Shown here: one piece after another, positions 1 through 64,000 of the stretch
How positions within the stretch are numbered: position 1 is the first letter of the stretch
How the letters are laid out: each line of letters begins with the position of its first letter
NCBI RefSeq assembly: GCF_016906995.1
Contig: NZ_JAFBBD010000003.1
Coordinates: 186,001-250,000, forward strand
Direction of reading: 5' to 3'
Source of the DNA: Spongiibacter marinus
GTDB lineage: Bacteria; Pseudomonadota; Gammaproteobacteria; Pseudomonadales; Spongiibacteraceae
DNA length: 64,000 nucleotides
Position numbers and translations under genes: made by a program
Notes under the pieces: model-generated
What the model saw: only the letters and a program-made list of their open reading frames with translations
Databases searched by the model: none
Told to the model about the DNA's origin: nothing

Positions 1-99
1 TTGTGCGAAAGTTTGTCGCCCGCGCGTTTTATCATTCGTGACTTAATGCGCAGTAAACGCTAGGCTGCCCCAAACTACCAACACATGATAGGAGCCTGC

Positions 100-600
100 G
101 TGAGCGACTACACTGCCCTGGAAAAACGTCTGCGCGAACTCGAGGATATTTCAGCAATTTCTGCACTGAAATACCGCTACCTCAATGCCTGTGATGCCAA
201 GCAACCCGAGGAGGTTAGTAACTGCTTTGTTGCAGGAAAGATCGACATCGACTTCGGCCATATCGGGCGCTTTGACAGCCGCGAAGCCTTTGTAAACGTC
301 TTTGAAGAACTTGGCTGCCACGCCCACATTATCGACATGCACCACGCCCAAAACCCCGTTATCCGCATCCTCTCGGAAGACCAGGCAACGGGGCACATCG
401 GCCTGCGTTTTCTGAGCATCAACACCCAGGATAAAACGCGCATTCAGCTGTCTGGACACTACGACGATGAATACCAACGTGTCGATGGAGAGTGGAAGAT
501 ATCAGCGAGCCGCTTCACCGTGGCGGCTGTTGAGATGATTGATTTCTCTGGTGACCACGCCCGCGTTACCTACACCGGAAACACAATGCCCTCCTTATAG
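100..600 (+). CDS. SnoaL-like / NTF2-fold protein
   Basis: Small (166 aa from the GTG) cytoplasmic protein of the NTF2/SnoaL-like fold. The N-terminal helix LEDISAISALKYRYLNACD, the following acidic strand and the C-terminal YQRVDGEWKISASRF block match the usual layout of this family. An in-frame ATG lies at 85, but the GTG at 100 has a TAGGAG ribosome site about six bases upstream, so I prefer the GTG. The family includes isomerases, hydrolases, dehydratases and small dioxygenase-like subunits, so no reaction can be assigned. It converges on a second SnoaL-like gene at 633-1151. Fold fairly sure, function unknown. Confidence 0.75.
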   Translation: MSDYTALEKRLRELEDISAISALKYRYLNACDAKQPEEVSNCFVAGKIDIDFGHIGRFDSREAFVNVFEELGCHAHIIDMHHAQNPVIRILSEDQATGHIGLRFLSINTQDKTRIQLSGHYDDEYQRVDGEWKISASRFTVAAVEMIDFSGDHARVTYTGNTMPSL

Positions 601-632
601 GATGTTCGTCTTGGAGAACAAAGCCTAGCGGC

Positions 633-1151
633 TCATTTAACAAACCAAGCCGCGGATGGATCGCGAGACAACTCAGCCCCTTGGGCCGTACCGGCAAACA
701 TGGGGCCTGAAAAGTCACAACGGCTAGGGCGACATTCATTCCAGTCGGTGACAATTTCGCGGTGGCTGAACTGCCACCGGCCGTCACAGTGAATATAACG
801 GTCCAAGTACCGCCCACCCACCAGCAGCTCTTCATCGCCCGAGGCACCGGGGTAACGGTGGTACGCCTGGCAATACACTTCGCCCTCGGCGCGATCGCCG
901 TCAACCACAATCAGGTGATTCGTTACCGCGTGCGCCGTCAAAGTCATCTGGGATAATTGCTCTGGCAACCACTGAACATAATCACTCGCTGCGCCGCGGA
1001 ACATGGCCCCGTGGTCTTCAGTAGCATCAGGGTGATAGAGCTCTGCCAATGCGGCGTAGTCTTTGCGGTCGATGGCCCGGCAGTAGCGCAGTACCAAGTC
1101 GCGAATGGCTTCCTTCGCTGACAAGTGCCAGAGAATATCGTCGTTTTTCAT
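633..1151 (-). CDS. SnoaL-like / NTF2-fold protein
   Basis: 172-residue protein of the SnoaL_4 type: KEAIRDLVLRYCRAIDRKDYAALAELYHPDAT near the N-terminus is the classic motif, with YCR-x-D-R-x-D and LYHPDA. The central histidines (HAVTNH around residue 79) and the strand ending in DGRWQFSHREI also fit. Members occur in aromatic and steroid degradation clusters as dehydratases or dioxygenase-beta-like subunits, but no catabolic enzyme is adjacent here. It is convergent with the related-fold gene at 100-600, only about 30 bases apart. The two are not close paralogs in sequence. Confidence 0.8.
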   Translation of the reverse strand: MKNDDILWHLSAKEAIRDLVLRYCRAIDRKDYAALAELYHPDATEDHGAMFRGAASDYVQWLPEQLSQMTLTAHAVTNHLIVVDGDRAEGEVYCQAYHRYPGASGDEELLVGGRYLDRYIHCDGRWQFSHREIVTDWNECRPSRCDFSGPMFAGTAQGAELSRDPSAAWFVK

Positions 1152-1263
1152 CGCCCTGAGTGCCCTCCAAATCCTTGCTTAGCCACGGTGCCCGTCATCT
1201 GCACGTCAGTGGTGCGCGGCTACCAGCGAAATGGCATAGTAGGAGATTCTGCAAACACTTTGA

Positions 1264-2109
1264 ATGCTGACAATAGTGATGTACCGCTTACACACGCTTA
1301 TCGCTCTTGTGGTCGTCGTACTGCCACTGCGCGCGGCTGCTAATACGCTTCCTTACGACGTTGTGGGGCACTACCCTCATTCAACAGCGCTCTTCACCCA
1401 GGGGCTGGAACTGTTTCACGGCCAGCTTTTTGAGAGCAGCGGTCTTTATGGCCACTCGAAAGTGATTGCACGCCCCTTTCCAGAAGGGAGTACTGCCCCA
1501 GAAGGGAGTACTCCCCCTGAAGAAAGCACTGAAACCCTGCGGGGCGTCACCCTGGACAAATCGCTATTCGCAGAGGGCTTAACCTTCCACAGAGGCAGAC
1601 TTTACCTGCTCACATGGCGCGCTGGCCAATTACTGGAGATAGACCCCGAGCGGTTTGCGCTACTGCGCCGTCACGCATACAAGGGTCAGGGTTGGGGTAT
1701 TTGCTATCACTCGCGCCGCGACTTATTTGCAATGTCTGACGGCAGCGACGAAATACAATGGCGCCGAACCAGCGACTTCTCATTGGTGGACACCCTCACC
1801 ATTACCGGAGCCGGTAACTATCAGCACCTCAACGAATTGGAGTGCCATGGCGACTATATCCTCGCCAACCAATGGAAGCAGCCCTACCTCCTTGTCATTG
1901 ATGCGCGCTCAGGCGAAGTCGTTTCACAACTAGACTTGAGTGCACTCATTCCAGAGGGCCTCCATCAGGAAGCGGTGCTCAACGGTATCGCCTATGATGC
2001 CCGCGACGATACCTGGCTGGTGACGGGTAAACTCTGGCCCAAAATCTACCGAATTCGCTTTACGCTTCCGGTATTGGAGACGGCAAAAAGCGCCGCAAAA
2101 GCCGGCTAA
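1264..2109 (+). CDS. Glutaminyl-peptide cyclotransferase, plant/bacterial type
   Basis: Predicted periplasmic enzyme forming pyroglutamate from N-terminal glutamine, of the five-bladed beta-propeller (papaya QC-like, Glu_cyclase_2) family. Family blocks visible are FTQGLELFHGQLFESSGLYGHSKV near residue 46, LFAEGLTFHRGRLYLLTWR, WGICYHSRRDLFAMSDGSDEI, LNELECHGDYILANQW and LNGIAYDARDDTWLVTGKLWP. A signal peptide (LHTLIALVVVVLPLRAAA) is present. The start is uncertain between the ATG at 1264 and the one at 1279; neither has a good ribosome site. Oddity: a short in-frame tandem repeat (PEGST-A-PEGST-P-PEEST, about residues 77-91) inserted before the TLRGVTLD block. Confidence 0.87.
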   Translation: MLTIVMYRLHTLIALVVVVLPLRAAANTLPYDVVGHYPHSTALFTQGLELFHGQLFESSGLYGHSKVIARPFPEGSTAPEGSTPPEESTETLRGVTLDKSLFAEGLTFHRGRLYLLTWRAGQLLEIDPERFALLRRHAYKGQGWGICYHSRRDLFAMSDGSDEIQWRRTSDFSLVDTLTITGAGNYQHLNELECHGDYILANQWKQPYLLVIDARSGEVVSQLDLSALIPEGLHQEAVLNGIAYDARDDTWLVTGKLWPKIYRIRFTLPVLETAKSAAKAG

Positions 2110-2155
2110 AAATGCTAGTCTCCCTGAAACGTTTAATCGCTCAAGACAGGATTCT

Positions 2156-5095
2156 ATGACTGCTACCCAACCACGTGCCGCCCACCCTGCTTTTGAATTA
2201 CTCAGCAGTAAATCAATCGACGCACTCGGCGTCGCCCTTTGCGAATACCGGCACATAGAAACCGGCGCCAGCCACTACCATATTGACGCTGACAATAAAG
2301 AAAATGTGTTCCTTGTGGCACTGCGCACCGTCCCTAACGACTCGAAGGGCGTCGCTCATATCCTGGAGCACACGGCGCTGTGTGGCAGCGAAAAATACCC
2401 GGTGCGCGACCCGTTTTTTATGATGATTCGTCGCTCGCTGAACAGCTTTATGAACGCGTTTACCAGTTCTGACTGGACAGCCTACCCCTTTGCCAGCAGC
2501 AACCGGAAAGACTTTGATAACCTGTTACAGGTGTATTTAGATGCCGTTTTCTTCTCACGCCTGCACCCCCTAGATTTCGCCCAAGAGGGTCATCGGTTAG
2601 AGTTTAGCGAACGCGGCAATCCCGACTCAGCACTTCAATTTAAAGGTGTGGTTTTCAATGAAATGAAGGGGGCCATGAGCTCGATACCAAGCAGGCTCTG
2701 GCACACGCTGTGTAAGTATTTATTTCCCACTGCCACCTATCACCACAACAGCGGCGGCGATCCGGAGGCCATTCCAGACCTCAGCTACGAAGAGCTAAAG
2801 GGCTTTTACGAAAGCCATTACCATCCCAGCAACGCCATTTTTATGACCTACGGCGATATTTCTGCCGCCGAGCACCAAGCACGCTTTGAAGAATTGGCCC
2901 TCAAGCGCTTTACCGCCCTGGATAAGCACATTGCAGTGGCGGATGAAAAACGCTACCACGCCCCCATTCGCGTGCAAGAGTCCTACCCGCTGCCAGCGGC
3001 GGAGGACCCCAAGGGTAAGACCCATATCGTGTTGTCCTGGCTACTGGGCAATAGTACCGACCTTGATAGCCTGCTAGAGGCGCAACTTCTTGCCGGAATA
3101 TTATTGGATAACAGCTCCAGCCCACTGCTGCATGCGCTTGAAACCAGCGACCTGGGGAGCTCCCCCTCGCCGATGTGTGGTTTAGAGGACTCAATGCGTG
3201 AGATGGTGTTTGCCTGCGGACTGGAAGGCAGTGAGGTCGAGCACCGCGATGCCGTAGAGGCCCTGGTGCTCGACACCCTCCGCGACTTGGTCAAGGAGGG
3301 CGTCGACACCGACCAAGTTGAATCAGTCCTTCACCAGCTGGAGCTACAACAACGAGAGATCAGTGGCGACGGCTACCCCTATGGCCTGCAACTGATTTTG
3401 AATAGTTTGGGAGCGGCCACCCACCGCGGTAACCCCGTTGATGTCTTGGACCTAGACCCAGCGCTTGCGCGCCTGCGTGAGAAAATCGCTGATGCGGATT
3501 ATCTTCCCCGCTTGCTGCAGCAGCTAATTGATAACCCTCATCGCGTCACCCTGGTTTTCAGTCCTGACCAACAGTATCAACAGCGCGCCGAAGACGCTGA
3601 ACAACACCGATTAGCCACAATCCAAGCCTCGCTCAGCGACGCAGAGAAGCAGGCGATTATCGATCAGGCAGAAGCCTTGGCTGAGCGACAAACCCTGCAA
3701 GAAGACGAGAGCATCTTGCCCCGAGTCGGCTTGGCAGATGTCGCCCAAGACCTCCCCGAGCTGCCCTATACCGACGCGCATTTCGGCAACCTGCCCTACT
3801 GCTATTACAACCGCGGCACCAATGGTTTGATTTACCAGCAGTTGTTAATCGAAATGCCGCATCTCAGCGATGACGAGCTCGGCTTACTCCCCCTCTACAC
3901 CCAAACCGTCACCGAGCTCGGCCTGGGCGAGCGCAGCTATATAGAAGTACAAGCCCACCAAGCCGCGATCTGTGGCGGCATCTCGGCTTACACCAGTATG
4001 CGCGGCGGCATAAACGATGAACAGCAGCAGCAGGCGTACTTAGTACTGTCGTCGAAGGCCTTGCTACGTAATTGCCAGGCGCAAGCAACGCTCATGCGCG
4101 ACACACTGGAGCAGGTACGCTTTGACGAACATGAACGAATCCACGATATGCTCGCCCACATGAAGGCGCGACGAGAGTCTTCAATCACCGGAAACGGGCA
4201 CGCGCTGGCCATGGCAGCGGCCTCTTCGGGGATGAGCCCCGTTGCAAGAATTAGCCAAAAGATGTCCGGTTTAGATGGCATTCTGCAGCTTCGACAGCTG
4301 AGCGATGCGGCTGAGACAGCGAGCGGCAAAGCCGCCTTGGCTGAGGGGTTAGCGGCCATTCACCAGAAAGTGCTGTCTGCCAACCGGCAGCTGTTGGTCG
4401 TTGCTGAAGAACAGGAGTTCAATGCTCATCGCTCAGCGCTGGCATCGGTTTGGGATAATTTCCAGGGCGATGGCAACGCGCTATTGCACACCGACACCTG
4501 CCGTGAAGCACGTCGTGAATTTTGGTCTGCTAACTCCCAGGTCAACTTCTGCGCCAGCGCCTACCCCACCGTTCCCTCGGGCCATCCGGACGCCGCGATA
4601 TTGAGCGTGCTGGCTGTGTATCTTCGCAACGGCATCTTGCATCGCAGCATTCGCGAACAGGGCGGCGCCTATGGCGGCGGCGCATCGCAAGACTCCAATA
4701 TTGCGGCCTTCCGCTTTTATTCCTACCGCGACCCACGCTTGCAAGAAACGCTAAACGATTTCAGCCAAGCCATTGATTGGATGCTGGACACACCTGTGAG
4801 CAGCGACGCCCTGGAGCAAGCGATACTGGGCGTTGTCAGCAATATCGACAAACCCGGCTCGCCCGCCGGCGAGGCAAAGCAGGATTTTCACAGCCGTATT
4901 TTTGGCCGCAGCATTGATGATCGCCGCACATTCCGAAACCGCGTACTCGCGGTGACTGGCGACGATTTGCAGCGGGTGACCCGAGAGTACCTCAAGGGCG
5001 TGGCGCCCAGCATTGCGGTAATCAGTAATAGCGCAACGGCCCAAAACCTTGACGACTGGCTGTCAGCGGAAGGCTTTGAGCAACGGCAACTCTAG
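2156..5095 (+). CDS. Insulinase-family (M16C, PreP-like) zinc metalloprotease
   Basis: 979-residue peptidase of the presequence-protease (PreP/Cym1, M16C) type, which degrades unstructured peptides inside a closed chamber. The inverted zinc motif is HILEH at residues 68-72 (ligands His68 and His72, catalytic Glu71), followed by the family's TALCGSEKYPVRDPF, and the third ligand is Glu169 in FNEMKG. Length matches the four-domain single-chain M16C enzymes. The C-terminal half has the RNGILHRSIREQGGAYGGGA block typical of the family's active-site tyrosine region. No signal peptide is seen, so it is probably cytoplasmic. The start has an AGGA site 8-10 bases upstream. Confidence 0.92.
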   Translation: MTATQPRAAHPAFELLSSKSIDALGVALCEYRHIETGASHYHIDADNKENVFLVALRTVPNDSKGVAHILEHTALCGSEKYPVRDPFFMMIRRSLNSFMNAFTSSDWTAYPFASSNRKDFDNLLQVYLDAVFFSRLHPLDFAQEGHRLEFSERGNPDSALQFKGVVFNEMKGAMSSIPSRLWHTLCKYLFPTATYHHNSGGDPEAIPDLSYEELKGFYESHYHPSNAIFMTYGDISAAEHQARFEELALKRFTALDKHIAVADEKRYHAPIRVQESYPLPAAEDPKGKTHIVLSWLLGNSTDLDSLLEAQLLAGILLDNSSSPLLHALETSDLGSSPSPMCGLEDSMREMVFACGLEGSEVEHRDAVEALVLDTLRDLVKEGVDTDQVESVLHQLELQQREISGDGYPYGLQLILNSLGAATHRGNPVDVLDLDPALARLREKIADADYLPRLLQQLIDNPHRVTLVFSPDQQYQQRAEDAEQHRLATIQASLSDAEKQAIIDQAEALAERQTLQEDESILPRVGLADVAQDLPELPYTDAHFGNLPYCYYNRGTNGLIYQQLLIEMPHLSDDELGLLPLYTQTVTELGLGERSYIEVQAHQAAICGGISAYTSMRGGINDEQQQQAYLVLSSKALLRNCQAQATLMRDTLEQVRFDEHERIHDMLAHMKARRESSITGNGHALAMAAASSGMSPVARISQKMSGLDGILQLRQLSDAAETASGKAALAEGLAAIHQKVLSANRQLLVVAEEQEFNAHRSALASVWDNFQGDGNALLHTDTCREARREFWSANSQVNFCASAYPTVPSGHPDAAILSVLAVYLRNGILHRSIREQGGAYGGGASQDSNIAAFRFYSYRDPRLQETLNDFSQAIDWMLDTPVSSDALEQAILGVVSNIDKPGSPAGEAKQDFHSRIFGRSIDDRRTFRNRVLAVTGDDLQRVTREYLKGVAPSIAVISNSATAQNLDDWLSAEGFEQRQL

Positions 5096-5122
5096 CGCCC
5101 GCGTGCAGTGCCACCTACTTCA

Positions 5123-7726
5123 TCAGTGATGAAGGTGGCGCTGTATGCGCTGCTGCAGCTGCTGCGCATTGGGCTGCAGGCGTAAATTTTGCTTCGCGGC
5201 GCCCAGGTCATTGAGCTCGCTGTCGCTCAGCGCGCGCCCCGAGAATAACAGCGCATTCATGTAACCCTTTTGCGTTTCAAAGGAGTTATCAGTCAGCAGC
5301 AATAGCTCATCAATTATCGCCCAGCGTTCACCGATATCTCCCCCCACCTTGGCACCGATTAGCTCACCGTCGAGGTAAGCCTTGAAGCTACCGCCATCGC
5401 CACCGGCGTAAAATACCAAGCCGAGTCGATGCCATTTTCCTGGACGGAACTCGCCAAAGTACCCGGAACCGGCACTGGCGATACCCACTCCGCCACTGGC
5501 TCTGGATTCGAAGAATATGTCTGCGTCATCATCGTTATTAGGCGTAGTCTGCATAATGGCGCGCCAGAAGCCATCACTGGCCTCTGGCCATAAAATGTCC
5601 ATAACGAGCGAGTAATCCGATAATTTTCCTTGCTCGGCGAGATCGCCGTTCGCAGGGACGTTGGTCTGCAGTTTCAACCCCTGCTCCGGACTGTATGCAT
5701 CAAATGCCATCACCACCGAGTCTCCACCCGCTAATTCCGGCACACCAAAGTCTGCCGGCGGGCCGAATTGGGTATCCGCTTGTGTGGCAACGTTAAGGTA
5801 GCTCAGGCGCGAGGGCCCAGCGTCTTCTCGCAAGGGCTGCTCATCGCTATGGAATTGCCACGTTGTGGTAACGGTGTCTGGTTGACAGCGACTCAGGGTT
5901 TTATCGATATCCAGATACAGGCAGTCACTGCTGCGCTGGCGCGCATACGCATCCAGACTTGCCCAACTTTCTGACAGGTATGTTGCTGAGCGGTCAGCTA
6001 AATTGGGGAAGAAAAGCGGCAAATTCCACGCGGCACTTTTATAGAGCACCAGCTTGATGGGCTCTGACTCGGCTGCCTGCGACGAGACAAACACCCAAGC
6101 TGGCTGCGCCGCACGCATCTCAGCCAATTCTGCGGCGGATACACTAACTTCATAGAATGCCTTAAAACCTGGCGTATCTGCGGGCTGTCGCTCAACGGGT
6201 AGCGCGCGATGAAATTCGGTTGCGGTTACCGTCCCTGGCAGCCAGCGCTCGATAACCTGCGAGGGATCCAGCAACGCGGCATCGGCCCCGTGATGATATA
6301 GCGCCGCTTTGGCTGCCAGGGCGGTTAATTGTTGTGCGTTTGGCTGGTCTTCAGCCAAGGCGATTTCGACATGCGCATCGGGGCTGTATTTTTGCACAAT
6401 GCCCTCAATAACCTGCTGCGTTGTCGCATCGGGCTCAGCAATATCACGCACCTGAATTTCGTCAACACTGGCGTCGAGGAGCCGTTTGTCCGACAGGCGG
6501 TAGCGAAGCGTCACGTCACTCAGACCATCGGCGAAAAAGTCTGGCTGGATCAGTATATTGCCCGACGCCAACTGCTCAAACTCGGTACCCAAATGGCTGT
6601 GTCCGCCAAGGGCGAGGTCGATCTCTGGATTGGCGAGTAGGATTTCACGATCCGCACTGGCGCCTAGGTGGCTGAGCATCACTAAAACATCCACGTGCTC
6701 CCGGTACTGGCTGACTACCCCCTCGGCAATATGCTGCAAGTGCCAATTCATTTTAAAGTCGGGGACGAAATCCGGAATCGGCGCCGTCTCAAGGGGCTCA
6801 TCAAGCTCATTCCACGGCCCCGAGCTCATACCAAAGAAGCCGACCTTCAAGCAGCCTACCTGAAGTACTGCAAAGCCCTGCGCGCCGAAACTCTCTGCAC
6901 TGCCGCCTCGGTATTCACTGTTACTAGCAATCACCTGTGCGATTGGGTCCTGTGCGTGGTCGAGTAGCGTGTCCGCCCCCCAGGCAAAATCGTGATTGCC
7001 AATGACGCGTACATCAAACGCCATGGCCTTGGTGACCTCAACCGTCGCGGCTCCCGCCGATAACAACTCAGCGACGCTGCCCTTTTCAAAATCGTCTCCG
7101 CCGTTACTGAATACTGTATAGGGCTGCTCTTCAAGCGCCTGAAGGTGGTAGGCCTTGATACGACTAAAAAGCTTTTCAGGGCCACCATAGCGTGCATGCA
7201 GGTCAGCTACGTGAATAAAGCGCAGCGATTGTTCCTCGGCTTGTGCTTCGCAGTTGCCGTTGACCACGCGCGCCACCTCGGGAGCCTCAGTGGGAACCAA
7301 GCGATATTCACCGAACTGGGTGATACTGGCCGTGACACCCGCCTCGCTCTGCACAGAGCTCAATAGCGGCCGCCACTGCCCATCGACATTTCTGGCCACG
7401 CTATAGCGCTGATTTTTGGGGTTTTCCGGCAGGGGTAAGAATAACCTAGCAGGCGTTAGCAGCTGTGTTTCCGTGGGCTGCAGCTCATACTGCGTTTGCT
7501 CCGCAGCGACGTTCACTTCTAAAGAAATAGACAGGGCTTGCGCTGCGCTGGTCGACGCCAGTTCTAAACGCGCGGTGTCATCGAAGGTTAGCACCGACGC
7601 TTCACCTGGAGCTACGCGATAGGAAGGCGTGTCGTCGCGACCGGAGCCGCCCCCACCACCTCCGCCGCAGGCAACAAGGGAAAAACATATAAACAGTGGG
7701 GTTAAGAAACCCTGTCGCATACTCAC
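5123..7726 (-). CDS. Lipoprotein with 5'-nucleotidase-type metallophosphatase and LamG-like domains
   Basis: 867-residue surface or periplasmic lipoprotein. Residues 1-20 are a signal peptide ending in lipobox LVAC (Cys20), followed by seven glycines. A beta-rich region (about 35-155) precedes a calcineurin-like phosphoesterase domain with D175-x-H177, GGDD (around 212), GNHDF (N244, H245), H353 and GGHSH (H376, H378), as in UshA/5'-nucleotidases. A shortened 5'-nucleotidase C-terminal region follows (about 440-600). Residues about 640-830 look like a concanavalin/LamG fold (KWHRLGLVFYAGGDGGSFKAYLDGELIG). Likely hydrolyses phosphate esters outside the inner membrane. Fusion to a LamG-like domain is uncommon; substrate unknown. 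It converges on the M16C gene with 27 bases between them. Confidence 0.82.
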   Translation of the reverse strand: MSMRQGFLTPLFICFSLVACGGGGGGGSGRDDTPSYRVAPGEASVLTFDDTARLELASTSAAQALSISLEVNVAAEQTQYELQPTETQLLTPARLFLPLPENPKNQRYSVARNVDGQWRPLLSSVQSEAGVTASITQFGEYRLVPTEAPEVARVVNGNCEAQAEEQSLRFIHVADLHARYGGPEKLFSRIKAYHLQALEEQPYTVFSNGGDDFEKGSVAELLSAGAATVEVTKAMAFDVRVIGNHDFAWGADTLLDHAQDPIAQVIASNSEYRGGSAESFGAQGFAVLQVGCLKVGFFGMSSGPWNELDEPLETAPIPDFVPDFKMNWHLQHIAEGVVSQYREHVDVLVMLSHLGASADREILLANPEIDLALGGHSHLGTEFEQLASGNILIQPDFFADGLSDVTLRYRLSDKRLLDASVDEIQVRDIAEPDATTQQVIEGIVQKYSPDAHVEIALAEDQPNAQQLTALAAKAALYHHGADAALLDPSQVIERWLPGTVTATEFHRALPVERQPADTPGFKAFYEVSVSAAELAEMRAAQPAWVFVSSQAAESEPIKLVLYKSAAWNLPLFFPNLADRSATYLSESWASLDAYARQRSSDCLYLDIDKTLSRCQPDTVTTTWQFHSDEQPLREDAGPSRLSYLNVATQADTQFGPPADFGVPELAGGDSVVMAFDAYSPEQGLKLQTNVPANGDLAEQGKLSDYSLVMDILWPEASDGFWRAIMQTTPNNDDDADIFFESRASGGVGIASAGSGYFGEFRPGKWHRLGLVFYAGGDGGSFKAYLDGELIGAKVGGDIGERWAIIDELLLLTDNSFETQKGYMNALLFSGRALSDSELNDLGAAKQNLRLQPNAQQLQQRIQRHLHH

Positions 7727-7835
7727 AGCTCCATTAATTTACTGCCCATTGCAGCTCGCTATCCTTGCGAATACTACGTGACCCAGCGTAGACGCTATCT
7801 AGGTACAAACCGTGATTTCAGCAACCACTATAGGC

Positions 7836-8258
7836 TCACTGCGCCGCAGAGACTCCGGTTTTTTCTTGGCCAGCTTTGCGCAGTCTTCGATACTCTGCCT
7901 GTTGGGAGGGCGTGAGCAAGCCGTAAAATTCCATTTGCGTCTGGAGAATTGACCCCGTGTGGCGGGCCGCAACAGACCCCGCCCGCTGGCTCATTGCAGC
8001 AATGGTACTGCGCGTCATTTCCGGTAGCGGTTGTAGCTGCATATCTTGTCTAAGTGCGACGCTTTCTTTTTGTAACTCGGCTGCTTTTGCCGCATAGCGG
8101 ACAATCAACTTATTAACCTGCTCGCGTTGCTGGCTAGTGAGCTCCAGCTTGTCCGCCAGGGCAGCGATGCTGGCACTGCTAAGCGCCTCTGCCGCTTGAG
8201 CCGGCATCACCAGCACCCATGTGCTGAAAAAAAGAATCGAGATAGAGCGAATCAACAT
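7836..8258 (-). CDS. Spy/CpxP-like periplasmic LTxxQ protein
   Basis: 140-residue exported protein with a signal peptide (SILFFSTWVLVMPAQA-A). Two LTxxQ-type motifs, LTSQQREQVNKL and LTPSQQAEYRRL, flank an alpha-helical region. This is the hallmark of the Spy/CpxP/CnrX family of periplasmic chaperones and stress sensors. An AAGGAA ribosome site precedes the ATG. It follows recX on the same strand with a gap of about 56 bases, but no functional tie to recX is expected. Whether it is a chaperone or a metal/envelope-stress sensor cannot be told from sequence. Confidence 0.7.
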   Translation of the reverse strand: MLIRSISILFFSTWVLVMPAQAAEALSSASIAALADKLELTSQQREQVNKLIVRYAAKAAELQKESVALRQDMQLQPLPEMTRSTIAAMSQRAGSVAARHTGSILQTQMEFYGLLTPSQQAEYRRLRKAGQEKTGVSAAQ

Positions 8259-8314
8259 TCATTATTCCTTTCAATGAATCTGTCCCAAACAGAGTACTTC
8301 TCGGTGCAACATCG

Positions 8315-8758
8315 TTATGCAGTTCTACACACGCGCCGGATGGACTCTGCGTCGAAGCCACGATGATGAAGAAATCGCTGCCGTTTGGCCAGCTCCCGCC
8401 GATCTTTGGGTGGAACATCGGCGTATTTTTTTTGGTAAACACTCTGCAATTGCTCAAACCAGTCGAAACCGGCATCAGCAAACGCCTCATCGATAATCGT
8501 CTCTGAAACACCGCGGTCGCGCAGTTCCATGCGAATACGCGAGGGGCCAAAGCCACTATTTGCTCTCATACGCAGATAGCTCTCGGCAAAACGCTGATCG
8601 CTTTGTAACCGCTCATGGGCCAAGCGCTCGACAACTATCGCAATGTCCGCCTCGCAACTGGGAAAGCGCTGCGCCAACTTGGACACCAACTCCTTTCGGC
8701 TATGCTCCCGTCGGGCCAATAAGTCCATTGCTTTCTTTCGTATACCTATGTCACTCAA
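8315..8758 (-). CDS. recX: Regulatory protein RecX
   Basis: 147-residue modulator of RecA filaments. It shows the three-helix tandem repeats of RecX: RKKAMDLLARREHSRKELVSKL, LQSDQRFAESYLRMRANSGFGPSRIRMELRDRGVSETIIDEA, and KRQRFLHHRGFDAESIRRV. The start is a TTG with an AGGA-like site upstream; the family normally begins at about this point. Unusually, it is separated from recA by about 11 kb of Tad-pilus genes on the opposite strand, so the recA-recX co-transcription seen in many relatives is broken here. Its own promoter must lie in 8759-8900. Confidence 0.9.
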   Translation of the reverse strand: MSDIGIRKKAMDLLARREHSRKELVSKLAQRFPSCEADIAIVVERLAHERLQSDQRFAESYLRMRANSGFGPSRIRMELRDRGVSETIIDEAFADAGFDWFEQLQSVYQKKYADVPPKDRRELAKRQRFLHHRGFDAESIRRVCRTA

Positions 8759-8900
8759 TTTCTACTATCCTAGTTGAGGGTAGATGCTCGCCTCTACGGC
8801 AAATACTTATTTTTTTTAATCTGTGCAAATAGCAAAGTAACAACACGGTCAACAGGGCGTTATTAGACTCGACCGCTTTCTTTTACCATGGAGTGTAACT

Positions 8901-9101
8901 ATGTTAGTGCAAATTCAAGTATTGTTGATGCAGATTTTTTCTGGTTCCTTGGCTAAATTTCGCGATGATGAGCGCGGTGCAAGTGCCATCGAGTACGCAA
9001 TTATGGCAGCCGTACTGATCGGCGTAATCATCGCCGCGATTGGCTTCCTCAATCTCGAAGGCATTTTCACCACCATCAACGCAGATATCAACGCAGCCTA
9101 A
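8901..9101 (+). CDS. flp: Flp-family type IVb major pilin
   Basis: 66-residue prepilin. After a short leader containing FRDDERG, the processing site is G26 followed by ASAIEYAIMAAVLIGVII, with Glu31 at +5 and the E-Y pair typical of Flp pilins. One hydrophobic helix (residues about 33-50) and a short hydrophilic tail complete it. GGAG lies 8 bases upstream of the ATG. It is the first gene of the Tad locus and is expected to be processed by the TadV peptidase encoded next. The leader of about 26 residues is longer than in some Flp proteins but within the normal range. Confidence 0.93.
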   Translation: MLVQIQVLLMQIFSGSLAKFRDDERGASAIEYAIMAAVLIGVIIAAIGFLNLEGIFTTINADINAA

Positions 9102-9144
9102 ATACGTTATTGAAATTGGCGGCGAAATAGGAATTCCCCGTGTT

Positions 9145-9579
9145 ATGGCCATTGTCATCATTCTGCTACTCGTAGCCATTGCATATGTTGATTGGTCATC
9201 GCGGAGAATTCCCAACGCCCTAAATCTGGTGCTGTTTATTGCATCGTTGGGCGTTTTTATTGGCAGTAGTGGCATCAGCGCCTATCAATGGATGGTGAAT
9301 ATTGTGCTCGCCCTGGCGATTACACTTCCAGGCTACCTTTCAAACAACATGGGAGGTGGCGACGTCAAGCTGCTGCTGGCCCTCTCTCCGCTTTGGCCGC
9401 CGACGACGTTACTCTTTGTCTTCGCCTCGGGTACCCTGGTGCTGGCACTCATCATGACTATCATCGAAAAAAGTAAGCGGCATGATAAGCATCGAGCGCG
9501 CGGGTTCCCGATCGGCACTGCGGTCAGTCTGGGCGCAGCGCTACTCCCCCTCTCACCATTCTTCTCTGTTTCGCTATGA
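9145..9579 (+). CDS. tadV: Prepilin peptidase TadV/CpaA
   Basis: 144-residue integral-membrane aspartic peptidase (A24 family) that cleaves Flp and TadE-type prepilins. The two catalytic aspartates are D16 in YVDWSSRRIPN and D73 in the GGGDVK motif. About four membrane segments are visible. A longer reading frame opens at 9040 and overlaps flp, but the ATG at 9145 directly precedes the first membrane helix and has AGGAA 11 bases upstream, so I use it. It lacks the N-terminal methylase domain of PilD, as usual for TadV. Confidence 0.9.
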   Translation: MAIVIILLLVAIAYVDWSSRRIPNALNLVLFIASLGVFIGSSGISAYQWMVNIVLALAITLPGYLSNNMGGGDVKLLLALSPLWPPTTLLFVFASGTLVLALIMTIIEKSKRHDKHRARGFPIGTAVSLGAALLPLSPFFSVSL

Positions 9580-9599
9580 CACACCACGAGGAAAACATT

Positions 9600-10046
9600 A
9601 TGGCCGGGGCGCCAAGTACTTCAAATAACGCGCGCCAGAGCGGTGTGGTCGCTATTGAATTTGCCATTCTATTCCCAGTATTTTTCGCTCTAAGCTATGC
9701 AGTGATGGCCTATGGGATGTATTTTCTACTGTTGCAGAGTTTCGCCTATGCGGGTGAAGATGCTCTCAGAGCGGCGCTAGCTACAGACTGTGCTGCAGCA
9801 GTATGCACGGAGGCCGAGCTAGAGCCTGTCGTCACGGCGCAAGTCCAGAATTCACTCACGTGGTTCTCCGCGGACCTCGTCAATGCAGCAACGGCCGGCG
9901 ATGATTTCTTCAGCTGCGATGCAACAATGCTATGCACGGTGAGGCTCAGCGCCCCACCTATTTTGGACAGCATAAATCTACCTATTATCGGCAGCATTCC
10001 CAACCTGCCCGACCCGGTAGTGAGCCGTTCCAGCCTGCGCATGTAG
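9600..10046 (+). CDS. tadE: TadE-like minor pseudopilin
   Basis: 148-residue pseudopilin. The N-terminal GVVAIEFAILFPVFFAL resembles TadE/TadF prepilin sites, with Glu at +5 after a Gly, followed by a single hydrophobic helix and a Cys-containing extracytoplasmic domain (four cysteines: DCAAAVC and SCDATMLC). An in-frame ATG at 9576 overlaps the end of tadV, but GAGGAA sits just before the ATG at 9600, so the latter is preferred. This is the only TadE/F-type protein in the locus; a separate TadF was not found. Confidence 0.82.
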   Translation: MAGAPSTSNNARQSGVVAIEFAILFPVFFALSYAVMAYGMYFLLLQSFAYAGEDALRAALATDCAAAVCTEAELEPVVTAQVQNSLTWFSADLVNAATAGDDFFSCDATMLCTVRLSAPPILDSINLPIIGSIPNLPDPVVSRSSLRM

Positions 10047-10192
10047 CAATCGCGACAAGGAAACTATACGTAGGTGCCACAATATCAGCACAACGTCACA
10101 CCACCTAACATCAGGGAAAGAGACGCTAAACTAAAATGTAGCGACGGTGTAATACGATAACTTCATCTTAGATGCATTCAAGGGATATACCG

Positions 10193-11077
10193 ATGCAAGC
10201 AAGGACTCTCAAGATCATCGCTGCACTGCTAATTATCAGCGCAGTTATCATGGGTATCATTGGTTATCGAATTAGCCAACAAGATGCTATTCGCGACCAA
10301 CAGCGGCAGACTGTGGCAACGCAGGCCGACTCCTATACATATGCTCAAAAGCTAGTCATTGCAACAAGAGACATCGCCAAGGGAGAAACCCTGACCGAAG
10401 AGGAGCTGATGCAAGTTCCTTATGCCATCAAGGTCGAGGGCAGCTTTGCAACGGTCTCAGAGCTACTTAACAAGCGAAGTAAACAAGACATTCTGAAAGG
10501 TTCGGTGATTCGTGACAGCGATTTCGAATCCGATAGCAAGTTAGCTGAGCAAATTCAGCCCGGTCACCGCGCCGTTGCCGTTAAAGTTGACGAGGTTATC
10601 GGCACTGGTGGCTTCTTAAAGCCCGGGGATTTTGTTGACGTCATCTTTAATAGCCGCGCCACAAAAGAGACCAACGACCGCAGTATGTCTCGACGCGTAC
10701 TACGCAATATTCGTCTGATCGCATTTGGCGACGAGGTCGAGGGCGAAAAGCCGCAGCCGGTTACTAACGAGAGCAGTAAAAAAGCGAACAACAAAGATGG
10801 CGGAAAACGCAGCCGCTCCGCGGTACTGGAAGTGCCGACAGACGAGGTAAACCGCCTTGTGTTAGCCGAGAGCGCCGGGGGACTTCGATTGGTAGCGATC
10901 GGCGAAGCTGACCGCCTGGCACGCGAGGAGATGATCGCATCCGGTGAAACGCCCGAAGAAAACGAAGACAAAGCAACCTTAATGCGAGAAGTCACGGGCT
11001 TTAAACCCGCCCCACCGCCAAAATCCATTTATATGTATAGCGGCGATAAAGTCGAGACAATTCGAGTACGAAACTAA
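10193..11077 (+). CDS. cpaB: Flp pilus assembly protein CpaB/RcpC
   Basis: 294-residue inner-membrane-anchored periplasmic protein. One N-terminal membrane helix (IIAALLIISAVIMGIIGYRI) is followed by a SAF domain (VIATRDIAKGETLTEEELMQVPY) and the CpaB block PGHRAVAVKVDEVIGTGGFLKPGDFVDVIF. It is thought to connect to the secretin pore. An ATG at 10172 is in frame, but AAGGGA lies 7-8 bases before 10193. About 125 bases separate it from tadE, so an internal promoter is possible. It is followed directly by the secretin gene. Confidence 0.88.
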   Translation: MQARTLKIIAALLIISAVIMGIIGYRISQQDAIRDQQRQTVATQADSYTYAQKLVIATRDIAKGETLTEEELMQVPYAIKVEGSFATVSELLNKRSKQDILKGSVIRDSDFESDSKLAEQIQPGHRAVAVKVDEVIGTGGFLKPGDFVDVIFNSRATKETNDRSMSRRVLRNIRLIAFGDEVEGEKPQPVTNESSKKANNKDGGKRSRSAVLEVPTDEVNRLVLAESAGGLRLVAIGEADRLAREEMIASGETPEENEDKATLMREVTGFKPAPPPKSIYMYSGDKVETIRVRN

Positions 11078-11112
11078 TGCAGCAACCACTGGTTCGATAT
11101 GGAGCATCTATC

Positions 11113-12423
11113 ATGAAACAGGGATTTTTAATTGCTTTGCTGTTAGGGCTAATCACCAGCCTGCATGCAGAGCCCTACAAGACCCTGCGACTGGAACTGG
11201 GTGAGCAGCAAATGCTGAGTACCAAATACAGCGTAAAAAGGAGTGCCATTGGGCGCCCGGAAGTTGCGTCACTTAAAGTGCTCAATTCAAGAGAATTTCT
11301 TCTGACTGCAAAACAACTTGGTGCAACCTCGCTGTTACTTTGGCAGGGCGGCAAGGAGCCGACGGAATTTCGCATAGAGGTCGTGCCCAGTTTGTCACCC
11401 AGTACGCGCGACGGCGTTGCGGTGGACAGCAGTGGCCCCTACATCAGCCTGCAGGGCGAGACTCGATCCTTACAACAACATCAGCAGCTACTCACATCAA
11501 GTGGCCCCAATGTTTTGGACAACACCGTTCAGCGCGGCTCCATGCAGGTGCAAACGGATATTCGCATTGTTGAATTTAGCCGATCCCAACTCAAACAAAT
11601 TGGAACCGCACTGTCCTACGTCGGCGGGGATACCTCTATCGCAACCGGCGGATCTGGTTTACTTCCGCTATTAGAGGGCAATGGGCCACTGGGTGCATTA
11701 TTAGGTATTACACCAACAGGCGCGGATGCTTCCTCAATACTAGTAGGTCATGTAAAAAATGGTTTTAGTGCAGCCATTAATGCCCTTGCTCGAAACGGGT
11801 ATGCCTACACATTGGCTCAACCCTCGCTGGTCAGCATGTCTGGTCAAACAGCAACTTTTTTGGCGGGTGGCGAATTCCCATATCCCGCGTCAAACCGCGA
11901 TGGCCAAATTCAAATTGAATACAAAGAGTTTGGTGTGCGGCTGCACTTAACACCAACCGTACTTAGTGAAAATAGCATCATGCTAAAAGTTGCCCCAGAA
12001 GTCAGTGACTTGGACTTCACCAACGGCGTGCAAGCCAGCGGCGTTTCCGTCCCCTCTCTGCGCGTGAGGCGCACAGACACCTCAATACAGCTCGCTCCCG
12101 GGGAGAGCTTCATTATCAGTGGTTTGGTAAGCAGAAACACCTTTACCAATGCCGACCGGCTGCCCGGCTTGGGAGATATCCCAATATTGGGTGCCCTATT
12201 CCGCTCTACGCGGTTTTCACAGGAAGACAAAGAGTTGATCATGATCGTCACTCCCCACCTGGTGAACCCCATTGCCAAGGACGCGGAGCTGCCAGAACTA
12301 CCCGGTGAAACCTATAAGCACTATGTCCCCTCATTTACCGATATGCTGTTTCGCGACCTAGATAAATCCAGCGAGCGAGCAGCGAAGAAGACGCAAAAAT
12401 CCGATGTCGGATTCGCAGATTAA
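11113..12423 (+). CDS. cpaC: Flp pilus secretin CpaC/RcpA
   Basis: 436-residue outer-membrane secretin. A signal peptide (MKQGFLIALLLGLITSLHA) begins at the ATG at 11113, which has GGAG eight bases upstream; a possible start at 11077 would only add residues before it. The N-terminal pilus-formation domain (YKTLRLELGEQQMLSTKYSVKR) precedes a BON/N1-like region. The secretin domain ends with the signature PGLGDIPILGALFRSTRFSQEDKELIMIVTPHLV. It forms the outer-membrane channel for the Flp fibre. There is no TadZ gene between it and the ATPase gene 12 bases later, where one is often found. Confidence 0.93.
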   Translation: MKQGFLIALLLGLITSLHAEPYKTLRLELGEQQMLSTKYSVKRSAIGRPEVASLKVLNSREFLLTAKQLGATSLLLWQGGKEPTEFRIEVVPSLSPSTRDGVAVDSSGPYISLQGETRSLQQHQQLLTSSGPNVLDNTVQRGSMQVQTDIRIVEFSRSQLKQIGTALSYVGGDTSIATGGSGLLPLLEGNGPLGALLGITPTGADASSILVGHVKNGFSAAINALARNGYAYTLAQPSLVSMSGQTATFLAGGEFPYPASNRDGQIQIEYKEFGVRLHLTPTVLSENSIMLKVAPEVSDLDFTNGVQASGVSVPSLRVRRTDTSIQLAPGESFIISGLVSRNTFTNADRLPGLGDIPILGALFRSTRFSQEDKELIMIVTPHLVNPIAKDAELPELPGETYKHYVPSFTDMLFRDLDKSSERAAKKTQKSDVGFAD

Positions 12424-12435
12424 TAAGGGAGCCCA

Positions 12436-13695
12436 GTGATGAGGCTGATCGACCGGAGAACACCTGAAACTAAGCAGGAACAACTCGACGATTACGAGAC
12501 GCTCAAAGCCGCCCTACACCGCTTTGTCATAGATCGTATCGAAGATGACAATATCATCTACGACGATGACTCAAAAAAGTTAGAAGAAGCGATCGGTGCT
12601 TATATACGGCAGTATTGTCGTATATACGAGGTGAATATCGGCCGAGAAAAATTCGACAACCTAGAGAAAGAGCTGCTGGACGAAATTGTGGGGTTCGGCC
12701 CCCTACAAGTTCTTCTCGACGACCCCGATATCAATGACATCCTGATTAATGGTCCGCGGCGCATCTTTGTCGAACGACGCGGCGTACTAGAACAATCGTC
12801 TATGCGGTTTCTAGACGACCGCCATGTGCTTCGGGTTATTCGACGCATGATATCGCCACTGGGGCGCCGCATCGATGAATCCAGCCCCATCGTTGATGGC
12901 CGACTGGCAGATGGTAGCCGTATTAACGCCATCGTACCGCCGCTCGCACTAGATGGCCCCTGCCTGTCTATCCGAAAGTTCCGCAAGGATCCTCTGACCG
13001 CCGAAGAACTCCTGGCCGGCGGATCGATAACCAAGGACGCACTGGACTTTCTCAGCGAGTCGGTTGCTAAAAGGCGTAATATCTTAATAAGCGGGGCAAC
13101 CGGCTCCGGTAAGACCACTTTGCTTAACATTCTGAGCCAGTATATTCCTGCAACCGAGCGCATCGTAACCATCGAGGACGCAGCAGAACTCCAATTGCGC
13201 AATAGCCACGTGGTGCGACTAGAGACCCGACCTGAAAACAATGAAGGTGTTGGCCAAGTCACAGCGGGCGAGCTTGTCAAAAACGCCCTTCGCATGCGCC
13301 CAGACCGAATTATTGTCGGTGAAAGCCGCGGTGGAGAGGTCGTGGACATGTTGCAAGCCATGAACACCGGCCACAATGGCTCGATGACCACCGTGCATGC
13401 CAACTCAGCGAGCGATGCGATCACTAGGCTGGAAATGATGGTCGGGATGTCGGGGTTCAAAGGCTCAAGCGAGTTAATTCTCAAAATGATTGGCAGTGCA
13501 TTGGACATGATCGTTCATATCGGCCGCCAATCAAATGGGCATCGCTGTGTAATGCAAATATGCAAACTCACGAATACGGCGAACGGACTGCAACTACGCG
13601 AGCTATTCGCTTTGGATGCTGGCGGTAATCTTGCCAGAAACCCCAGTGAACAAAATGTTCCTCTACTCAACGACGTAATGCCGGGGTCGCCGTGA
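12436..13695 (+). CDS. cpaF: Tad pilus assembly ATPase TadA/CpaF
   Basis: 419-residue cytoplasmic hexameric ATPase powering Flp pilus extension and, in Caulobacter, also retraction. Walker A is GATGSGKTT at about 220-228, the Walker B/Asp-box region includes RPDRIIVGESRGGEVVDMLQAMNTGHNGSMTTVHAN. The N-terminal domain (FGPLQVLLDDPDINDILINGP) is typical of TadA. The frame opens with GTG followed immediately by ATG; AAGGGA precedes both. Its stop overlaps the start of tadB, implying translational coupling. Confidence 0.95.
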   Translation: MMRLIDRRTPETKQEQLDDYETLKAALHRFVIDRIEDDNIIYDDDSKKLEEAIGAYIRQYCRIYEVNIGREKFDNLEKELLDEIVGFGPLQVLLDDPDINDILINGPRRIFVERRGVLEQSSMRFLDDRHVLRVIRRMISPLGRRIDESSPIVDGRLADGSRINAIVPPLALDGPCLSIRKFRKDPLTAEELLAGGSITKDALDFLSESVAKRRNILISGATGSGKTTLLNILSQYIPATERIVTIEDAAELQLRNSHVVRLETRPENNEGVGQVTAGELVKNALRMRPDRIIVGESRGGEVVDMLQAMNTGHNGSMTTVHANSASDAITRLEMMVGMSGFKGSSELILKMIGSALDMIVHIGRQSNGHRCVMQICKLTNTANGLQLRELFALDAGGNLARNPSEQNVPLLNDVMPGSP

Positions 13696-14552
13696 TGTTT
13701 TGGATAGCCCTGGTGGCACTAATGATTGGCCTCGCCTTTGTGCTCATGCTGTTGGTCAATGTCGAAGCACCGGCAGAGGTAGAAATCGCCGAGGTCGAAC
13801 GCAAAGATCCCTTGCCGGAATTCATTACTAATTATTTAGCCGCCAACGGCGTAGAGCTCCCGGCTGTCGTGATCTACAGCGTCATTGCGAGCCTCGCAGC
13901 AATGACGATTCTGTGCATCGCGTTACTGCCGATTAGTATCGCTGCCATCAGCATTCTAACTGGCTACGCCGTTGCATTTCTCAGCATAAAATTTGTCGGC
14001 AGCAAACGTCGGGCGAAGATGCTTGAGCAGCTGCCCTCTTTTATCAACCAAGTTACCCGCAGACTATCGGCGGGTATTTCTGTAGAAAATGCCTTCGCAG
14101 ACTCAGTTGAAACTTTGGAACGCCCCTTAGGCACCGTCATGCGACGAGTAGTCAGACGGGTACACCTGGGCTACGACCTTCACCAGGCTTTCAGCCGTGA
14201 AGCTGGCGTGACGAAACTACACGAATTCAACGTAATTGCGACGGCCCTGCGCATCAACGAACAATACGGCGGGAGCATCCGCTCTATTCTGGATGATATC
14301 GTGGGTATATTGCGAATGGATGAGGCCGGCAAGCGTGAACTAGCCGCCATGACTGGAGAAACACGTTTCACAGCGACAGTACTCGCTCTGCTGCCGCCCG
14401 GTATCGCCGTATACATGTTTAGTATTAATCCAGACATGATGTTGGAGGTGTGGTCTCAAAGCAGTGGTAAGTCCCTATTTATCATCTCCGCGGTAATGGA
14501 AATACTGGGCGTATTCGTACTGTGGCGCATGGTTAACTCAATAGAGTCATAG
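13692..14552 (+). CDS. tadB: Tad platform protein TadB
   Basis: 286-residue inner-membrane protein with a GspF/T2SSF domain. Visible are an N-terminal membrane helix, a pair of helices around residues 55-95, the cytoplasmic F domain (LEQLPSFINQVTRRLSAGISVENAFADSVETLERPLGTVMRRVV and AATALRINEQYGGSIRSILDDI-like blocks) and C-terminal membrane helices. It forms the motor platform with TadC. GTG and ATG starts are adjacent (13692, 13695), overlapping the cpaF stop codon. Confidence 0.9.
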   Translation: MMFWIALVALMIGLAFVLMLLVNVEAPAEVEIAEVERKDPLPEFITNYLAANGVELPAVVIYSVIASLAAMTILCIALLPISIAAISILTGYAVAFLSIKFVGSKRRAKMLEQLPSFINQVTRRLSAGISVENAFADSVETLERPLGTVMRRVVRRVHLGYDLHQAFSREAGVTKLHEFNVIATALRINEQYGGSIRSILDDIVGILRMDEAGKRELAAMTGETRFTATVLALLPPGIAVYMFSINPDMMLEVWSQSSGKSLFIISAVMEILGVFVLWRMVNSIES

Positions 14553-14561
14553 GCAATAGAC

Positions 14562-15428
14562 ATGGAAGCGCAACATTATTTTTTCATTATCGGCGCACTT
14601 ATATTATGCACCGCACCGGTAATACTCCTAGCTACCGCACACATTAACAGTGATGCCAGCGAGAACACCAAGCTAGAGTTTGGGCGCCATGACACCTGGC
14701 GCATGCTTCGCGAGGAAAACACCCATATTGCCTCGCTCTCTCAGCTGCTACGCCGCGCGGGACTGTTTACCAGCGCACAACAGATCAAAGCGATTTCTTT
14801 TACCTTGGTCGCTTGCCTAGTATTGGGCGTAATTGCCGCGGCGGCGAGTCTGTTTAAGGGGCTCGCGATCGGGCAGGTCTTGGCCATCACCGGTGCGACA
14901 GTGATTGGCAGTGTTGTACTGGCCTACCTCATTCTAAAAAACCAAGCAGACGAGCGACAAAACGCCTTAGAAAAAGAAACCATGATGTTAATTCAGACCA
15001 CGCGCATGCTATGGCGCGTCGGCCTGTCTTTACCCAAAACCCTTGGCATTATTTGCGAGCAACTGTCAGAACTGTCACCCAACTGCGCCAAGGAGCTTTC
15101 CCTTGCAGCAAATAAAATTGAGTCGGGGCAGAGTCAAGAAGAGGCCCTTTATGAGCTTATCAATAGCTGCAGTGCAGAGGGCTTCAAGGAGTATTTGATT
15201 GTAATCCGTCAGCAGTCCATTACTGGCGGCAGTATCGATAAGTCTCTTGACGAACTCTACTTGCTCTTACAAAACCGTCGGCGGCTTAGCTTACAAGAGC
15301 AGGTCAATAAAATATCGGGAAAGATGTCATTGGTTATGATGCTGTTTTTATTTCCCGCTTTGGTATTACTTGCAGCTGGCCCTAGCTTTTTCTCCATGGT
15401 GCAAGCGCTGAACGAGTTAGGTGGATGA
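14562..15428 (+). CDS. tadC: Tad platform protein TadC
   Basis: 288-residue membrane protein, second GspF-domain subunit of the Tad platform. Membrane segments are near residues 5-25, 85-135 and the C-terminus (MSLVMMLFLFPALVLLAAGPSFF). The cytoplasmic F domain carries GLSLPKTLGIICEQLSELSPNCAKELSLAANKIESGQSQEEALYEL. It begins 9 bases after tadB and its end overlaps tadD by 4 bases, so the set is translated as one operon. Confidence 0.9.
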   Translation: MEAQHYFFIIGALILCTAPVILLATAHINSDASENTKLEFGRHDTWRMLREENTHIASLSQLLRRAGLFTSAQQIKAISFTLVACLVLGVIAAAASLFKGLAIGQVLAITGATVIGSVVLAYLILKNQADERQNALEKETMMLIQTTRMLWRVGLSLPKTLGIICEQLSELSPNCAKELSLAANKIESGQSQEEALYELINSCSAEGFKEYLIVIRQQSITGGSIDKSLDELYLLLQNRRRLSLQEQVNKISGKMSLVMMLFLFPALVLLAAGPSFFSMVQALNELGG

Positions 15429-16135
15429 TGAATACGTCAATAAACAACACCTGTTTTCGACGCTTTCTGCCGTTGATGCTGGCATCACTGCTGTTATCAG
15501 CATGCGCCTCAGCGCCCTCGCAACTATCGCAAAACCGTGCAGATTGTGGTGCGTCATTGAGCCAAGCCCAACGGGTAAAACTAGATCTTGTTGAGCAGTT
15601 ATTGTCAGAAGGCAGCTATTTCTCTGCACAGGCGCACCTGGAACAGGATGACAGTAATAGTCCTCGGGCCCTTTGGTTGACCGCCGAAGCACAACGTAAG
15701 ACGGGGATGCTGAGTGAGGCCTACGACAACTACAGAGACCTCAGCCTAACCTGCATGACCGCTGCCGGACACGCTGGCATGGCGAAGATACTTGCCACCC
15801 GTGGCGATCTAGCCATTGCCCATCAGCACATGTTGAAAGCCAGACACCTCGCCCCTACCAGCGCAGATGTTCGCAATGACTACGGCTTCATTCTCCTGGC
15901 AATGCGAGACTTCAAAGCAGCCCAACGAGAGTTTATGACCGCATTGCAACTGAAAAATGGTCATCCGGTCGCTCTGCGTAACATGATCATCAGCCTGATA
16001 CTTGATGGTGACACCCGAACCGCACTACGCCTCGCTCAAAACAACGAAATTAATAGTGCAGAATTTAATCAGCTCCTTGAAAAAGCAAACCATTTCACAG
16101 AGCCCACTGTCGCCAAACGCGCCATTGTTAGATAG
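15425..16135 (+). CDS. tadD: TadD-like TPR lipoprotein
   Basis: 236-residue outer-membrane-associated lipoprotein with lipobox LLSAC (Cys27). TPR-like helices follow (LWLTAEAQRKTGMLSEAYDNYRDL, GHAGMAKILATRGDLAIAHQHMLKARHLAPTSADVRNDYGFILLAMRDFKAAQREFMTALQL). By family analogy it acts as a pilotin or assembly factor for the secretin, much like PilF. It overlaps tadC by 4 bases. Confidence 0.88.
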   Translation: MMNTSINNTCFRRFLPLMLASLLLSACASAPSQLSQNRADCGASLSQAQRVKLDLVEQLLSEGSYFSAQAHLEQDDSNSPRALWLTAEAQRKTGMLSEAYDNYRDLSLTCMTAAGHAGMAKILATRGDLAIAHQHMLKARHLAPTSADVRNDYGFILLAMRDFKAAQREFMTALQLKNGHPVALRNMIISLILDGDTRTALRLAQNNEINSAEFNQLLEKANHFTEPTVAKRAIVR

Positions 16136-16146
16136 GGAACTAACGT

Positions 16147-16401
16147 ATGAAAAATCGACTATTGATACTTTCATCACTCGCCTTTAGTTGTGCGGTCACC
16201 GCGGGCGAACCTAGCTATGACATTAGCCGCGACACTGCAACAACCCGAGCCCTAGACGCTCAACGTTCTGGAGAAATAGCCTCTGATATTCCTCAGAAGC
16301 AGAACGGCGCCTCGCGCGCATTAAGCTACAAGCGCTATACCGAAAGCTTTGACCGCCCGATTCCCGTGTCATTTATCGACACAGACTTTAAAACGGAATA
16401 G
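16147..16401 (+). CDS. Small secreted DUF3613-like protein of the Tad locus
   Basis: 84-residue exported protein with a clear signal peptide (MKNRLLILSSLAFSCAVTAG). The mature part contains TTRALDAQRSGEIAS, a conserved-looking SYKRYTESFDRPIP and a short tail. This resembles what I remember of DUF3613 proteins found between tadD and tadG in Pseudomonas and Burkholderia loci; that match is from memory. Position supports a role in Flp pilus assembly, but no function is known. Flanking gaps are 11 and 2 bases, so it belongs to the operon. Confidence 0.7.
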   Translation: MKNRLLILSSLAFSCAVTAGEPSYDISRDTATTRALDAQRSGEIASDIPQKQNGASRALSYKRYTESFDRPIPVSFIDTDFKTE

Positions 16402-16403
16402 TA

Positions 16404-18497
16404 ATGAGTGCTGCCCGCCGCTTTATTCGCCAGCCAACCCCTTCGCAACAGCGAGGGGTAATGACGCTGACCTTAGCTGCGTTGATGTTGGCAATAACTG
16501 CTTTTCTTGCGCTCTCGGTCGATACTGGCAGGCTTTTTCTGGAGAAGCGCACCTTACAAAGGCAGGCTGACTTAGCGGCCCTGGAAACGTCGTTGACTTA
16601 TTGTCGAGACCAATCGCTAGATGATGACGGCCTATTTGCGGCCGCCCAGGCGGCATTGGCTAGTGAGCGCAATAATTTTCGTGGCGATGCGGGCGGCATT
16701 GCGGTTGTGCTCGGTGAGATTACGAGCGCTGACGACGGCAACGGTGGTAGCGTCAAACAATTCACCGCAAACGCAGATGGAAAGGCCGTAGAGGTCACGC
16801 TGACGCGAACAATACGTGCATCCCTTTTCGGCAGTGTAGTACCTGGCGGCAGCCAAACAATCACTATTGAGGCGCGGGGCGCTGCAGAAGCTTGCCAGCC
16901 CGTCGCATCGCTACATTTGCGCAGCAATTTACTCAATGTCGACTCAAGCCAATCAGCGCTTCTTAACGGCGTCTTAGGCGGCTTGTTAGGTACTACCCTT
17001 AACCTCAGTGTCGCACAGTGGGACGGTCTACTGGACACAAACCTCAATTTGCTGAGTTACCTTGATGCTCTGGCCGTTGATCTCGGCATCTCTGCAGGAG
17101 ACTATGACAGCGTACTTAACGCCGACGTTAGTCTGGGAGATCTACTCGACGTCGGCGCAGATGTACTGGAGTTAGGCGGTAATACCGCTGCGGTTAGCGC
17201 ATTTCGTGATCTCGTCTTAGCCATCCCTGGGGCCACTCCGCTGATATCGCTCGGTGAGCTGCTTGAGGTGCAAACGGGAGCACCCGAAGCCGCACTAGAT
17301 ATTGGCCTACAGGCAATGCAACTTGTTCAAGGGACCATTCAACTGGCGAATAGCAAATCCGCGATCGCCGCCGACATACCCATAAACCTTCTCGGCTTAG
17401 CGGGCGCAACAGTAAAACTGCAAGTGACCGACCCGCCAAGACTCATGGCCACGGGCAACCCAAAACTCGCTGCAGATGCGCCTTACGGCGGAGATGCGAT
17501 ATTTGTCAGATCGGCCCAAGTACGCACATTTATTTCGCTGGATCTGCCAATTGTCGGCGCCACCCTAAATACGCTGCTAAGCCTCGTAAATGACAACCCT
17601 TTACTGAGCGGCATCGCTGGCACAGTCAGCAGCTTGCTGTCACTGGATATACTCGGCGTACTTCAGGGACTGAGCTGCGTGGTTTACTGTGATATCCAGA
17701 GGGACCTTTTAGATATCGAAGTACTAAGCTCGCCGAGGCTGGATATCCTTCTTGAAGCGGGCAGCGGTGACGGCCGCGTAACCGATTACGATTGCGATGG
17801 CGAAGACAAAGCACTGGATGCGCTCGCAAATAGCTCCGCTGTCAGCGTACTTGCCGGTAGCCTGGGCAGCGATATGAATGATGCCGCCACTAACGCCTTC
17901 GATGAAGCCTCACCAAGCGTGGAGCCCATTCCGATACTCGATATCGGCACCAAGCGGGTACGCTACCAGTGCACCCTGCTGCTGATTTGCTGGACTGAAT
18001 ACTGGGACGGCAGCGCTTGGGATGGTGATCCCGGTGCCGCCGAGCGGGATGCCTTCTCTGGAGGCGGGCTGGGCCTGAGTTTAGACTCTGATTTGCTCGC
18101 AGGCTCAGAAACCCTGAATTTCGCCAACAACCCATCCGATGACTACCTGCCCGAGTTCGGTGTAGATCCAATAGATGAGGCCTATCAAAGCGTTGATACT
18201 CAAAGCTTGGTTGATAACTTAGAGGGCGATTTGCTGGGCTTAAACCTCGAGTTCTACGCCCCCACCAACAGCGGCGATGGCATTACCGGAAACGCGCTCG
18301 GTGGGCTCCTCTTCCTCGTCGGCTCAGCCGCCAATGCGCTGACGGGCGCAGTGGAAGCGATTATCACATCTACGCTCTCTCCACTGCTGACAGCCATTAT
18401 TAATCAGCTGTTGGATGCGCTCGGCGTCAGTTTGGCCGAGACCGAAGTAGGCGCAGCCATGACCTGCGAAAGCGATAGAGTGAAGCTCGTAATGTAG
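16404..18497 (+). CDS. tadG: TadG-like pilus assembly protein
   Basis: 697-residue protein anchored by one N-terminal helix (GVMTLTLAALMLAITAFLALSVDTGRLFLEKRTLQRQADLAALE), the standard TadG/TadE-superfamily start. The rest is extracytoplasmic, rich in Leu, Ala, Gly, Ser and Asp with many GLLGLL-type stretches. Cysteine pairs occur at CVVYC and in the CTLLLICWTEYW segment. A hydrophobic region near the C-terminus (GGLLFLVGSAANALTGAVEAIIT) may touch the membrane. TadG proteins are needed for Flp export in some species; their role is unclear. No VWA motif (DxSxS) was seen. Confidence 0.82.
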   Translation: MSAARRFIRQPTPSQQRGVMTLTLAALMLAITAFLALSVDTGRLFLEKRTLQRQADLAALETSLTYCRDQSLDDDGLFAAAQAALASERNNFRGDAGGIAVVLGEITSADDGNGGSVKQFTANADGKAVEVTLTRTIRASLFGSVVPGGSQTITIEARGAAEACQPVASLHLRSNLLNVDSSQSALLNGVLGGLLGTTLNLSVAQWDGLLDTNLNLLSYLDALAVDLGISAGDYDSVLNADVSLGDLLDVGADVLELGGNTAAVSAFRDLVLAIPGATPLISLGELLEVQTGAPEAALDIGLQAMQLVQGTIQLANSKSAIAADIPINLLGLAGATVKLQVTDPPRLMATGNPKLAADAPYGGDAIFVRSAQVRTFISLDLPIVGATLNTLLSLVNDNPLLSGIAGTVSSLLSLDILGVLQGLSCVVYCDIQRDLLDIEVLSSPRLDILLEAGSGDGRVTDYDCDGEDKALDALANSSAVSVLAGSLGSDMNDAATNAFDEASPSVEPIPILDIGTKRVRYQCTLLLICWTEYWDGSAWDGDPGAAERDAFSGGGLGLSLDSDLLAGSETLNFANNPSDDYLPEFGVDPIDEAYQSVDTQSLVDNLEGDLLGLNLEFYAPTNSGDGITGNALGGLLFLVGSAANALTGAVEAIITSTLSPLLTAIINQLLDALGVSLAETEVGAAMTCESDRVKLVM

Positions 18498-18600
18498 CGC
18501 GAGCCTTTTCACCTTAATGCTGCCTCCTGCAAAAAAATATAGTCTGACAACCACTACTGTTACACTGTAAAAAAACAAGAATCTGCCGGCTGTAACCACA
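18498..18600 (+). other. Gap between tadG and the pilU-like gene, possible promoter
   Basis: About 100 AT-rich bases. The spacing breaks the tight packing of the Tad operon, so the pilU-like gene may have its own promoter here. I see no convincing -35/-10 pair and no terminator hairpin. Confidence 0.3.
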
Positions 18601-19770
18601 ATGAACTTCAATGACTACCTCACCCTTCTCGCGAAAAATGGCGGCTCCGACTTATTTCTCAGCACCGGCGCTCCGCCGTGCGCGAAATTTCACGGGAAAC
18701 TCAAACCTCTAGATAAAGACCCATTTACACCGGGCGAGATCAGAGACATCGCCTACGAAATTATGGATGGCGAGCAACAGAAAGAGTTCGACCAAGAACT
18801 CGAAATGAACCTTGCTTACGCCATTCCTAAAGTTGGCCGTTTTCGCGTCAATATATTTAAACAACGCAACGAAATCTCGATAGTAGCTCGTAATATCGTC
18901 ACCGATATTCCCAACGTCGACTCCCTGGGGCTACCCTCAGTTTTGAAAGACGTGATTATGACAAAACGAGGCCTGGTGCTATTCGTTGGGGCAACGGGTT
19001 CTGGTAAATCAACGTCTCTTGCAGCACTTATTGATCACCGGAATACCAACAGCAGCGGTCATATAATTACGATCGAAGATCCGATTGAGTTCATACACCG
19101 GCACAAGCGCAGCATTGTTAATCAACGCGAAATTGGTGTGGACACGCGCAGCTTTCACCAAGCCCTGAAAAATACACTCCGGCAGGCACCTGATGTCATT
19201 TTAATAGGAGAAATCCGCGACCGTGAAACGATGGAACATGCCATTGCCTTTGCCGAAACAGGGCACTTGTGTATTTCCACACTGCATGCCAATAACGCCA
19301 ACCAGGCACTCGACCGGATCATTAACTTCTTTCCCGAAGAGCGCCGGAATCAATTACTGCTCGACCTCTCTCTCAACTTAAAGTGCTTTGTCTCTCAGCG
19401 TCTGATTCCCACCCTAGATGGCAAACGCTGCGCTGCTATCGAGATCTTATTGGGCACGCCAACCGTCGCCCAGGCTATTCACAAAGGCGAAGTCGAGTCG
19501 ATCAAAGAGATCATGGCAAAATCAGAAAATCTGGGGATGCAAACCTTTGATGCCGCCCTGTTCAAGCTTTACGAGGAAGGGAAAATTTCTTTTGAGGATG
19601 CGTTGAAAAACGCTGATTCATCCAACAACCTGCGTCTCAGAATTAAACTAGAAAGCACGAGAGGCATTCCCGCCGGCGAAGAAGAACCTGATACAAGCAG
19701 TAGTAATAGAAAAGCTGATAACGCTTTCAGCCTGCAAATTGAGGAAGAGCCTCCAGAGCCCGAAAGTTAA
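18601..19770 (+). CDS. pilU: PilT/PilU-family retraction ATPase (PilU-like)
   Basis: 389-residue cytoplasmic hexameric ATPase. The N-terminal PAS-like domain (NGGSDLFLSTGAPPCAKFHGKLKPLD) is followed by Walker A GATGSGKST (130-138), Asp box (IITIEDPIEFIHRH), Walker B (PDVILIGEIRDRETMEHAI) and His box (TGHLCISTLHANNA). Features such as the long acidic tail suggest PilU rather than PilT. PilU normally assists PilT in type IVa pilus retraction and is usually encoded beside pilT; here it follows the Tad operon, about 100 bases after tadG. Whether it serves Flp pili or a type IVa system elsewhere is open. Confidence 0.85.
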   Translation: MNFNDYLTLLAKNGGSDLFLSTGAPPCAKFHGKLKPLDKDPFTPGEIRDIAYEIMDGEQQKEFDQELEMNLAYAIPKVGRFRVNIFKQRNEISIVARNIVTDIPNVDSLGLPSVLKDVIMTKRGLVLFVGATGSGKSTSLAALIDHRNTNSSGHIITIEDPIEFIHRHKRSIVNQREIGVDTRSFHQALKNTLRQAPDVILIGEIRDRETMEHAIAFAETGHLCISTLHANNANQALDRIINFFPEERRNQLLLDLSLNLKCFVSQRLIPTLDGKRCAAIEILLGTPTVAQAIHKGEVESIKEIMAKSENLGMQTFDAALFKLYEEGKISFEDALKNADSSNNLRLRIKLESTRGIPAGEEEPDTSSSNRKADNAFSLQIEEEPPEPES

Positions 19771-19774
19771 ACTG

Positions 19775-19806
19775 AAAAAACTCAGGGGCAGTGGTCAGTG
19801 CCCCTG
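19775..19806 (-). terminator. Rho-independent terminator of recA
   Basis: Perfect 8-bp inverted repeat CAGGGGCA/TGCCCCTG at 19783-19790 and 19799-19806 with an 8-base loop. On the minus strand it is followed by six T (A-tract at 19775-19780). It lies 18 bases past the recA stop codon and shows that recA is transcribed alone. Confidence 0.9.
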
Positions 19807-19824
19807 AACCAGTTGGCTGCAACG

Positions 19825-20859
19825 CTATTCTTCGCTGGCCTCTACACTTTCTTCTGCCTTCTTGGCAGCCGGCTTCGGTAGCAGCTGTTCGCGGATGGCC
19901 GATTCAATTTCATTGGCGATTTCGGGGTTCTCACTCAAGAAGCGTGCAGCGTTGGCCTTACCCTGACCAATCTTGTCGCCCTTATAGGCATACCAGGCAC
20001 CAGATTTATCAACTAAGCCCAGCTTGACGCCCAAGTCGATAACTTCACCCATGCGGTAAATACCACGGCCATACATGATTTGAAATTCAGCTTGCTTAAA
20101 TGGCGGTGAAACCTTGTTTTTCACAACTTTAACGCGGGTTTCGTTACCAACAACTTCATCGCCCTCCTTCACCGCGCCGGTGCGACGAATATCCATGCGA
20201 ACTGACGCGTAGAATTTCAGGGCATTCCCGCCAGAGGTGGTTTCGGGGTTACCAAACATAACCCCAATCTTCATACGAATCTGGTTGATGAAAATCACCA
20301 GCGTATTGGTCTGCTTGATACTGCCGGTAAGCTTCCTCAGTGCCTGGGACATCAGTCTCGCTTGAAGGCCAACGTGAGAGTCACCCATGTCGCCCTCGAT
20401 TTCAGCCTTCGGCACCAGCGCGGCGACCGAATCGATAACAATGACATCGACAGAGCCGGATCTAACCAGCATATCGGTAATTTCCAGCGCTTGCTCCCCG
20501 GTGTCAGGCTGAGAAACCAGCAAATCTTCCAGGTTTACACCAAGCTTTTCGGCATACTGGGGGTCAAGGGCGTGCTCTGCGTCAACAATCGCCACTGTCT
20601 TGCCCAGCTTTTGCGCTTCAGCCATTACCTGCAAACACAGCGTGGTTTTACCCGAAGACTCAGGGCCATATATCTCTACGATTCTTCCAAATGGCAGGCC
20701 ACCGATCCCAAGGGCAACATCCAAACCCAATGAGCCGGTGGAAACAGAGGGCATAATTTCACGAGAGCTATCCCCCATTTTCATAATTGAGCCCTTACCA
20801 AACTGGCGCTCAATTTGCCCTAATGCCGACTCCAGAGCCTTCTGTTTGTTGGCGTCCAT
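19825..20859 (-). CDS. recA: RecA recombinase
   Basis: 344-residue DNA-dependent ATPase for homologous recombination and SOS induction. Walker A GPESSGKT is at 65-72; [70 protein letters not shown] and the acidic C-terminus ([11 protein letters not shown]) are canonical. The upstream region has a LexA box over the -10 region. A terminator follows, so recX is not co-transcribed. cinA, often upstream of recA in relatives, is absent and mutS is divergent instead. Confidence 0.98.
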
Positions 20860-20924
20860 AGTTTCTCACCCTTCTTCATGTCGCTAGTGGTCTCAACCAC
20901 ACTTGCGAGGCCGCTGACTAATTA

Positions 20925-20961
20925 CTGTATATATACTCAGTATTATATAAGGCGTTGTCAA
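20925..20961 (-). promoter_or_regulatory. LexA-controlled recA promoter
   Basis: A 16-base SOS box of form CTG-N10-CAG with the TATATATAC core lies at 20925-20940. On the minus strand a perfect -35 TTGACA occupies 20961-20956, and 17-18 bases downstream the -10 region (AGTATA/GAGTAT) falls inside the SOS box, so LexA binding would block RNA polymerase. About 65-80 bases separate it from the recA start codon. Confidence 0.87.
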
Positions 20962-21081
20962 TCCCTGCTGAAAAAAAGTCCTGCTCGCGACGCTGGCGAC
21001 ACAACGAGGCATTCCGTAAACTTCTCGCTTTTCCCCAGCAAAGTGACGAGCGGAGTTTTCCCTCGGGTTCGGAGAGTGATT

Positions 21082-23646
21082 ATGAATGCAGGCATCGACC
21101 TGGCCCAGCACACGCCAATGATGCAGCAATACCTGAAAATTAAGGCACAACATCCGCAGGAATTACTATTTTACCGGATGGGCGACTTTTATGAGCTCTT
21201 TTTCGATGACGCAAAACGCGCTTCCGACTTGCTGGATATCACCCTCACCGCCCGCGGAAAATCCGGCGGAAACCCAATTCCCATGTGCGGCGTTCCCTAT
21301 CACGCCGCGGAAGGCTACCTCGCTCGCCTGGTAAAATATGGCGTTTCCGTCGCAATTTGCGAGCAAGTCGGTGACCCCGCCACCAGCAAAGGCCCGGTGG
21401 AAAGAAAGGTCGCACGCATTGTCACCCCCGGAACACTGAGCGATGAGGCGCTGCTCGATGAACGCCGCGACAATTTACTGGTCGCCTGTTGCCGACAAGA
21501 AAATACCTTCGGGCTAGCCGTTCTCGATATGAGCAGCGGCCGCTTCAGCGTATCAGAGTTAACAAATGAGCCAGCCTTGCTGAGCGAGTTGCAACGGCTG
21601 CGCCCAGCCGAGCTACTAATACCCGAAGATTTTGGCGGCGAGTGGTTGCCAGATTTACCCGGTAGGCGTGCCCTTCCACCTTGGGACTTCGATAGCGAAA
21701 GTGCGCTGCGACTGTTGTGTAGCCACTTCCAGGTTCAAGACCTCGCCGGCTTCGGCTGTGACAACCTGCCCGTCGCAACAGCAGCTGCCGGCTGCTTATT
21801 GCAATACGTCAAAGATACTCAGCGCTGCGAATTACCCCACATTCGACGACTCCAGCACGATGCATGCGAGCGGGCTGTCGCCATGGACGCAGCCACCCGC
21901 CGCAACCTCGAGCTTGATACAAATCTCGGCGGCGGTACCGACAACACCCTTGCCTCCGTGATTGATCGCTGCCAGACAGCGATGGGCAGCCGGCTTCTCA
22001 AACGCTGGCTTCATCGCCCGCTGCGCGACCGAGCAGTATTAGAGGCCAGGCGAAACAGTATCGCAGCGCTGATTCAGGATTATCACTTTGAATCCATTCG
22101 CGAACAGCTAAAAGCCATTGGCGACCTGGAAAGAATTTTGGCGCGTGTTGCGCTGCGTTCGGCCCGCCCCCGGGATCTTTCTCGCCTGCAGAGCTCCCTT
22201 GCCATTTTGCCGCCCCTGCAGCAACTTTTAGCGGCAATTCCCACGGAACATATTCGTGGGATCGCGACAGATATCAGTACCTTCCCAACACTCGCTGAAC
22301 TGCTACAAACGGCCATTATAGACAATCCGCCTATGGTCATTCGGGACGGCGGCGTCATTGCACCGGGCTATGATGCCGAGCTGGATGAACTACGAAGCCT
22401 GAGCAGTGATGCTGGCGAATTTTTGGTGGCAATGGAACAGCGCGAAAAAGAGCGGACCGGACTCAGCAGCTTAAAGGTCGGCTATAACCGTGTGCACGGC
22501 TATTACATAGAAATCAGCCGCACACAGGCGGAAAATGCACCAACAGAATATATTCGTCGGCAAACCTTAAAAAATGCCGAGCGCTTTATCACGCCGGAAC
22601 TCAAAGAGTTCGAGGACCGCGCACTCAGCAGCAAAAGCCGCGCACTGGCGCGAGAAAAAGCGCTCTACGAAGCATTACTGGATCGTTTGAATGAGCATCT
22701 AGGTGCCCTACAGCTCTCGGCACACGCACTGTGCGAATTAGATGTGTTAAGCAACCTCGCAGAACGCGCCGTACAACTGGACTTCTGTGAACCGGAGTTT
22801 ACCGACAATGGTTGCATAGATATCGAACAGGGGCGTCACCCCGTGGTCGAGAGCGTTCTAGACGAACCCTTCATCGCCAACGACCTCAACCTGGATCGCC
22901 GTCGCAGAACCCTCATCATTACCGGCCCGAATATGGGCGGTAAATCGACCTATATGCGCCAGACCGCGCTGATTGTTCTGCTGGCCCATATCGGCAGCTT
23001 TGTTCCGGCGAAACGCGCCAAGCTAAGCGTCGTTGACCAAATCTTCACTCGCATCGGCTCCTCAGACGACTTGGCCGGCGGTCGCTCGACCTTTATGGTG
23101 GAAATGACCGAGACGGCAAATATTCTCCACAACGCCACACAAAACAGCCTGGTGTTGATGGATGAAATTGGTCGCGGTACCAGCACCTTTGACGGCCTCT
23201 CGCTTGCCTGGGCCAGCGCTATTGAACTCGCGGACAAGGTCAAGGCCTTTACCCTGTTTGCCACCCACTACTTTGAATTAACGGTACTGCCCGAAACTTA
23301 CCCCTGCGCGGCCAATGTCCACCTAGGTGTGCGGGAATTCAAAGACCATGTCGTCTTCTTGCACCGACTTGAAGAGGGGCCAGCTAATCGCAGTTATGGC
23401 CTACAAGTGGCAAAACTTGCCGGAATGCCCGAAAAAGTCATCTCGGCCGCTCGCAGTAAACTCAATGAGCTGGAACAACAGGCGATCGCTCCGGTGATAA
23501 AAACCAGTGGCCCGCAAGCGGATTTGTTTGCCAGCCCCACCCTCTCAGCGGTCGACGAGGCACTGGCGGACATCGACCCCGATGCGCTGACTCCCCGCCA
23601 AGCCCTGGAAGCCCTCTATCACCTCAAAGAATTGGGTGATAAGTGA
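21082..23646 (+). CDS. mutS: DNA mismatch repair protein MutS
   Basis: 854-residue mismatch-recognition ATPase. The mismatch-contact F-x-E motif is in MGDFYELFF near the N-terminus. Walker [10 protein letters not shown], the Walker B region [22 protein letters not shown] and the ABC-type [11 protein letters not shown] block are all present. The reading frame is open upstream to 20878, but that stretch contains the recA promoter; the ATG at 21082 has GGAGAG 6-11 bases upstream and gives the usual family length and N-terminus. It is divergent from recA and followed by fdxA, as in Pseudomonas. Confidence 0.97.
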
Positions 23647-23781
23647 TCAATATCGGCTCATCAGTAAAACAAATTATGTACACCTAAATTATTGTTAAGG
23701 CTGACGCTGTACCGATATTTTTTCCTGGTGTTACAATGCGCGCTTGCCGATTCACAGTCAGAGAGTAAGGGGCTGACCAAA

Positions 23782-24105
23782 ATGACTTTTGTTGTAGGTG
23801 AAAATTGCATCAAGTGTAAGCACACAGACTGTGTGGAAGTATGTCCTGTTGACTGTTTTTACGAAGGCCCGAACTTTCTGGTTATTCACCCAGATGAGTG
23901 CATCGATTGCGCACTGTGTGAGCCCGAGTGCCCGGTAGAAGCCATTTTCTCGGAAGATGAACTCCCAGATGATCAACAAGTATTCCTCGAGCTGAATGCC
24001 GAGCTCGCAGAGGTTTGGCCGAATATCACAGAAATGAAAGATGCTCCGGCCGACGCAGAAGAATGGGCAGGAAAGCCTGACAAACTCCAGTACTTAGAGA
24101 GATAA
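23782..24105 (+). CDS. fdxA: 7Fe-8S ferredoxin FdxA
   Basis: 107-residue seven-iron ferredoxin. The 3Fe-4S site has C9-x7-C17-x3-C21-P, and the 4Fe-4S site has C40-x2-C43-x2-C46-x3-C50-P. The C-terminal extension ([22 protein letters not shown]) is that of FdxA. The ATG at 23782 has AAGGGG nine bases upstream; the in-frame upstream extension is not homologous. mutS-fdxA adjacency is conserved in pseudomonads and relatives. Confidence 0.95.
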
Positions 24106-24130
24106 TCACTCTTTGTCTGCTGCGAAAAAG

Positions 24131-24152
24131 CCCGCTCAATGCGGGTTTTTTT
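24131..24152 (+). terminator. Rho-independent terminator of fdxA
   Basis: CCCGC/GCGGG hairpin with a five-base loop followed by seven T, 25 bases after the fdxA stop. Confidence 0.9.
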
Positions 24153-24351
24153 ATGCCTGACTCCCGCCCATATTCCTCAGCCTCACCAACGACAAGGGAA
24201 CAAAGTCGCTGAATTTGCGTCACAGCTACACCATGTCACGACATGGCCAATGCAAAAGAGCTAGCGACAGAAAGACCCATCGTCAGCGTTTGCATAGCGA
24301 GGCGCAAGGAACATCGACGCCCGAAACCTAACAACTATGGAGCGTATTCAT

Positions 24352-24579
24352 ATGAAGAAATTCACGTCATTCTTTGATCATGTTTTTCTCGGACGAGGCA
24401 TCTTAATGGTTGCGATAACACTCGGTGGCACAGCTGCTTTAACGGCGTGCGACCGCAACGAGGGCCCTGTTGAAGAAGCGGCTGAAAGCGTTGATGAAAG
24501 CTTTGAAAGCGCCAGAGATTCCTACCAAGAGGGCGTGGAAGAGGTTAAAGACGAATACGACGATCACACCACTGAATAA
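24352..24579 (+). CDS. Small acidic lipoprotein
   Basis: 75-residue predicted lipoprotein. The signal sequence FLGRGILMVAITLGGTAALTAC ends in lipobox LTAC (Cys33). The short mature part is strongly acidic and repetitive (EEAAESVDESFESARDSYQEGVEEVKDEYDDH), probably one amphipathic helix. Such small helical lipoproteins occur widely without known function. The ATG at 24352 is preferred over that at 24337 because GGAG lies nine bases upstream of it. It is a single-gene unit bounded by hairpins on both sides. Confidence 0.7.
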   Translation: MKKFTSFFDHVFLGRGILMVAITLGGTAALTACDRNEGPVEEAAESVDESFESARDSYQEGVEEVKDEYDDHTTE

Positions 24580-24592
24580 GCCCCTCGCCGGA

Positions 24593-24617
24593 GAAAGGTC
24601 AGCCCTGCTGACCTTTC
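24593..24617 (+). terminator. Likely terminator of the small lipoprotein gene
   Basis: Perfect 10-bp inverted repeat (GAAAGGTCAG and its complement) with a five-base loop, 13 bases past the stop. The following T-run is weak (ATATCTTGCCTTTT), so efficiency is uncertain. Confidence 0.7.
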
Positions 24618-24698
24618 ATATCTTGCCTTTTAGCTTTTGACAGCGCCCCTACACTCTCGCTTTAATTAGCGTTTTCACGCCAACCGAATAGGACTCCC

Positions 24699-26426
24699 TT
24701 GGACGCTGCCAGCATCAACACCCTTTTTCTGATCGGCGCCAGCCTCGTCGCAGCCAGCATCCTCGTTAGCTCCGTTTCCTCACGGCTAGGCATTCCTATT
24801 CTTCTCATCTTTTTAGGTGTCGGCATGCTCGCGGGTGAAGAAGGCCCGGGAGGTATTCGCTTCGACAACTTTTCAACCGCCTACCTCATTAGCAATCTTG
24901 CCCTGGCGGTTATCCTCCTTGATGGCGGCATGCGCACGCGAATAAGCAGTTTTAGGGTTGCATTGTGGCCCGCCCTGTCACTCGCCACCTTTGGTGTTGT
25001 GATTACCGCAGCACTCACTGGCTGGATCGCCACGCTGCTTTTCCCTCTCACCTGGATGGAGGGCCTGCTAATAGGTGCCATCGTCGGCTCCACCGATGCT
25101 GCAGCCGTTTTCTCGCTATTAGGTGGTAAGGGCCTCAATGAGCGGGTTGGCGCCACCCTGGAAATAGAGTCGGGCAGCAACGACCCGATGGCGATGTTCC
25201 TGACGATCAGTCTTATTGAATTACTGCGCAGCGCCCAACCACTCTCATTTTCACTGGCGGTGGATTTACTGTGGCAGTTTGGCTTAGGAATCGGCCTGGG
25301 TGTCGGCGGCGGCTACCTGCTGTGGCGCTTAATCAATAAAATGGAGCTCGCCAGTGGCCTCTATCCCCTGCTGGCTGTTAGCGGCGGCCTGGTTATCTAT
25401 GCCCTTACCACCGCAGCTGGCGGTAGCGGTATTCTCGCTATTTACCTGTGTGGTTTGGTGCTAGGGAATCGTCCGGTGCGCAACCGCCACGGTATTTTGC
25501 ATATGTTTGACGGCTTGGCCTGGCTCAGCCAAATCGCAATGTTCTTGGTGCTGGGACTATTAATTACCCCTAGCGAGTTATTTGCAGTGACCCTGCCTGC
25601 CCTCGCACTGGCATTGTGGATGATCTTCTTTGCACGGCCGCTCGCCGTATTCACCAGCCTATTGCCCTTCAGGAGCTTTGCCCTGCGTGAACGGGCCTTT
25701 ATAGCCTGGGTTGGGCTACGCGGTGCGGTACCCATTATCCTGGCGATATTCCCGATGATGGCAGGCTTGGAAGACGCCCAACTCTACTTCAATGTCGCCT
25801 TTTTTATTGTTTTAGTATCGCTGTTATTCCAGGGAAGCAGCCTGAGCTGGGCGGCGCGACGCGCCGATGTCGTCGTGCCCGCGACGCCGGCCCCGGTTAC
25901 GCGCGTTGGCCTTGAGGTACATATCGCCAGTCAATGGGAGCTCTTCGTCTACACCCTGGCTGCGGACAAGTGGTATATCGGTCGGCCATTAAAGCAGCTG
26001 CACATGCCCGAGAATACACGGATCGCGGCATTATTCCGCGACCGACAGCTCCTCCACCCAAGCGGCAGCACACTGCTCCTAAGCGGAGATATTCTCTGTG
26101 TCATCGCACACGATGCAGATCTGCCTGCCCTTGGAAAGCTGTTTAGCGAGGCGCCAACGCAAGGCTTGGATATGCGCTTCTTCGGCGACTTTATTCTTCA
26201 AGCAGATGCGCGCTTAGCCGATATTGCCCAGCTCTATAACTTGAAAGTCAGCGAGAAGAATGCCGGCCTCACCCTCGCGCAATTTTTATCTCGGCGATTG
26301 TCCAGCAAACCGGTGTTGGGCGACCACATTCGATGGCAGAACATGATCTGGACGGTCGCCGAGATGAAAGGCAAACGCATCAGCAAAATAGGCTTGCGCA
26401 GCGACTCAACTGAGGGCTTGCCCTAG
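24699..26426 (+). CDS. K+/H+ antiporter, CPA1 family (NhaP2/CvrA-like)
   Basis: 575-residue inner-membrane antiporter with about 12 membrane helices (residues 5-390). It includes [25 protein letters not shown] and the conserved [40 protein letters not shown], where the acidic residues form the ion site. The cytoplasmic C-terminus has a TrkA_C-like domain (about 405-490) and a CorC/HlyC-like end, matching NhaP2 (CvrA). The start is TTG with AGGAC just upstream. Its TAG stop is formed by the terminal CTAG of a repeat element. Confidence 0.9.
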
Positions 26427-26515
26427 GGCCCGTTTACGCTAGTTACGTTACGCCCGTTGCGGCTAAAAATTGCCACCCCAGCAAGTGCAATTCAATGAAT
26501 GTGAGCAGGCCCTAG
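26423..26515. repeat. Dispersed repeat, copy 1, with CTAG-ended terminal inverted repeats
   Basis: 93-bp element whose ends are imperfect inverted repeats: left CTAGGGCCCGTTTAC, right the complement of CTAGGGCCTGCTCAC (12 of 15 identical). It fills the whole convergent gap between the antiporter and SDR genes, and the terminal CTAG on each side provides the TAG stop of both genes. About 83% identical over its first ~53 bases to the outer end of copy 2 (62278-62467). No coding capacity. Confidence 0.75.
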
Positions 26516-27303
26516 AATAGGGATTTCATCGTTCCGCCATCTACCACCAACGATGAGCCAGTGATGTAACTGGCCGCATCCGACAGCAGAAATGCACCGG
26601 CGCGACCGAACTCCTCCGGCTCACCGTAACGCCCGAGCGGAATCAACGCCTCATTGGCGGCCCGTTGCTGCTCCACCGCCACTTCTCTCATCTGCGCCTG
26701 ATTGGCATCCAGCGACTTTATACGGTCTGTATAGATTATCCCTGGAATCAAATTGTTAACGCGGATTTGGTCAGCAGCCAGGGAACGACTCAGACTCTTT
26801 GCCAAACTACTGACGCCCGAACGCATCACATTAGACAACAAGAGAAAATCGATCGGCTCTTTTACCGACGACGACGTCAGCATCAAAATTGCTCCCCCGC
26901 CCGCACTGCGCAGGTGAGGAAGGGTTTCCCTCACTAGGCGCACCGCGCTCATCAGGGTTAAGTTGAATGCACTTTGCCAGTCATCATCGGTAAACGCGTC
27001 AAAGCCCCCGGGAGGTGGTCCACCAGCATTGACCAAGACCCCATTCACCTCACCAAACTCCTCCACGCCTCGAGCCACCCAAGCGCGAATGCTCTCTGCA
27101 TCTGTCATATCCAGGCCCGCGCCCACAACGCGGGTGCCGTAACGTTCCGCTAACTGGGCTGCCGATGCCTGCGTTCGCTGCACATCGCGGCTACCCAATA
27201 GCAGCGTTGCTCCGGCCTGGGCCAGGTTCTCAGCGATGGCATAGCCCAACCCTTTACTGGCACCCGCCAACAAAAAGACCTTCCCGTTCACACCTAAGTC
27301 CAT
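26512..27303 (-). CDS. Atypical short-chain dehydrogenase/reductase
   Basis: 263-residue Rossmann-fold protein, probably NAD(P)-dependent. It shows the cofactor motif AGASKGLG, NAG in VLVNAGGPPPGG, and the SSS serine in LMLTSSSVKEP. However the YxxxK catalytic pair is missing: the region reads DFLLLSNVMRSGVSSLAKSLS. This matches a known divergent FabG-like SDR subgroup lacking the normal tetrad, so catalysis is uncertain. The ATG at 27303 (GGAGAGAGGAA upstream) is preferred over 27351. It is divergent from a TetR regulator, a likely controller. Confidence 0.85.
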   Translation of the reverse strand: MDLGVNGKVFLLAGASKGLGYAIAENLAQAGATLLLGSRDVQRTQASAAQLAERYGTRVVGAGLDMTDAESIRAWVARGVEEFGEVNGVLVNAGGPPPGGFDAFTDDDWQSAFNLTLMSAVRLVRETLPHLRSAGGGAILMLTSSSVKEPIDFLLLSNVMRSGVSSLAKSLSRSLAADQIRVNNLIPGIIYTDRIKSLDANQAQMREVAVEQQRAANEALIPLGRYGEPEEFGRAGAFLLSDAASYITGSSLVVDGGTMKSLF

Positions 27304-27537
27304 TTCCTCTCTCCTGAAACATGGCACCGCGACAGCGTCCACCCACGCCATAGCGGCCTGAATTGCATCTAAACACCGACAATACCGGCCGTTAAATTAT
27401 CGAAGTCGGCCACGAAAACCGCCGAATTTCGGGCTTTGTCACGGTTTTGGGGCAAAAATCGCATTTTCGTGAAAAAAAGATGACAAGCCCACTCCCAGCT
27501 GTCAACATTGCTGTCGCATCAGCATAGAAGTGACCTT
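27304..27537. promoter_or_regulatory. Divergent SDR/tetR intergenic region
   Basis: About 230 bases between the two divergent start codons. It contains several CGGCC and AAAA-rich segments (27385-27480), but I could not identify a clear palindromic TetR operator or sigma-70 promoter by eye. Confidence 0.35.
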
Positions 27538-28221
27538 ATGGCCAGCAATACATCCTCCAGTTATCACCACGGCAATCTCCGTCAAGAGCTGATGGAGCTT
27601 GCAGAAAAACACTTGGTCGAGGGCGGCGTCCGCGACCTGAGCTTGCGTGCCCTCGCCCGCGAAATCGGCGTATCGCAAACCGCTCCCTATCGCCACTTCC
27701 GCGACAAAAATGCGCTACTCGCGGCCCTCGCAACAGAGGGCTTTAAACGCTTTTTTGAAATGGGGCGCCCCAGTGAAGAAGAGCCCCGGGCGGACAAAAG
27801 CTTACTCTATTTTGGCTTGGCCTATGTGAAGTTTGCCCGAGAGCACACTGAACTATTTCATCTGATGTTCGGCCCGGCACTGCAACCTCGTAACCAATAC
27901 CCCGAATTGTTTGCGGCCGGCCGCGAGGCGATCTATAAAGTGCGCGCGGGCGTGGAGCGTGGTCTCGCCAACGGCGAACTTCGCCCCTTAGACAACGTTG
28001 CATCTATTGCCCACACGGTATGGGCAGCCGTGCACGGCGTGACCACACTGATGCTGGACCACGCGGACACCTATGGCTACCACCGCGACTTGCACCTTCA
28101 AGCTGAAAAATCTATGCGCATGATGATCGCAGGCCTCTGCACGGACCCGAGCTACATCTCGACACTGCCTGACGAGTCGACGCACTACCCTCCAGAGTCG
28201 GCGCAGAAGGCTTCGGCATAG
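27538..28221 (+). CDS. TetR-family transcriptional regulator
   Basis: 227-residue regulator. The N-terminal helix-turn-helix is YHHGNLRQELMELAEKHLVEGGVRDLSLRALAREIGVSQTAPYRHFRDKNALLAALATEGF, the form common in regulators with a WHG/TetR_C_13-type C-terminal domain. The C-terminal domain contains HTELFHLMFGP and VWAAVHGVTTLMLDH blocks. The ATG at 27538 gives the normal N-terminus; an upstream in-frame start at 27508 is less likely. Divergence from the SDR gene suggests that gene as target. Confidence 0.88.
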   Translation: MASNTSSSYHHGNLRQELMELAEKHLVEGGVRDLSLRALAREIGVSQTAPYRHFRDKNALLAALATEGFKRFFEMGRPSEEEPRADKSLLYFGLAYVKFAREHTELFHLMFGPALQPRNQYPELFAAGREAIYKVRAGVERGLANGELRPLDNVASIAHTVWAAVHGVTTLMLDHADTYGYHRDLHLQAEKSMRMMIAGLCTDPSYISTLPDESTHYPPESAQKASA

Positions 28222-28228
28222 CTTTCCA

Positions 28229-30709
28229 TCACGCTCCGCGCAGTAACACTGTCGCGGAGCTGCGCAACATTTTTTGACTACTCGTCAACACCAGCAGTGC
28301 TAATATGCCAGCCCCTGCCACACTCGCTAGTGGTATTGCCGCCCAATATAGAAGTACTTCTGACTGCATGACCCAGCGCTGAATAAAAAACAAACAAAAA
28401 TTGGCACCCAGCCCAGCTACCGCCCCGGCCAGTGCGCCCAGCAACGCAAATTCACCGATGACTACCGCGAATAAAAAACGGTTTCTGGCGCCCAAGGTTC
28501 GCAACAGCGCGTTTTCCTGTTTGCGGGTTTGGAAACTCAGCATCACATTTGCAGCGCTAATCAGTAAGGCGCTCACCAGCACCAGTAAAAGCACCACAGC
28601 CAGTGCACGAGATAGCTGCGCAACCACGCCTTGAACCTGTTTAAGTACTGCGCCAATTTCAATCAGACTGACCGTCGGGTAGCGGCCGAGCAAATCGACC
28701 AATAGCGGGCGCTGCGAGTCGTCGAGGTAAAAACTGGTAATGTAGCTACCGGCGTAACTGCGCAACGCGTCCTCTGGAAACAGGAAGTAAAAGTTCGGAC
28801 GCATACTTGCCCAGTCGAGCTGCCGTAAACTCGCAACCGTCGCGGTTAAATCTCTGCCGCCAACGTTAAAACGTAACGCCGTGCCCACAGTAATATTCAG
28901 GCGTTGAGCCAATTCTTGCTCCACTGACACAGGGTTTGTCTGCAACGGCTCAGCAGCCTGGCTCCACCACTGACCGGCGATCAGTTGATTGTCCTCTGGC
29001 AGCGCCTCTGACCAACTGAGATTCAACTCTCGGTCCACACCCGTATTTCGGGTTTCCAGGCCCTCGATATCCTGCAATGGCATGTTGTCGATTTCTACGA
29101 GGCGACCACGAACCATTGGATACAAGCCCGCGTGGTGAATACGGCGTTCAGCGAGGAAGGCCTCCAGCGGCTCGACATCACGATCGGCAATATTGATCAA
29201 AAAGTAGTTGGGCGTGTCCTCAGCCACCTGTTGCTGCCAGTCCTTAAGGAGTAATTCCCGTAACAGCAGTAAACTCACCAACACCATCAAGGCAAGGGCG
29301 ATGCTGGCAGTTTGAAAAGCGTTGGCGTAACGCCGCCGATAAATGCTCGACACAGCCAGGCGTTGAACACTGCCCGGCAGTCGACGGCTGAGGCGACGAA
29401 TACCTGTCAGCGCCATAAGCACGACGCCAGCCGCCGCCACAAGTAACACTGAACAACCCAGCATCAGCGCAATGACCAGTGAGAGATCTCCGCTATACCA
29501 GTACATCAGCAGCCCTAAGCCCGCAGCCCCGGCGGCAGTCGCAAGGCGAACCCCACCCTCGAGCGATTCATCGCGGCGCAACACGTGAACGGGCGATACG
29601 CGGCTCAAACGCACTATCGGTGGCATGGCAAAGCACAACAGGCACAACGCTGCACTGACAATAGCCATCCAAAGCGGTCGCAAACTTCCAGCCGGCGGGG
29701 TTGCAGACACCAGGTCACTGAGGCTGACAAACAACAAATATTGCACCGCAACGCCAACCAAGCCTCCCAGCACCGAGGCAAGAAGCAATACCAGCAGTAA
29801 CTGCCGAAGGTAGTGCAGTAAGATATATCGCCGACTCGCCCCCAATGTTTTCATTAAGGCCACCGCGTCAATGTTGCGCTGGCCGTAGCGCTGGGCCGCC
29901 AGCGCAATGGCCGCCCCCGCCAGTGCCAAGGTAAGGCTAGCAGCCAATAGAAGGTACTCTTCTGCGCGCGCCAAAGCGCTGGCCAGCGCTGGCTGGTTGT
30001 CTTCGATATTCAGCCACTTTTGCCCCGGCAACAAACTGGCGCTGAGAGTTTGCCGATATGCCGCGAATGCCGCGTCATCGCCGGCAAAAAGATAGCGGTA
30101 GTCCACAACGCTCCCGGGCTGTACCACCTCGGTGGCACCCAGGTCTTCCAGATTCATTAGCCCACGAGGGCCGTAGATATTCAACGCAGAACTGCGGTCG
30201 GGCTCATCAACCAATACCCGCGTTGCCACTAGCGCTTTTTCCCCTACCTCAACGGTCTGACCCAGGGTAATACCGAGCGTCGCCATCGCCCGTGAATCCA
30301 GCCAAACCTCCCCTGCCAATGGCCCGTGCTCAACCCCCTCCCCATCGGCAAACATCTGCTTGGCTGCGCGAAGCTCGCCCCTCAATGGGTAGGATGCGGA
30401 GGCCGCACGCATAGACACCAGCAACATCTCTTCACTGGCATAGACCATTGTGCGAAACGCCACAAGCTGCGCTGTGCGCAGGCCCTCAGAGCGCGCGTTA
30501 TCCAGCCATTGCGGCTCAATCGGTCGCGGGCTGGTCAGCACATGATCTGCAGCCAAAAAGGTGCGACTTTGCGTCGCCATCGTCGCTTGTAAACGTTCTG
30601 AGAAACCGGCAATACCACTAACGCTGGCGACCGCTAGGCTAAGGGCGATACACAATAGGCCCAGCTCGCCACCGCGCCAGGAGCGCAGCCATTGCTTGAG
30701 CATCAACAT
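28229..30709 (-). CDS. ybbP: ABC transporter permease, FtsX-like (YbbP family)
   Basis: 826-residue inner-membrane permease with about ten membrane helices in the MacB/FtsX arrangement: an N-terminal helix, a large periplasmic region, helix clusters near 255-480, a second periplasmic region and a C-terminal helix trio. ALMKTLGASRRYILLHYLRQ and ALLRTLGARNRFLFAVVIGEFALLG are the duplicated FtsX signatures. It overlaps the ATPase gene by 7 bases. The ybbA-ybbP-tesA grouping is conserved in gammaproteobacteria; the substrate is not established. Confidence 0.9.
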   Translation of the reverse strand: MLMLKQWLRSWRGGELGLLCIALSLAVASVSGIAGFSERLQATMATQSRTFLAADHVLTSPRPIEPQWLDNARSEGLRTAQLVAFRTMVYASEEMLLVSMRAASASYPLRGELRAAKQMFADGEGVEHGPLAGEVWLDSRAMATLGITLGQTVEVGEKALVATRVLVDEPDRSSALNIYGPRGLMNLEDLGATEVVQPGSVVDYRYLFAGDDAAFAAYRQTLSASLLPGQKWLNIEDNQPALASALARAEEYLLLAASLTLALAGAAIALAAQRYGQRNIDAVALMKTLGASRRYILLHYLRQLLLVLLLASVLGGLVGVAVQYLLFVSLSDLVSATPPAGSLRPLWMAIVSAALCLLCFAMPPIVRLSRVSPVHVLRRDESLEGGVRLATAAGAAGLGLLMYWYSGDLSLVIALMLGCSVLLVAAAGVVLMALTGIRRLSRRLPGSVQRLAVSSIYRRRYANAFQTASIALALMVLVSLLLLRELLLKDWQQQVAEDTPNYFLINIADRDVEPLEAFLAERRIHHAGLYPMVRGRLVEIDNMPLQDIEGLETRNTGVDRELNLSWSEALPEDNQLIAGQWWSQAAEPLQTNPVSVEQELAQRLNITVGTALRFNVGGRDLTATVASLRQLDWASMRPNFYFLFPEDALRSYAGSYITSFYLDDSQRPLLVDLLGRYPTVSLIEIGAVLKQVQGVVAQLSRALAVVLLLVLVSALLISAANVMLSFQTRKQENALLRTLGARNRFLFAVVIGEFALLGALAGAVAGLGANFCLFFIQRWVMQSEVLLYWAAIPLASVAGAGILALLVLTSSQKMLRSSATVLLRGA

Positions 30710-31383
30710 GGGCGTTGCCGCGGTAATTCTGACAACTCACCATCGTACATTTCAAACACTCGTTCGCAGTGGTCTGCCAAGCCCTGCTCATGGGTCACCA
30801 GTACCAATGTAGTGCCTTTGTCTCGGTTCAAGCTGAACAGCAGCTCGGTGATATGTGCGCCGGTTTTCGCATCAAGATTGCCGGTAGGTTCATCGGCAAA
30901 CAGGATCGCGGGCTCACTGGCAAAAGCGCGCGCTATCGCTACCCGTTGCTGTTCACCACCGGAGAGCAGCCGCGGATAGTGGTGCTGCCGATGTCCTAAC
31001 TCCAGCTCCTCAAGCAGCGTTGACGCGCGCTGACGCGGCGCTTCCATGCCCGCCAACTCTAGCGGCAGCATCACATTCTCCAGTGCCGTTAGTGAGGGCA
31101 GCAGCTGGAAGGACTGAAACACAAACCCCACCGAGCGTGCCCGCAGCGCCGCCCGTTGATCCTCACTCATGGACGCCAAAGACTGGCCTTGAAGCAGAAC
31201 ATCACCTTCGCTCGGCGAGTCCAAGCCTGCCAATAAACCGAGCAACGTAGACTTCCCCGACCCAGACGGCCCAACAATTGCCGCGCTCTGCCCCGCCTTG
31301 ATTTCGAGATCGATCCCTTTCAGTATTCGTAGCTCGCCATCACCACTGGGGACTGTCTTGCTGAGCTTTTCAACTTTTATCAT
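30703..31383 (-). CDS. ybbA: ABC transporter ATP-binding protein (YbbA family)
   Basis: 226-residue ATPase of the MacB/LolD type. Walker A GPSGSGKST (38-46), Q-loop VFQSFQLLPSLTALENVMLPLEL, signature LSGGEQQRV (140-148) and Walker B ILFADEPTGNLD are intact. It is the energy partner of the overlapping FtsX-like permease and is divergent from the esterase gene, whose 5' end overlaps it. Confidence 0.95.
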   Translation of the reverse strand: MIKVEKLSKTVPSGDGELRILKGIDLEIKAGQSAAIVGPSGSGKSTLLGLLAGLDSPSEGDVLLQGQSLASMSEDQRAALRARSVGFVFQSFQLLPSLTALENVMLPLELAGMEAPRQRASTLLEELELGHRQHHYPRLLSGGEQQRVAIARAFASEPAILFADEPTGNLDAKTGAHITELLFSLNRDKGTTLVLVTHEQGLADHCERVFEMYDGELSELPRQRPC

Positions 31384-32020
31384 TCGCCTTCCTGTACTGC
31401 ATTTGCTGGTCGTCGCCTGCGGCTTTGCGTTTAGTGTATCGCTCCATGCTCAAGACCGCAGTAGCCCGCGACTACTTATTCTTGGTGATAGCCTCAGCGC
31501 CGCCTATGGCATGGCACCTGAAAAGGGTTGGGTCGCCCTACTGGCCCGCGACTTAGCCGACAGTGCAACCATTATTAATGCCAGTGTTAGCGGCGAAACG
31601 ACCGAAGGAGGCCTGCAGCGTTTGCCAGGTTTACTGCAAGAACATGCCCCCGACGTCGTGGTGCTCGAGCTGGGTGGCAACGATGGTTTGCGGGGCTACC
31701 CACTAACACGTGTACGCAACACGCTGAGCGAAATGATCACCCTGAGCAGAGAAAGCGGCGCAAAAATACTCCTTGTGGGAATGCGCATTCCGCCCAACTA
31801 CGGGCGGCGCTACAGCCTCGGGTTTGAGAACATCTATCCGGCATTGGCCGAGGAGCACACGCTGCCGCTTGTGCCCTTTTTACTCGAAGGCATCGCCGGG
31901 AACGCCACACTAATGCAGAATGACGGCATCCACCCCAACGCCCAGGCACAACCTGCGATGGCGGCTACGGTGGGCGATGCACTTCGTCCAATATTGATGG
32001 CGCTGGAGGAAAAAAACTAG
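31358..32020 (+). CDS. tesA: TesA-like SGNH hydrolase (arylesterase / lysophospholipase L1)
   Basis: About 220-residue periplasmic esterase/thioesterase. SGNH blocks are ILGDSLSAAYG (catalytic Ser), SVSGETTEGG, LELGGNDGLRGYP and NDGIHPNAQAQP (catalytic Asp/His). A signal peptide (IIRLPVLHLLVVACGFAFSVSLHA) precedes them. No in-frame ATG or GTG exists, only TTG codons at 31298, 31358 and 31403; 31358 has GGGGA five bases upstream and gives a well-formed signal peptide, so I chose it, but the start is uncertain. Any of the first two overlaps the divergent ybbA start. Its end overlaps the convergent fumC by 4 bases. Confidence 0.85.
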   Translation: MLSFSTFIIRLPVLHLLVVACGFAFSVSLHAQDRSSPRLLILGDSLSAAYGMAPEKGWVALLARDLADSATIINASVSGETTEGGLQRLPGLLQEHAPDVVVLELGGNDGLRGYPLTRVRNTLSEMITLSRESGAKILLVGMRIPPNYGRRYSLGFENIYPALAEEHTLPLVPFLLEGIAGNATLMQNDGIHPNAQAQPAMAATVGDALRPILMALEEKN

Positions 32021-33399
32021 GCGTGTAAGCCTCCTCGAGTAAGCCGCTCCGGGTCGAGATAGCCTAATAATTCCTCGCGGGAATATGTCGTCATCTCTTC
32101 GGCAACATCGAGGATATCGCGCTGTTCGCTGTATGCTCGCTTTGCAATCTCAGCCGCCCTCAAATAGCCAATTAGCGGGTTTAACGCCGTTACCAACACC
32201 GGGTTTTTAGCCAGAGCAGCCTGTAAATTGTTGTGATTTACCTGGAAATCAACAATGCATTGATCGGCCAGAGCAGTGCATGACGACGCCATCACATCGA
32301 TACTCTGCAGCAGGTTATAGGCAATCACCGGCAACATAACATTCAACTGAAAATTCCCCGACTGCCCTGCCATGGCAATGCAGGCATCATTGCCGACCAC
32401 CTGCGCACAGGCCATCGCTACCGCTTCGGGAATCACCGGATTAACCTTACCCGGCATAATACTGCTACCCGGTTGCAGCGCCCGCAGCTGAATTTCGCCT
32501 AGTCCTGAGAGCGGCCCACTATTCATCCAGCGCAAGTCATTACTGATTTTCGTCAGAGCCACCGCCAGCGTTTTCAATTGCGACGATGCCGACACCGCCG
32601 TGTCCTGACAGGAGATACCCTCAAAAAAATTATTGTTCGGCCGGAAATCGGTATGGGTGTTGCGAGAAATCACCTCGCAAAATGCCGCCGAAAAGCCCTG
32701 CGGCGCATTCACACCGGTACCGACCGCCGTGCCGCCCTGGCTTAACAGCCGCAATTCCGACAGGACATGCTGCAGACGCGCCTGAGCTTTCTCAAGCTGA
32801 CAAGACCACGCCGACATCTCTTGGGCAAGTGTCATCGGCATGGCATCCATTAAATGTGTTCTGCCCGTTTTGACTACGCCTGTCATAGCACCAGCGCGTT
32901 CATCAATCGTCGCCTGCAAACGCTTCACCGCTGGGATCAATATTTCCTGTAGCTTAATGGCAGCGCTGCAGTGTATCGCTGTCGGCACCACATCATTGCT
33001 GCTCTGGCTCATATTCACGTGGTCGTTGGCACTGATGGACAGGCCAGACATCTCACTCGCGAGGGTCGCCACCACCTCATTCACATTCATATTTGTACTG
33101 GTACCCGAGCCAGTCTGAAACACGTCAACGGGAAATTGGTCGCGAAATTCGCCCGCCAATACGCGGTCCACTGCTTGGATAATGGCCTGACTAATCTCGG
33201 CGTCCAGCACGCCCAGCTCGGCATTGACCTCAGCAGCCGCACGCTTGATATGTAATACCGCGTCAATAAAGCTGTCGGGAAGTATCAGCGAACTGATCTG
33301 AAAGTTGTCCAATGCCCGCTGGGTTTGGGCGGAAAACTTGGCATCCGCCGGCACGCTGACGTCGCCCATGCTGTCGGTTACCACACGAAATTGGCTCAT
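32017..33399 (-). CDS. fumC: Fumarate hydratase class II
   Basis: 460-residue cytoplasmic TCA-cycle enzyme interconverting fumarate and malate. The superfamily signature GSSIMPGKVNP, SGTSTNMNVNEV, SSNDVVPTAIH and the catalytic TGRTHLMDAMP block are present. Length matches FumC (oxygen-stable, iron-free form). GGAGG lies just upstream of the ATG. Some residues differ from close FumC sequences, but no fumarase-defining motif is lost; argininosuccinate and aspartase relatives are less likely. Confidence 0.9.
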   Translation of the reverse strand: MSQFRVVTDSMGDVSVPADAKFSAQTQRALDNFQISSLILPDSFIDAVLHIKRAAAEVNAELGVLDAEISQAIIQAVDRVLAGEFRDQFPVDVFQTGSGTSTNMNVNEVVATLASEMSGLSISANDHVNMSQSSNDVVPTAIHCSAAIKLQEILIPAVKRLQATIDERAGAMTGVVKTGRTHLMDAMPMTLAQEMSAWSCQLEKAQARLQHVLSELRLLSQGGTAVGTGVNAPQGFSAAFCEVISRNTHTDFRPNNNFFEGISCQDTAVSASSQLKTLAVALTKISNDLRWMNSGPLSGLGEIQLRALQPGSSIMPGKVNPVIPEAVAMACAQVVGNDACIAMAGQSGNFQLNVMLPVIAYNLLQSIDVMASSCTALADQCIVDFQVNHNNLQAALAKNPVLVTALNPLIGYLRAAEIAKRAYSEQRDILDVAEEMTTYSREELLGYLDPERLTRGGLHA

Positions 33400-33510
33400 C
33401 TGCTGCCTCCAATCGAGTTATCGCAATGGCCTCCAGTATCCCTACCACGCTCGGCAGATGCAAAACGCGGCGTCAGCTTCTAGAATAGCTGGCCAGCAAC
33501 GGAGACCGCT

Positions 33511-34818
33511 ATGCACGACTACAGCAATATCGACACAAGCACTTGGCTCGCTTGGGATCGCGATCATATCTGGCACCCCTATGCGTCTGCGCTATCCGCG
33601 CCAGAGATGTTCCCGGTTAAATCTGCCAGTGGTGTTGAAATTGTGTTGGCGGACGACAGGCGCTTAGTCGATGGCATGTCATCTTGGTGGTCGGCGATTC
33701 ACGGCTACAATCATCCCGTGTTAAACGACGCCGCACAGCGTCAGCTGGCAGACATGTCCCACGTTATGTTCGGCGGCCTGACCCACGCCCCCGCGGCAAC
33801 ACTCGGCAAGCGGCTGGTCGACCTGACGCCGCCACCCCTGCAGCGAGTATTTATTTCTGACTCGGGGTCAGTAGCGGTTGAAGTCGCGATCAAAATGGCG
33901 CTGCAATACTGGATCGCCAAGGGGCGGTCAGCAAAGCATCGACTTATCGCGCTTCGCAATGGTTATCATGGCGATACCTTTGCCACGATGGCAGTGTGCG
34001 ACCCGGTAAACGGTATGCACCATTTATTCAGCTCAGTGTTGAGTCAGCAACTGTTTGCAGAGGCGCCACAAACACCATTTGGGCAGGCAGCCAGTGATGG
34101 CGATATGGCCTCGGTGGAAGCGCTGCTTCGCGAGCACCACGGCGACGTTGCGGCCGTTATTGTCGAACCCATCGTGCAAGGGGCTGGCGGCATGCGATTT
34201 TATTCTGCCGACTATTTACGCCGCCTGCGCGCGCTATGCGACCGCTATGATGTATTGCTGATTCACGACGAAATTGCTACCGGTTTCGGCCGTACAGGTA
34301 AACTTTTCGCCTGTGAGCACGCCGACATCAGCCCCGACATTATGTGCGTTGGCAAGGGGCTGACCGGCGGTTATCTAAGCCTTGCTGCTACCCTGTGCAC
34401 TGAAGACATTGCCCAAGGTATTTGCCAGGGTGAGGCTGGCGTATTTATGCACGGCCCGACTTTTATGGGCAACCCTCTGGCTTGCGCCATCGCCAATGCC
34501 AGCATCGACCTGCTGCTTGCCAATGACTGGCAGGGCAATATCCAGCGTATCGAGCAGGGATTAAAACAAGGCTTATCACCGGCCAGCGAGATCCCTGGCG
34601 TTGCGGATGTGCGCTGCCTCGGCGGCATCGGCGTGATTGAAATGACCGAACCAGTGACGATGGCCTCTATTCAGCGCCGCTTCGTCGATCACGGTGTTTG
34701 GATTCGGCCCTTTGGAAAACTCATCTATACCATGCCGCCCTACATCATTGACGACGAGCAACTGGCATTCCTCTGCCGGGAGATTATCGCGGTTATTCGT
34801 GAGGAACAGGCACAATGA
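33511..34818 (+). CDS. bioA: Adenosylmethionine-8-amino-7-oxononanoate aminotransferase
   Basis: 435-residue PLP enzyme of biotin synthesis making 7,8-diaminononanoate. BioA-specific blocks are WDRDHIWHPYAS, DGMSSWWSAIHGYNHP, FISDSGSVAVEVAIKMALQYW and LRNGYHGDTFATMAVCDP; the aspartate is in LLIHDEIATGFGRTGKLFACEH and the PLP lysine in MCVGKGLTGGYLSLAAT. No other bio genes are near. The stop overlaps the start of the K+ channel gene (ATGA). Confidence 0.95.
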   Translation: MHDYSNIDTSTWLAWDRDHIWHPYASALSAPEMFPVKSASGVEIVLADDRRLVDGMSSWWSAIHGYNHPVLNDAAQRQLADMSHVMFGGLTHAPAATLGKRLVDLTPPPLQRVFISDSGSVAVEVAIKMALQYWIAKGRSAKHRLIALRNGYHGDTFATMAVCDPVNGMHHLFSSVLSQQLFAEAPQTPFGQAASDGDMASVEALLREHHGDVAAVIVEPIVQGAGGMRFYSADYLRRLRALCDRYDVLLIHDEIATGFGRTGKLFACEHADISPDIMCVGKGLTGGYLSLAATLCTEDIAQGICQGEAGVFMHGPTFMGNPLACAIANASIDLLLANDWQGNIQRIEQGLKQGLSPASEIPGVADVRCLGGIGVIEMTEPVTMASIQRRFVDHGVWIRPFGKLIYTMPPYIIDDEQLAFLCREIIAVIREEQAQ

Positions 34819-35630
34819 CAGGCGATACCTTCAAGGAGCGCCTTCGCGAGATTATCTTCGGCACAGAGCCAGGTCTGGGCAGGAACTTCGACATCGCGCT
34901 TATCATCGTCATCATTGCGAGCGTTTTAGCCCTATTTTTGGACTCCGTGGAGCCCCTGCATGCCGCCTATGGCGAGCTTTTTTACACTGCAGAAATCGCC
35001 TTTACCGTGCTGTTTAGTATCGAGTACCTAGCGCGAATATACTGCTCTGTAGACCGAAAACGCTACATCACCAGCTTCTACGGCATCGTCGATCTGCTAG
35101 CGACACTGCCCACCTACCTGGCGTTAATTTTACCCGGCGCCCAGCATTTGCTGGTGATTCGCATCTTTCGCGTACTGCGTATTTTCCGCGTGTTTAAGCT
35201 TTTCAAGTACATGTCTGAGGCGAATATTCTGGTACGTTCGATCAAATCGTCGCGCCACAAAATTACCGTGTTCTTCATCACCGTCGTCACACTGGTCATC
35301 GTCTTTGGTTCTTTGATGTATTTGGTCGAAGGGCCTGAAAATGGCTTCACGAGTCTGCCGCAAAGCATCTACTGGGCCATCGTCACCGTCACGACAGTCG
35401 GCTACGGTGATATTGTTCCCCATTCGCCCCTGGGGCGCGCCATCGCAGCGATGGCAATGGTTACCAGCTACGCCATCATAGCCATCCCAACCGGGATACT
35501 CAGCGCGGAGCTCGTGCAAGAAAACCAACGTCAGGCAGGGTTAAAGCGTTGCACGTCTTGCCAACAGGGCAACCACGAACGCGACGCCATTCACTGCAAA
35601 TACTGCGGTGAATTGCTGCCTGAGCAATGA
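34815..35630 (+). CDS. Voltage-gated-type K+ channel with C-terminal zinc-ribbon-like tail
   Basis: 271-residue six-helix inner-membrane channel. The S4-like segment RIFRVLRIFRVFKLFKYM carries regularly spaced arginines. The pore loop has TVTTVGYGD (191-199) between S5 (about 150-170) and S6 (about 207-232). After S6 a short tail holds two CxxC pairs (Cys246/249, Cys261/264), a zinc-ribbon-like knot. It is translationally coupled to bioA (ATGA overlap). Ligand or redox gating by the tail is only a guess. Confidence 0.88.
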   Translation: MTGDTFKERLREIIFGTEPGLGRNFDIALIIVIIASVLALFLDSVEPLHAAYGELFYTAEIAFTVLFSIEYLARIYCSVDRKRYITSFYGIVDLLATLPTYLALILPGAQHLLVIRIFRVLRIFRVFKLFKYMSEANILVRSIKSSRHKITVFFITVVTLVIVFGSLMYLVEGPENGFTSLPQSIYWAIVTVTTVGYGDIVPHSPLGRAIAAMAMVTSYAIIAIPTGILSAELVQENQRQAGLKRCTSCQQGNHERDAIHCKYCGELLPEQ

Positions 35631-35655
35631 ACTGACACTTCGAGATTCGCGCGCT

Positions 35656-36075
35656 ATGTGGATACAACGAACGATTACTCTGCGCGCGAAAGCGCGTGGC
35701 TTTCACCTCATCGACAATGAGATCATCGCGCAACTGCCGGAAATATCACAATTATCTGTCGGTTTATGTCAGCTGTTTATTCAACACACCTCGGCGTCAT
35801 TAACGCTTAACGAGAATGCCGACCCCACAGTTCGTAGCGACTTTGAGTATTTTTTCTCCCGCTGCGTTCCGGAAGGCGATACCCACTACCAGCATACCGA
35901 TGAGGGCTGCGACGATCTTCCAGCCCATATTAAAGCCAGTCTATTGGGCAGTAACGTGACAATACCCGTGAGCGAGGGACGGCTTGCCTTGGGTACTTGG
36001 CAAGGTGTGTACCTTGGAGAGCACCGCAACAGAGGTGGCCAACGCCGCATTGTTGCGACACTTTTTGGCGAATAA
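35656..36075 (+). CDS. yjbQ: YjbQ / UPF0047 family protein
   Basis: 139-residue cytoplasmic protein of the UPF0047 family (secondary thiamine-phosphate synthase activity reported for E. coli YjbQ). Signature elements are GLCQLFIQHTSASLTLNENADPTVRSDFEYF, DLPAHIKASLLGSNVTIPVSEGRLALGTWQGVYLGEHR. The frame opens at 35608, but the family starts at the MWIQRTITL methionine at 35656. It lies 25 bases after the channel gene and probably belongs to the bioA operon. Confidence 0.9.
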   Translation: MWIQRTITLRAKARGFHLIDNEIIAQLPEISQLSVGLCQLFIQHTSASLTLNENADPTVRSDFEYFFSRCVPEGDTHYQHTDEGCDDLPAHIKASLLGSNVTIPVSEGRLALGTWQGVYLGEHRNRGGQRRIVATLFGE

Positions 36076-36216
36076 TGGGTCTCAGTGGAGGTCTCAGCCA
36101 ATTCAGCCTCGGTTCAGATACGAGGCCGATAATGTGAACTAAGCGTCATCATTGCAACGTGGCTGCTATGCTATTCTGCCGCGCATTGCTTTAACTACTA
36201 TTATAAGGATCGATTC

Positions 36217-36798
36217 ATGTTGCGTTTATGGAAATCTGTAGCCGTCTCACTGGCTCTGCTTGGCAGCAGCTTGGGTATGGCACTGGAAGTTGGCGGCAAT
36301 TTACCTACGCTGGACGTGCCAAGCCGCGGGGAGCTGGTTATGTCGGGCGATAAGGTGAGCTTCAGCCCTTGGTCTAGCACCAGTATCAGCACGGGCAGCC
36401 CAGCACTTATTTTTCACATGCCTGCGCGCATGTCATCAGATGCCGCGATTGCCCCCCTTCGCGCACGGCTGGAAGCCGGTGAGTATCCCACTGAGAGTTT
36501 CCAATCAATTTCCGTGGTCAACCTTGATGACGCACTGTGGGGAACCTCTGGCTTGGTCGCTGGTGAGCTCGCCAAGAATAAGCGCGCTCACCCCCAAGCT
36601 GTGCTCGTTGCCGACGATGCTGGACGCGGGCTAAAGGCCTGGCAATTAAAGTCTCGAACCATTGCGGTTATTTTGCTCAATGCCGAGGGTGAAATTACTT
36701 ACCTGAAGGAAGGCGAACTGTCGCAGGATGATATTGACACCATTATCGCAAAGCTGGACGCCGAAATTGCCAGTGCGGAGCGTGTTGCGAACAACTGA
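36217..36798 (+). CDS. YtfJ-family periplasmic protein
   Basis: 193-residue exported protein with signal peptide (SVAVSLALLGSSLGMA). The mature part has the thioredoxin-like layout of the YtfJ family: VGGNLPTLDVPSRGELVMSG, FSPWSSTSISTGSPALIFHMPAR, SVVNLDDALWGTSGLVAGEL and VILLNAEGEITYLKEGELS. No CxxC is present, as in YtfJ. AAGGA lies upstream of the ATG. Function of the family is unknown. Confidence 0.85.
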   Translation: MLRLWKSVAVSLALLGSSLGMALEVGGNLPTLDVPSRGELVMSGDKVSFSPWSSTSISTGSPALIFHMPARMSSDAAIAPLRARLEAGEYPTESFQSISVVNLDDALWGTSGLVAGELAKNKRAHPQAVLVADDAGRGLKAWQLKSRTIAVILLNAEGEITYLKEGELSQDDIDTIIAKLDAEIASAERVANN

Positions 36799-36808
36799 GT
36801 TAGGTCGT

Positions 36809-36840
36809 AAAAAAGCGCGCCATGTATCAATTGGCGCGCT
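36809..36840 (-). terminator. Terminator at the convergent ytfJ/SRPBCC junction
   Basis: AGCGCGCCA/TGGCGCGCT inverted repeat (36814-36822, 36832-36840). On the minus strand it is followed by six T, and it includes the end of the SRPBCC gene. It could also act on the plus strand, though less well because only a short T-run follows there. Confidence 0.8.
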
Positions 36841-37327
36841 TCTCCAATAAGCGTTTCAAGTTCTTGAGCATCATTTTCACACCAAAACGCATCACAGGGC
36901 TGAAGACGGGTAGGAATACCTTACTAAAGCCCTTTGGCTTCATCGCCATTGTCCACCGCACGCGACAGCGGTTATCCGCCAATTCGTCCACTTCGTAGCG
37001 CTCGGCAAAGGACTCTATATTGTCCCGGGTAGCGTGTGTGAAACAGAATGCCATTTCCCTGCCCCGCTCCCAGGCAATAAACTCTTCGAAACCCGTCAGC
37101 CCGCCCATCATATATACTGTACGAGTCGTCCCGATCCCGAAAGGCCTCGGCGAGGTCCACTCCACGCGCTGGATCGGCATTGCCCAACGGGGCCAGTCAT
37201 CGGCATTTTCAAAAGATGCAAAGACATCTGCCGCGCTGACACCGAACTCTACCTCAGCAACGTACTTAAACGGTGCTGATTCAAAGAAGGTCATATCCAC
37301 GGCTTGACACAAAAATTTTTCTGCCAC
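36827..37327 (-). CDS. SRPBCC (START/Bet v 1-like) family protein
   Basis: 166-residue protein of the SRPBCC lipid-binding fold, polyketide-cyclase/dehydrase-like group. Visible are FKYVAEVEFGVSAADVFASFENADDWPRWAMPIQRVEW, GIGTTRTVYMMGGLTGFEEFIAWERGREMAF, and the long C-terminal helix GFSKVFLPVFSPVMRFGVKMMLKNLKRLLEKRA. It begins with GTG having GGAG eight bases upstream. Ligand unknown. Confidence 0.82.
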   Translation of the reverse strand: MAEKFLCQAVDMTFFESAPFKYVAEVEFGVSAADVFASFENADDWPRWAMPIQRVEWTSPRPFGIGTTRTVYMMGGLTGFEEFIAWERGREMAFCFTHATRDNIESFAERYEVDELADNRCRVRWTMAMKPKGFSKVFLPVFSPVMRFGVKMMLKNLKRLLEKRAN

Positions 37328-37418
37328 TTATTATCTCCGCTGATTTTTCTGGCATACGTAGTAGTAGATCGGGAAATCTACCCCGCCCAGCCACTAGCGA
37401 CAAGAAAACCTAGGGAAA

Positions 37419-38237
37419 ATGACAAACTCTTCATCAAACTCGCAAGATAAGGAACCAAAAAGTGCAGAAAACGCGATCGAGCAACTGCCGCTGCTCTATC
37501 GCGACGACGATATTGTTGTGGTGGACAAGCCCTGCGGCCTGCTCGTTCACCGCAGCCCAATAGACCGGCGAGAAACGCGCTTTGCCTTACAGATACTCCG
37601 CGAGCAGCTAGGGCAGTACATCTACCCCGTTCATCGCCTGGATAAGCCCACCTCAGGGGTGATGGTTTTTGGCCTGCACAGCGAGAGTGCCTCGGTATTA
37701 GCCAAACAGTTTGCCCAGCACCAGATCCGCAAGGCCTACCTAGCGACAGTTCGGGGTTACGCCCCCGCCAGTGGCTGCATCGATCACCCATTGCGGGCAG
37801 ACCCCGATCGCTATGCGGGAAGAGCGGAGTTTGGGGACGCCAAGCCGGCCATTACCCACTATCAGTGTCTGGCTCAGTACGAACTTGATGCCTGCATCGA
37901 AAAATACCCTCAATCGCGCTACTCATTAGTGCTCGCCCAGCCGCTGACCGGGCGGCCCCACCAGATTCGCCGACACATGAAGCATATCGCCCACCCCATT
38001 ATTGGTGACGCCAAGCACGGCCGCGGTAGGCATAACCGTTATTTTGCTGAGCATTTAGCCTGCCCTCGCCTGTTACTGCACGCCATGGCCCTGGAGTTCA
38101 GCCATCCCGCCAGTGGCGAACGGCAGCGCTTTGTATCGCCGTTAACGGGTGCCTATGCGGCATTAGTGAAGGCGTTTAACTGGCAGACAGCGGTGAACAC
38201 CGCCGAGCATAGACTTGGCTGGCCGAAGGTTACATAA
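37419..38237 (+). CDS. truC: tRNA pseudouridine(65) synthase TruC
   Basis: 272-residue RluA-family pseudouridine synthase. The catalytic aspartate lies in VHRLDKPTSGVMVFGL; VVVDKPCGLLVHRSPIDRRETRFALQILREQLGQYIYPVHRLDKP is the TruC-type N-terminus without an S4 domain. LTGRPHQIRRHMKHIAHPIIGDAKHGRGRHNRYF completes the family signature. AGGGA precedes the ATG. RluA-like relatives are the alternative. Confidence 0.9.
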   Translation: MTNSSSNSQDKEPKSAENAIEQLPLLYRDDDIVVVDKPCGLLVHRSPIDRRETRFALQILREQLGQYIYPVHRLDKPTSGVMVFGLHSESASVLAKQFAQHQIRKAYLATVRGYAPASGCIDHPLRADPDRYAGRAEFGDAKPAITHYQCLAQYELDACIEKYPQSRYSLVLAQPLTGRPHQIRRHMKHIAHPIIGDAKHGRGRHNRYFAEHLACPRLLLHAMALEFSHPASGERQRFVSPLTGAYAALVKAFNWQTAVNTAEHRLGWPKVT

Positions 38238-38341
38238 TTATAACTTAACCTTATCGCCCATTCCCTCTACGCTAGTGGGAATAACTTGACCGGCCCCAGC
38301 GCCCGAACACCAGTAAAACAATAACGCGAGGCAAACTCACT

Positions 38342-39940
38342 GTGACTAAGCTCTATGACTACATTATTGTCGGCGCCGGCTCCGCTGGCTGCGCCCTGGC
38401 CAATCGCCTCAGTGAGGACGGCCAACGCAATGTCCTGCTCCTAGAGGCAGGTGGGAAAGACAGCAATCCTGTTATTCATATGCCACTGGGTTTTGCCTTC
38501 ACTATGAAAAACCCCAAATTCAGCTGGTGCTATGCCAGTGAGCCTGAGCCTCATATGAATGATCGCCGCATTGACCAGCCCCGTGGCAAGGTGCTCGGCG
38601 GTTCCAGCTCAATCAATGGCATGGTCTATATCCGCGGTCAGAAAGAAGATTACGACCATTGGGCGGCCCTGGGTAACACCGAGTGGAGCTATGACAAACT
38701 GCTGCCTATCTTTAAGCGCAACGAGGCCTATGTGGGCCAATGCAGTGACGAATACCACGGGCGCGACGGCCAACTCCACGTCGATGACGTGCAAGACCAC
38801 TACGAAATGGCGGATCTCTACGTGAAAGCCGCGCAGGAAGTGGGCATCCCTTACAACCCTGATTTCAACGGCGAAACTCAGGAAGGCGCAGGGTTTTATC
38901 AAGTGAATATTCGCCGCGGCCGCCGTCAGAGCACCGCGCGCACCTATCTGCGCAATGCCGCGAAGCGCAGCAATTTGACGATTGAAACCAACGCCCTGGC
39001 GAGCCAGATTATTTTCGAAGGTCATCGCACAACCGGTCTTCGCTATTTGAAAAATGGTAAGGATGTCACCGCTCGCTGCCGGGGAGAAATCATTTTATGC
39101 GGTGGCACAATGAACTCACCGCAGCTGTTAGAACTTAGCGGTATCGGCGATGCCGAGCTGCTGCGCCAGAAAGGCATTAAGTCCGTGCACAATTTGCCCG
39201 GTGTCGGTGAAAATATGCAGGATCACCTCACCGTGAACACCCAGCGCTCCTTCGAGGGGCTGCGAACGTTCTACGAGGACTCACGCCCGCTGCCAATGAT
39301 CGGCAACTTATTCAAGTTCTGGTTTAAGGGCAAAGGCATGCTGGCGCATCCCGCCTCGCAGGTTGGTGTTTTCTTCCGCACCTCGGACGACGTCGATCGC
39401 CCCGACGCGCAGATTCACTTCACCCCCGCCGCCGGTGATCAGGACGAAAACGGCCGCATGCTTACCGTGCCAGGCACCACGGCGACGGTATGCTATCTGC
39501 GACCAAAGAGCCGCGGCTGGGTGCACATTCGCAGCACAGATCCAACCGAGCCACCGGCATTTATTCACAACTACTTAGCGGAAGAGGAAGATCGTCAAAA
39601 GATGATCGCAGCGATTCGCAAAACGCGTGAAATTTTTGAGGCTCCCGTCTTCGACTCCTGGCGCCGTGAAGAGCTTGTGCCCGGCCCTGAAGTACAAAGT
39701 GACGAAGAGATTCTTGAGTTTGTGCGCAACACCGGCGAGTCTGTATACCACCCTGTTGGCACCTGTAAAATGGGTAACGACGACATGGCCGTGGTCGACC
39801 AACACCTCAAAGTACATGGCGTTGAAGGCCTTCGCGTTGCCGATGCATCCGTGATGCCAACAATTATTTCCGGAAACACCAACGCAACTTCAGTGCTGAT
39901 CGGCGAGCGCTGCGCCGACTTCATCCTCTCCGGCCAGTAG
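38342..39940 (+). CDS. GMC-family FAD-dependent oxidoreductase (choline/alcohol dehydrogenase-like)
   Basis: 532-residue flavoenzyme. FAD-binding motif DYIIVGAGSAGCALANRL at the N-terminus, the GMC signatures PRGKVLGGSSSINGMVYIRG and GGTMNSPQLLELSGIGD, and the active-site pair His in SVYHPVGTCKMG and Asn in ISGNTNATSVLIGE are all present. Closest in layout to BetA-like and AlkJ-like alcohol dehydrogenases. There is no betaine-aldehyde dehydrogenase or betI nearby, so choline is not supported; an aliphatic alcohol is more likely. Start is GTG. Confidence 0.9.
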   Translation: MTKLYDYIIVGAGSAGCALANRLSEDGQRNVLLLEAGGKDSNPVIHMPLGFAFTMKNPKFSWCYASEPEPHMNDRRIDQPRGKVLGGSSSINGMVYIRGQKEDYDHWAALGNTEWSYDKLLPIFKRNEAYVGQCSDEYHGRDGQLHVDDVQDHYEMADLYVKAAQEVGIPYNPDFNGETQEGAGFYQVNIRRGRRQSTARTYLRNAAKRSNLTIETNALASQIIFEGHRTTGLRYLKNGKDVTARCRGEIILCGGTMNSPQLLELSGIGDAELLRQKGIKSVHNLPGVGENMQDHLTVNTQRSFEGLRTFYEDSRPLPMIGNLFKFWFKGKGMLAHPASQVGVFFRTSDDVDRPDAQIHFTPAAGDQDENGRMLTVPGTTATVCYLRPKSRGWVHIRSTDPTEPPAFIHNYLAEEEDRQKMIAAIRKTREIFEAPVFDSWRREELVPGPEVQSDEEILEFVRNTGESVYHPVGTCKMGNDDMAVVDQHLKVHGVEGLRVADASVMPTIISGNTNATSVLIGERCADFILSGQ

Positions 39941-39942
39941 GC

Positions 39943-40797
39943 CTAGCGCTGGCGGTAGGGTATCTGGCAATAGTCGATACCCTCCGCTGGCTGAATACCG
40001 TGCTTCAGCAGGCACATTTTCAGCGAGTTCATCGACAAACTAATATTGGGCGTTGGGCCCAAGTAAACATGATCGAGAGCCATTGCTTCACCCTCTGATG
40101 AGGCCAGTGCAAACTTCATATACGGCACCAGCATACTCCGGCCTTCTCGAAAGAAAACCTCTGCATTGGGGTAGTTGGAAATTACTGGCGAAACCAAACG
40201 CCACTCCTGCTCTTCCTCAAACGAGGGGTGCTTCAAAATGGCGGCGATACGCAGCAAGTCGGTTTCCAGGTGAGCAAATAAGCTCGGGAAATCCTTCTGC
40301 TCCCCTTCTCCGGCCAACAGCTCAACACCGTCGATAATTTCTGCTATCAAACTATGCTGCGCGCTCGGCGCATAGACACAGCGCCCCAGGTTAAAGCTCT
40401 GGCTGCTCGCGCAGCGGCGAATAAAGGCAGCATTGAAGCCGAGACTTGCGCCTTTACCTACAGAGCTATACCCACGCCATTGGCTCAGTAAATTGCCATT
40501 AGAGCGAAACGAAGCACCAAATAAAATATGGCCATTGGTAATACGGTGCTGCACCCAATCGATAAAGGCATTTAGCAGCGCGGGCTGATCATGCCCTTGG
40601 CGAATTCGCAGCTCCACCTCGCGCTTCACCAAATCAGCGGTATGCCTTAGCTCCGCAGAATCATTCATGTAGCGTATGTCGCTGGCCCACAGCACACCGC
40701 TGCCCAGAATGCCCAAAACGCCGCTCAACGACGTGTAATGGTAAAGCGTGTCCTGTGGTTGCTCTGCGTATAGCTGCGCACTAATGGCATCAATCAT
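39943..40797 (-). CDS. DUF2971 domain protein
   Basis: 284-residue protein with the DUF2971 start TLYHYTSLSGVLGILGSGVLWASDIRYMNDSAELRH, followed by FGASFRSNGNLLSQWRGYSSVGKGASLGFNAAFI and EEQEWRLVSPV. The His-Tyr-Thr and Glu-x-Glu-Trp-Arg elements suggest a distant relation to ADP-ribosyltransferase-like folds, but activity is unknown. The ATG at 40797 follows the stop of the hydrolase gene by one base, so it is coupled to it; an earlier in-frame start at 40842 is less likely. It converges on the GMC gene with two bases between. Confidence 0.75.
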   Translation of the reverse strand: MIDAISAQLYAEQPQDTLYHYTSLSGVLGILGSGVLWASDIRYMNDSAELRHTADLVKREVELRIRQGHDQPALLNAFIDWVQHRITNGHILFGASFRSNGNLLSQWRGYSSVGKGASLGFNAAFIRRCASSQSFNLGRCVYAPSAQHSLIAEIIDGVELLAGEGEQKDFPSLFAHLETDLLRIAAILKHPSFEEEQEWRLVSPVISNYPNAEVFFREGRSMLVPYMKFALASSEGEAMALDHVYLGPTPNISLSMNSLKMCLLKHGIQPAEGIDYCQIPYRQR

Positions 40798-40798
40798 G

Positions 40799-41587
40799 TT
40801 AGGTCTCAGCCAAAAAGCCAGACACCAGCGCATTGAATTCACGCGGCTTTTCGGCGTGCAGCCAATGCCCTGTTCCCGCTATGGTTTCGATGCGACTGTC
40901 GGGAAACTGCTTCATAATTCCCACCCGGTTCTCATCAATAATGTAGCGAGAGTTCTCTCCGCGGATAAATAGTGTCGGCCCCGCGTAGGGCTCTGCAGCG
41001 GGCGCATCACGCAGTAAATCGTAGCAGTCTGCAATTACCGAAAGGTTCATGCGCCAGGCCCAACCCTCGCCTTCGCGCACTAGGTTTTTCAGTAAGAACT
41101 GTCGTATGGGTAGCTCGGGCACGGCTGCTTGAAGCTGCTCGTCGGCATGCTCTCGGTTACGCAGCGCGCGCAAGTCCATGGCCAATAAACCCTCAATAAT
41201 GGCATCGTGGCCGCGCCCATAGCGAACCGGTGCAATATCGGCGACCACAAGTTTCTCTACCAGGTTGGGCTGAGAAGCCGCCAATTGCATCGCCACCTTA
41301 CCACCGAGGGAGTGGCCTAGAAACGTCGCACTTTGCACCGCCAGCTCGTCGAGGGTTTTGGCCACATCCTCAGCCATACTGGGAATATCCATATAGTCTC
41401 GGTGAGGAGACTTACCATGGTTGCGCAGATCCATGCGAACGACTCGGTAGTTGGGCTCCAAGTGGCGTGACAGGGTCAATAAATTGCTGGCCGAGCCAAA
41501 TAGCCCGTGCAATAGCACGACGGTAGGCCCCTCACCCCGCGACTCGCTGTGCAGCACCGCCGCTGCATTTTTTACTTCACTTCTCAT
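40799..41587 (-). CDS. ybfF: Alpha/beta hydrolase, YbfF-type esterase
   Basis: 262-residue esterase. Oxyanion-hole segment LLHGLFGSASNL, RMDLRNHGKSPH, nucleophile Ser93 in GHSLGG, acid in the AGPTLFIRGENSRYI region and His241 in GTGHWLHAEKP fit YbfF. The natural substrate (acyl-CoA or other short esters) is not defined. It is transcribed with the DUF2971 gene. Confidence 0.87.
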   Translation of the reverse strand: MRSEVKNAAAVLHSESRGEGPTVVLLHGLFGSASNLLTLSRHLEPNYRVVRMDLRNHGKSPHRDYMDIPSMAEDVAKTLDELAVQSATFLGHSLGGKVAMQLAASQPNLVEKLVVADIAPVRYGRGHDAIIEGLLAMDLRALRNREHADEQLQAAVPELPIRQFLLKNLVREGEGWAWRMNLSVIADCYDLLRDAPAAEPYAGPTLFIRGENSRYIIDENRVGIMKQFPDSRIETIAGTGHWLHAEKPREFNALVSGFLAET

Positions 41588-41639
41588 GCTCTGATCCGGT
41601 TGCTAGAATGCCTGCGCATTCAAATAAATAGGTGTTACT

Positions 41640-42425
41640 GTGAGAATTTTGCTTCCGATAGTTGCTGCAGCAGGACTGTTGCTCGGTGCCTGCAGCTCCG
41701 TGAGCTACAACCCCACTGTGTTCGATTTCTTTATCGCCAAAGACGCTATGGCTGCGAAACCAGTGAAAAAAGTGATTGTTGCCAGTGTCAATGTCACCGG
41801 TGAACCCACCCGCTCCATGTTACGGGACAGCGTAACGAAAATCGATTCGATGGTGGTGGACTACCTGCAAGAAAATGGCTTCGAGATCGCACCTCAACAT
41901 TTATTCAACAATGCCTGGCAGCAGGCCCTGCTGAACTTCGGTGAATTCTACGACCCCACAACGGGCAAAGTCGACCAACAGGGCTGGCAGCAGGTAATGG
42001 CCAGCACTTTTCAGAGCCTGCAGGCACATAAAGATATCGATGCGATCGTCTTTACTGACCTAATCGCTCACGACGTGCAGCACAGCACGGGCATGAAACA
42101 CTATGCCCGCTGGTATGGCGTTACCCGCGAACCTGCCACAGAGGGCGCAAGCGCCAGTGTTCCGGTTGATTTCAATTGGACTCAAGTGATCAAGGGCGCG
42201 AGCTTAGTGATTACTCTCTACAGCACCGAAGGGCAGCCGCTGTTCGCCAGCCGCGGTGGTTTGGATACGCTGCATGCGATCGACTCTCGCAAGAGCCAGA
42301 AAGGCTTCGTGCGCCGTAAAAAAATCCTTGGGAACAGCAGCCGTATCCAAGAGGGTATTGAACTCGCCTTTCACCCATTAATTGTTATGGATCGCTATCC
42401 GGCGCCGCCCAAAAAGCAGCCTTGA
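41640..42425 (+). CDS. Hypothetical lipoprotein
   Basis: 261-residue predicted lipoprotein, signal peptide ending in LLGAC (Cys18). The mature part begins with VSYNPTVFDFFIAKDAMAAKPVKKVIVASVNVTGEPTRSMLRDSVTKIDSMVVDYLQENGFEIAPQHL, resembling the alternating beta/alpha start of lipoproteins that sense or assemble surface components, then IDAIVFTDLIAHDVQ and a basic GFVRRKKILGNSSRIQEGIELAF. I do not recognise the family. GTG start with AGGTG upstream. Single gene, divergent from ybfF. Confidence 0.7.
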   Translation: MRILLPIVAAAGLLLGACSSVSYNPTVFDFFIAKDAMAAKPVKKVIVASVNVTGEPTRSMLRDSVTKIDSMVVDYLQENGFEIAPQHLFNNAWQQALLNFGEFYDPTTGKVDQQGWQQVMASTFQSLQAHKDIDAIVFTDLIAHDVQHSTGMKHYARWYGVTREPATEGASASVPVDFNWTQVIKGASLVITLYSTEGQPLFASRGGLDTLHAIDSRKSQKGFVRRKKILGNSSRIQEGIELAFHPLIVMDRYPAPPKKQP

Positions 42426-42439
42426 ATAAGGCACTCCAC

Positions 42440-44401
42440 TTAGCTGCCAGAGGGAGCTTGCTGCGTGGTCACCCACACAGGCGAGCTCCATGCTCGCTCT
42501 TGTATTTGACGTCGGTGATCATCACGGCAGCAGCTTTCATAGCCGGGTGAAATGGTGTCCGGCTGGCTGCAGTCTACTTCGGCCGCCACGCACAGCTGCT
42601 GACTCCACCGGCAACGGGGCACTTCGACGGCGCGAGCGTAGTAGTAATGGCGCGCCTCTGGGTCGAAATCCGGATCCTGCCATACCGAGCACAGCTGTGC
42701 GGCGCCACTACCCTGCGTTTGGCAGCTGTTTATGTCTACTGTCGCCGGTTTTCCCGAGCTGGCAATATCAATCACTGTTTCTGAGCGCTGCCCCGCGCTA
42801 TCAACACTGCCTTTTACAATCTGTAGAGTTTGCAGCGGTAAGCCAGGCCGCTTCGCTGTGCCGGGGTCCATTGCGGCCATCACCGCAATACGGGGGGCCG
42901 ATGATGAATTAAGCTGGAGCTCCCCTCCCATGGGAACGCCGATTTCATAACCCACTTTGGCAAAATCCGTGCGCTCACATAAATCGCTGGGGAGCTCCTC
43001 GCCCGCAAAAACTCTCAGGGCGATACGCGGACCACTGGTCGCATAGACCTCGCGCCTTAGCAAGGCATCGAATATGGCGTCGCGACTATTCTCTTCTGCC
43101 CATACCGCCGCAAGACCACCCGGATTAAACTCGATATCATCGGGCAATCCCGGCGGCACACTTTCACCCGCTGGCATACCAGCCCCACCATGCCCTAGGA
43201 ATTCTTCCTCACTCACCGCTCCAGGCGCAGAAATGTGGGTGTCGCTGCTGGCGATAAAGCCAAAAGCCAGTGGATTGAGCCCCGAGTCGCTGGAGTTGGC
43301 GTACGCCAGGCCATCGCGCAATACCTCGCGCAAAAAACCGGATTTTGGCCCTGCCGGTTCACTCAACGAAGGGGAAAGCTTGCCGAGAAACTTACTGCGA
43401 AAGCTGCCATAAGGTAATTGTTCGAAGCCGCACAGCTCATCCTCAGATTGCAGCGGATCGTAGTAGCACTCGGAACTGCCCTTGTGCTGCATAATTTCTA
43501 CAACGCGCTCTAAACGCGCTCTCTGCGCCTCTCTACTTGGGTCGTTATTTCCCTCTTCGTTCAAGGCAAACATATAGCCATCACTCAAATTACTATTGTG
43601 AGGAATCACCAGCACTTCACAGTTTTTAAGGGCGCTCGCTTTGCCACATTGCGCATCGAGCCCATCCCACAGTTGTGGGGCACTGGGGGCATCGATAAAG
43701 GAAACCGGCAACGCTGGCACACTGGCATTGCGAAAAATAATATTGCGATGGAGGTTGGCGAGATTCTCGGCCGCCCCCGTCCACTCATAGGCCACGAAAG
43801 AGGTAAATTCACAGTCATCACTGCGGTCGTAAGCCACTTCAGCTGAGGTTTGAATGTCTTGCCAGGGGCGCAAGGCCGCCTGTCGACAGTATTCGCCATC
43901 TTCACCACAAAAGCCTAAGCGACCGGCCATGGCCGCTTTGGTATTGAACAGAAAAAATGCCCCGCGAGGCCAACCGCGATACAAACGACATTGCCAACTG
44001 CCATAGCCGCGTTGTGATGGGTCCAAGCAAATATCGCGCTCGCCAAATAACTCGGCGTGATCTGTCACCGCCGCGAAGTCCAGAGGTCTCTCTAGCTGCA
44101 ACTCCCTCAACGCCTCGCCATCGGGGAGCCAGGGCTGAACGGGTAGACGGCCACCTTTTGCAAAACGGTAGGCATCGGCGGGAGAGGTTCGAGTACCTTG
44201 AGTACTTGCATCCAGGGAGTACTTGGTGTGTACGTGCAGATCACCAAAAAGTAACTGCCGTTCGGGCTGCCAGTTTTTGCAGCGGGGCTTTGTAACCTGA
44301 TTCGTGGTGGAGGTGTCCAGGTTTGCAATCGGCTGGGTATAGCCCTGTTGACACAGCATGAGAGCACAAACACTCAAAGCGGCAACTATTATTCTTTTCA
44401 T
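42440..44401 (-). CDS. Secreted DUF3604 family protein
   Basis: 653-residue exported protein with a signal peptide (MKRIIVAALSVCALMLCQQGYTQ). The DUF3604 hallmark FGDLHVHTKYSLDA, then DFAAVTDHAELFGE, ILVIPHNSNLSDGYMF-like HNSNLSDG, and GFIASSDTHISAPG form a PHP-like metal site (HVH, DH, H, DTH), so a phosphoesterase-type hydrolase is plausible. About ten cysteines in the C-terminal half suggest disulfides. Two upstream in-frame methionines (44410, 44464) exist; 44401 starts a good signal peptide with GGA nine or more bases upstream. Substrate unknown. Confidence 0.82.
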   Translation of the reverse strand: MKRIIVAALSVCALMLCQQGYTQPIANLDTSTTNQVTKPRCKNWQPERQLLFGDLHVHTKYSLDASTQGTRTSPADAYRFAKGGRLPVQPWLPDGEALRELQLERPLDFAAVTDHAELFGERDICLDPSQRGYGSWQCRLYRGWPRGAFFLFNTKAAMAGRLGFCGEDGEYCRQAALRPWQDIQTSAEVAYDRSDDCEFTSFVAYEWTGAAENLANLHRNIIFRNASVPALPVSFIDAPSAPQLWDGLDAQCGKASALKNCEVLVIPHNSNLSDGYMFALNEEGNNDPSREAQRARLERVVEIMQHKGSSECYYDPLQSEDELCGFEQLPYGSFRSKFLGKLSPSLSEPAGPKSGFLREVLRDGLAYANSSDSGLNPLAFGFIASSDTHISAPGAVSEEEFLGHGGAGMPAGESVPPGLPDDIEFNPGGLAAVWAEENSRDAIFDALLRREVYATSGPRIALRVFAGEELPSDLCERTDFAKVGYEIGVPMGGELQLNSSSAPRIAVMAAMDPGTAKRPGLPLQTLQIVKGSVDSAGQRSETVIDIASSGKPATVDINSCQTQGSGAAQLCSVWQDPDFDPEARHYYYARAVEVPRCRWSQQLCVAAEVDCSQPDTISPGYESCCRDDHRRQIQERAWSSPVWVTTQQAPSGS

Positions 44402-44553
44402 ATTAGCCATTCCGGGTGGTAAATGACCATTTTGCGCCAACAGCCGATGGGCTACATCCTCCATCCGGCCTAGCCAACTGCCTTAAGTGCAGCGAGGTGT
44501 GGACCGGCTGGAGGCCTTTGGGCCTAGATCAGCCGACTGATTGTTGTGCTAAC

Positions 44554-45177
44554 TTACTCACCGAAGTGCTGCTTCATGGTATCGAACCACGCCCGCAGTA
44601 CCGGACAATCTTCAGGAATATCGCGTTTTACCCAGTTGCAGAATCCGAGTACGGCATAGAGGTCGATATCCGCTTGGCTTAAGGACTCTCCCACCAAATA
44701 CTGGCGATTCTGCAGTTCTTTTTCCATTGTTTGATAAAAAGCGGTAATTCTAAGGTTGCCTCTTTCTTCCAGTTCAGCGATCTGCGGCACGGCTACCGGC
44801 CCGGGCAACGCACGGTCTTTAAACGCGGGATTAGTGTTGCGCAGCACCTCTGCAACAGCCGCCAAGCCATCAACATAGAGACGCTGACACCAAGCGACAA
44901 TTTTTGCACGCTCTAACGCATTCGCACCGAACACACTCTTTTCGGGAAACTGGTCGTCGATATAGAGCGAAATGGCAATGGCATCACACAGGGTATCGCC
45001 ATTATCGAGTTGCAGAGCTGGCACCGTGCACAGCGGGTTAATTTTGCTGTATTCACCGCTCATCTGCTCGCCTTTCATCAGGTCGACCTGTTCAGAATCA
45101 ATGTCGATGCCCTTATGTTTTAACATCAGGCTCACCCGCCTGGGGTTTGGCGCGGGATCAAAGGTATAAAGTTTCAC
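44554..45177 (-). CDS. Glutathione S-transferase family protein
   Basis: 207-residue cytoplasmic protein. The N-terminal thioredoxin-like domain KLYTFDPAPNPRRVSLMLKHKGIDIDSEQVDLMKGEQ...INPLCTVPALQLDNGDTLCDAIAISLYID contains the cis-Pro VPAL and the D(A)IAI glutathione site. The C-terminal helical domain has YLVGESLSQADIDLYAVLGF. Start is GTG at 45177 with AAGGAG six bases upstream; the longer frame to 45243 is not used. The reaction is not predictable. Confidence 0.88.
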   Translation of the reverse strand: MKLYTFDPAPNPRRVSLMLKHKGIDIDSEQVDLMKGEQMSGEYSKINPLCTVPALQLDNGDTLCDAIAISLYIDDQFPEKSVFGANALERAKIVAWCQRLYVDGLAAVAEVLRNTNPAFKDRALPGPVAVPQIAELEERGNLRITAFYQTMEKELQNRQYLVGESLSQADIDLYAVLGFCNWVKRDIPEDCPVLRAWFDTMKQHFGE

Positions 45178-45365
45178 ACTATTCTCCTTATTGGTTGACG
45201 CTGAACAAAGCGGTTCAGCGAAAGTTAAGCCTAGTCCCCCCAAACTGCAAGTGTCTGACAGGACTACCGAACAAAGACACTGAACAAATTGAGTTGACTA
45301 CGGTAACCTATGCATACTGAGTCAGCCCCCGAACGGCCACGCTAACCCGCTAAGCCAGTGACATT

Positions 45366-45689
45366 ATGAATTTTCGACATAGTTTTAAAACCCTTGCCGC
45401 AATCGTTTTCGGCATGCTTATTTCAATAAACAGCTACAGTAGCGGTTTGCTGGAAAAAGGCATTAATAACGGCCGAGGGGCACTAGGTGTTTCGCCACGC
45501 AACGCCTTGGACCCGCGACGAAATCAGCCACTGATTAGCGCGAGTGAGGCGATCTCAATTGCTGAACGGCGCTACGGCGGCCGCGCCGTCGGCGCTAAAA
45601 AAATTCAAACCGTTAACGGCAGTGCCTACCGCGTGCGCATATTGCAAAAAAATGGCAAGGTCAAAAACGTCATCATCGATCAAAGGTAG
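45366..45689 (+). CDS. PepSY-domain exported protein
   Basis: 107-residue exported protein with signal peptide (LAAIVFGMLISINSYS). The mature part has a single PepSY-like unit: LISASEAISIAERRYGGRAVGAKKIQTVNGSAYRVRILQKNGKVKNVIID. It stands 5 bases before the response-regulator gene, an arrangement common for PhoPQ-type systems, where the PepSY protein may sense or buffer the envelope signal. The promoter must lie in 45178-45365, where I see no certain operator. Confidence 0.85.
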   Translation: MNFRHSFKTLAAIVFGMLISINSYSSGLLEKGINNGRGALGVSPRNALDPRRNQPLISASEAISIAERRYGGRAVGAKKIQTVNGSAYRVRILQKNGKVKNVIIDQR

Positions 45690-45694
45690 CTCAG

Positions 45695-46381
45695 GTGCGT
45701 GTATTAATCGTTGAAGACGAGTCTCTGTTGCAAGCCCAGCTTGTCGAGCAATTCACGGCAGCGGGCTTTGCCTGCGACGCCTGCAGTGACGGAGAAGAAG
45801 CCCTGTTCCTAGGAAGGGAGCACCCCTACGACCTTGCCATCGTTGATATAGGCCTACCCAAGTTAGACGGCATTAGCGTCGTCGGGCACTGGCGTGAAGA
45901 TGCCAGAGACTTTCCTGTACTCATTTTAACAGCGAGAGACAGCTGGCAAGACAAAGTAAAGGGCCTAGAATCCGGCGCAGATGACTACGTTGCCAAGCCT
46001 TTTCAGATCGAGGAGGTATTGGCGCGCGCAAATGCCTTGATTCGGCGCTCAGCCGGGTTTGCCAGCCCGCGCATTAGTTTTGGTGCACTACAAATTGATA
46101 CCGCTGCCAAATCGGCGACCGTCGCCGGACGTAAACTAGAGCTCACCACCTTTGAGTACAATGCGCTGGAATACCTGGCAATGCGCAGCGGGCAAGTCGT
46201 CTCTAAAACGGAGCTCACAGAGCACCTGTATGATCAAGACTTTGATCGCGACAGCAACGTTATAGAGGTCTTTATCGCCAGACTGCGAAAGAAAATTGAC
46301 CCAACCGGCGAGCTCAAGCCCATCAGCACGCTTCGTGGCCGCGGTTATCGCTTCGAACTGGGAGAGGACTCGCAACAATAA
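45695..46381 (+). CDS. OmpR/PhoB-family response regulator (PhoP-like)
   Basis: 228-residue regulator. Receiver domain (1-115) has the acidic pocket ED, phospho-acceptor Asp51 and Lys101 in DDYVAKPF. The C-terminal winged helix (about 125-225) has LTTFEYNALEYLAMRSGQVVSKTELTEHLYDQDFDRDSNVIEVFIARLRKKI and TLRGRGYRF. GTG start. Its last codon overlaps the kinase start. Similar to PhoP/QseB-type regulators. Confidence 0.93.
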   Translation: MRVLIVEDESLLQAQLVEQFTAAGFACDACSDGEEALFLGREHPYDLAIVDIGLPKLDGISVVGHWREDARDFPVLILTARDSWQDKVKGLESGADDYVAKPFQIEEVLARANALIRRSAGFASPRISFGALQIDTAAKSATVAGRKLELTTFEYNALEYLAMRSGQVVSKTELTEHLYDQDFDRDSNVIEVFIARLRKKIDPTGELKPISTLRGRGYRFELGEDSQQ

Positions 46382-47727
46382 TGGCGACGCGCCGCTCCTC
46401 AATTAGCCGTCGGCTCATCATCTCGATGATCATTGCTATGCCCCTGCTACTGGGTTTGACCGCCGCTGCTATTGACCGCGCTTATCTGAGTAGTTTGCTG
46501 AAAGCCGAGGAAAACCGACTCCAAGCCCAATTCTTTTCTCTATTGGGAGCCGTTGAGTGGAATGAAGAAGATGGCTTTCGCACTGATGATCGGCTCAAGG
46601 AGCCTGATTTCTGGCAATTTCGCTCCGGGCTTTACGCGGACATACAATCTCCCGACGGTAAGCAGCTGTGGCGATCGCTAAGCGCCGATACCTTGTCGCT
46701 ACCCAACAACTTCGAAATATCACGGCCTGGCGAAGCCCTTACCGGCGAAACGCTCATCGACCAAAAACCCTTCCTCTATTACCGCTACCGCGCCCTGTGG
46801 GAAACAGAGGAAAATGAGGATCTGGCGATTGTTTTTTCTCTGTACTCGGAAAAAACAAATCTCATTCGAGAGCAGCGGCAATTCCGCCGGCAGATGGCGA
46901 TATGGATGACCATCGTTGCTTTTCTTTCTGTGCTGTTGATATCCGTCATCCAATACTGGGGCTTAAAACCATTACGCAGACTGGCGAAAGAACTGCGTTT
47001 ACTGGAGAAAGGCCAGGCCGAGCGGCTCGGCGATAACTACCCCAGTGAACTGGCCGCTATCACCAGCAACCTCAATCAACTGATCGAAAAAGAGCGCCGG
47101 CAGCGCGAGCGCTATCGCAATACCCTGGGGGACCTCGCGCACAGTTTGAAAACCCCACTTGCGGTACTAAAAAGTGGCCAGCTAGACGACACTCAGCGTA
47201 ACGAACAAATCGAGAGAATGGATAATATTGTTCGCTACCAGCTGCGCAGGGCCGTCAGTAGCGGCCAGCAGCAACTGCACACCAAAACGCAGATTAAACC
47301 CTTAGTGGATAGGCTTATTCACACCCTGCAAAAGGTTTACCACACCAAGTCATTTACTGCCGAGGTCGCGCTCAACGACCAAACAACCGCGCCCGTAGAC
47401 GAGCAGGATTTAATGGAATTACTTGGCAATCTGCTCGATAACGCCTGTAAGGCCTGTCATGCACGGGTATGTGTTTATGCCGAGCTGATGGTAAACGGCG
47501 CTGTCGCACTGTTTATTGAAAATGACGGCAAGGGCCTAGAACAAGAAGACATCGATAGTATGATGATTCGCGGCAAACGCGGTGATCAATATGGTGACGG
47601 CCAGGGCCTGGGGCTGGCCATAGTGCGAGACATTGCCGACAGCTGTGGCATCGAGCTACGTTTTGCCGCGCGCGAGCAAGGCGGCAGTGTTGTCACCCTG
47701 CTCTTCCCGTCACCGTCTAATAGCTGA
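46381..47727 (+). CDS. Sensor histidine kinase (PhoQ-like)
   Basis: 448-residue membrane kinase. Helices at about 11-30 and 172-192 flank a periplasmic sensor domain of about 140 residues containing several acidic residues (NEEDGFRTDDRLKEPDFW). The HAMP-like segment follows; the phospho-His is His254 in LGDLAHSLKTPLAVL, the N box is ELLGNLLDNACKACHA, and the G box GDGQGLGLAIV. PhoQ-type HATPase. The end overlaps the convergent TpsB-like gene by 11 bases. Cation or envelope signal is inferred only from family. Confidence 0.9.
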   Translation: MATRRSSISRRLIISMIIAMPLLLGLTAAAIDRAYLSSLLKAEENRLQAQFFSLLGAVEWNEEDGFRTDDRLKEPDFWQFRSGLYADIQSPDGKQLWRSLSADTLSLPNNFEISRPGEALTGETLIDQKPFLYYRYRALWETEENEDLAIVFSLYSEKTNLIREQRQFRRQMAIWMTIVAFLSVLLISVIQYWGLKPLRRLAKELRLLEKGQAERLGDNYPSELAAITSNLNQLIEKERRQRERYRNTLGDLAHSLKTPLAVLKSGQLDDTQRNEQIERMDNIVRYQLRRAVSSGQQQLHTKTQIKPLVDRLIHTLQKVYHTKSFTAEVALNDQTTAPVDEQDLMELLGNLLDNACKACHARVCVYAELMVNGAVALFIENDGKGLEQEDIDSMMIRGKRGDQYGDGQGLGLAIVRDIADSCGIELRFAAREQGGSVVTLLFPSPSNS

Positions 47728-49420
47728 CTTTAAGCCGCCAGAAGAAGTCGACCTCGGCAGCATCGAGTAAGCTCTGATTGATATTTTCATCATCGATCGG
47801 GTGGGCCACCACAAACTCGCTGCTCAAATAGTCCTTATAGCTAGCTTTTAAGGCGAAGCCTGCGTCGCTAATCATTCTTGTGTCACCGGCATCACCGCGT
47901 GCATCTTCGTACCAGACCCAACCTTGCTCGATGAACACAGACGGCTTTATTTCCAAGCCCATGAAAGGCAGTGGGTTAGATTCAAAGCTCAACTTCGCAT
48001 AGTGGCCCGAATCACCAACCAGCACCCCTGGAAGGTAGGCCGCTAAACCGTTGCTACCTCCCAAATAGTATTGCTGCTGTAGCGGTAATTGGCTGCCATC
48101 GGAGTACTGGCCTGTGAAACTCGCCGTTAGATTCGCCCAATCAACCACGGCGGATTGCAGCGAGAAACGGGGCTTAAAGATAGTAAACTCACTTGTTCTT
48201 CTGCCGATGAACACCACGCCTTGACGGTCGTCTGTGGCGAAGGTGCCGCTGTCTGACTTCAAGCCGAAATCGATGAATGCCTGCGCTGTTAACCGGCTAG
48301 GAAAGCCTGCTAAACGCAATAAGCGGTTAAACTTAAGCCCCAACTCAAGGTTGGTTTGGGGCTCGTCCAACAGTGCCCCACCGCCGCGCAGATCAATAGT
48401 GGAATCGATGTATTCCACGCGTTCGGTGAGCGTCAAGCGGTAAAGGCTATCGCTCATCAAAACCTGCTCGCCGGTAAGCGCTGCGGATTGCGTGCGATGC
48501 TCTAAGTACACCTCTTCAGACGTTGTTGTGGTGCCGCCACCGCCAATGTTTATCGACGTGCCTGTACCACCGAGTAGCGCGCACAACAGCGCAATGTCAC
48601 ACGTACCCAGACTGAGCAAAGGGTCATTTGCGGTAGTCACCAAGGCGTCAGCAAAGCGCGCATACTCGACATGGCGCGCTTCGATGCCATAAAGCCCCCA
48701 TTGGCTCGGGTAGTTCAGCCGAAACGTATAGCCATCGTAGTAATCACCACCATTGACCTCTCCGAGCTCCGTAAGTGCTAGGTCGTACACAAACTGTAAA
48801 TGGAGGCCATTGGTGAAATCATGTTTAGCCGAGACACCACCGAAATAGCGCCCTAAAAAACGATTGCCATAATTGTTAGCGGAAAGGCTTAACACCGTCG
48901 CATCATGGTCAGCTTTTTCACGCTCGCTGAATACCATGGTTAAGGCATTGGGGTCCCCGGAGACCTGATAGCTTATGCCATAGTCGAGACCTGCGCGGTC
49001 ACTTTTTAAATTCGCTAACACGCGCTTTGTATCGAATTCACTGCGAAGAAGGTCGCTATCGCCAATCAAGGATGAAAAATGCTCTTTGATCCCCTCCGGC
49101 GCTTTTATATCGGCCAACGTGCCGTTGATAACATGGACAAAAATTGTCTCGTCGCGCTGGGCGAAATAGATCGTCGTTAACAGGTGTCCCAGGTGATGGT
49201 ATGACTGGTTTAGCGCATTGACCGCCTGAGCCGGCGTTTTCGCCGCCGCCATCAGCATATCCAATTGCTCTTTGCTAAGGTGACGATTCCCAGTTATCCG
49301 CAGCGTATAGCCCGCCACCTCTGCCTCGTACACCGCGTCTTCACGTGCAGAACTGTACTGCACGATCCGCTCAGCAGTAGACGCTTGGGGAGGAATGACT
49401 GGGGGTAAATCAATTGCCAT
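47717..49420 (-). CDS. TpsB/FhaC-like outer-membrane transporter lacking a signal peptide
   Basis: 567-residue protein of the ShlB/FhaC/HecB (two-partner secretion, Omp85) type. A POTRA-like region (YEAEVAGYTLRITGNRHLSKEQLDMLMAAAKTPAQAVNALNQSYHHLGHLLTTIYFAQRDETIFVHVINGTL) is followed by a 16-strand-barrel-like part with GLYGIEARHVEYAR, QLPLQQQYYLGGSNGLAAYLPG and a C-terminal ...WRLKVSY. Unusually no hydrophobic signal sequence precedes the proline-rich start MAIDLPPVIPPQ. An in-frame TAA lies four codons upstream and AAGGAC precedes the ATG, so an N-terminal extension is excluded. It is 16 bases downstream of the OmpA-like gene. Cargo is likely the repeat protein encoded upstream. Confidence 0.82.
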   Translation of the reverse strand: MAIDLPPVIPPQASTAERIVQYSSAREDAVYEAEVAGYTLRITGNRHLSKEQLDMLMAAAKTPAQAVNALNQSYHHLGHLLTTIYFAQRDETIFVHVINGTLADIKAPEGIKEHFSSLIGDSDLLRSEFDTKRVLANLKSDRAGLDYGISYQVSGDPNALTMVFSEREKADHDATVLSLSANNYGNRFLGRYFGGVSAKHDFTNGLHLQFVYDLALTELGEVNGGDYYDGYTFRLNYPSQWGLYGIEARHVEYARFADALVTTANDPLLSLGTCDIALLCALLGGTGTSINIGGGGTTTTSEEVYLEHRTQSAALTGEQVLMSDSLYRLTLTERVEYIDSTIDLRGGGALLDEPQTNLELGLKFNRLLRLAGFPSRLTAQAFIDFGLKSDSGTFATDDRQGVVFIGRRTSEFTIFKPRFSLQSAVVDWANLTASFTGQYSDGSQLPLQQQYYLGGSNGLAAYLPGVLVGDSGHYAKLSFESNPLPFMGLEIKPSVFIEQGWVWYEDARGDAGDTRMISDAGFALKASYKDYLSSEFVVAHPIDDENINQSLLDAAEVDFFWRLKVSY

Positions 49421-49436
49421 ACAAAGTCCTTAACCT

Positions 49437-50429
49437 TTAGCGAGCATCAGATTCGACGCTGTTCTTTGCCGCTCGCATCTCGACACGTCTATTCTCTGCG
49501 CGAGCCTGGGCCAAGTCACGTCCGCTCAAACCCTCAACACTTACCTTTGGCTGTCTTTCACCGAAGCCAACTGCCTGCAAACGCTGCACCTCAACACCCT
49601 CGGCAGCGAGAAAACGTACCACGGCCTGAGCACGCTCTAAAGACAGGCGCATATTATAATCATCATCACCGAGGTCGTCGGTGTGGCCGACAACCTCAAT
49701 TTCAATTTTCTTAAAGCGCTGTGAATTCAGGATATTGGCGGCCTGCCTGAGGGTAGCCGCAGAAGAAGCGTCGAGCAAAGCGGTATCACTGGCAAAGCTC
49801 ACCCCGACGAGACGCAGCGTACGCCCGGCTTCGAAATGGCAACCCGAGGGCAATACAATCGCCTCAGCAGGCGAGTTTGGGCAGAGATCTACTTCGTCAC
49901 ATACACTGTCGCGATCCGCATCACGGCACTGCGCCGCAGCAGCGGACCGCGCTAAGGGCTTTTTTGCGCGATTACCATCAACCCTCGCCCCCTCGTCACT
50001 CGCTTGCGTGTCGTCGGAAAGCTCTATGGTAAGCACTTCAGGAATAATGTCGCCGTCTCCGGCTGTGTCTTGCAGGAATTCAATAACCGAGCTCTCACCG
50101 CCCAAATTATCGAGTAAGGGTGCTAAAGCGTTCCCCCCTCCCTCAACTTCAAGAGGAGACGCTGGCGCTCCTAGCAAAAGGATGTCTTGCCCGGCGATTC
50201 CGGCCCCTAACACCGCATCGTCGCTCAAAACATCTAGCGACAACACCGAAATATCATCTTCACCGCTACCGGCTCCTGGCACGGTAACATCCACCCCGAT
50301 ACCCAGTACATCGACCGAAATCAACTGTGCCTGCGCAATCGGCGCTGCCATGAGCAAGCCGATAAGGAAGGATTGTATAAATGCCCGAAAATTCAAGTGT
50401 CGATGCCTATCTGCCGGAACATGACCCAA
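49437..50429 (-). CDS. OmpA-family protein with TSP3-like motif and repeat-like N-terminal region
   Basis: 330-residue exported protein, signal peptide cleaved near AQA-Q (34/35). The N-terminal half is Gly/Asp/Leu-rich and holds GGGNALAPLLDNLGG (about 97-111), like the repeat of the neighbouring gene. A thrombospondin-3-like calcium motif CRDADRDSVCDEVDLCPNSP follows, then a peptidoglycan-binding OmpA domain (about 205-325) with EIEVVGHTDDLGDDDYNMRLSLERAQAVVRFL and FGERQP. Second gene of a three-gene unit. Probably anchors the exported partner to the cell wall. The first residues before RAFIQSFLIGLL may not all be translated. Confidence 0.85.
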   Translation of the reverse strand: MGHVPADRHRHLNFRAFIQSFLIGLLMAAPIAQAQLISVDVLGIGVDVTVPGAGSGEDDISVLSLDVLSDDAVLGAGIAGQDILLLGAPASPLEVEGGGNALAPLLDNLGGESSVIEFLQDTAGDGDIIPEVLTIELSDDTQASDEGARVDGNRAKKPLARSAAAAQCRDADRDSVCDEVDLCPNSPAEAIVLPSGCHFEAGRTLRLVGVSFASDTALLDASSAATLRQAANILNSQRFKKIEIEVVGHTDDLGDDDYNMRLSLERAQAVVRFLAAEGVEVQRLQAVGFGERQPKVSVEGLSGRDLAQARAENRRVEMRAAKNSVESDAR

Positions 50430-50476
50430 ATTTATATTATGCGTTATTGTGATATAGCTAGCTGAAACTTGAAAGT

Positions 50477-50506
50477 AAAAAAGCCGGCTCCCTAAGGAAA
50501 CCGGCT
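50477..50506 (-). terminator. Intrinsic terminator between the repeat-protein and OmpA-like genes
   Basis: AGCCGG/CCGGCT outer stem (50482-50487, 50501-50506) with an inner TCC/GGA pairing; on the minus strand it is followed by six T (A-tract 50477-50482). It lies between gene 1 (ending 50533) and gene 2 (starting 50429), so it should lower read-through into the OmpA-like and transporter genes. Confidence 0.82.
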
Positions 50507-50532
50507 CTACTATATCAGGTCAACACGCCTCG

Positions 50533-51384
50533 TTAAGGTGTTGGCAATTCAAATACCGGTTCTTGGCCGTCAAACCCGAATGAAAAGCTGAAAGCCGCTG
50601 ACTCGAAAGAAAACGCTAGTGAAAGTGGCAATGCACTGGGCTCAGAGTCGCTATCACCGCCCTCAGATGGCGCGGGAATAGGCAGTACATCTAATACTGG
50701 CTGAAGAGGGTTATCACTTTCACCGCCCTCACCGCCAGCTGCGGCGCTCTCAAATTGATCAACAAGGGGCTGCAGCGGGTTGTCGCCCTCTCCACCACCC
50801 TGAAGCTGATCAAGCAGAGGCTGAAGCGGGTTGTCACCACCGTCACTGCCGCCCTCCGGCGCAAACCCCATCAAGTTCTCTTGCAGATGTGCAAACAGCA
50901 CTTCCAGTGTCGGTGGAATGGCTTCCACACTCGCTTGAACGGCGGTTGGGTCGGTTGCCAGGGTATCGACGACATCAGTCACTGCGTCTACGGTTCCGTC
51001 CTCGCCCGCCAAGTCATTGGCCAAGTCGTCAACCGTCTTCGTCAGCTGCAATGCGTATGGCGCAAGAGGGTTTTCACCACCGCCCTGAAGCTGGTCCAAA
51101 ATGGGCTGCAAGGGGTTGTCACCGCCACTACCGCCGCCCTGCAATTGATCCAGGATCGGCTGCAGAGGATTATCGCCACCACCATCGAGCGCTGAGAGCT
51201 GAGAATCGATTTCGTTTAACGGCGCGATGATTGCGTCGAGCGGCGTTCCCGCCAAGCCTTCAGCAAGCGGTTCGATAATTGGCGCCAAAGGGCCGGCACT
51301 TGAGAGTGATGATGCAGCCGTGATGGCTGCCGCTAATGACAATTGTTTCATTGATAAAGTTTTCACAGCATGTCCTCCAGACAT
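50533..51384 (-). CDS. Secreted low-complexity protein with DNPLQP repeats
   Basis: 283-residue exported protein; signal peptide MKQLSLAAAITAASSLSSA begins at Met12. The mature part contains DNPLQP-x-LDQLQGGG units near residues 71, 89, 184, 201 and 224, with a degenerate ENPLAP copy at 104, separated by Gly-rich linkers. A helical insert (about 113-172, TKTVDDLANDLAGEDGTVDAVTDVVDTLATD) splits them. The C-terminus alternates Phe and Ser (LAFSFESAAFSFSFGF), a beta-strand pattern. There is no TPS domain, no cysteine and very few basic residues. I do not recognise the family. Context suggests a cell-surface protein exported with the TpsB-like and OmpA-like partners. Confidence 0.78.
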   Translation of the reverse strand: MSGGHAVKTLSMKQLSLAAAITAASSLSSAGPLAPIIEPLAEGLAGTPLDAIIAPLNEIDSQLSALDGGGDNPLQPILDQLQGGGSGGDNPLQPILDQLQGGGENPLAPYALQLTKTVDDLANDLAGEDGTVDAVTDVVDTLATDPTAVQASVEAIPPTLEVLFAHLQENLMGFAPEGGSDGGDNPLQPLLDQLQGGGEGDNPLQPLVDQFESAAAGGEGGESDNPLQPVLDVLPIPAPSEGGDSDSEPSALPLSLAFSFESAAFSFSFGFDGQEPVFELPTP

Positions 51385-51677
51385 TTTTTGTTTTTCCGCG
51401 AACAGAATCTACGTTCTGCTTTATTTGTGTTATAGGCGGATAATACGCGTTTATACCTATTGATTATAGTGATTCAAATCACAAAAGCCTGCGTTATGTG
51501 AAAAGCGGCTGACTGGAGGTGGCAACTTGCTTGAATGGCGTATTGAATCAGTCAGTTACTGACCGAGTATATGCAGGATAAGGGGCGTCGTTAGAACAGC
51601 ATGCTATGCAGCAAGCCGGATTAAATAAAATAACAGTCTAAAAATGAAAAAGGGCCGCTAAAGCGGCCCTTTAAATA
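51385..51677 (-). promoter_or_regulatory. CRP/Vfr-type promoter of the repeat-protein cluster
   Basis: The AT-rich gap of about 290 bases upstream of the repeat-protein gene contains AGTGA-N6-TCACA at 51468-51483, a near-consensus CRP site. On the minus strand a -10 hexamer TATTAT lies at 51445-51440. If transcription starts near 51434, the site is centred at -41.5, as in a class II CRP promoter. No good -35 is seen, consistent with activator dependence. The outer part (51500-51640) shows nothing else I can name. Confidence 0.6.
51649..51674 (-). terminator. Terminator after tRNA-Pro
   Basis: AAAGGGCCGC/GCGGCCCTTT inverted repeat with a four-base loop; on the minus strand it is followed by a run of T (with a C), and begins a few bases after the tRNA 3' end. 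Confidence 0.88.
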
Positions 51678-51754
51678 TGGTCGGAACGGCAGGATTCGAA
51701 CCTGCGACCCCCACACCCCCAGTGTGGTGCGCTACCAGACTGCGCTACGCCCCG
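51678..51754 (-). tRNA. tRNA-Pro (anticodon GGG)
   Basis: 77-nt cloverleaf. The acceptor stem CGGGGCG pairs with CGTTCCG (two G-U pairs), A73 is followed by an encoded CCA. D arm has TAGCGCAGTCTGGTAGCGCA. Anticodon stem CCACA/TGTGG encloses loop CTGGGGG with anticodon GGG, reading CCC. T arm has GGTTCGAATCC. It follows the merR-like gene on the same strand. Confidence 0.97.
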
Positions 51755-51797
51755 AAATGAGGGGCAGAATCATACCCCAACTAAACAGCACTGTGAA

Positions 51798-52154
51798 CTA
51801 TCTTTTTAGATCTTTTAACAAATCTTCCAGTTCACCGATTAACTGTTTAATCAATAACTTGGACTGGGCGGAATCGCCTTTAGCCTCTTCCCCCGACATG
51901 CGCTGCCGTGCACCACCAATGGTATAGCCTTGTTCATATAACAGGCTGCGGATTTGACGAATCATCAGCACGTCTTGGTGCTGATAATAGCGGCGGTTAC
52001 CCCTGCGCTTAACGGGTGCCAGCTGAGGAAACTCCTGCTCCCAGTATCTCAGCACATGCGGTTTGACGCAGCAGAGCTCGCTGACTTCACCTATCGTAAA
52101 GTAGCGTTTTCCCGGGATCGGTGGCAGCTCGTCGTTATGACTTGGTTCCAGCAT
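51798..52154 (-). CDS. MerR-family transcriptional regulator
   Basis: 118-residue protein with the MerR helix-turn-helix [70 protein letters not shown]. The C-terminal part is a short helix without the metal-binding cysteines of MerR/CueR. A MerR gene directly after ihfA is a conserved arrangement in gammaproteobacteria. Its start overlaps the ihfA end by 20 bases. The target is unknown. Confidence 0.9.
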
Positions 52155-52440
52155 AGTCCTCTACCCTGGATTTCAACTTTTGGCCTGGCCTGAAGGTCAC
52201 CACTCGCCGAGCAGAAATGGGAATTTCTTCACCGGTTTTGGGATTGCGCCCAGGCCGCTGGCTCTTATCACGCAGATCAAAATTGCCAAAGCCGGAAATT
52301 TTGACCTGTTCATTATTCTCTAAACAGTGGCGAATCTGCTCAAAAAACAGCTCGACAAGCTCTTTCGCCTCACGCTTGTTCAGACCGAGCTCTTCATAGA
52401 GGCGCTCCGCCATTTCTGCCTTGGTGAGGGACGTCATCAC
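52135..52440 (-). CDS. ihfA: Integration host factor alpha subunit
   Basis: 101-residue DNA-bending HU/IHF protein. [89 protein letters not shown] is full-length IhfA with the RPGRNPKTG beta arm. GTG (52440) and ATG (52437) starts are adjacent. It lies directly after pheT, the classic order. Confidence 0.96.
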
Positions 52441-52442
52441 AT

Positions 52443-54809
52443 TCAGTTCCTTAAACTGGCCCCGAAGCGATCCTGCAACGCCTGCACTACCGCCTCTACA
52501 GATAGGGTAACTTCTTCCTCATTAAGAGTGCGGGATGAATGTCGGTACGTCAAGCCCAGGCCCAGGCTTTTCCTTTCTGGATCAATACCTTTACCCTGAT
52601 AAATATCAAAGAGCTTCAAGTTAACCAGCAACTCCCCGGCCGCGCTCTGCACACAATCCAGAACGGATTGCGCGGTCACATCGCTAGGCAAAATAACCGC
52701 TAAGTCACGGCGGAGCTCGGGATAGCGCGAAACAGGTTTAAACGCAGGCACACCTACTTCGAGCAGTGCATCGAGGTCTATTTCGAAGAAATACACGGCC
52801 GATGGCAAATCCAAGTCACTCTGTAGCGAGGGGTGAAGCGCACCAATGCGTCCAACGCAGTGCTCTCCTTGATAGACATTTGCTGTTTGCCCAGGGTGCA
52901 GCGCCTTGTGCTGCGCCGCCTCAAATCGCAAAGGTGTCGCGGCAGGGGTAATCAGCGCTTCTAAATCGCCCTTTAGATCGAAGAAATCCAGCAATTCGCC
53001 ACCTGAACTCCAATTTTCCGGATCTCGTCGCCCAGACAACAGCGCACCCAGTGTGGGAATCTGCGCCAAGCCCTCAGCGGATGGCACAAAACGCTGCCCA
53101 ATTTCAAAGAATCGCAAGCGCGCCTGCTGACGCTTGCTATTGTATTCCGCGGTCTTCAAGAGGCCTGGCAGAAGGGAGTCACGCATCTGCGCCATATCGG
53201 CACTAATGGGATTCAATAAGGTCACGCAATCTTCGCGCTCTGAGAGTTTCGCGTTGAGCACAGGGTCGACAAAACTGTAGCTAATGGCCTCCTGGTAACC
53301 ACGGGATACCAAGTGCTGCCGTAAATCCATGACAGCTCGCTGCCCTTCCGGGCGAGACTTTATAGCCAGCTCCGAGCGAATGGGTTTAACCGGCAGGCGA
53401 TTATAGCCATATACCCGGGCGAGCTCTTCGAGCAAGTCCACTTCGATGGCAATATCAAAACGCCAACTCGGCGGGGTTACCATCCAGCCACTGTCCTGAC
53501 GCTCTACCTGCATACCTAAGCCTGTCAGGATTTGCTCGACTTCTTTAGCCAGCAACGGCATCCCCAGCATTTTCTCGATTCGCGCCTCACGCAAGATTAC
53601 AGGGCTGCGGCTTGGTAAAGCATCGCTGCTCGCCTCGGTCAAAGGCCCTGCTTTGCCACCGCATATTTGCAATATTAATTCGGTGGCGCGCTCAATTGCT
53701 CGTTCTGCTAGGGCGAAGTCCACACCACGCTCAAATCTATGCGACGCGTCAGTGTGCAAACCATAAGAGCGCGCCTTGCCGGCAAGCTTCTCTGGGGTGA
53801 AAAATGCAGACTCCAAGAATAAGTCTTGAGTCGCGGCAGATACCGCACTGCTCTGCCCGCCCATAATGCCGGCGAGCGCCAACGGTTTCTCATCATCGGC
53901 TATTAACAGGCTGTCGTCACGAAGCTCCAAAGTTTGCCCGTCAAGCAACTCAAGGCTCTCGCCTGGCGTTGCCGTGCGCACGCTAACGGCGCCGCTTATA
54001 GCCGATAAGTCAAAGGCATGCATGGGCTGACCGAGCTCAAGCATAACCAAGTTGGTGACATCCACCACAGGGTCAATGCTACGCGAACCACAGCGGCGCA
54101 ATTTTTCTTGCAGCCACAAAGGGCTTTCTGCCCCCATATTCACACCGCGCACCACGCGGCCCACATAGCGCGCGCAGTGATCCGGTGCCGCAATCTTTAC
54201 GGTTAGCTGATCGTCGATGGAAGCTTCTACCGCGGCCTGCGCTGGCTCAGCAAAGGCCATATTGTTGAGAACGGCCGCCTCGCGGGCGACCCCGCGAATA
54301 CTGAGGCAATCCGCGCGATTTGGGGTCAAACCCAGCTCGATAAGCTTATCGTCAAGCCCTAGGTAACTACGAATATCTTCACCCAACGGCGCATCGCTGG
54401 GCAATTCGAACAGGCCATCAGAGTGCTCCGCCATTCCTAGCTCTTGCTCGGCACACAACATACCAAAGGACTCTACGCCGCGCAGCTTGGCTTTCTTTAT
54501 TTTGAAATTACCGGGCAGGACCGCCCCTACCATGGCCATGGGCACTTTGATTCCTTCCCGAGCATTGGCGGCGCCGCACACAATTTGGAAACTTTCCTGG
54601 CCATTACTCACTTGGCAAACTTGCAGCTTGTCGGCGTCAGGGTGGCGCTCTGCAGCAGTAATCTCAGCAACAACCACACCGCTAAAATCACCCGCGACAG
54701 GCTCAATGGCATCGACTTCCAAACCGGCCATCGTCAATTGTGCAGACAGATCGTCACTGTCCACACCGGGGTTTACCCACTCTCGCAACCACTGTTCACT
54801 AAATTTCAT
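52443..54809 (-). CDS. pheT: Phenylalanyl-tRNA synthetase beta subunit
   Basis: 788-residue subunit. It has the N-terminal EMAP/tRNA-binding domain ([26 protein letters not shown]), the B3/B4 editing domain with [12 protein letters not shown], the B5 region [23 protein letters not shown] and a C-terminal ferredoxin-fold anticodon-binding domain ([22 protein letters not shown]). It pairs with PheS as an alpha2beta2 enzyme. It starts 51 bases after pheS. Confidence 0.97.
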
Positions 54810-54860
54810 GCTCTATCCGTATCCGACTGTTAACGTTGCCTAGCTAGTAGCTCGATGCAT

Positions 54861-56006
<1,146 letters not shown>

Positions 56007-56363
56007 TCAGGCCAGAGCTGCTTTCGCGCGTTCTACCACGGCAGCAAAGGCTTCTTTGTCGTGCACGGCTAAGTCAGCCAACACGCGACGGTCCAGTGCG
56101 ATCTCTGCCTTTTTCAAGCCAGCAATCAAACGGCTGTAATTCAAGCCATTGGCACGAGATGCGGCATTAATGCGGGTGATCCACAGCGCACGAAAAGTAC
56201 GTTTCTTAACGCGGCGATCGCGGTAAGCGTATTGACCGGCTTTGATTACCGCCTGCTTAGCTACACGATAGATGCGCGAACGCGCTCCGTAGTAACCCTT
56301 GGCTTGCTTCAAAATCTTTTTATGACGACGGTGTGCTGTCACACCACGTTTTACGCGGGGCAT
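56007..56363 (-). CDS. rplT: 50S ribosomal protein L20
   Basis: 118-residue ribosomal protein, [68 protein letters not shown], full length. In relatives L20 also represses its own operon by binding the leader mRNA. Third gene after infC and rpmI. Confidence 0.98.
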
Positions 56364-56395
56364 AGTCTATTCCTTATCTGTTGAGATGACGGTAA

Positions 56396-56590
56396 TCAAA
56401 TGGCGCGAAGCATGCGGTCGACCAGAACTTTGTCCGACTTGTGGACAGCACTGGTGCCACGCAGCTGACGCTTACGCTTGGTGGTCATCTTGGTAAGGAT
56501 GTGACTCTTGTGGGCGCTTTTACGCTTATAACCGCTACCGGTTTTTTTAAAGCGTTTTGCCGCTCCGCTGTGTACTTTAACTTTTGGCAT
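56396..56590 (-). CDS. rpmI: 50S ribosomal protein L35
   Basis: 64-residue ribosomal protein, [45 protein letters not shown]. Standard length and position between infC and rplT. Confidence 0.98.
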
Positions 56591-56638
56591 CGTTAGATAC
56601 TCCGCATTGCATCAATCAATTAAGCAGGCCCTGAGAGC

Positions 56639-57178
56639 TCACTGCTTTTTCTTTTTCGGGGCAATCACCATCGTCAGCTGACGACCTTCCATTTTTGGAT
56701 ACTGTTCTACAGCGCCGTATTCAGCGAGGTCTGCTTCCACTCGCTGCAACAACTGCATACCCAGTTCCTGGTGGGCCATCTCACGACCGCGGTAACGGAG
56801 AGTTACCTTGGCTTTATCCCCATGCTCAAGGAAACGTACCAGGTTGCGCAGTTTTACCTGGTAATCCCCTTCATCCGTCCCAGGTCGGAATTTAATTTCC
56901 TTAACCTGAGTACGAACCTGGTTTTTTCGGGCCGCAGCTTGTTGCTTCTTGGCCTCGAAAACATGTTTTCCATAATCCATTATCTTGCAGACCACCGGAT
57001 CCGAGTCCGCAATCTGCACTAAGTCTAGGCTGGCTTCCTGGGCGGCAGTTAGCGCCTCCGCTAGCGGGACAATGCCCACCTGGTTACCTTCAGCATCAAT
57101 CAACCTGACTTGACTGGCTTCAATATCTTGATTTATCAGTGCGCGTTTACCGCGCCCTTTTGCGTTATCGCGTTTAAT
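56639..57178 (-). CDS. infC: Translation initiation factor IF-3 (AUU start)
   Basis: 179-residue factor preventing premature subunit joining. The obvious in-frame TTG at 57103 would lose the conserved N-terminus. Reading further upstream gives ATT AAA CGC and the full family start [35 protein letters not shown], so translation begins at the AUU codon at 57178-57176. GGAGAG lies six bases upstream, inside the end of thrS. The AUU start is the classic basis of IF-3 autoregulation. The C-terminal domain contains [43 protein letters not shown]. Confidence 0.95.
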
Positions 57179-57180
57179 TG

Positions 57181-59106
57181 CTAGCTCTCCGATATTGCAC
57201 GGCTGCGGGCAGCCACGCCTTCGGCAAGGATGCTCGCTAACTCATCAAGTGAGATCGAGCCCAGATCCTTACCACCTCTTGCGCGCACTGCTACAGTCCG
57301 ACTTTCCACCTCTTTATCCCCAACTACCAGGATATAAGGCACCTTCTGAATTGTGTGCTCGCGGATTTTAAAGCCGATCTTCTCATTTCTCAAGTCCGAG
57401 TCGACCCTAAACCCACGATCTTGCAGGAATTCTTTCACTTCTGACACATATTCACCCTGTGCATCGGTGATATTGCAGACCACCGCCTGCACCGGCGCAA
57501 GCCAAAGCGGGAATGCGCCCTCGTAATGCTCGATCAAAATACCGATAAAGCGCTCGAAAGACCCCAATATTGCCCGGTGCAGCATTACCGGCGTCTTGCG
57601 CTGGCCGCTCTCGTCCACATATTGCGCGCCCAGGCGGCCCGGCATTGAGAAATCAACCTGAATCGTCCCCAACTGCCAAACGCGGCCAATACAGTCCTTG
57701 AGGGAAAATTCAATTTTCGGCCCGTAGAAAGCGCCCTCTCCTGGCAGCTCTTCCCAGGGCAAAGACTTGCTATCCAAGGCTAGTGCCAGCGCCTCTTCGG
57801 CCCGATCCCAATCCTCGTCGCTACCAACCCGCTGCGCAGGGCGCGTTGACAGGCGATAGATAACGTCACTGAAACCAAAATCGGCGTAGACGTCGTGCAA
57901 AAAGTCGATAAATTGTGCCACTTCCTGCTGAATCGACTCCTCCGCGCAAAAAATGTGCGCATCGTCCTGGGTAAAACCACGCACCCGCATAATTCCGTGC
58001 AGGGACCCTGAGGGCTCGTTGCGATGACACGAACCAAACTCTGCCAACCTCAGGGGCAGATCCCGATAGCTGCGCAGTCCCTGGTTAAATACCTGCACGT
58101 GACAAGGGCAGTTCATTGGCTTCACAGCCACTTCACGCTCATCAGCCTGCAGGCGGAACATGCCATCGCTAAACTTGTCGGCGTGTCCCGACTTCTCCCA
58201 CAGCGAAATATCAACCAGCTGAGGAGTTTTAATCTCTTGGTAACCATGCTTGCGCTGCTGGTCTCGCATATATTGCTCAACAGCCTGATATATGCCCCAG
58301 CCCTTGGGGTGCCAAAACACCATTCCTGGCGCCTCTTCCTGCATGTGAAATAGGTCGAGTTTTTTAGCAACCTTGCGGTGATCTCGCTTTTCCGCCTCAG
58401 CAATCCGGTTCAAATAGGACTTAAGGGCCTTCTTATTCGCCCAGGCAGTGCCATAAATACGCTGCAACATGGCGTTATTCTGATCGCCTCGCCAATAGGC
58501 ACCGGCCACCTTGGTGAGTTTAAAGGCTTTCAAACGGCCAGTACTGGGAACATGGGGCCCCCGGCACAAATCCATCCACTCACCCTGCTTGTAAACTGAG
58601 ATCTCCTCTCCCTCAGGCAGGTCGTGGATAATTTCAACTTTATACTCTTCGCCCATATCGGCGAACGTTTTAGCCGCCTCTTCACGCGACATTACCAATC
58701 GCTCGACAGCTAAATCCTGCCCGGCGATGGCCTCCATTCGTGCCTCGATTTTCTGCAGGTCATCAGGTGTAAAAGCACGCTCAAAGGCAAAATCGTAGTA
58801 GAAGCCATCTTCCACTGTTGGGCCAATCGTTACCTGCGCGCCCGGGAACTCCTCCTGAACAGCCATCGCCAGCAAATGCGCCGTAGAGTGACGAATAATA
58901 TCCAGGCCCTCTTCGTCGCGATCGGTGATAATCGCCAGGTTGGCATCTTGCTCGATAAGGTAGTGAGTATCGACGAGCTCACCGTCCACCCGCCCAGCAA
59001 GAGCCGCCTTGGCAAGGCCTGGACCAATGTCGGCCGCTACACCCTCAACGGTAATCGGCGTGTCGAATTCACGGGTACTATTATCGGGGAGAGTAATAAC
59101 AGGCAT
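57181..59106 (-). CDS. thrS: Threonyl-tRNA synthetase
   Basis: 641-residue class II synthetase. TGS domain at the N-terminus ([28 protein letters not shown]), editing domain (about 65-225) with [34 protein letters not shown], catalytic core with [24 protein letters not shown] and [15 protein letters not shown], and a C-terminal anticodon domain. infC starts two bases after its stop. AAGGAA is upstream of the ATG. Confidence 0.98.
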
Positions 59107-59226
59107 GACTGTTCCTTATCCAGTGGTGGCCGCTACGATAGGCCACATGTAAAACGCTATTGCGCAAAAATTGGGGCGGCTATTATGAACACCGATCCCA
59201 GGCTCTGCAAGGCTTAAGCCGCAAAC

Positions 59227-59250
59227 AAAAAACCGCGCCGTAGCGCGGTT
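59227..59250 (-). terminator. Terminator of the histone H1-like gene
   Basis: AACCGCGC-CGTA-GCGCGGTT stem-loop at 59231-59250; on the minus strand a run of T follows (A-tract 59227-59232). It lies 40 bases past the stop of the AlgP-like gene. Confidence 0.9.
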
Positions 59251-59290
59251 TATCTACTGACTCTGGAGGGGTATCCAGAGGCGCTAATAC

Positions 59291-60112
59291 TCAGCTACTG
59301 GCCTTGTCTGGCGTGGCAGCCGCTTTCTTTGCCGGTGCCTTTTTCGGCGCTGACTTCTTAGCAACTACTTTCTTCTTCGCAACCTTCTTAGCCGCCGCTT
59401 TTTTAGGGGCACCTTTCTTCGCGGCGGTTTTGCGAGCTGCTGACTTTTTAGCGGTAGCTTTTTTAACCGCCGCCTTTTTAGATGACGCCTTTTTCTTGGC
59501 GGTTGGCGCCGCTGCAGGCTTGGATGCGGTCTTTGCCAATGCCGCTTTGGCAGGCTCTGACAACTTGGCTGTCAGTTGTTTGACCGCCATCTTGTGCTTG
59601 CTGACAAGTTTGCGCTCAATAGTAGCGAGCTTCGCTTTGTCCTCTGCGTTGCGCTTTTTGATAAACCGCTGCTCGAACTGTTTAACTGCTTTGGCTAAAT
59701 CAGCGTCTGCCTTACTCGCCAGCGCTTCGGATCGCTCTTGAATTTTTTGGCGAACCGCAGCCTCCGAGGCAGAGATTTTTGCAATGACTTTTGCATCAGC
59801 TAATGCCGACTTACTGCTGGCAACCTTCGCACGTACTGTTCGCAATTTTTGGTTTGCCTTACTTGCTGCAGCCGACGCACGCTTGGCAGCATTTTTATCT
59901 ACCGCCTTGGCCGTTTTCTTTGCCTTCGCCTTAGCAGAATCTAGCTTCGCTTTCGCTGCTGCTACCGCCTTGCGTTCTTTAGCTAACATCGCCTCAACTT
60001 TCTTCAAACCTTCCTCGGCTTTTTTAACGACGGCATTTCCGGGGGAAGCGGCTTTTTTAGGCGATGTTTTCTTCTTTGCTGCAGTGGCAACTTTGCGCTT
60101 TGCTCTTGGCAT
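59291..60112 (-). CDS. Histone H1-like Lys/Ala-rich DNA-binding protein (AlgP-like)
   Basis: 273-residue basic protein. An N-terminal KRKVATAAKKKTSPKKAA segment and a long helical coiled-coil-like middle (about 30-190, repeated KAKLDSAKAKAKKTAKAVD) precede a C-terminal tail (about 205-265) of tandem AAKK-like units such as KKATAKKSAARKTAAKKGAPKKAAAKK. The tail resembles eukaryotic histone H1 and the AlgP/AlgR3 regulators of Pseudomonas. AAGGAG precedes the ATG. Low-complexity tails often vary in copy number between strains. Confidence 0.85.
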   Translation of the reverse strand: MPRAKRKVATAAKKKTSPKKAASPGNAVVKKAEEGLKKVEAMLAKERKAVAAAKAKLDSAKAKAKKTAKAVDKNAAKRASAAASKANQKLRTVRAKVASSKSALADAKVIAKISASEAAVRQKIQERSEALASKADADLAKAVKQFEQRFIKKRNAEDKAKLATIERKLVSKHKMAVKQLTAKLSEPAKAALAKTASKPAAAPTAKKKASSKKAAVKKATAKKSAARKTAAKKGAPKKAAAKKVAKKKVVAKKSAPKKAPAKKAAATPDKASS

Positions 60113-60222
60113 TTTATTCTCCTTGGCGAACAGCGTTATGCTATTTGTTTAAAAAATAGCATACATAGTAAGCAGCGCAAAATTTTCGCAAAAAAATCAA
60201 ACGCTTTGTCTAACTTAACGAC

Positions 60223-61212
60223 TTACTTTTTCAGAGACTGAGAAACAAATGGACGACACAATTCCAGCATCAAATCTTGATGGGCATCGCTATCATTCAA
60301 ACACGGGATGTAATTAAAGCCTTCCCCACCGTGCTCCATGAAAATCTCTTTTGCTTCGCCATCTATCTCCTCCAGTGTTTCAAGACATTCAACAGCAAAC
60401 GCTGGACACATTACGTCCAGGCTTTTAACCCCTTCTGCCGGCAACGCTTCTACAGTTTTGTCGGTATAGGGGGTTAACCACTCAGCCTTACCAAGCCGAG
60501 ATTGAAATGTTCTCAGCCACTGGGTGTCATCCAGTTCAAGGTACTTGGCCACGGCCTCTGCGGTTTCATTGCAATGCTCTTCGTAGGGGTCGCCCAAATC
60601 CACATTTCGCTTCGGAATTCCGTGAAACGACATGAGTAAGCGCTCTGCCCGGCCGTTCTTCTGCCAGTGTGCTTTAACACTTTCCCCAAGGGCCGCCACA
60701 TAGGCCTCATGGTTGTGGTAATTGCGCAGCCATGACCACTGAGGTATGTCCCGCATGCGAGCAAAGCAGCGATATACGGCATCCATCGCGGCCGCCGTGG
60801 TAGTCGCTGAATACTGTGGGTACAACGGCACAAAAAAGATGTTTTCGACACCGGCGTCGCAGAGCTCATGTATTTGAGACTCCACACTGGGCTGCCCGTA
60901 CGTCATGGCAAGCCGCACCGTGATATCCGCATCCGGGTACTCCTGAGAGAGTTTACTGGCAACCCCCTCAACTAAACTTTCTGAAAAATGCCTGAGCGGA
61001 GAGGTGTCGCCAAACCATATTTGTCGGTAGGCCTTTGCCACACGAGGTGAACGAAAAGGGAGAATAATAAGATAGAGTATCGCCAACCAAATAAGCCTGG
61101 GAACCTCGACCACGCGTCGGTCTGACAGAAACTCCCGCAAGAACCGCCGCACCCCAGAGGTATTGGGAGTATCTGGCGTACCCAAATTGATAAAGACTAC
61201 CGCTGTTTTCAT
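60223..61212 (-). CDS. hemH: Ferrochelatase
   Basis: 329-residue enzyme inserting iron into protoporphyrin IX, the last step of heme synthesis. Family landmarks are VFINLGTPDTPNTSGVRRFLREFLSDRRVVEVP, FVPLYPQYSATTTAAAMDAVYRCF, RLLMSFHGIPKRNVDLGDPYEEHC (metal-ligand His) and VMCPAFAVECLETLEEI. GGAAAG is just upstream of the ATG. Downstream of adk on the same strand, but separated by the adk terminator. Confidence 0.97.
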   Translation of the reverse strand: MKTAVVFINLGTPDTPNTSGVRRFLREFLSDRRVVEVPRLIWLAILYLIILPFRSPRVAKAYRQIWFGDTSPLRHFSESLVEGVASKLSQEYPDADITVRLAMTYGQPSVESQIHELCDAGVENIFFVPLYPQYSATTTAAAMDAVYRCFARMRDIPQWSWLRNYHNHEAYVAALGESVKAHWQKNGRAERLLMSFHGIPKRNVDLGDPYEEHCNETAEAVAKYLELDDTQWLRTFQSRLGKAEWLTPYTDKTVEALPAEGVKSLDVMCPAFAVECLETLEEIDGEAKEIFMEHGGEGFNYIPCLNDSDAHQDLMLELCRPFVSQSLKK

Positions 61213-61282
61213 TTTTCACTTTCCAAGGCGTGCGAGATGCATCTTACGCGATTGAACAAACATTCGGTTTATAGCAAAAAAG

Positions 61283-61305
61283 AAAAACGGCGCCTAAAGG
61301 CGCCG
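61283..61305 (-). terminator. Terminator of adk
   Basis: CGGCGCC-TAAA-GGCGCCG stem-loop at 61288-61305, with a run of T on the minus strand (A-tract 61283-61287), 33 bases after the adk stop. Confidence 0.9.
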
Positions 61306-61337
61306 CAAATCGCAAAACCAGACTGCCACAACAGCGC

Positions 61338-62277
<940 letters not shown>

Positions 62278-62467
62278 CTAGCGCCTCACTCATTGAATTG
62301 CACCTGTGGCAGGCAAAATGGCATCAGCCATTGCGGCTGTGGCTAAAAATCCACCACTCGTCGCCATTCGTCGCGCATTTGAAATAAGCAAACGCCTCTT
62401 CTCATTCCTGTATTGGCGAATTTATAGCTGCAACAGGCGTGACGCAATTAGTGTGAACAGGCCCTAG
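62278..62467. repeat. Dispersed repeat, copy 2 (about 190 bp)
   Basis: Ends CTAGCGCCTCACTC on the left and GTGTGAACAGGCCCTAG on the right, again CTAG-bounded inverted repeats. Read from the right end it is about 83% identical over ~53 bases to the left part of copy 1, and its left end shares the block TCATTGAATTGCAC with copy 1 (complemented). It is in opposite orientation and about 100 bp longer than copy 1, so copy 1 looks internally deleted. It stands upstream of the gene at 62532. Confidence 0.75.
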
Positions 62468-62531
62468 GCAAGTCCCCAAGCTACGTACTAGTATCAGAGT
62501 GTGAATACTCTGCGATGACAGGAACTGGCAA

Positions 62532-62867
62532 ATGAAAGTACGGGATTTGTTATCACTCTGGGAACAAACCGCCAGCAGCGGCTTAACCGAGGATTGCTAC
62601 AAAATACGGCTGCCACTGGAGGACGCCGCCAAGCTGAAAGCGCTGGCAGAGCTCTATCCCAGGCGCCACGTTGAAGAGCTAATCACCGACCTGCTTAGCG
62701 CGTCATTGAACGAACTCGAAAGCGCCATGCCCTATGTCCGCGGCAAAAAAGTTGTTACCACCGATGAACTCGGCGACCCCATCTATGAGGACGTTGGCCC
62801 TACGCCTCGCTACTTAAGCCTGACTGAAAAGCACATGTCAGCCCTGAGAAACCGCAACAAGCACTGA
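62532..62867 (+). CDS. Small conserved protein of unknown function
   Basis: 111-residue cytoplasmic protein. MKVRDLLSLWEQTASSGLTEDCYKIRLPLEDAAKLKALAELYPRRHVEELITDLLSASLNELESAMPYVRGKK begins with a helical, ribbon-helix-helix-like region, then an acidic tail ending ...DPIYEDVGPTPRYLSLTEKHMSALRNR. Related proteins are common in Pseudomonas and relatives, and some databases label them as pilin-assembly proteins; I recall this only from memory and see no motif to support it. It has its own promoter region (62468-62531) next to repeat copy 2. Confidence 0.7.
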   Translation: MKVRDLLSLWEQTASSGLTEDCYKIRLPLEDAAKLKALAELYPRRHVEELITDLLSASLNELESAMPYVRGKKVVTTDELGDPIYEDVGPTPRYLSLTEKHMSALRNRNKH

Positions 62868-62878
62868 CCACAAGTGGG

Positions 62879-63694
62879 CTACAGGCCCGCTTGTTTCGCA
62901 TCTTGCCAATACTGCTCCAGTACGGCTCTCGGTGTCGCGGCAGTGCCTTCCTGCCCCCCGGCCTGTTGTTCTACATAGCGAAAGCGTCGCTCGAATTTCT
63001 GGCCCGCCGCTCGCAGTGCACCCTCGGCGTCGTGCTTAAGATGGCGACTCAGGTTCACCACAGAGAAGAAAACATCGCCGAGCTCATCGGCTATTTCCTC
63101 TCTTTGGCCGCCGTCTATCGCTTCTTTGAGCTCGGCCAGCTCATCTTCCAAGGCAGCCAATACACCTGCCACATCGTCCCAATCAAAGCCAAGACGACTC
63201 GCCCGCTTTTGCAGTTTTTCTGCACGATTAGTCGCTGGCAGCGCTAATGGAATATCATCTAGGGCACTCAACTGGGCCTTTCCCCGGCGCTCCTCTGCCT
63301 TGATTTCCTCCCAGCGCTGCTTGATTGCGGGTTCATCAGGCGGCGCTTCTCCACGCCGACTTTCCAAGGTTCCATCGGGAAAAACATGGGGATGACGGCG
63401 CAGAAGTTTGCGAGTGATGTCATCGACAACGTCGTTAAAGGTAAAGTCGCCCTGCTCCTGCGCCAGCTGGCTGTAAAAAATTAACTGGAACAATACGTCG
63501 CCCATTTCCTGGCGAATCTGATCCGGGTCAGCGCTCTCGATCGCATCGACGAGCTCATAGACCTCTTCGAGTGTATGAGGGACGATGCTTTTAAAGTCCT
63601 GCTTTTGATCCCAGGGACAACCATCTTGAGGGTCGCGCAAACGCGACATCAGTTCGCGCAAGTCATCGATGCTATATTGCTTTGCCACCATCAT
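62879..63694 (-). CDS. mazG: Nucleoside triphosphate pyrophosphohydrolase MazG
   Basis: 271-residue enzyme of the all-alpha NTP-PPase family, with two MazG repeats. The first has LMSRLRDPQDGCPWDQKQDFKSIVPHTLEEVYELVDAIE (EExxE motif region) and GDVLFQLIFYSQLAQE; the second ELAELKEAI...EEIADELGDVFFSVVNLSRHL. In E. coli it hydrolyses non-canonical and canonical NTPs and affects ppGpp. Its ATG overlaps the relA stop by four bases (ATGA), the conserved relA-mazG arrangement. Confidence 0.95.
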   Translation of the reverse strand: MMVAKQYSIDDLRELMSRLRDPQDGCPWDQKQDFKSIVPHTLEEVYELVDAIESADPDQIRQEMGDVLFQLIFYSQLAQEQGDFTFNDVVDDITRKLLRRHPHVFPDGTLESRRGEAPPDEPAIKQRWEEIKAEERRGKAQLSALDDIPLALPATNRAEKLQKRASRLGFDWDDVAGVLAALEDELAELKEAIDGGQREEIADELGDVFFSVVNLSRHLKHDAEGALRAAGQKFERRFRYVEQQAGGQEGTAATPRAVLEQYWQDAKQAGL

Positions 63695-64000
63695 CCTTCC
63701 TTAACACGTTTCACCGCTACGACATTCGGCAAGCCATTTAGGCGGCTCAACAGGCCCGACAAAGCGCCGACATCACTAATTTCCAGGCGAATACGCATCG
63801 TGGCCATGTGGCTATTCGTGTCGGTAACCGTATTCAGGGAGATTACATTCACCTTTTCTGTGGCCAACTGCAGGGTGATATCGCGAAGCAGGCCTTGTCG
63901 GTCGAAAGCCTGCAATTCGATATCAACAGGATAAGTATCGGTTTGCTCAACTTCCCAGTCGACGGCAATAATTCGGTGCGGCTCCACGCTCTGAAGTTGC
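63691..64000 (-). CDS. relA: RelA, C-terminal ACT domain (partial at window edge)
   Basis: 3' end of the (p)ppGpp synthetase gene; the start lies beyond the right edge. The visible ~103 residues hold the C-terminal ACT domain: EPHRIIAVDWEVEQTDTYPVDIELQAFDRQGLLRDITLQLATEKVNVISLNTVTDTNSHMATMRIRLEISDVGALSGLLSRLNGLPNVVAVKRVKEG. This is the RelA/SpoT regulatory tail. RelA rather than SpoT is inferred from the overlapping mazG. Confidence 0.9.
   Translation of the reverse strand, partial: QLQSVEPHRIIAVDWEVEQTDTYPVDIELQAFDRQGLLRDITLQLATEKVNVISLNTVTDTNSHMATMRIRLEISDVGALSGLLSRLNGLPNVVAVKRVKEG

Follow-up and report, generated by a model that had tools for sequence, protein, structure and literature searches.

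The window, a 64,000-nt stretch of DNA from Spongiibacter marinus, carries three tandem genes on the minus strand, the strand of all features described here. Open reading frames, Pfam, AlphaFold2 and Foldseek agree with the gene set proposed in an earlier note on this DNA, namely a repeat protein, an OmpA-family protein and an FhaC-type outer-membrane protein. The first gene (positions 50533-51384) encodes an acidic protein of 283 amino acids with five DNPLQP units, one ENPLAP unit and a net charge of -40; its signal-peptide-like N-terminus predicts export, and residues 107-174 (50863-51066) form a conserved non-repeat core. A 13-bp terminator-like hairpin (50480-50508) separates this gene from the second (49437-50396), which encodes an OmpA-domain protein of 319 amino acids when read from a TTG start. 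The corresponding open reading frame is listed from position 50429, and the TTG can be aligned in two related loci (L036 and L047). Only 16 nt lie between the stop codon of the OmpA gene and the ATG of the third gene (47717-49420), whose product is a TpsB-like, outer-membrane-type barrel of 567 amino acids. An in-frame TAA stop (49430-49432) and an overlapping Shine-Dalgarno-like AAGGA (49427-49431) both precede this ATG, and the conserved peptide MAIDLPPVIPP (49388-49420) occupies the position at which a signal peptide is expected.

The third gene product has, by prediction, the fold of a TpsB protein. Its Pfam ShlB match is above cut-off (E 3.4e-9) and covers residues 376-508 only, in the C-terminal part of the protein. 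The AlphaFold2 model (pLDDT 90.2, pTM 0.84) displays two POTRA-like units followed by 16 strands from residue 175 onwards, as counted by eye in the predicted secondary structure. A profile search of solved-structure sequences returned only CdiB, at E 0.25, and a fold search was therefore needed; the best solved match in Foldseek is CdiB (6wim, E 2.3e-22), followed by a second CdiB structure (6wil) and FhaC. Judged by its predicted fold, the barrel would belong to the Omp85/TpsB superfamily, and in a tree with 21 canonical TpsB rows its clade splits from these at a 100/100 branch. Substrates of BAM are expected to end in an aromatic residue, which is found in 99 of 106 family copies and in 16 of 21 canonical TpsB proteins. 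Viral contigs searched for homologues yielded two stretches that fit a pattern, neither of which is a relative.

The protein encoded next to the barrel has a Sec-type signal peptide, recognized by eye, and an OmpA C-terminal domain (Pfam PF00691, E 1.1e-19; 49539-49796) with the motif TDxxG..N..LS..RA..V, whose residues we take to contact peptidoglycan; the protein is a putative peptidoglycan binder. Pairing of the two genes is the rule in Spongiibacteraceae: among 73 barrel copies from 21 genomes, 72 are immediately preceded by an OmpA-domain gene in the same orientation (L103 is the exception), and 64 of these 72 partners contain the motif. In the order of Solimonas, an OmpA gene was found within 3.5 kb of 6 of the 40 barrel copies counted, and the anchor is therefore not universal. 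Spongiibacteraceae partners, whose open frames reach 1652 amino acids, often carry a repeat array ahead of the OmpA domain; in the window's own partner this region is short and not repetitive. Inspection by eye of Spongiibacteraceae partners such as that of L141 revealed 16-residue repeats of the GxGVLNGDNSGN type between signal peptide and OmpA domain, and the same repeats occur in OmpA-free exported proteins encoded beside barrel copies, including those of the Solimonas order (L158, L233, L235, L237, L242, L244 and, in a metagenome-assembled genome (MAG), L150). The cargo of two-partner systems folds as a beta-helix; between residues 191 and 338, the L141 model has a strand at intervals of 16 residues, with pLDDT values of 60-84 for the blocks, 47 for the last one and 51.5 overall; when this weak model was searched with Foldseek, the 50 matches listed were OmpA-type domains only, with no solenoid among them. 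Exported neighbors of about 730 amino acids, encoded upstream of several window-type copies and considered as further long repeat proteins, were rejected, given that those of L040 and L043 look like TonB-dependent receptors by eye. The neighbors in L039, L041, L042 and L046, similar in size and start, were taken as TonB-dependent receptors as well. Pfam detected no TPS domain in the window's two partners or in nine exported neighbors of distant copies, although a very divergent TPS domain would be possible. The earlier note had denied such a domain to the repeat protein, in line with the lack of any Pfam match above cut-off for this protein.

PMC4490367 gives (V/I)RG(Y/F) in loop L6 and (F/G)xDxG in strand 13 as motifs and describes the pair R450-D492 as a lid lock that is conserved among Omp85 translocases and insertases. 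Both sides of this lock are changed in the barrel family: VRG(Y/F) is mostly replaced by LSAYLPG, leaving the L6 arginine in 4 of 107 family rows compared with 25 of 25 canonical controls, and the strand-13 position holds glutamate in 105 of the 107 rows and aspartate in 22 of the 25 controls. Given that the lid-lock arginine is missing, the mechanism of translocation may differ from that of FhaC, and because it is gone in nearly all copies, the clade offers a natural test of the purpose of the Omp85 lid lock.

We propose, with a probability of about 0.5, that this is a locus for a variant form of two-partner secretion in which the OmpA-domain protein serves as both cargo and anchor, the barrel acts as its dedicated, signal-less transporter and the DNPLQP protein is an accessory. 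The OmpA-domain protein would be exported by Sec via its signal peptide, its C-terminal domain would bind peptidoglycan, and the region ahead of this domain, which in many paralogues is a long repeat array, would be passed to the surface through the TpsB-like barrel, so that one polypeptide would be displayed and tethered at the same time. The barrel itself would be made without a signal peptide, and the M-A-I-D-L-P-P peptide could be either a targeting element for non-canonical crossing of the inner membrane or a structural element kept after signal-independent export arose. The DNPLQP protein would be an exported accessory that can be lost or moved. Alternatively, the barrel might translocate nothing and act as a static scaffold holding the OmpA protein, and hence the peptidoglycan, at the outer membrane, with the N-terminal region of the partner remaining in the periplasm. 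The absence of the L6 arginine from 103 of the 107 rows, the exchange of aspartate for glutamate in strand 13 and the scarcity of repeat sequence in the window's partner would all fit such a role; however, the predicted POTRA-like units, the length of the largest partner frames and exported repeat arrays resembling displayed proteins argue for transport, and we consider a scaffold unlikely.

Sec and a cleavable signal peptide are the established means by which outer-membrane barrels are brought into the periplasm, and we know of no export route for an outer-membrane barrel that lacks one. The earlier note had called the transporter signal-less, and this description holds for the window's barrel, in which the same-frame TAA ends 9 nt before the ATG, as well as for its relatives. 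A hydropathy measure, rather than a trained signal-peptide predictor, was used throughout, a hydrophobic segment being a 12-residue window with a mean Kyte-Doolittle value of at least 2.0. By this measure, none of 121 barrel copies examined (73 of Spongiibacteraceae, 46 of the Solimonas order and two of MAGs) has a hydrophobic segment before or at the protein start. The same result was obtained for 106 copies scanned from the upstream stop to 30 residues past the start and for the 46 Solimonas-order copies, of which 31 are also among the 106, while 20 of 25 canonical TpsB controls, scanned over residues 1-110 of the open frame, have such a segment. A deep relative, L162, does have a hydrophobic N-terminal segment. 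Nearly all copies open with M[A/P/S/T][I/V]x[L/F]P; the pattern M[APST][ILVM]x[LFMVI]P fits 104 of the 106, and 45 of the 46 Solimonas-order copies start in a similar way. The family as a whole, and not just one gene, lacks a signal peptide; since this lack is kept in a clade that extends beyond the window's order and is accompanied by a conserved N-terminus, annotation error or decay of a single gene would be a poor account. We also considered whether the outer-membrane proteins of this genome have lost their signal peptides in general and rejected this, as its own BamA-like Omp85 match, the one checked, has an ordinary signal peptide.

Two readings of this absence can be compared. The barrel might not be an outer-membrane protein at all, but remain inside the cell, either cytoplasmic or bound to an internal membrane, in another role, as the lack of a signal peptide in every copy examined and of a recognized route for such barrels would suggest. 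The retained C-terminal aromatic residue, the conservation of POTRA units and barrel fold, and the tight gene association with an OmpA-domain protein that is exported speak against this, and we regard a cytoplasmic or internal location as quite unlikely. A broader proposal, which we put forward tentatively and at slightly less than even odds, is that the whole clade of outer-membrane barrels dispenses with a signal peptide in crossing the inner membrane and uses the short M-A-I-D-L-P-P peptide or the mature domain as the targeting element; this would be a second way of exporting a bacterial outer-membrane barrel, serving peptidoglycan-tethered surface display with a rewired Omp85 lid lock.

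The earlier note had assigned the role of cargo to the 283-amino-acid DNPLQP protein and that of a mere anchor to the OmpA protein. Gene order is the same in some related genomes, and the core of the DNPLQP protein matches eight of 117 loci in tblastn at E values up to 0.01 (L004, L035, L036, L041, L044, L045, L048 and L049), of which L035 is nearly identical to the window locus. The note suspected that genes for TpsB-like, OmpA-like and Gly-rich repeat proteins cluster elsewhere too, and such clusters do exist; L150, from a gammaproteobacterial MAG, provides an analogous trio. A CRP-like palindrome, TGTGATTTGAATCACT (51468-51483), lies upstream of the repeat gene, about 84 nt from its ATG, and is the sole match with one mismatch in the window, where matches with up to three mismatches number 191 in total compared with a chance mean of 190.6. 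In the five related loci that gave a usable value, the site recurs upstream of the repeat gene, with one mismatch in L035, L044 and L045, two in L049 and three in L273. That one CRP-type promoter serves all three genes, as the note had proposed, is nevertheless doubtful, because the terminator-like hairpin sets the repeat gene apart from the OmpA gene; the fold of the intergenic stretch has a z-score of -4.46 and was equalled in stability by none of 200 shuffles, and the region contains seven terminator-like sites where 4.4 are expected. Both the hairpin and the distribution of the repeat protein speak against its being the cargo. Of 29 genomes searched, 16 contain a relative of the DNPLQP protein, all of them among the 18 genomes of the window's genus and none among the 11 others; the relative lies no more than 3.5 kb from the transporter in only seven of these 16, about 4 kb away in one and in a different neighborhood in six. 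In the remaining two genomes (G004 and G010), it adjoins a gene for an exported protein that looks OmpA-like by eye, with no transporter next to it; synteny with the window is kept on both sides in G004 and on the histidine-kinase side only in G010. The note had named regular separation of the homologues as grounds for refuting its proposal; this applies in part to the repeat gene, which is often apart and loosely attached, and does not apply to OmpA gene and transporter. The DNPLQP protein is very unlikely to be the dedicated cargo, for which the OmpA-domain protein is the better candidate. What survives of the earlier interpretation is a dedicated TpsB-like/OmpA-like unit distinct from classic two-partner secretion, as borne out by the OmpA pairing, the lack of a TPS domain by Pfam and the family-wide absence of signal peptides.

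The idea of a hidden signal peptide, gained through an upstream start, stop-codon read-through or a frameshift, would reconcile the TpsB fold with normal export, but it can be dismissed as highly improbable in view of in-frame stops 0-33 codons upstream of the ATG at varied places in 73 copies (abutting it in 11), a hydrophobic window that the three frames of the upstream 150 nt show in just 0, 4 and 6 of 106 copies, the narrow gap behind the OmpA gene in the window and, by eye, a Shine-Dalgarno-like sequence before most of the 73 ATGs.

Taken as a variant of two-partner secretion, the pair suggests a simple design for wall-held surface proteins, in which a repeat cargo fused to an OmpA domain is combined with a private transporter. 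The signal-less barrel family comprises marine Spongiibacteraceae and some distant kin with a similar short N-terminal peptide and an adjoining exported partner, and the absence of a signal peptide, kept across the clade, departs from the rule that barrels use Sec with a signal peptide. A term search of the main text of PMC4104836 (Heinz and Lithgow 2014), which covers subfamilies of the Omp85/TpsB superfamily, returned no subfamily, 'noNterm' included, whose definition rests on the lack of a signal peptide or on an OmpA-type partner. Likewise, neither a signal-less TpsB protein nor an OmpA-fused TPS cargo appeared in the titles and abstract beginnings of the literature matches listed, which were drawn from outside the subscription journals.

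The system resembles two-partner secretion (type Vb), as represented by FhaC and CdiB, in its predicted POTRA-like units and barrel, in its top solved matches and in a transporter gene adjoining that of an exported, often repeat-rich protein. In contrast to these TpsB proteins, the family lacks a signal peptide, starts with a MAIDLPP-like N-terminus and mostly carries LSAYLPG in L6; its scanned partners have no Pfam TPS domain, and the Spongiibacteraceae partner ends in an OmpA domain. The window's partner also matches the models of the PA1041-family peptidoglycan-binding anchor lipoprotein (NF053612) and of the outer-membrane exchange protein TraB (NF033763), from residue 166 or 163 on and below the curated cut-offs. 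The matched part consists of the OmpA domain together with the residues ahead of it. Its match to the NCBIfam model of TpgA (NF047726; E 1.5e-9, 37.5 bits) is far under the cut-off of 350. TpgA, the partner of the trimeric autotransporter adhesin AtaA, is likewise a periplasmic protein of the OmpA type whose gene accompanies a surface-protein system; however, TpgA serves a trimeric autotransporter, whereas here a TpsB-type barrel is predicted and the candidate cargo itself carries the OmpA domain as a fusion.

The three-gene locus lies between a tRNA-Pro gene (51678-51754) and a response-regulator/histidine-kinase-like pair (45695-47727, named by eye), which faces the trio. Open reading frames and Pfam matches agree with the earlier note in placing three genes in tandem on the minus strand, encoding an exported acidic repeat protein (the DNPLQP protein; 50533-51384), an OmpA-domain protein (49437-50396, TTG start), and a TpsB-like protein (the barrel; 47717-49420, ATG start). 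The ATG of the latter is preceded by AAGGA, and a same-frame TAA ends 9 nt ahead of it, leaving no room for a signal peptide. Convergent genes downstream of the barrel (45366-47727) encode, by eye, a small exported protein, a response regulator, and a histidine kinase; a like regulator or kinase gene is found near window-type loci of relatives (L036, L037, L044, L047, L048, L272, and L273), and these genes may control that locus. Further on (42440-44464) is a gene for a 674-aa protein, in which a 27-residue stretch close to the N-terminus was noted; L036, L037, and L047 encode a similar protein in the vicinity of this locus.

That the transporter is signal-less, as previously noted, holds across its relatives. 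By mean Kyte-Doolittle hydropathy, taking the highest-scoring 12-residue window of each copy (cut-off 2.0), a hydrophobic segment is absent from 121/121 copies, comprising 73 from Spongiibacteraceae, 46 from the order of Solimonas aquatica (which we take to be Nevskiales), and two from metagenome-assembled genomes (MAGs; L148 and L150). All 73 Spongiibacteraceae copies start with ATG and open with M[AP]ID, with an in-frame stop 0 to 33 codons ahead that abuts the ATG in 11. A motif like the M[A/P/S/T][I/V]x[L/F]P of the family stands at the expected start in 45 of the 46 Solimonas-order copies, while the remaining one begins with GTG and has Gly as its second residue. These 46 were scored from the stop, or from 45 residues ahead of the aligned start, to 30 residues beyond it, and none shows a hydrophobic segment. 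When scored from the upstream stop to 30 residues past the start, 106 family copies (101 ATG, four GTG, and one TTG start) peak at 1.81, so that none reaches 2.0; the maximum is 2.07 when the 40 N-terminal residues of the protein proper are scored. No hidden signal was found in other frames within 150 nt upstream of the starts (0, 4, and 6 of the 106 copies). The 2.0 level is reached by 20 of 25 canonical TpsB open frames taken from the class scan, which were scored over 110 N-terminal residues, a greater length that works in favour of these controls; the remaining five frames are short (361, 465 aa) or long (631-651 aa) and may have their true start at another position. The BamA-like protein encoded in the window's genome carries an ordinary signal peptide. 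We conclude that the missing signal peptide of the window barrel is not an accident.

In a search for the signal-less family, matches were obtained in 26/96 genomes, including all 21 from Spongiibacteraceae (two to five copies each, 73 in total, one in two pieces); the five outside this family gave weak local matches only. A scan of named genomes located it in Zhongshania, Spongiibacter, Litorivivens, and Neomelitea (the N. salexigens copy being 98% identical to the window barrel), with distant relatives in Salinisphaeraceae, Hydrocarboniphaga, Solimonas, Frateuria, and several MAGs. The protein is present in 41/85 genomes of the Solimonas order (46 matches, E 1e-20). It is rare more widely, occurring in 4/368 other genomes of the class (full-length, E below 1e-70; two being those of L148 and L150, judged by match places and scores) and in 1/397 other genomes of the phylum (E 1e-20). 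Among the best-matching open-licence PMC papers, we found no description of such a family.

Seventy-nine selected rows went into a maximum-likelihood tree: 56 from the signal-less family and its deep branches, L160 and L162, and 21 canonical rows (of 25) that passed the length filter. One branch with 100/100 support splits the family, L160, and L162 from the canonical rows. Mapped onto this tree, the signal label has to change twice, since L162, which comes from a Methylacidiphilaceae MAG and has a hydrophobic N-terminal segment (2.95), clusters with the deep branches L160 (start position unsure), L166, L167, and L193, which are free of it (0.84 to 1.47). Accordingly, either there were repeated losses of the signal peptide, or it was regained, or our reading of L162 is mistaken; it is possible that L162 bears witness to an ancestral signal peptide. 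The L162 contig may be misbinned. The N-termini of the deep branches (MPVxVADVPP in L166 and L167, MFAMSALPPP in L193) are unlike the family in make-up.

The Pfam ShlB match covers the C-terminal part of the barrel only (residues 376-508, E 3.4e-9). AlphaFold2, given an alignment of 40 sequences, returned a model (pLDDT 90.2, pTM 0.84) in which we read two POTRA-like units and 16 barrel strands from the predicted secondary structure; residues 1-20 are likewise confident (91-92). The first Foldseek match is CdiB (E 2.3e-22, TM 0.66/0.69), followed by the other CdiB entry and two FhaC entries, all above BamA and TamA. A TpsB fold is predicted with high confidence, in keeping with the FhaC-type identity first assigned to this protein.

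The pairing of OmpA-like and TpsB-like genes recurs throughout Spongiibacteraceae, where 72/73 copies are immediately preceded by an OmpA-domain gene of the same orientation, at a distance of under 400 nt. The sole exception is L103 (genome G014). Its barrel has a deviant N-terminus, MAIDMLPAMQPV, and a 266-aa open frame with a signal-like start lies 112 nt upstream. Partner open frames span 260 to 1652 aa; among those inspected, repeats separate the signal peptide from the OmpA domain in the long partners and are absent from the short ones. Among 40 Solimonas-order copies (those of the 46 picked up by the gene caller), an OmpA gene lies within 3.5 kb of six, and 34 have a different neighbour for which a signal peptide is predicted, by a crude rule that admits chance ORFs. 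A 16-residue repeat of the GxxGxGVLNGDNSGN type occurs in exported neighbours at L158, L233, L235, L237, L242, L244, and the MAG locus L150, and the same repeat is found within OmpA-fused partners of Zhongshania (L053, L141, and kin); because of this fusion, the best evidence at hand, we take repeat protein and OmpA domain to act together with the barrel. Other exported neighbours are short proteins lacking the repeat (L161 and L250) and an EF-hand protein (L271). The latter, the one scanned of a group (L252, L255, and L271) in which a small exported protein ending FDALVASFE[DE]EMAE lies directly upstream of the signal-less barrel, represents another kind of candidate partner. L097 and L074 represent a third paralogue type, also present in the window's genome, and lie in a conserved cluster with MFS-like, LysR-like, and 266-aa membrane-like protein genes upstream (named by eye).

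The DNPLQP protein, regarded in the earlier note as the cargo of the trio, fares differently. Relatives were detected in 16/29 searched genomes, all 16 among the 18 of the window's genus, with scores that repeats can inflate; the repeats surrounding the common core vary by species (DNPLQP, LPGLDALP). The relative lies within 3.5 kb of a barrel in seven genomes (G000, G002, G007, G011, G012, G013, and G014), about 4 kb away in G009, and in other neighbourhoods in G003, G005, G006, G008, G016, and G017. In G004 (L272) and G010 (L273), it adjoins an exported gene, judged OmpA-like by eye, next to which stands a histidine kinase gene, and no barrel gene intervenes; synteny with the window extends to both sides in G004 and to the kinase side only in G010, and each genome has two barrel copies elsewhere. 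Given that it is near a barrel in only 7/16 genomes, the DNPLQP protein appears to be accessory rather than the defining cargo. Regarding its expression, the CRP-like site proposed to drive all three genes is the closest match to its pattern in the window (where the total match count equals chance) and recurs at three related loci, one nearly identical to the window. A single promoter for the trio sits less well with a terminator-like hairpin and T-run between the repeat and OmpA genes (50480-50508; 13 pairs, intergenic fold z -4.46), which suggests that the repeat gene and the OmpA/barrel pair may be transcribed separately or with attenuation.

Leaving the DNPLQP protein aside, we propose, from the anatomy of the pair, that the N-terminal region of the OmpA-domain partner would be translocated through the barrel and the partner tethered via its OmpA domain, a reading to which we assign a probability of about 0.5. 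Somewhat more tentatively, and as the boldest interpretation, the barrel could get to the outer membrane by a signal-peptide-free route. The family also differs from canonical transporters at the tip of loop L6, which reads V/I-R-G/A-Y/F in the 25 controls and mostly L-S-A-Y-L-P-G in the family; across 107 alignment rows (the window protein counted twice), the arginine position holds Arg in four and Ser in 63, and a weak CdiB alignment pairs the same L6 residues. The strand-13 position is Glu in 105/107 family rows and Asp in 22/25 controls. In FhaC, the residues at these L6 and strand-13 positions form the lid lock R450-D492 (PMC4490367).
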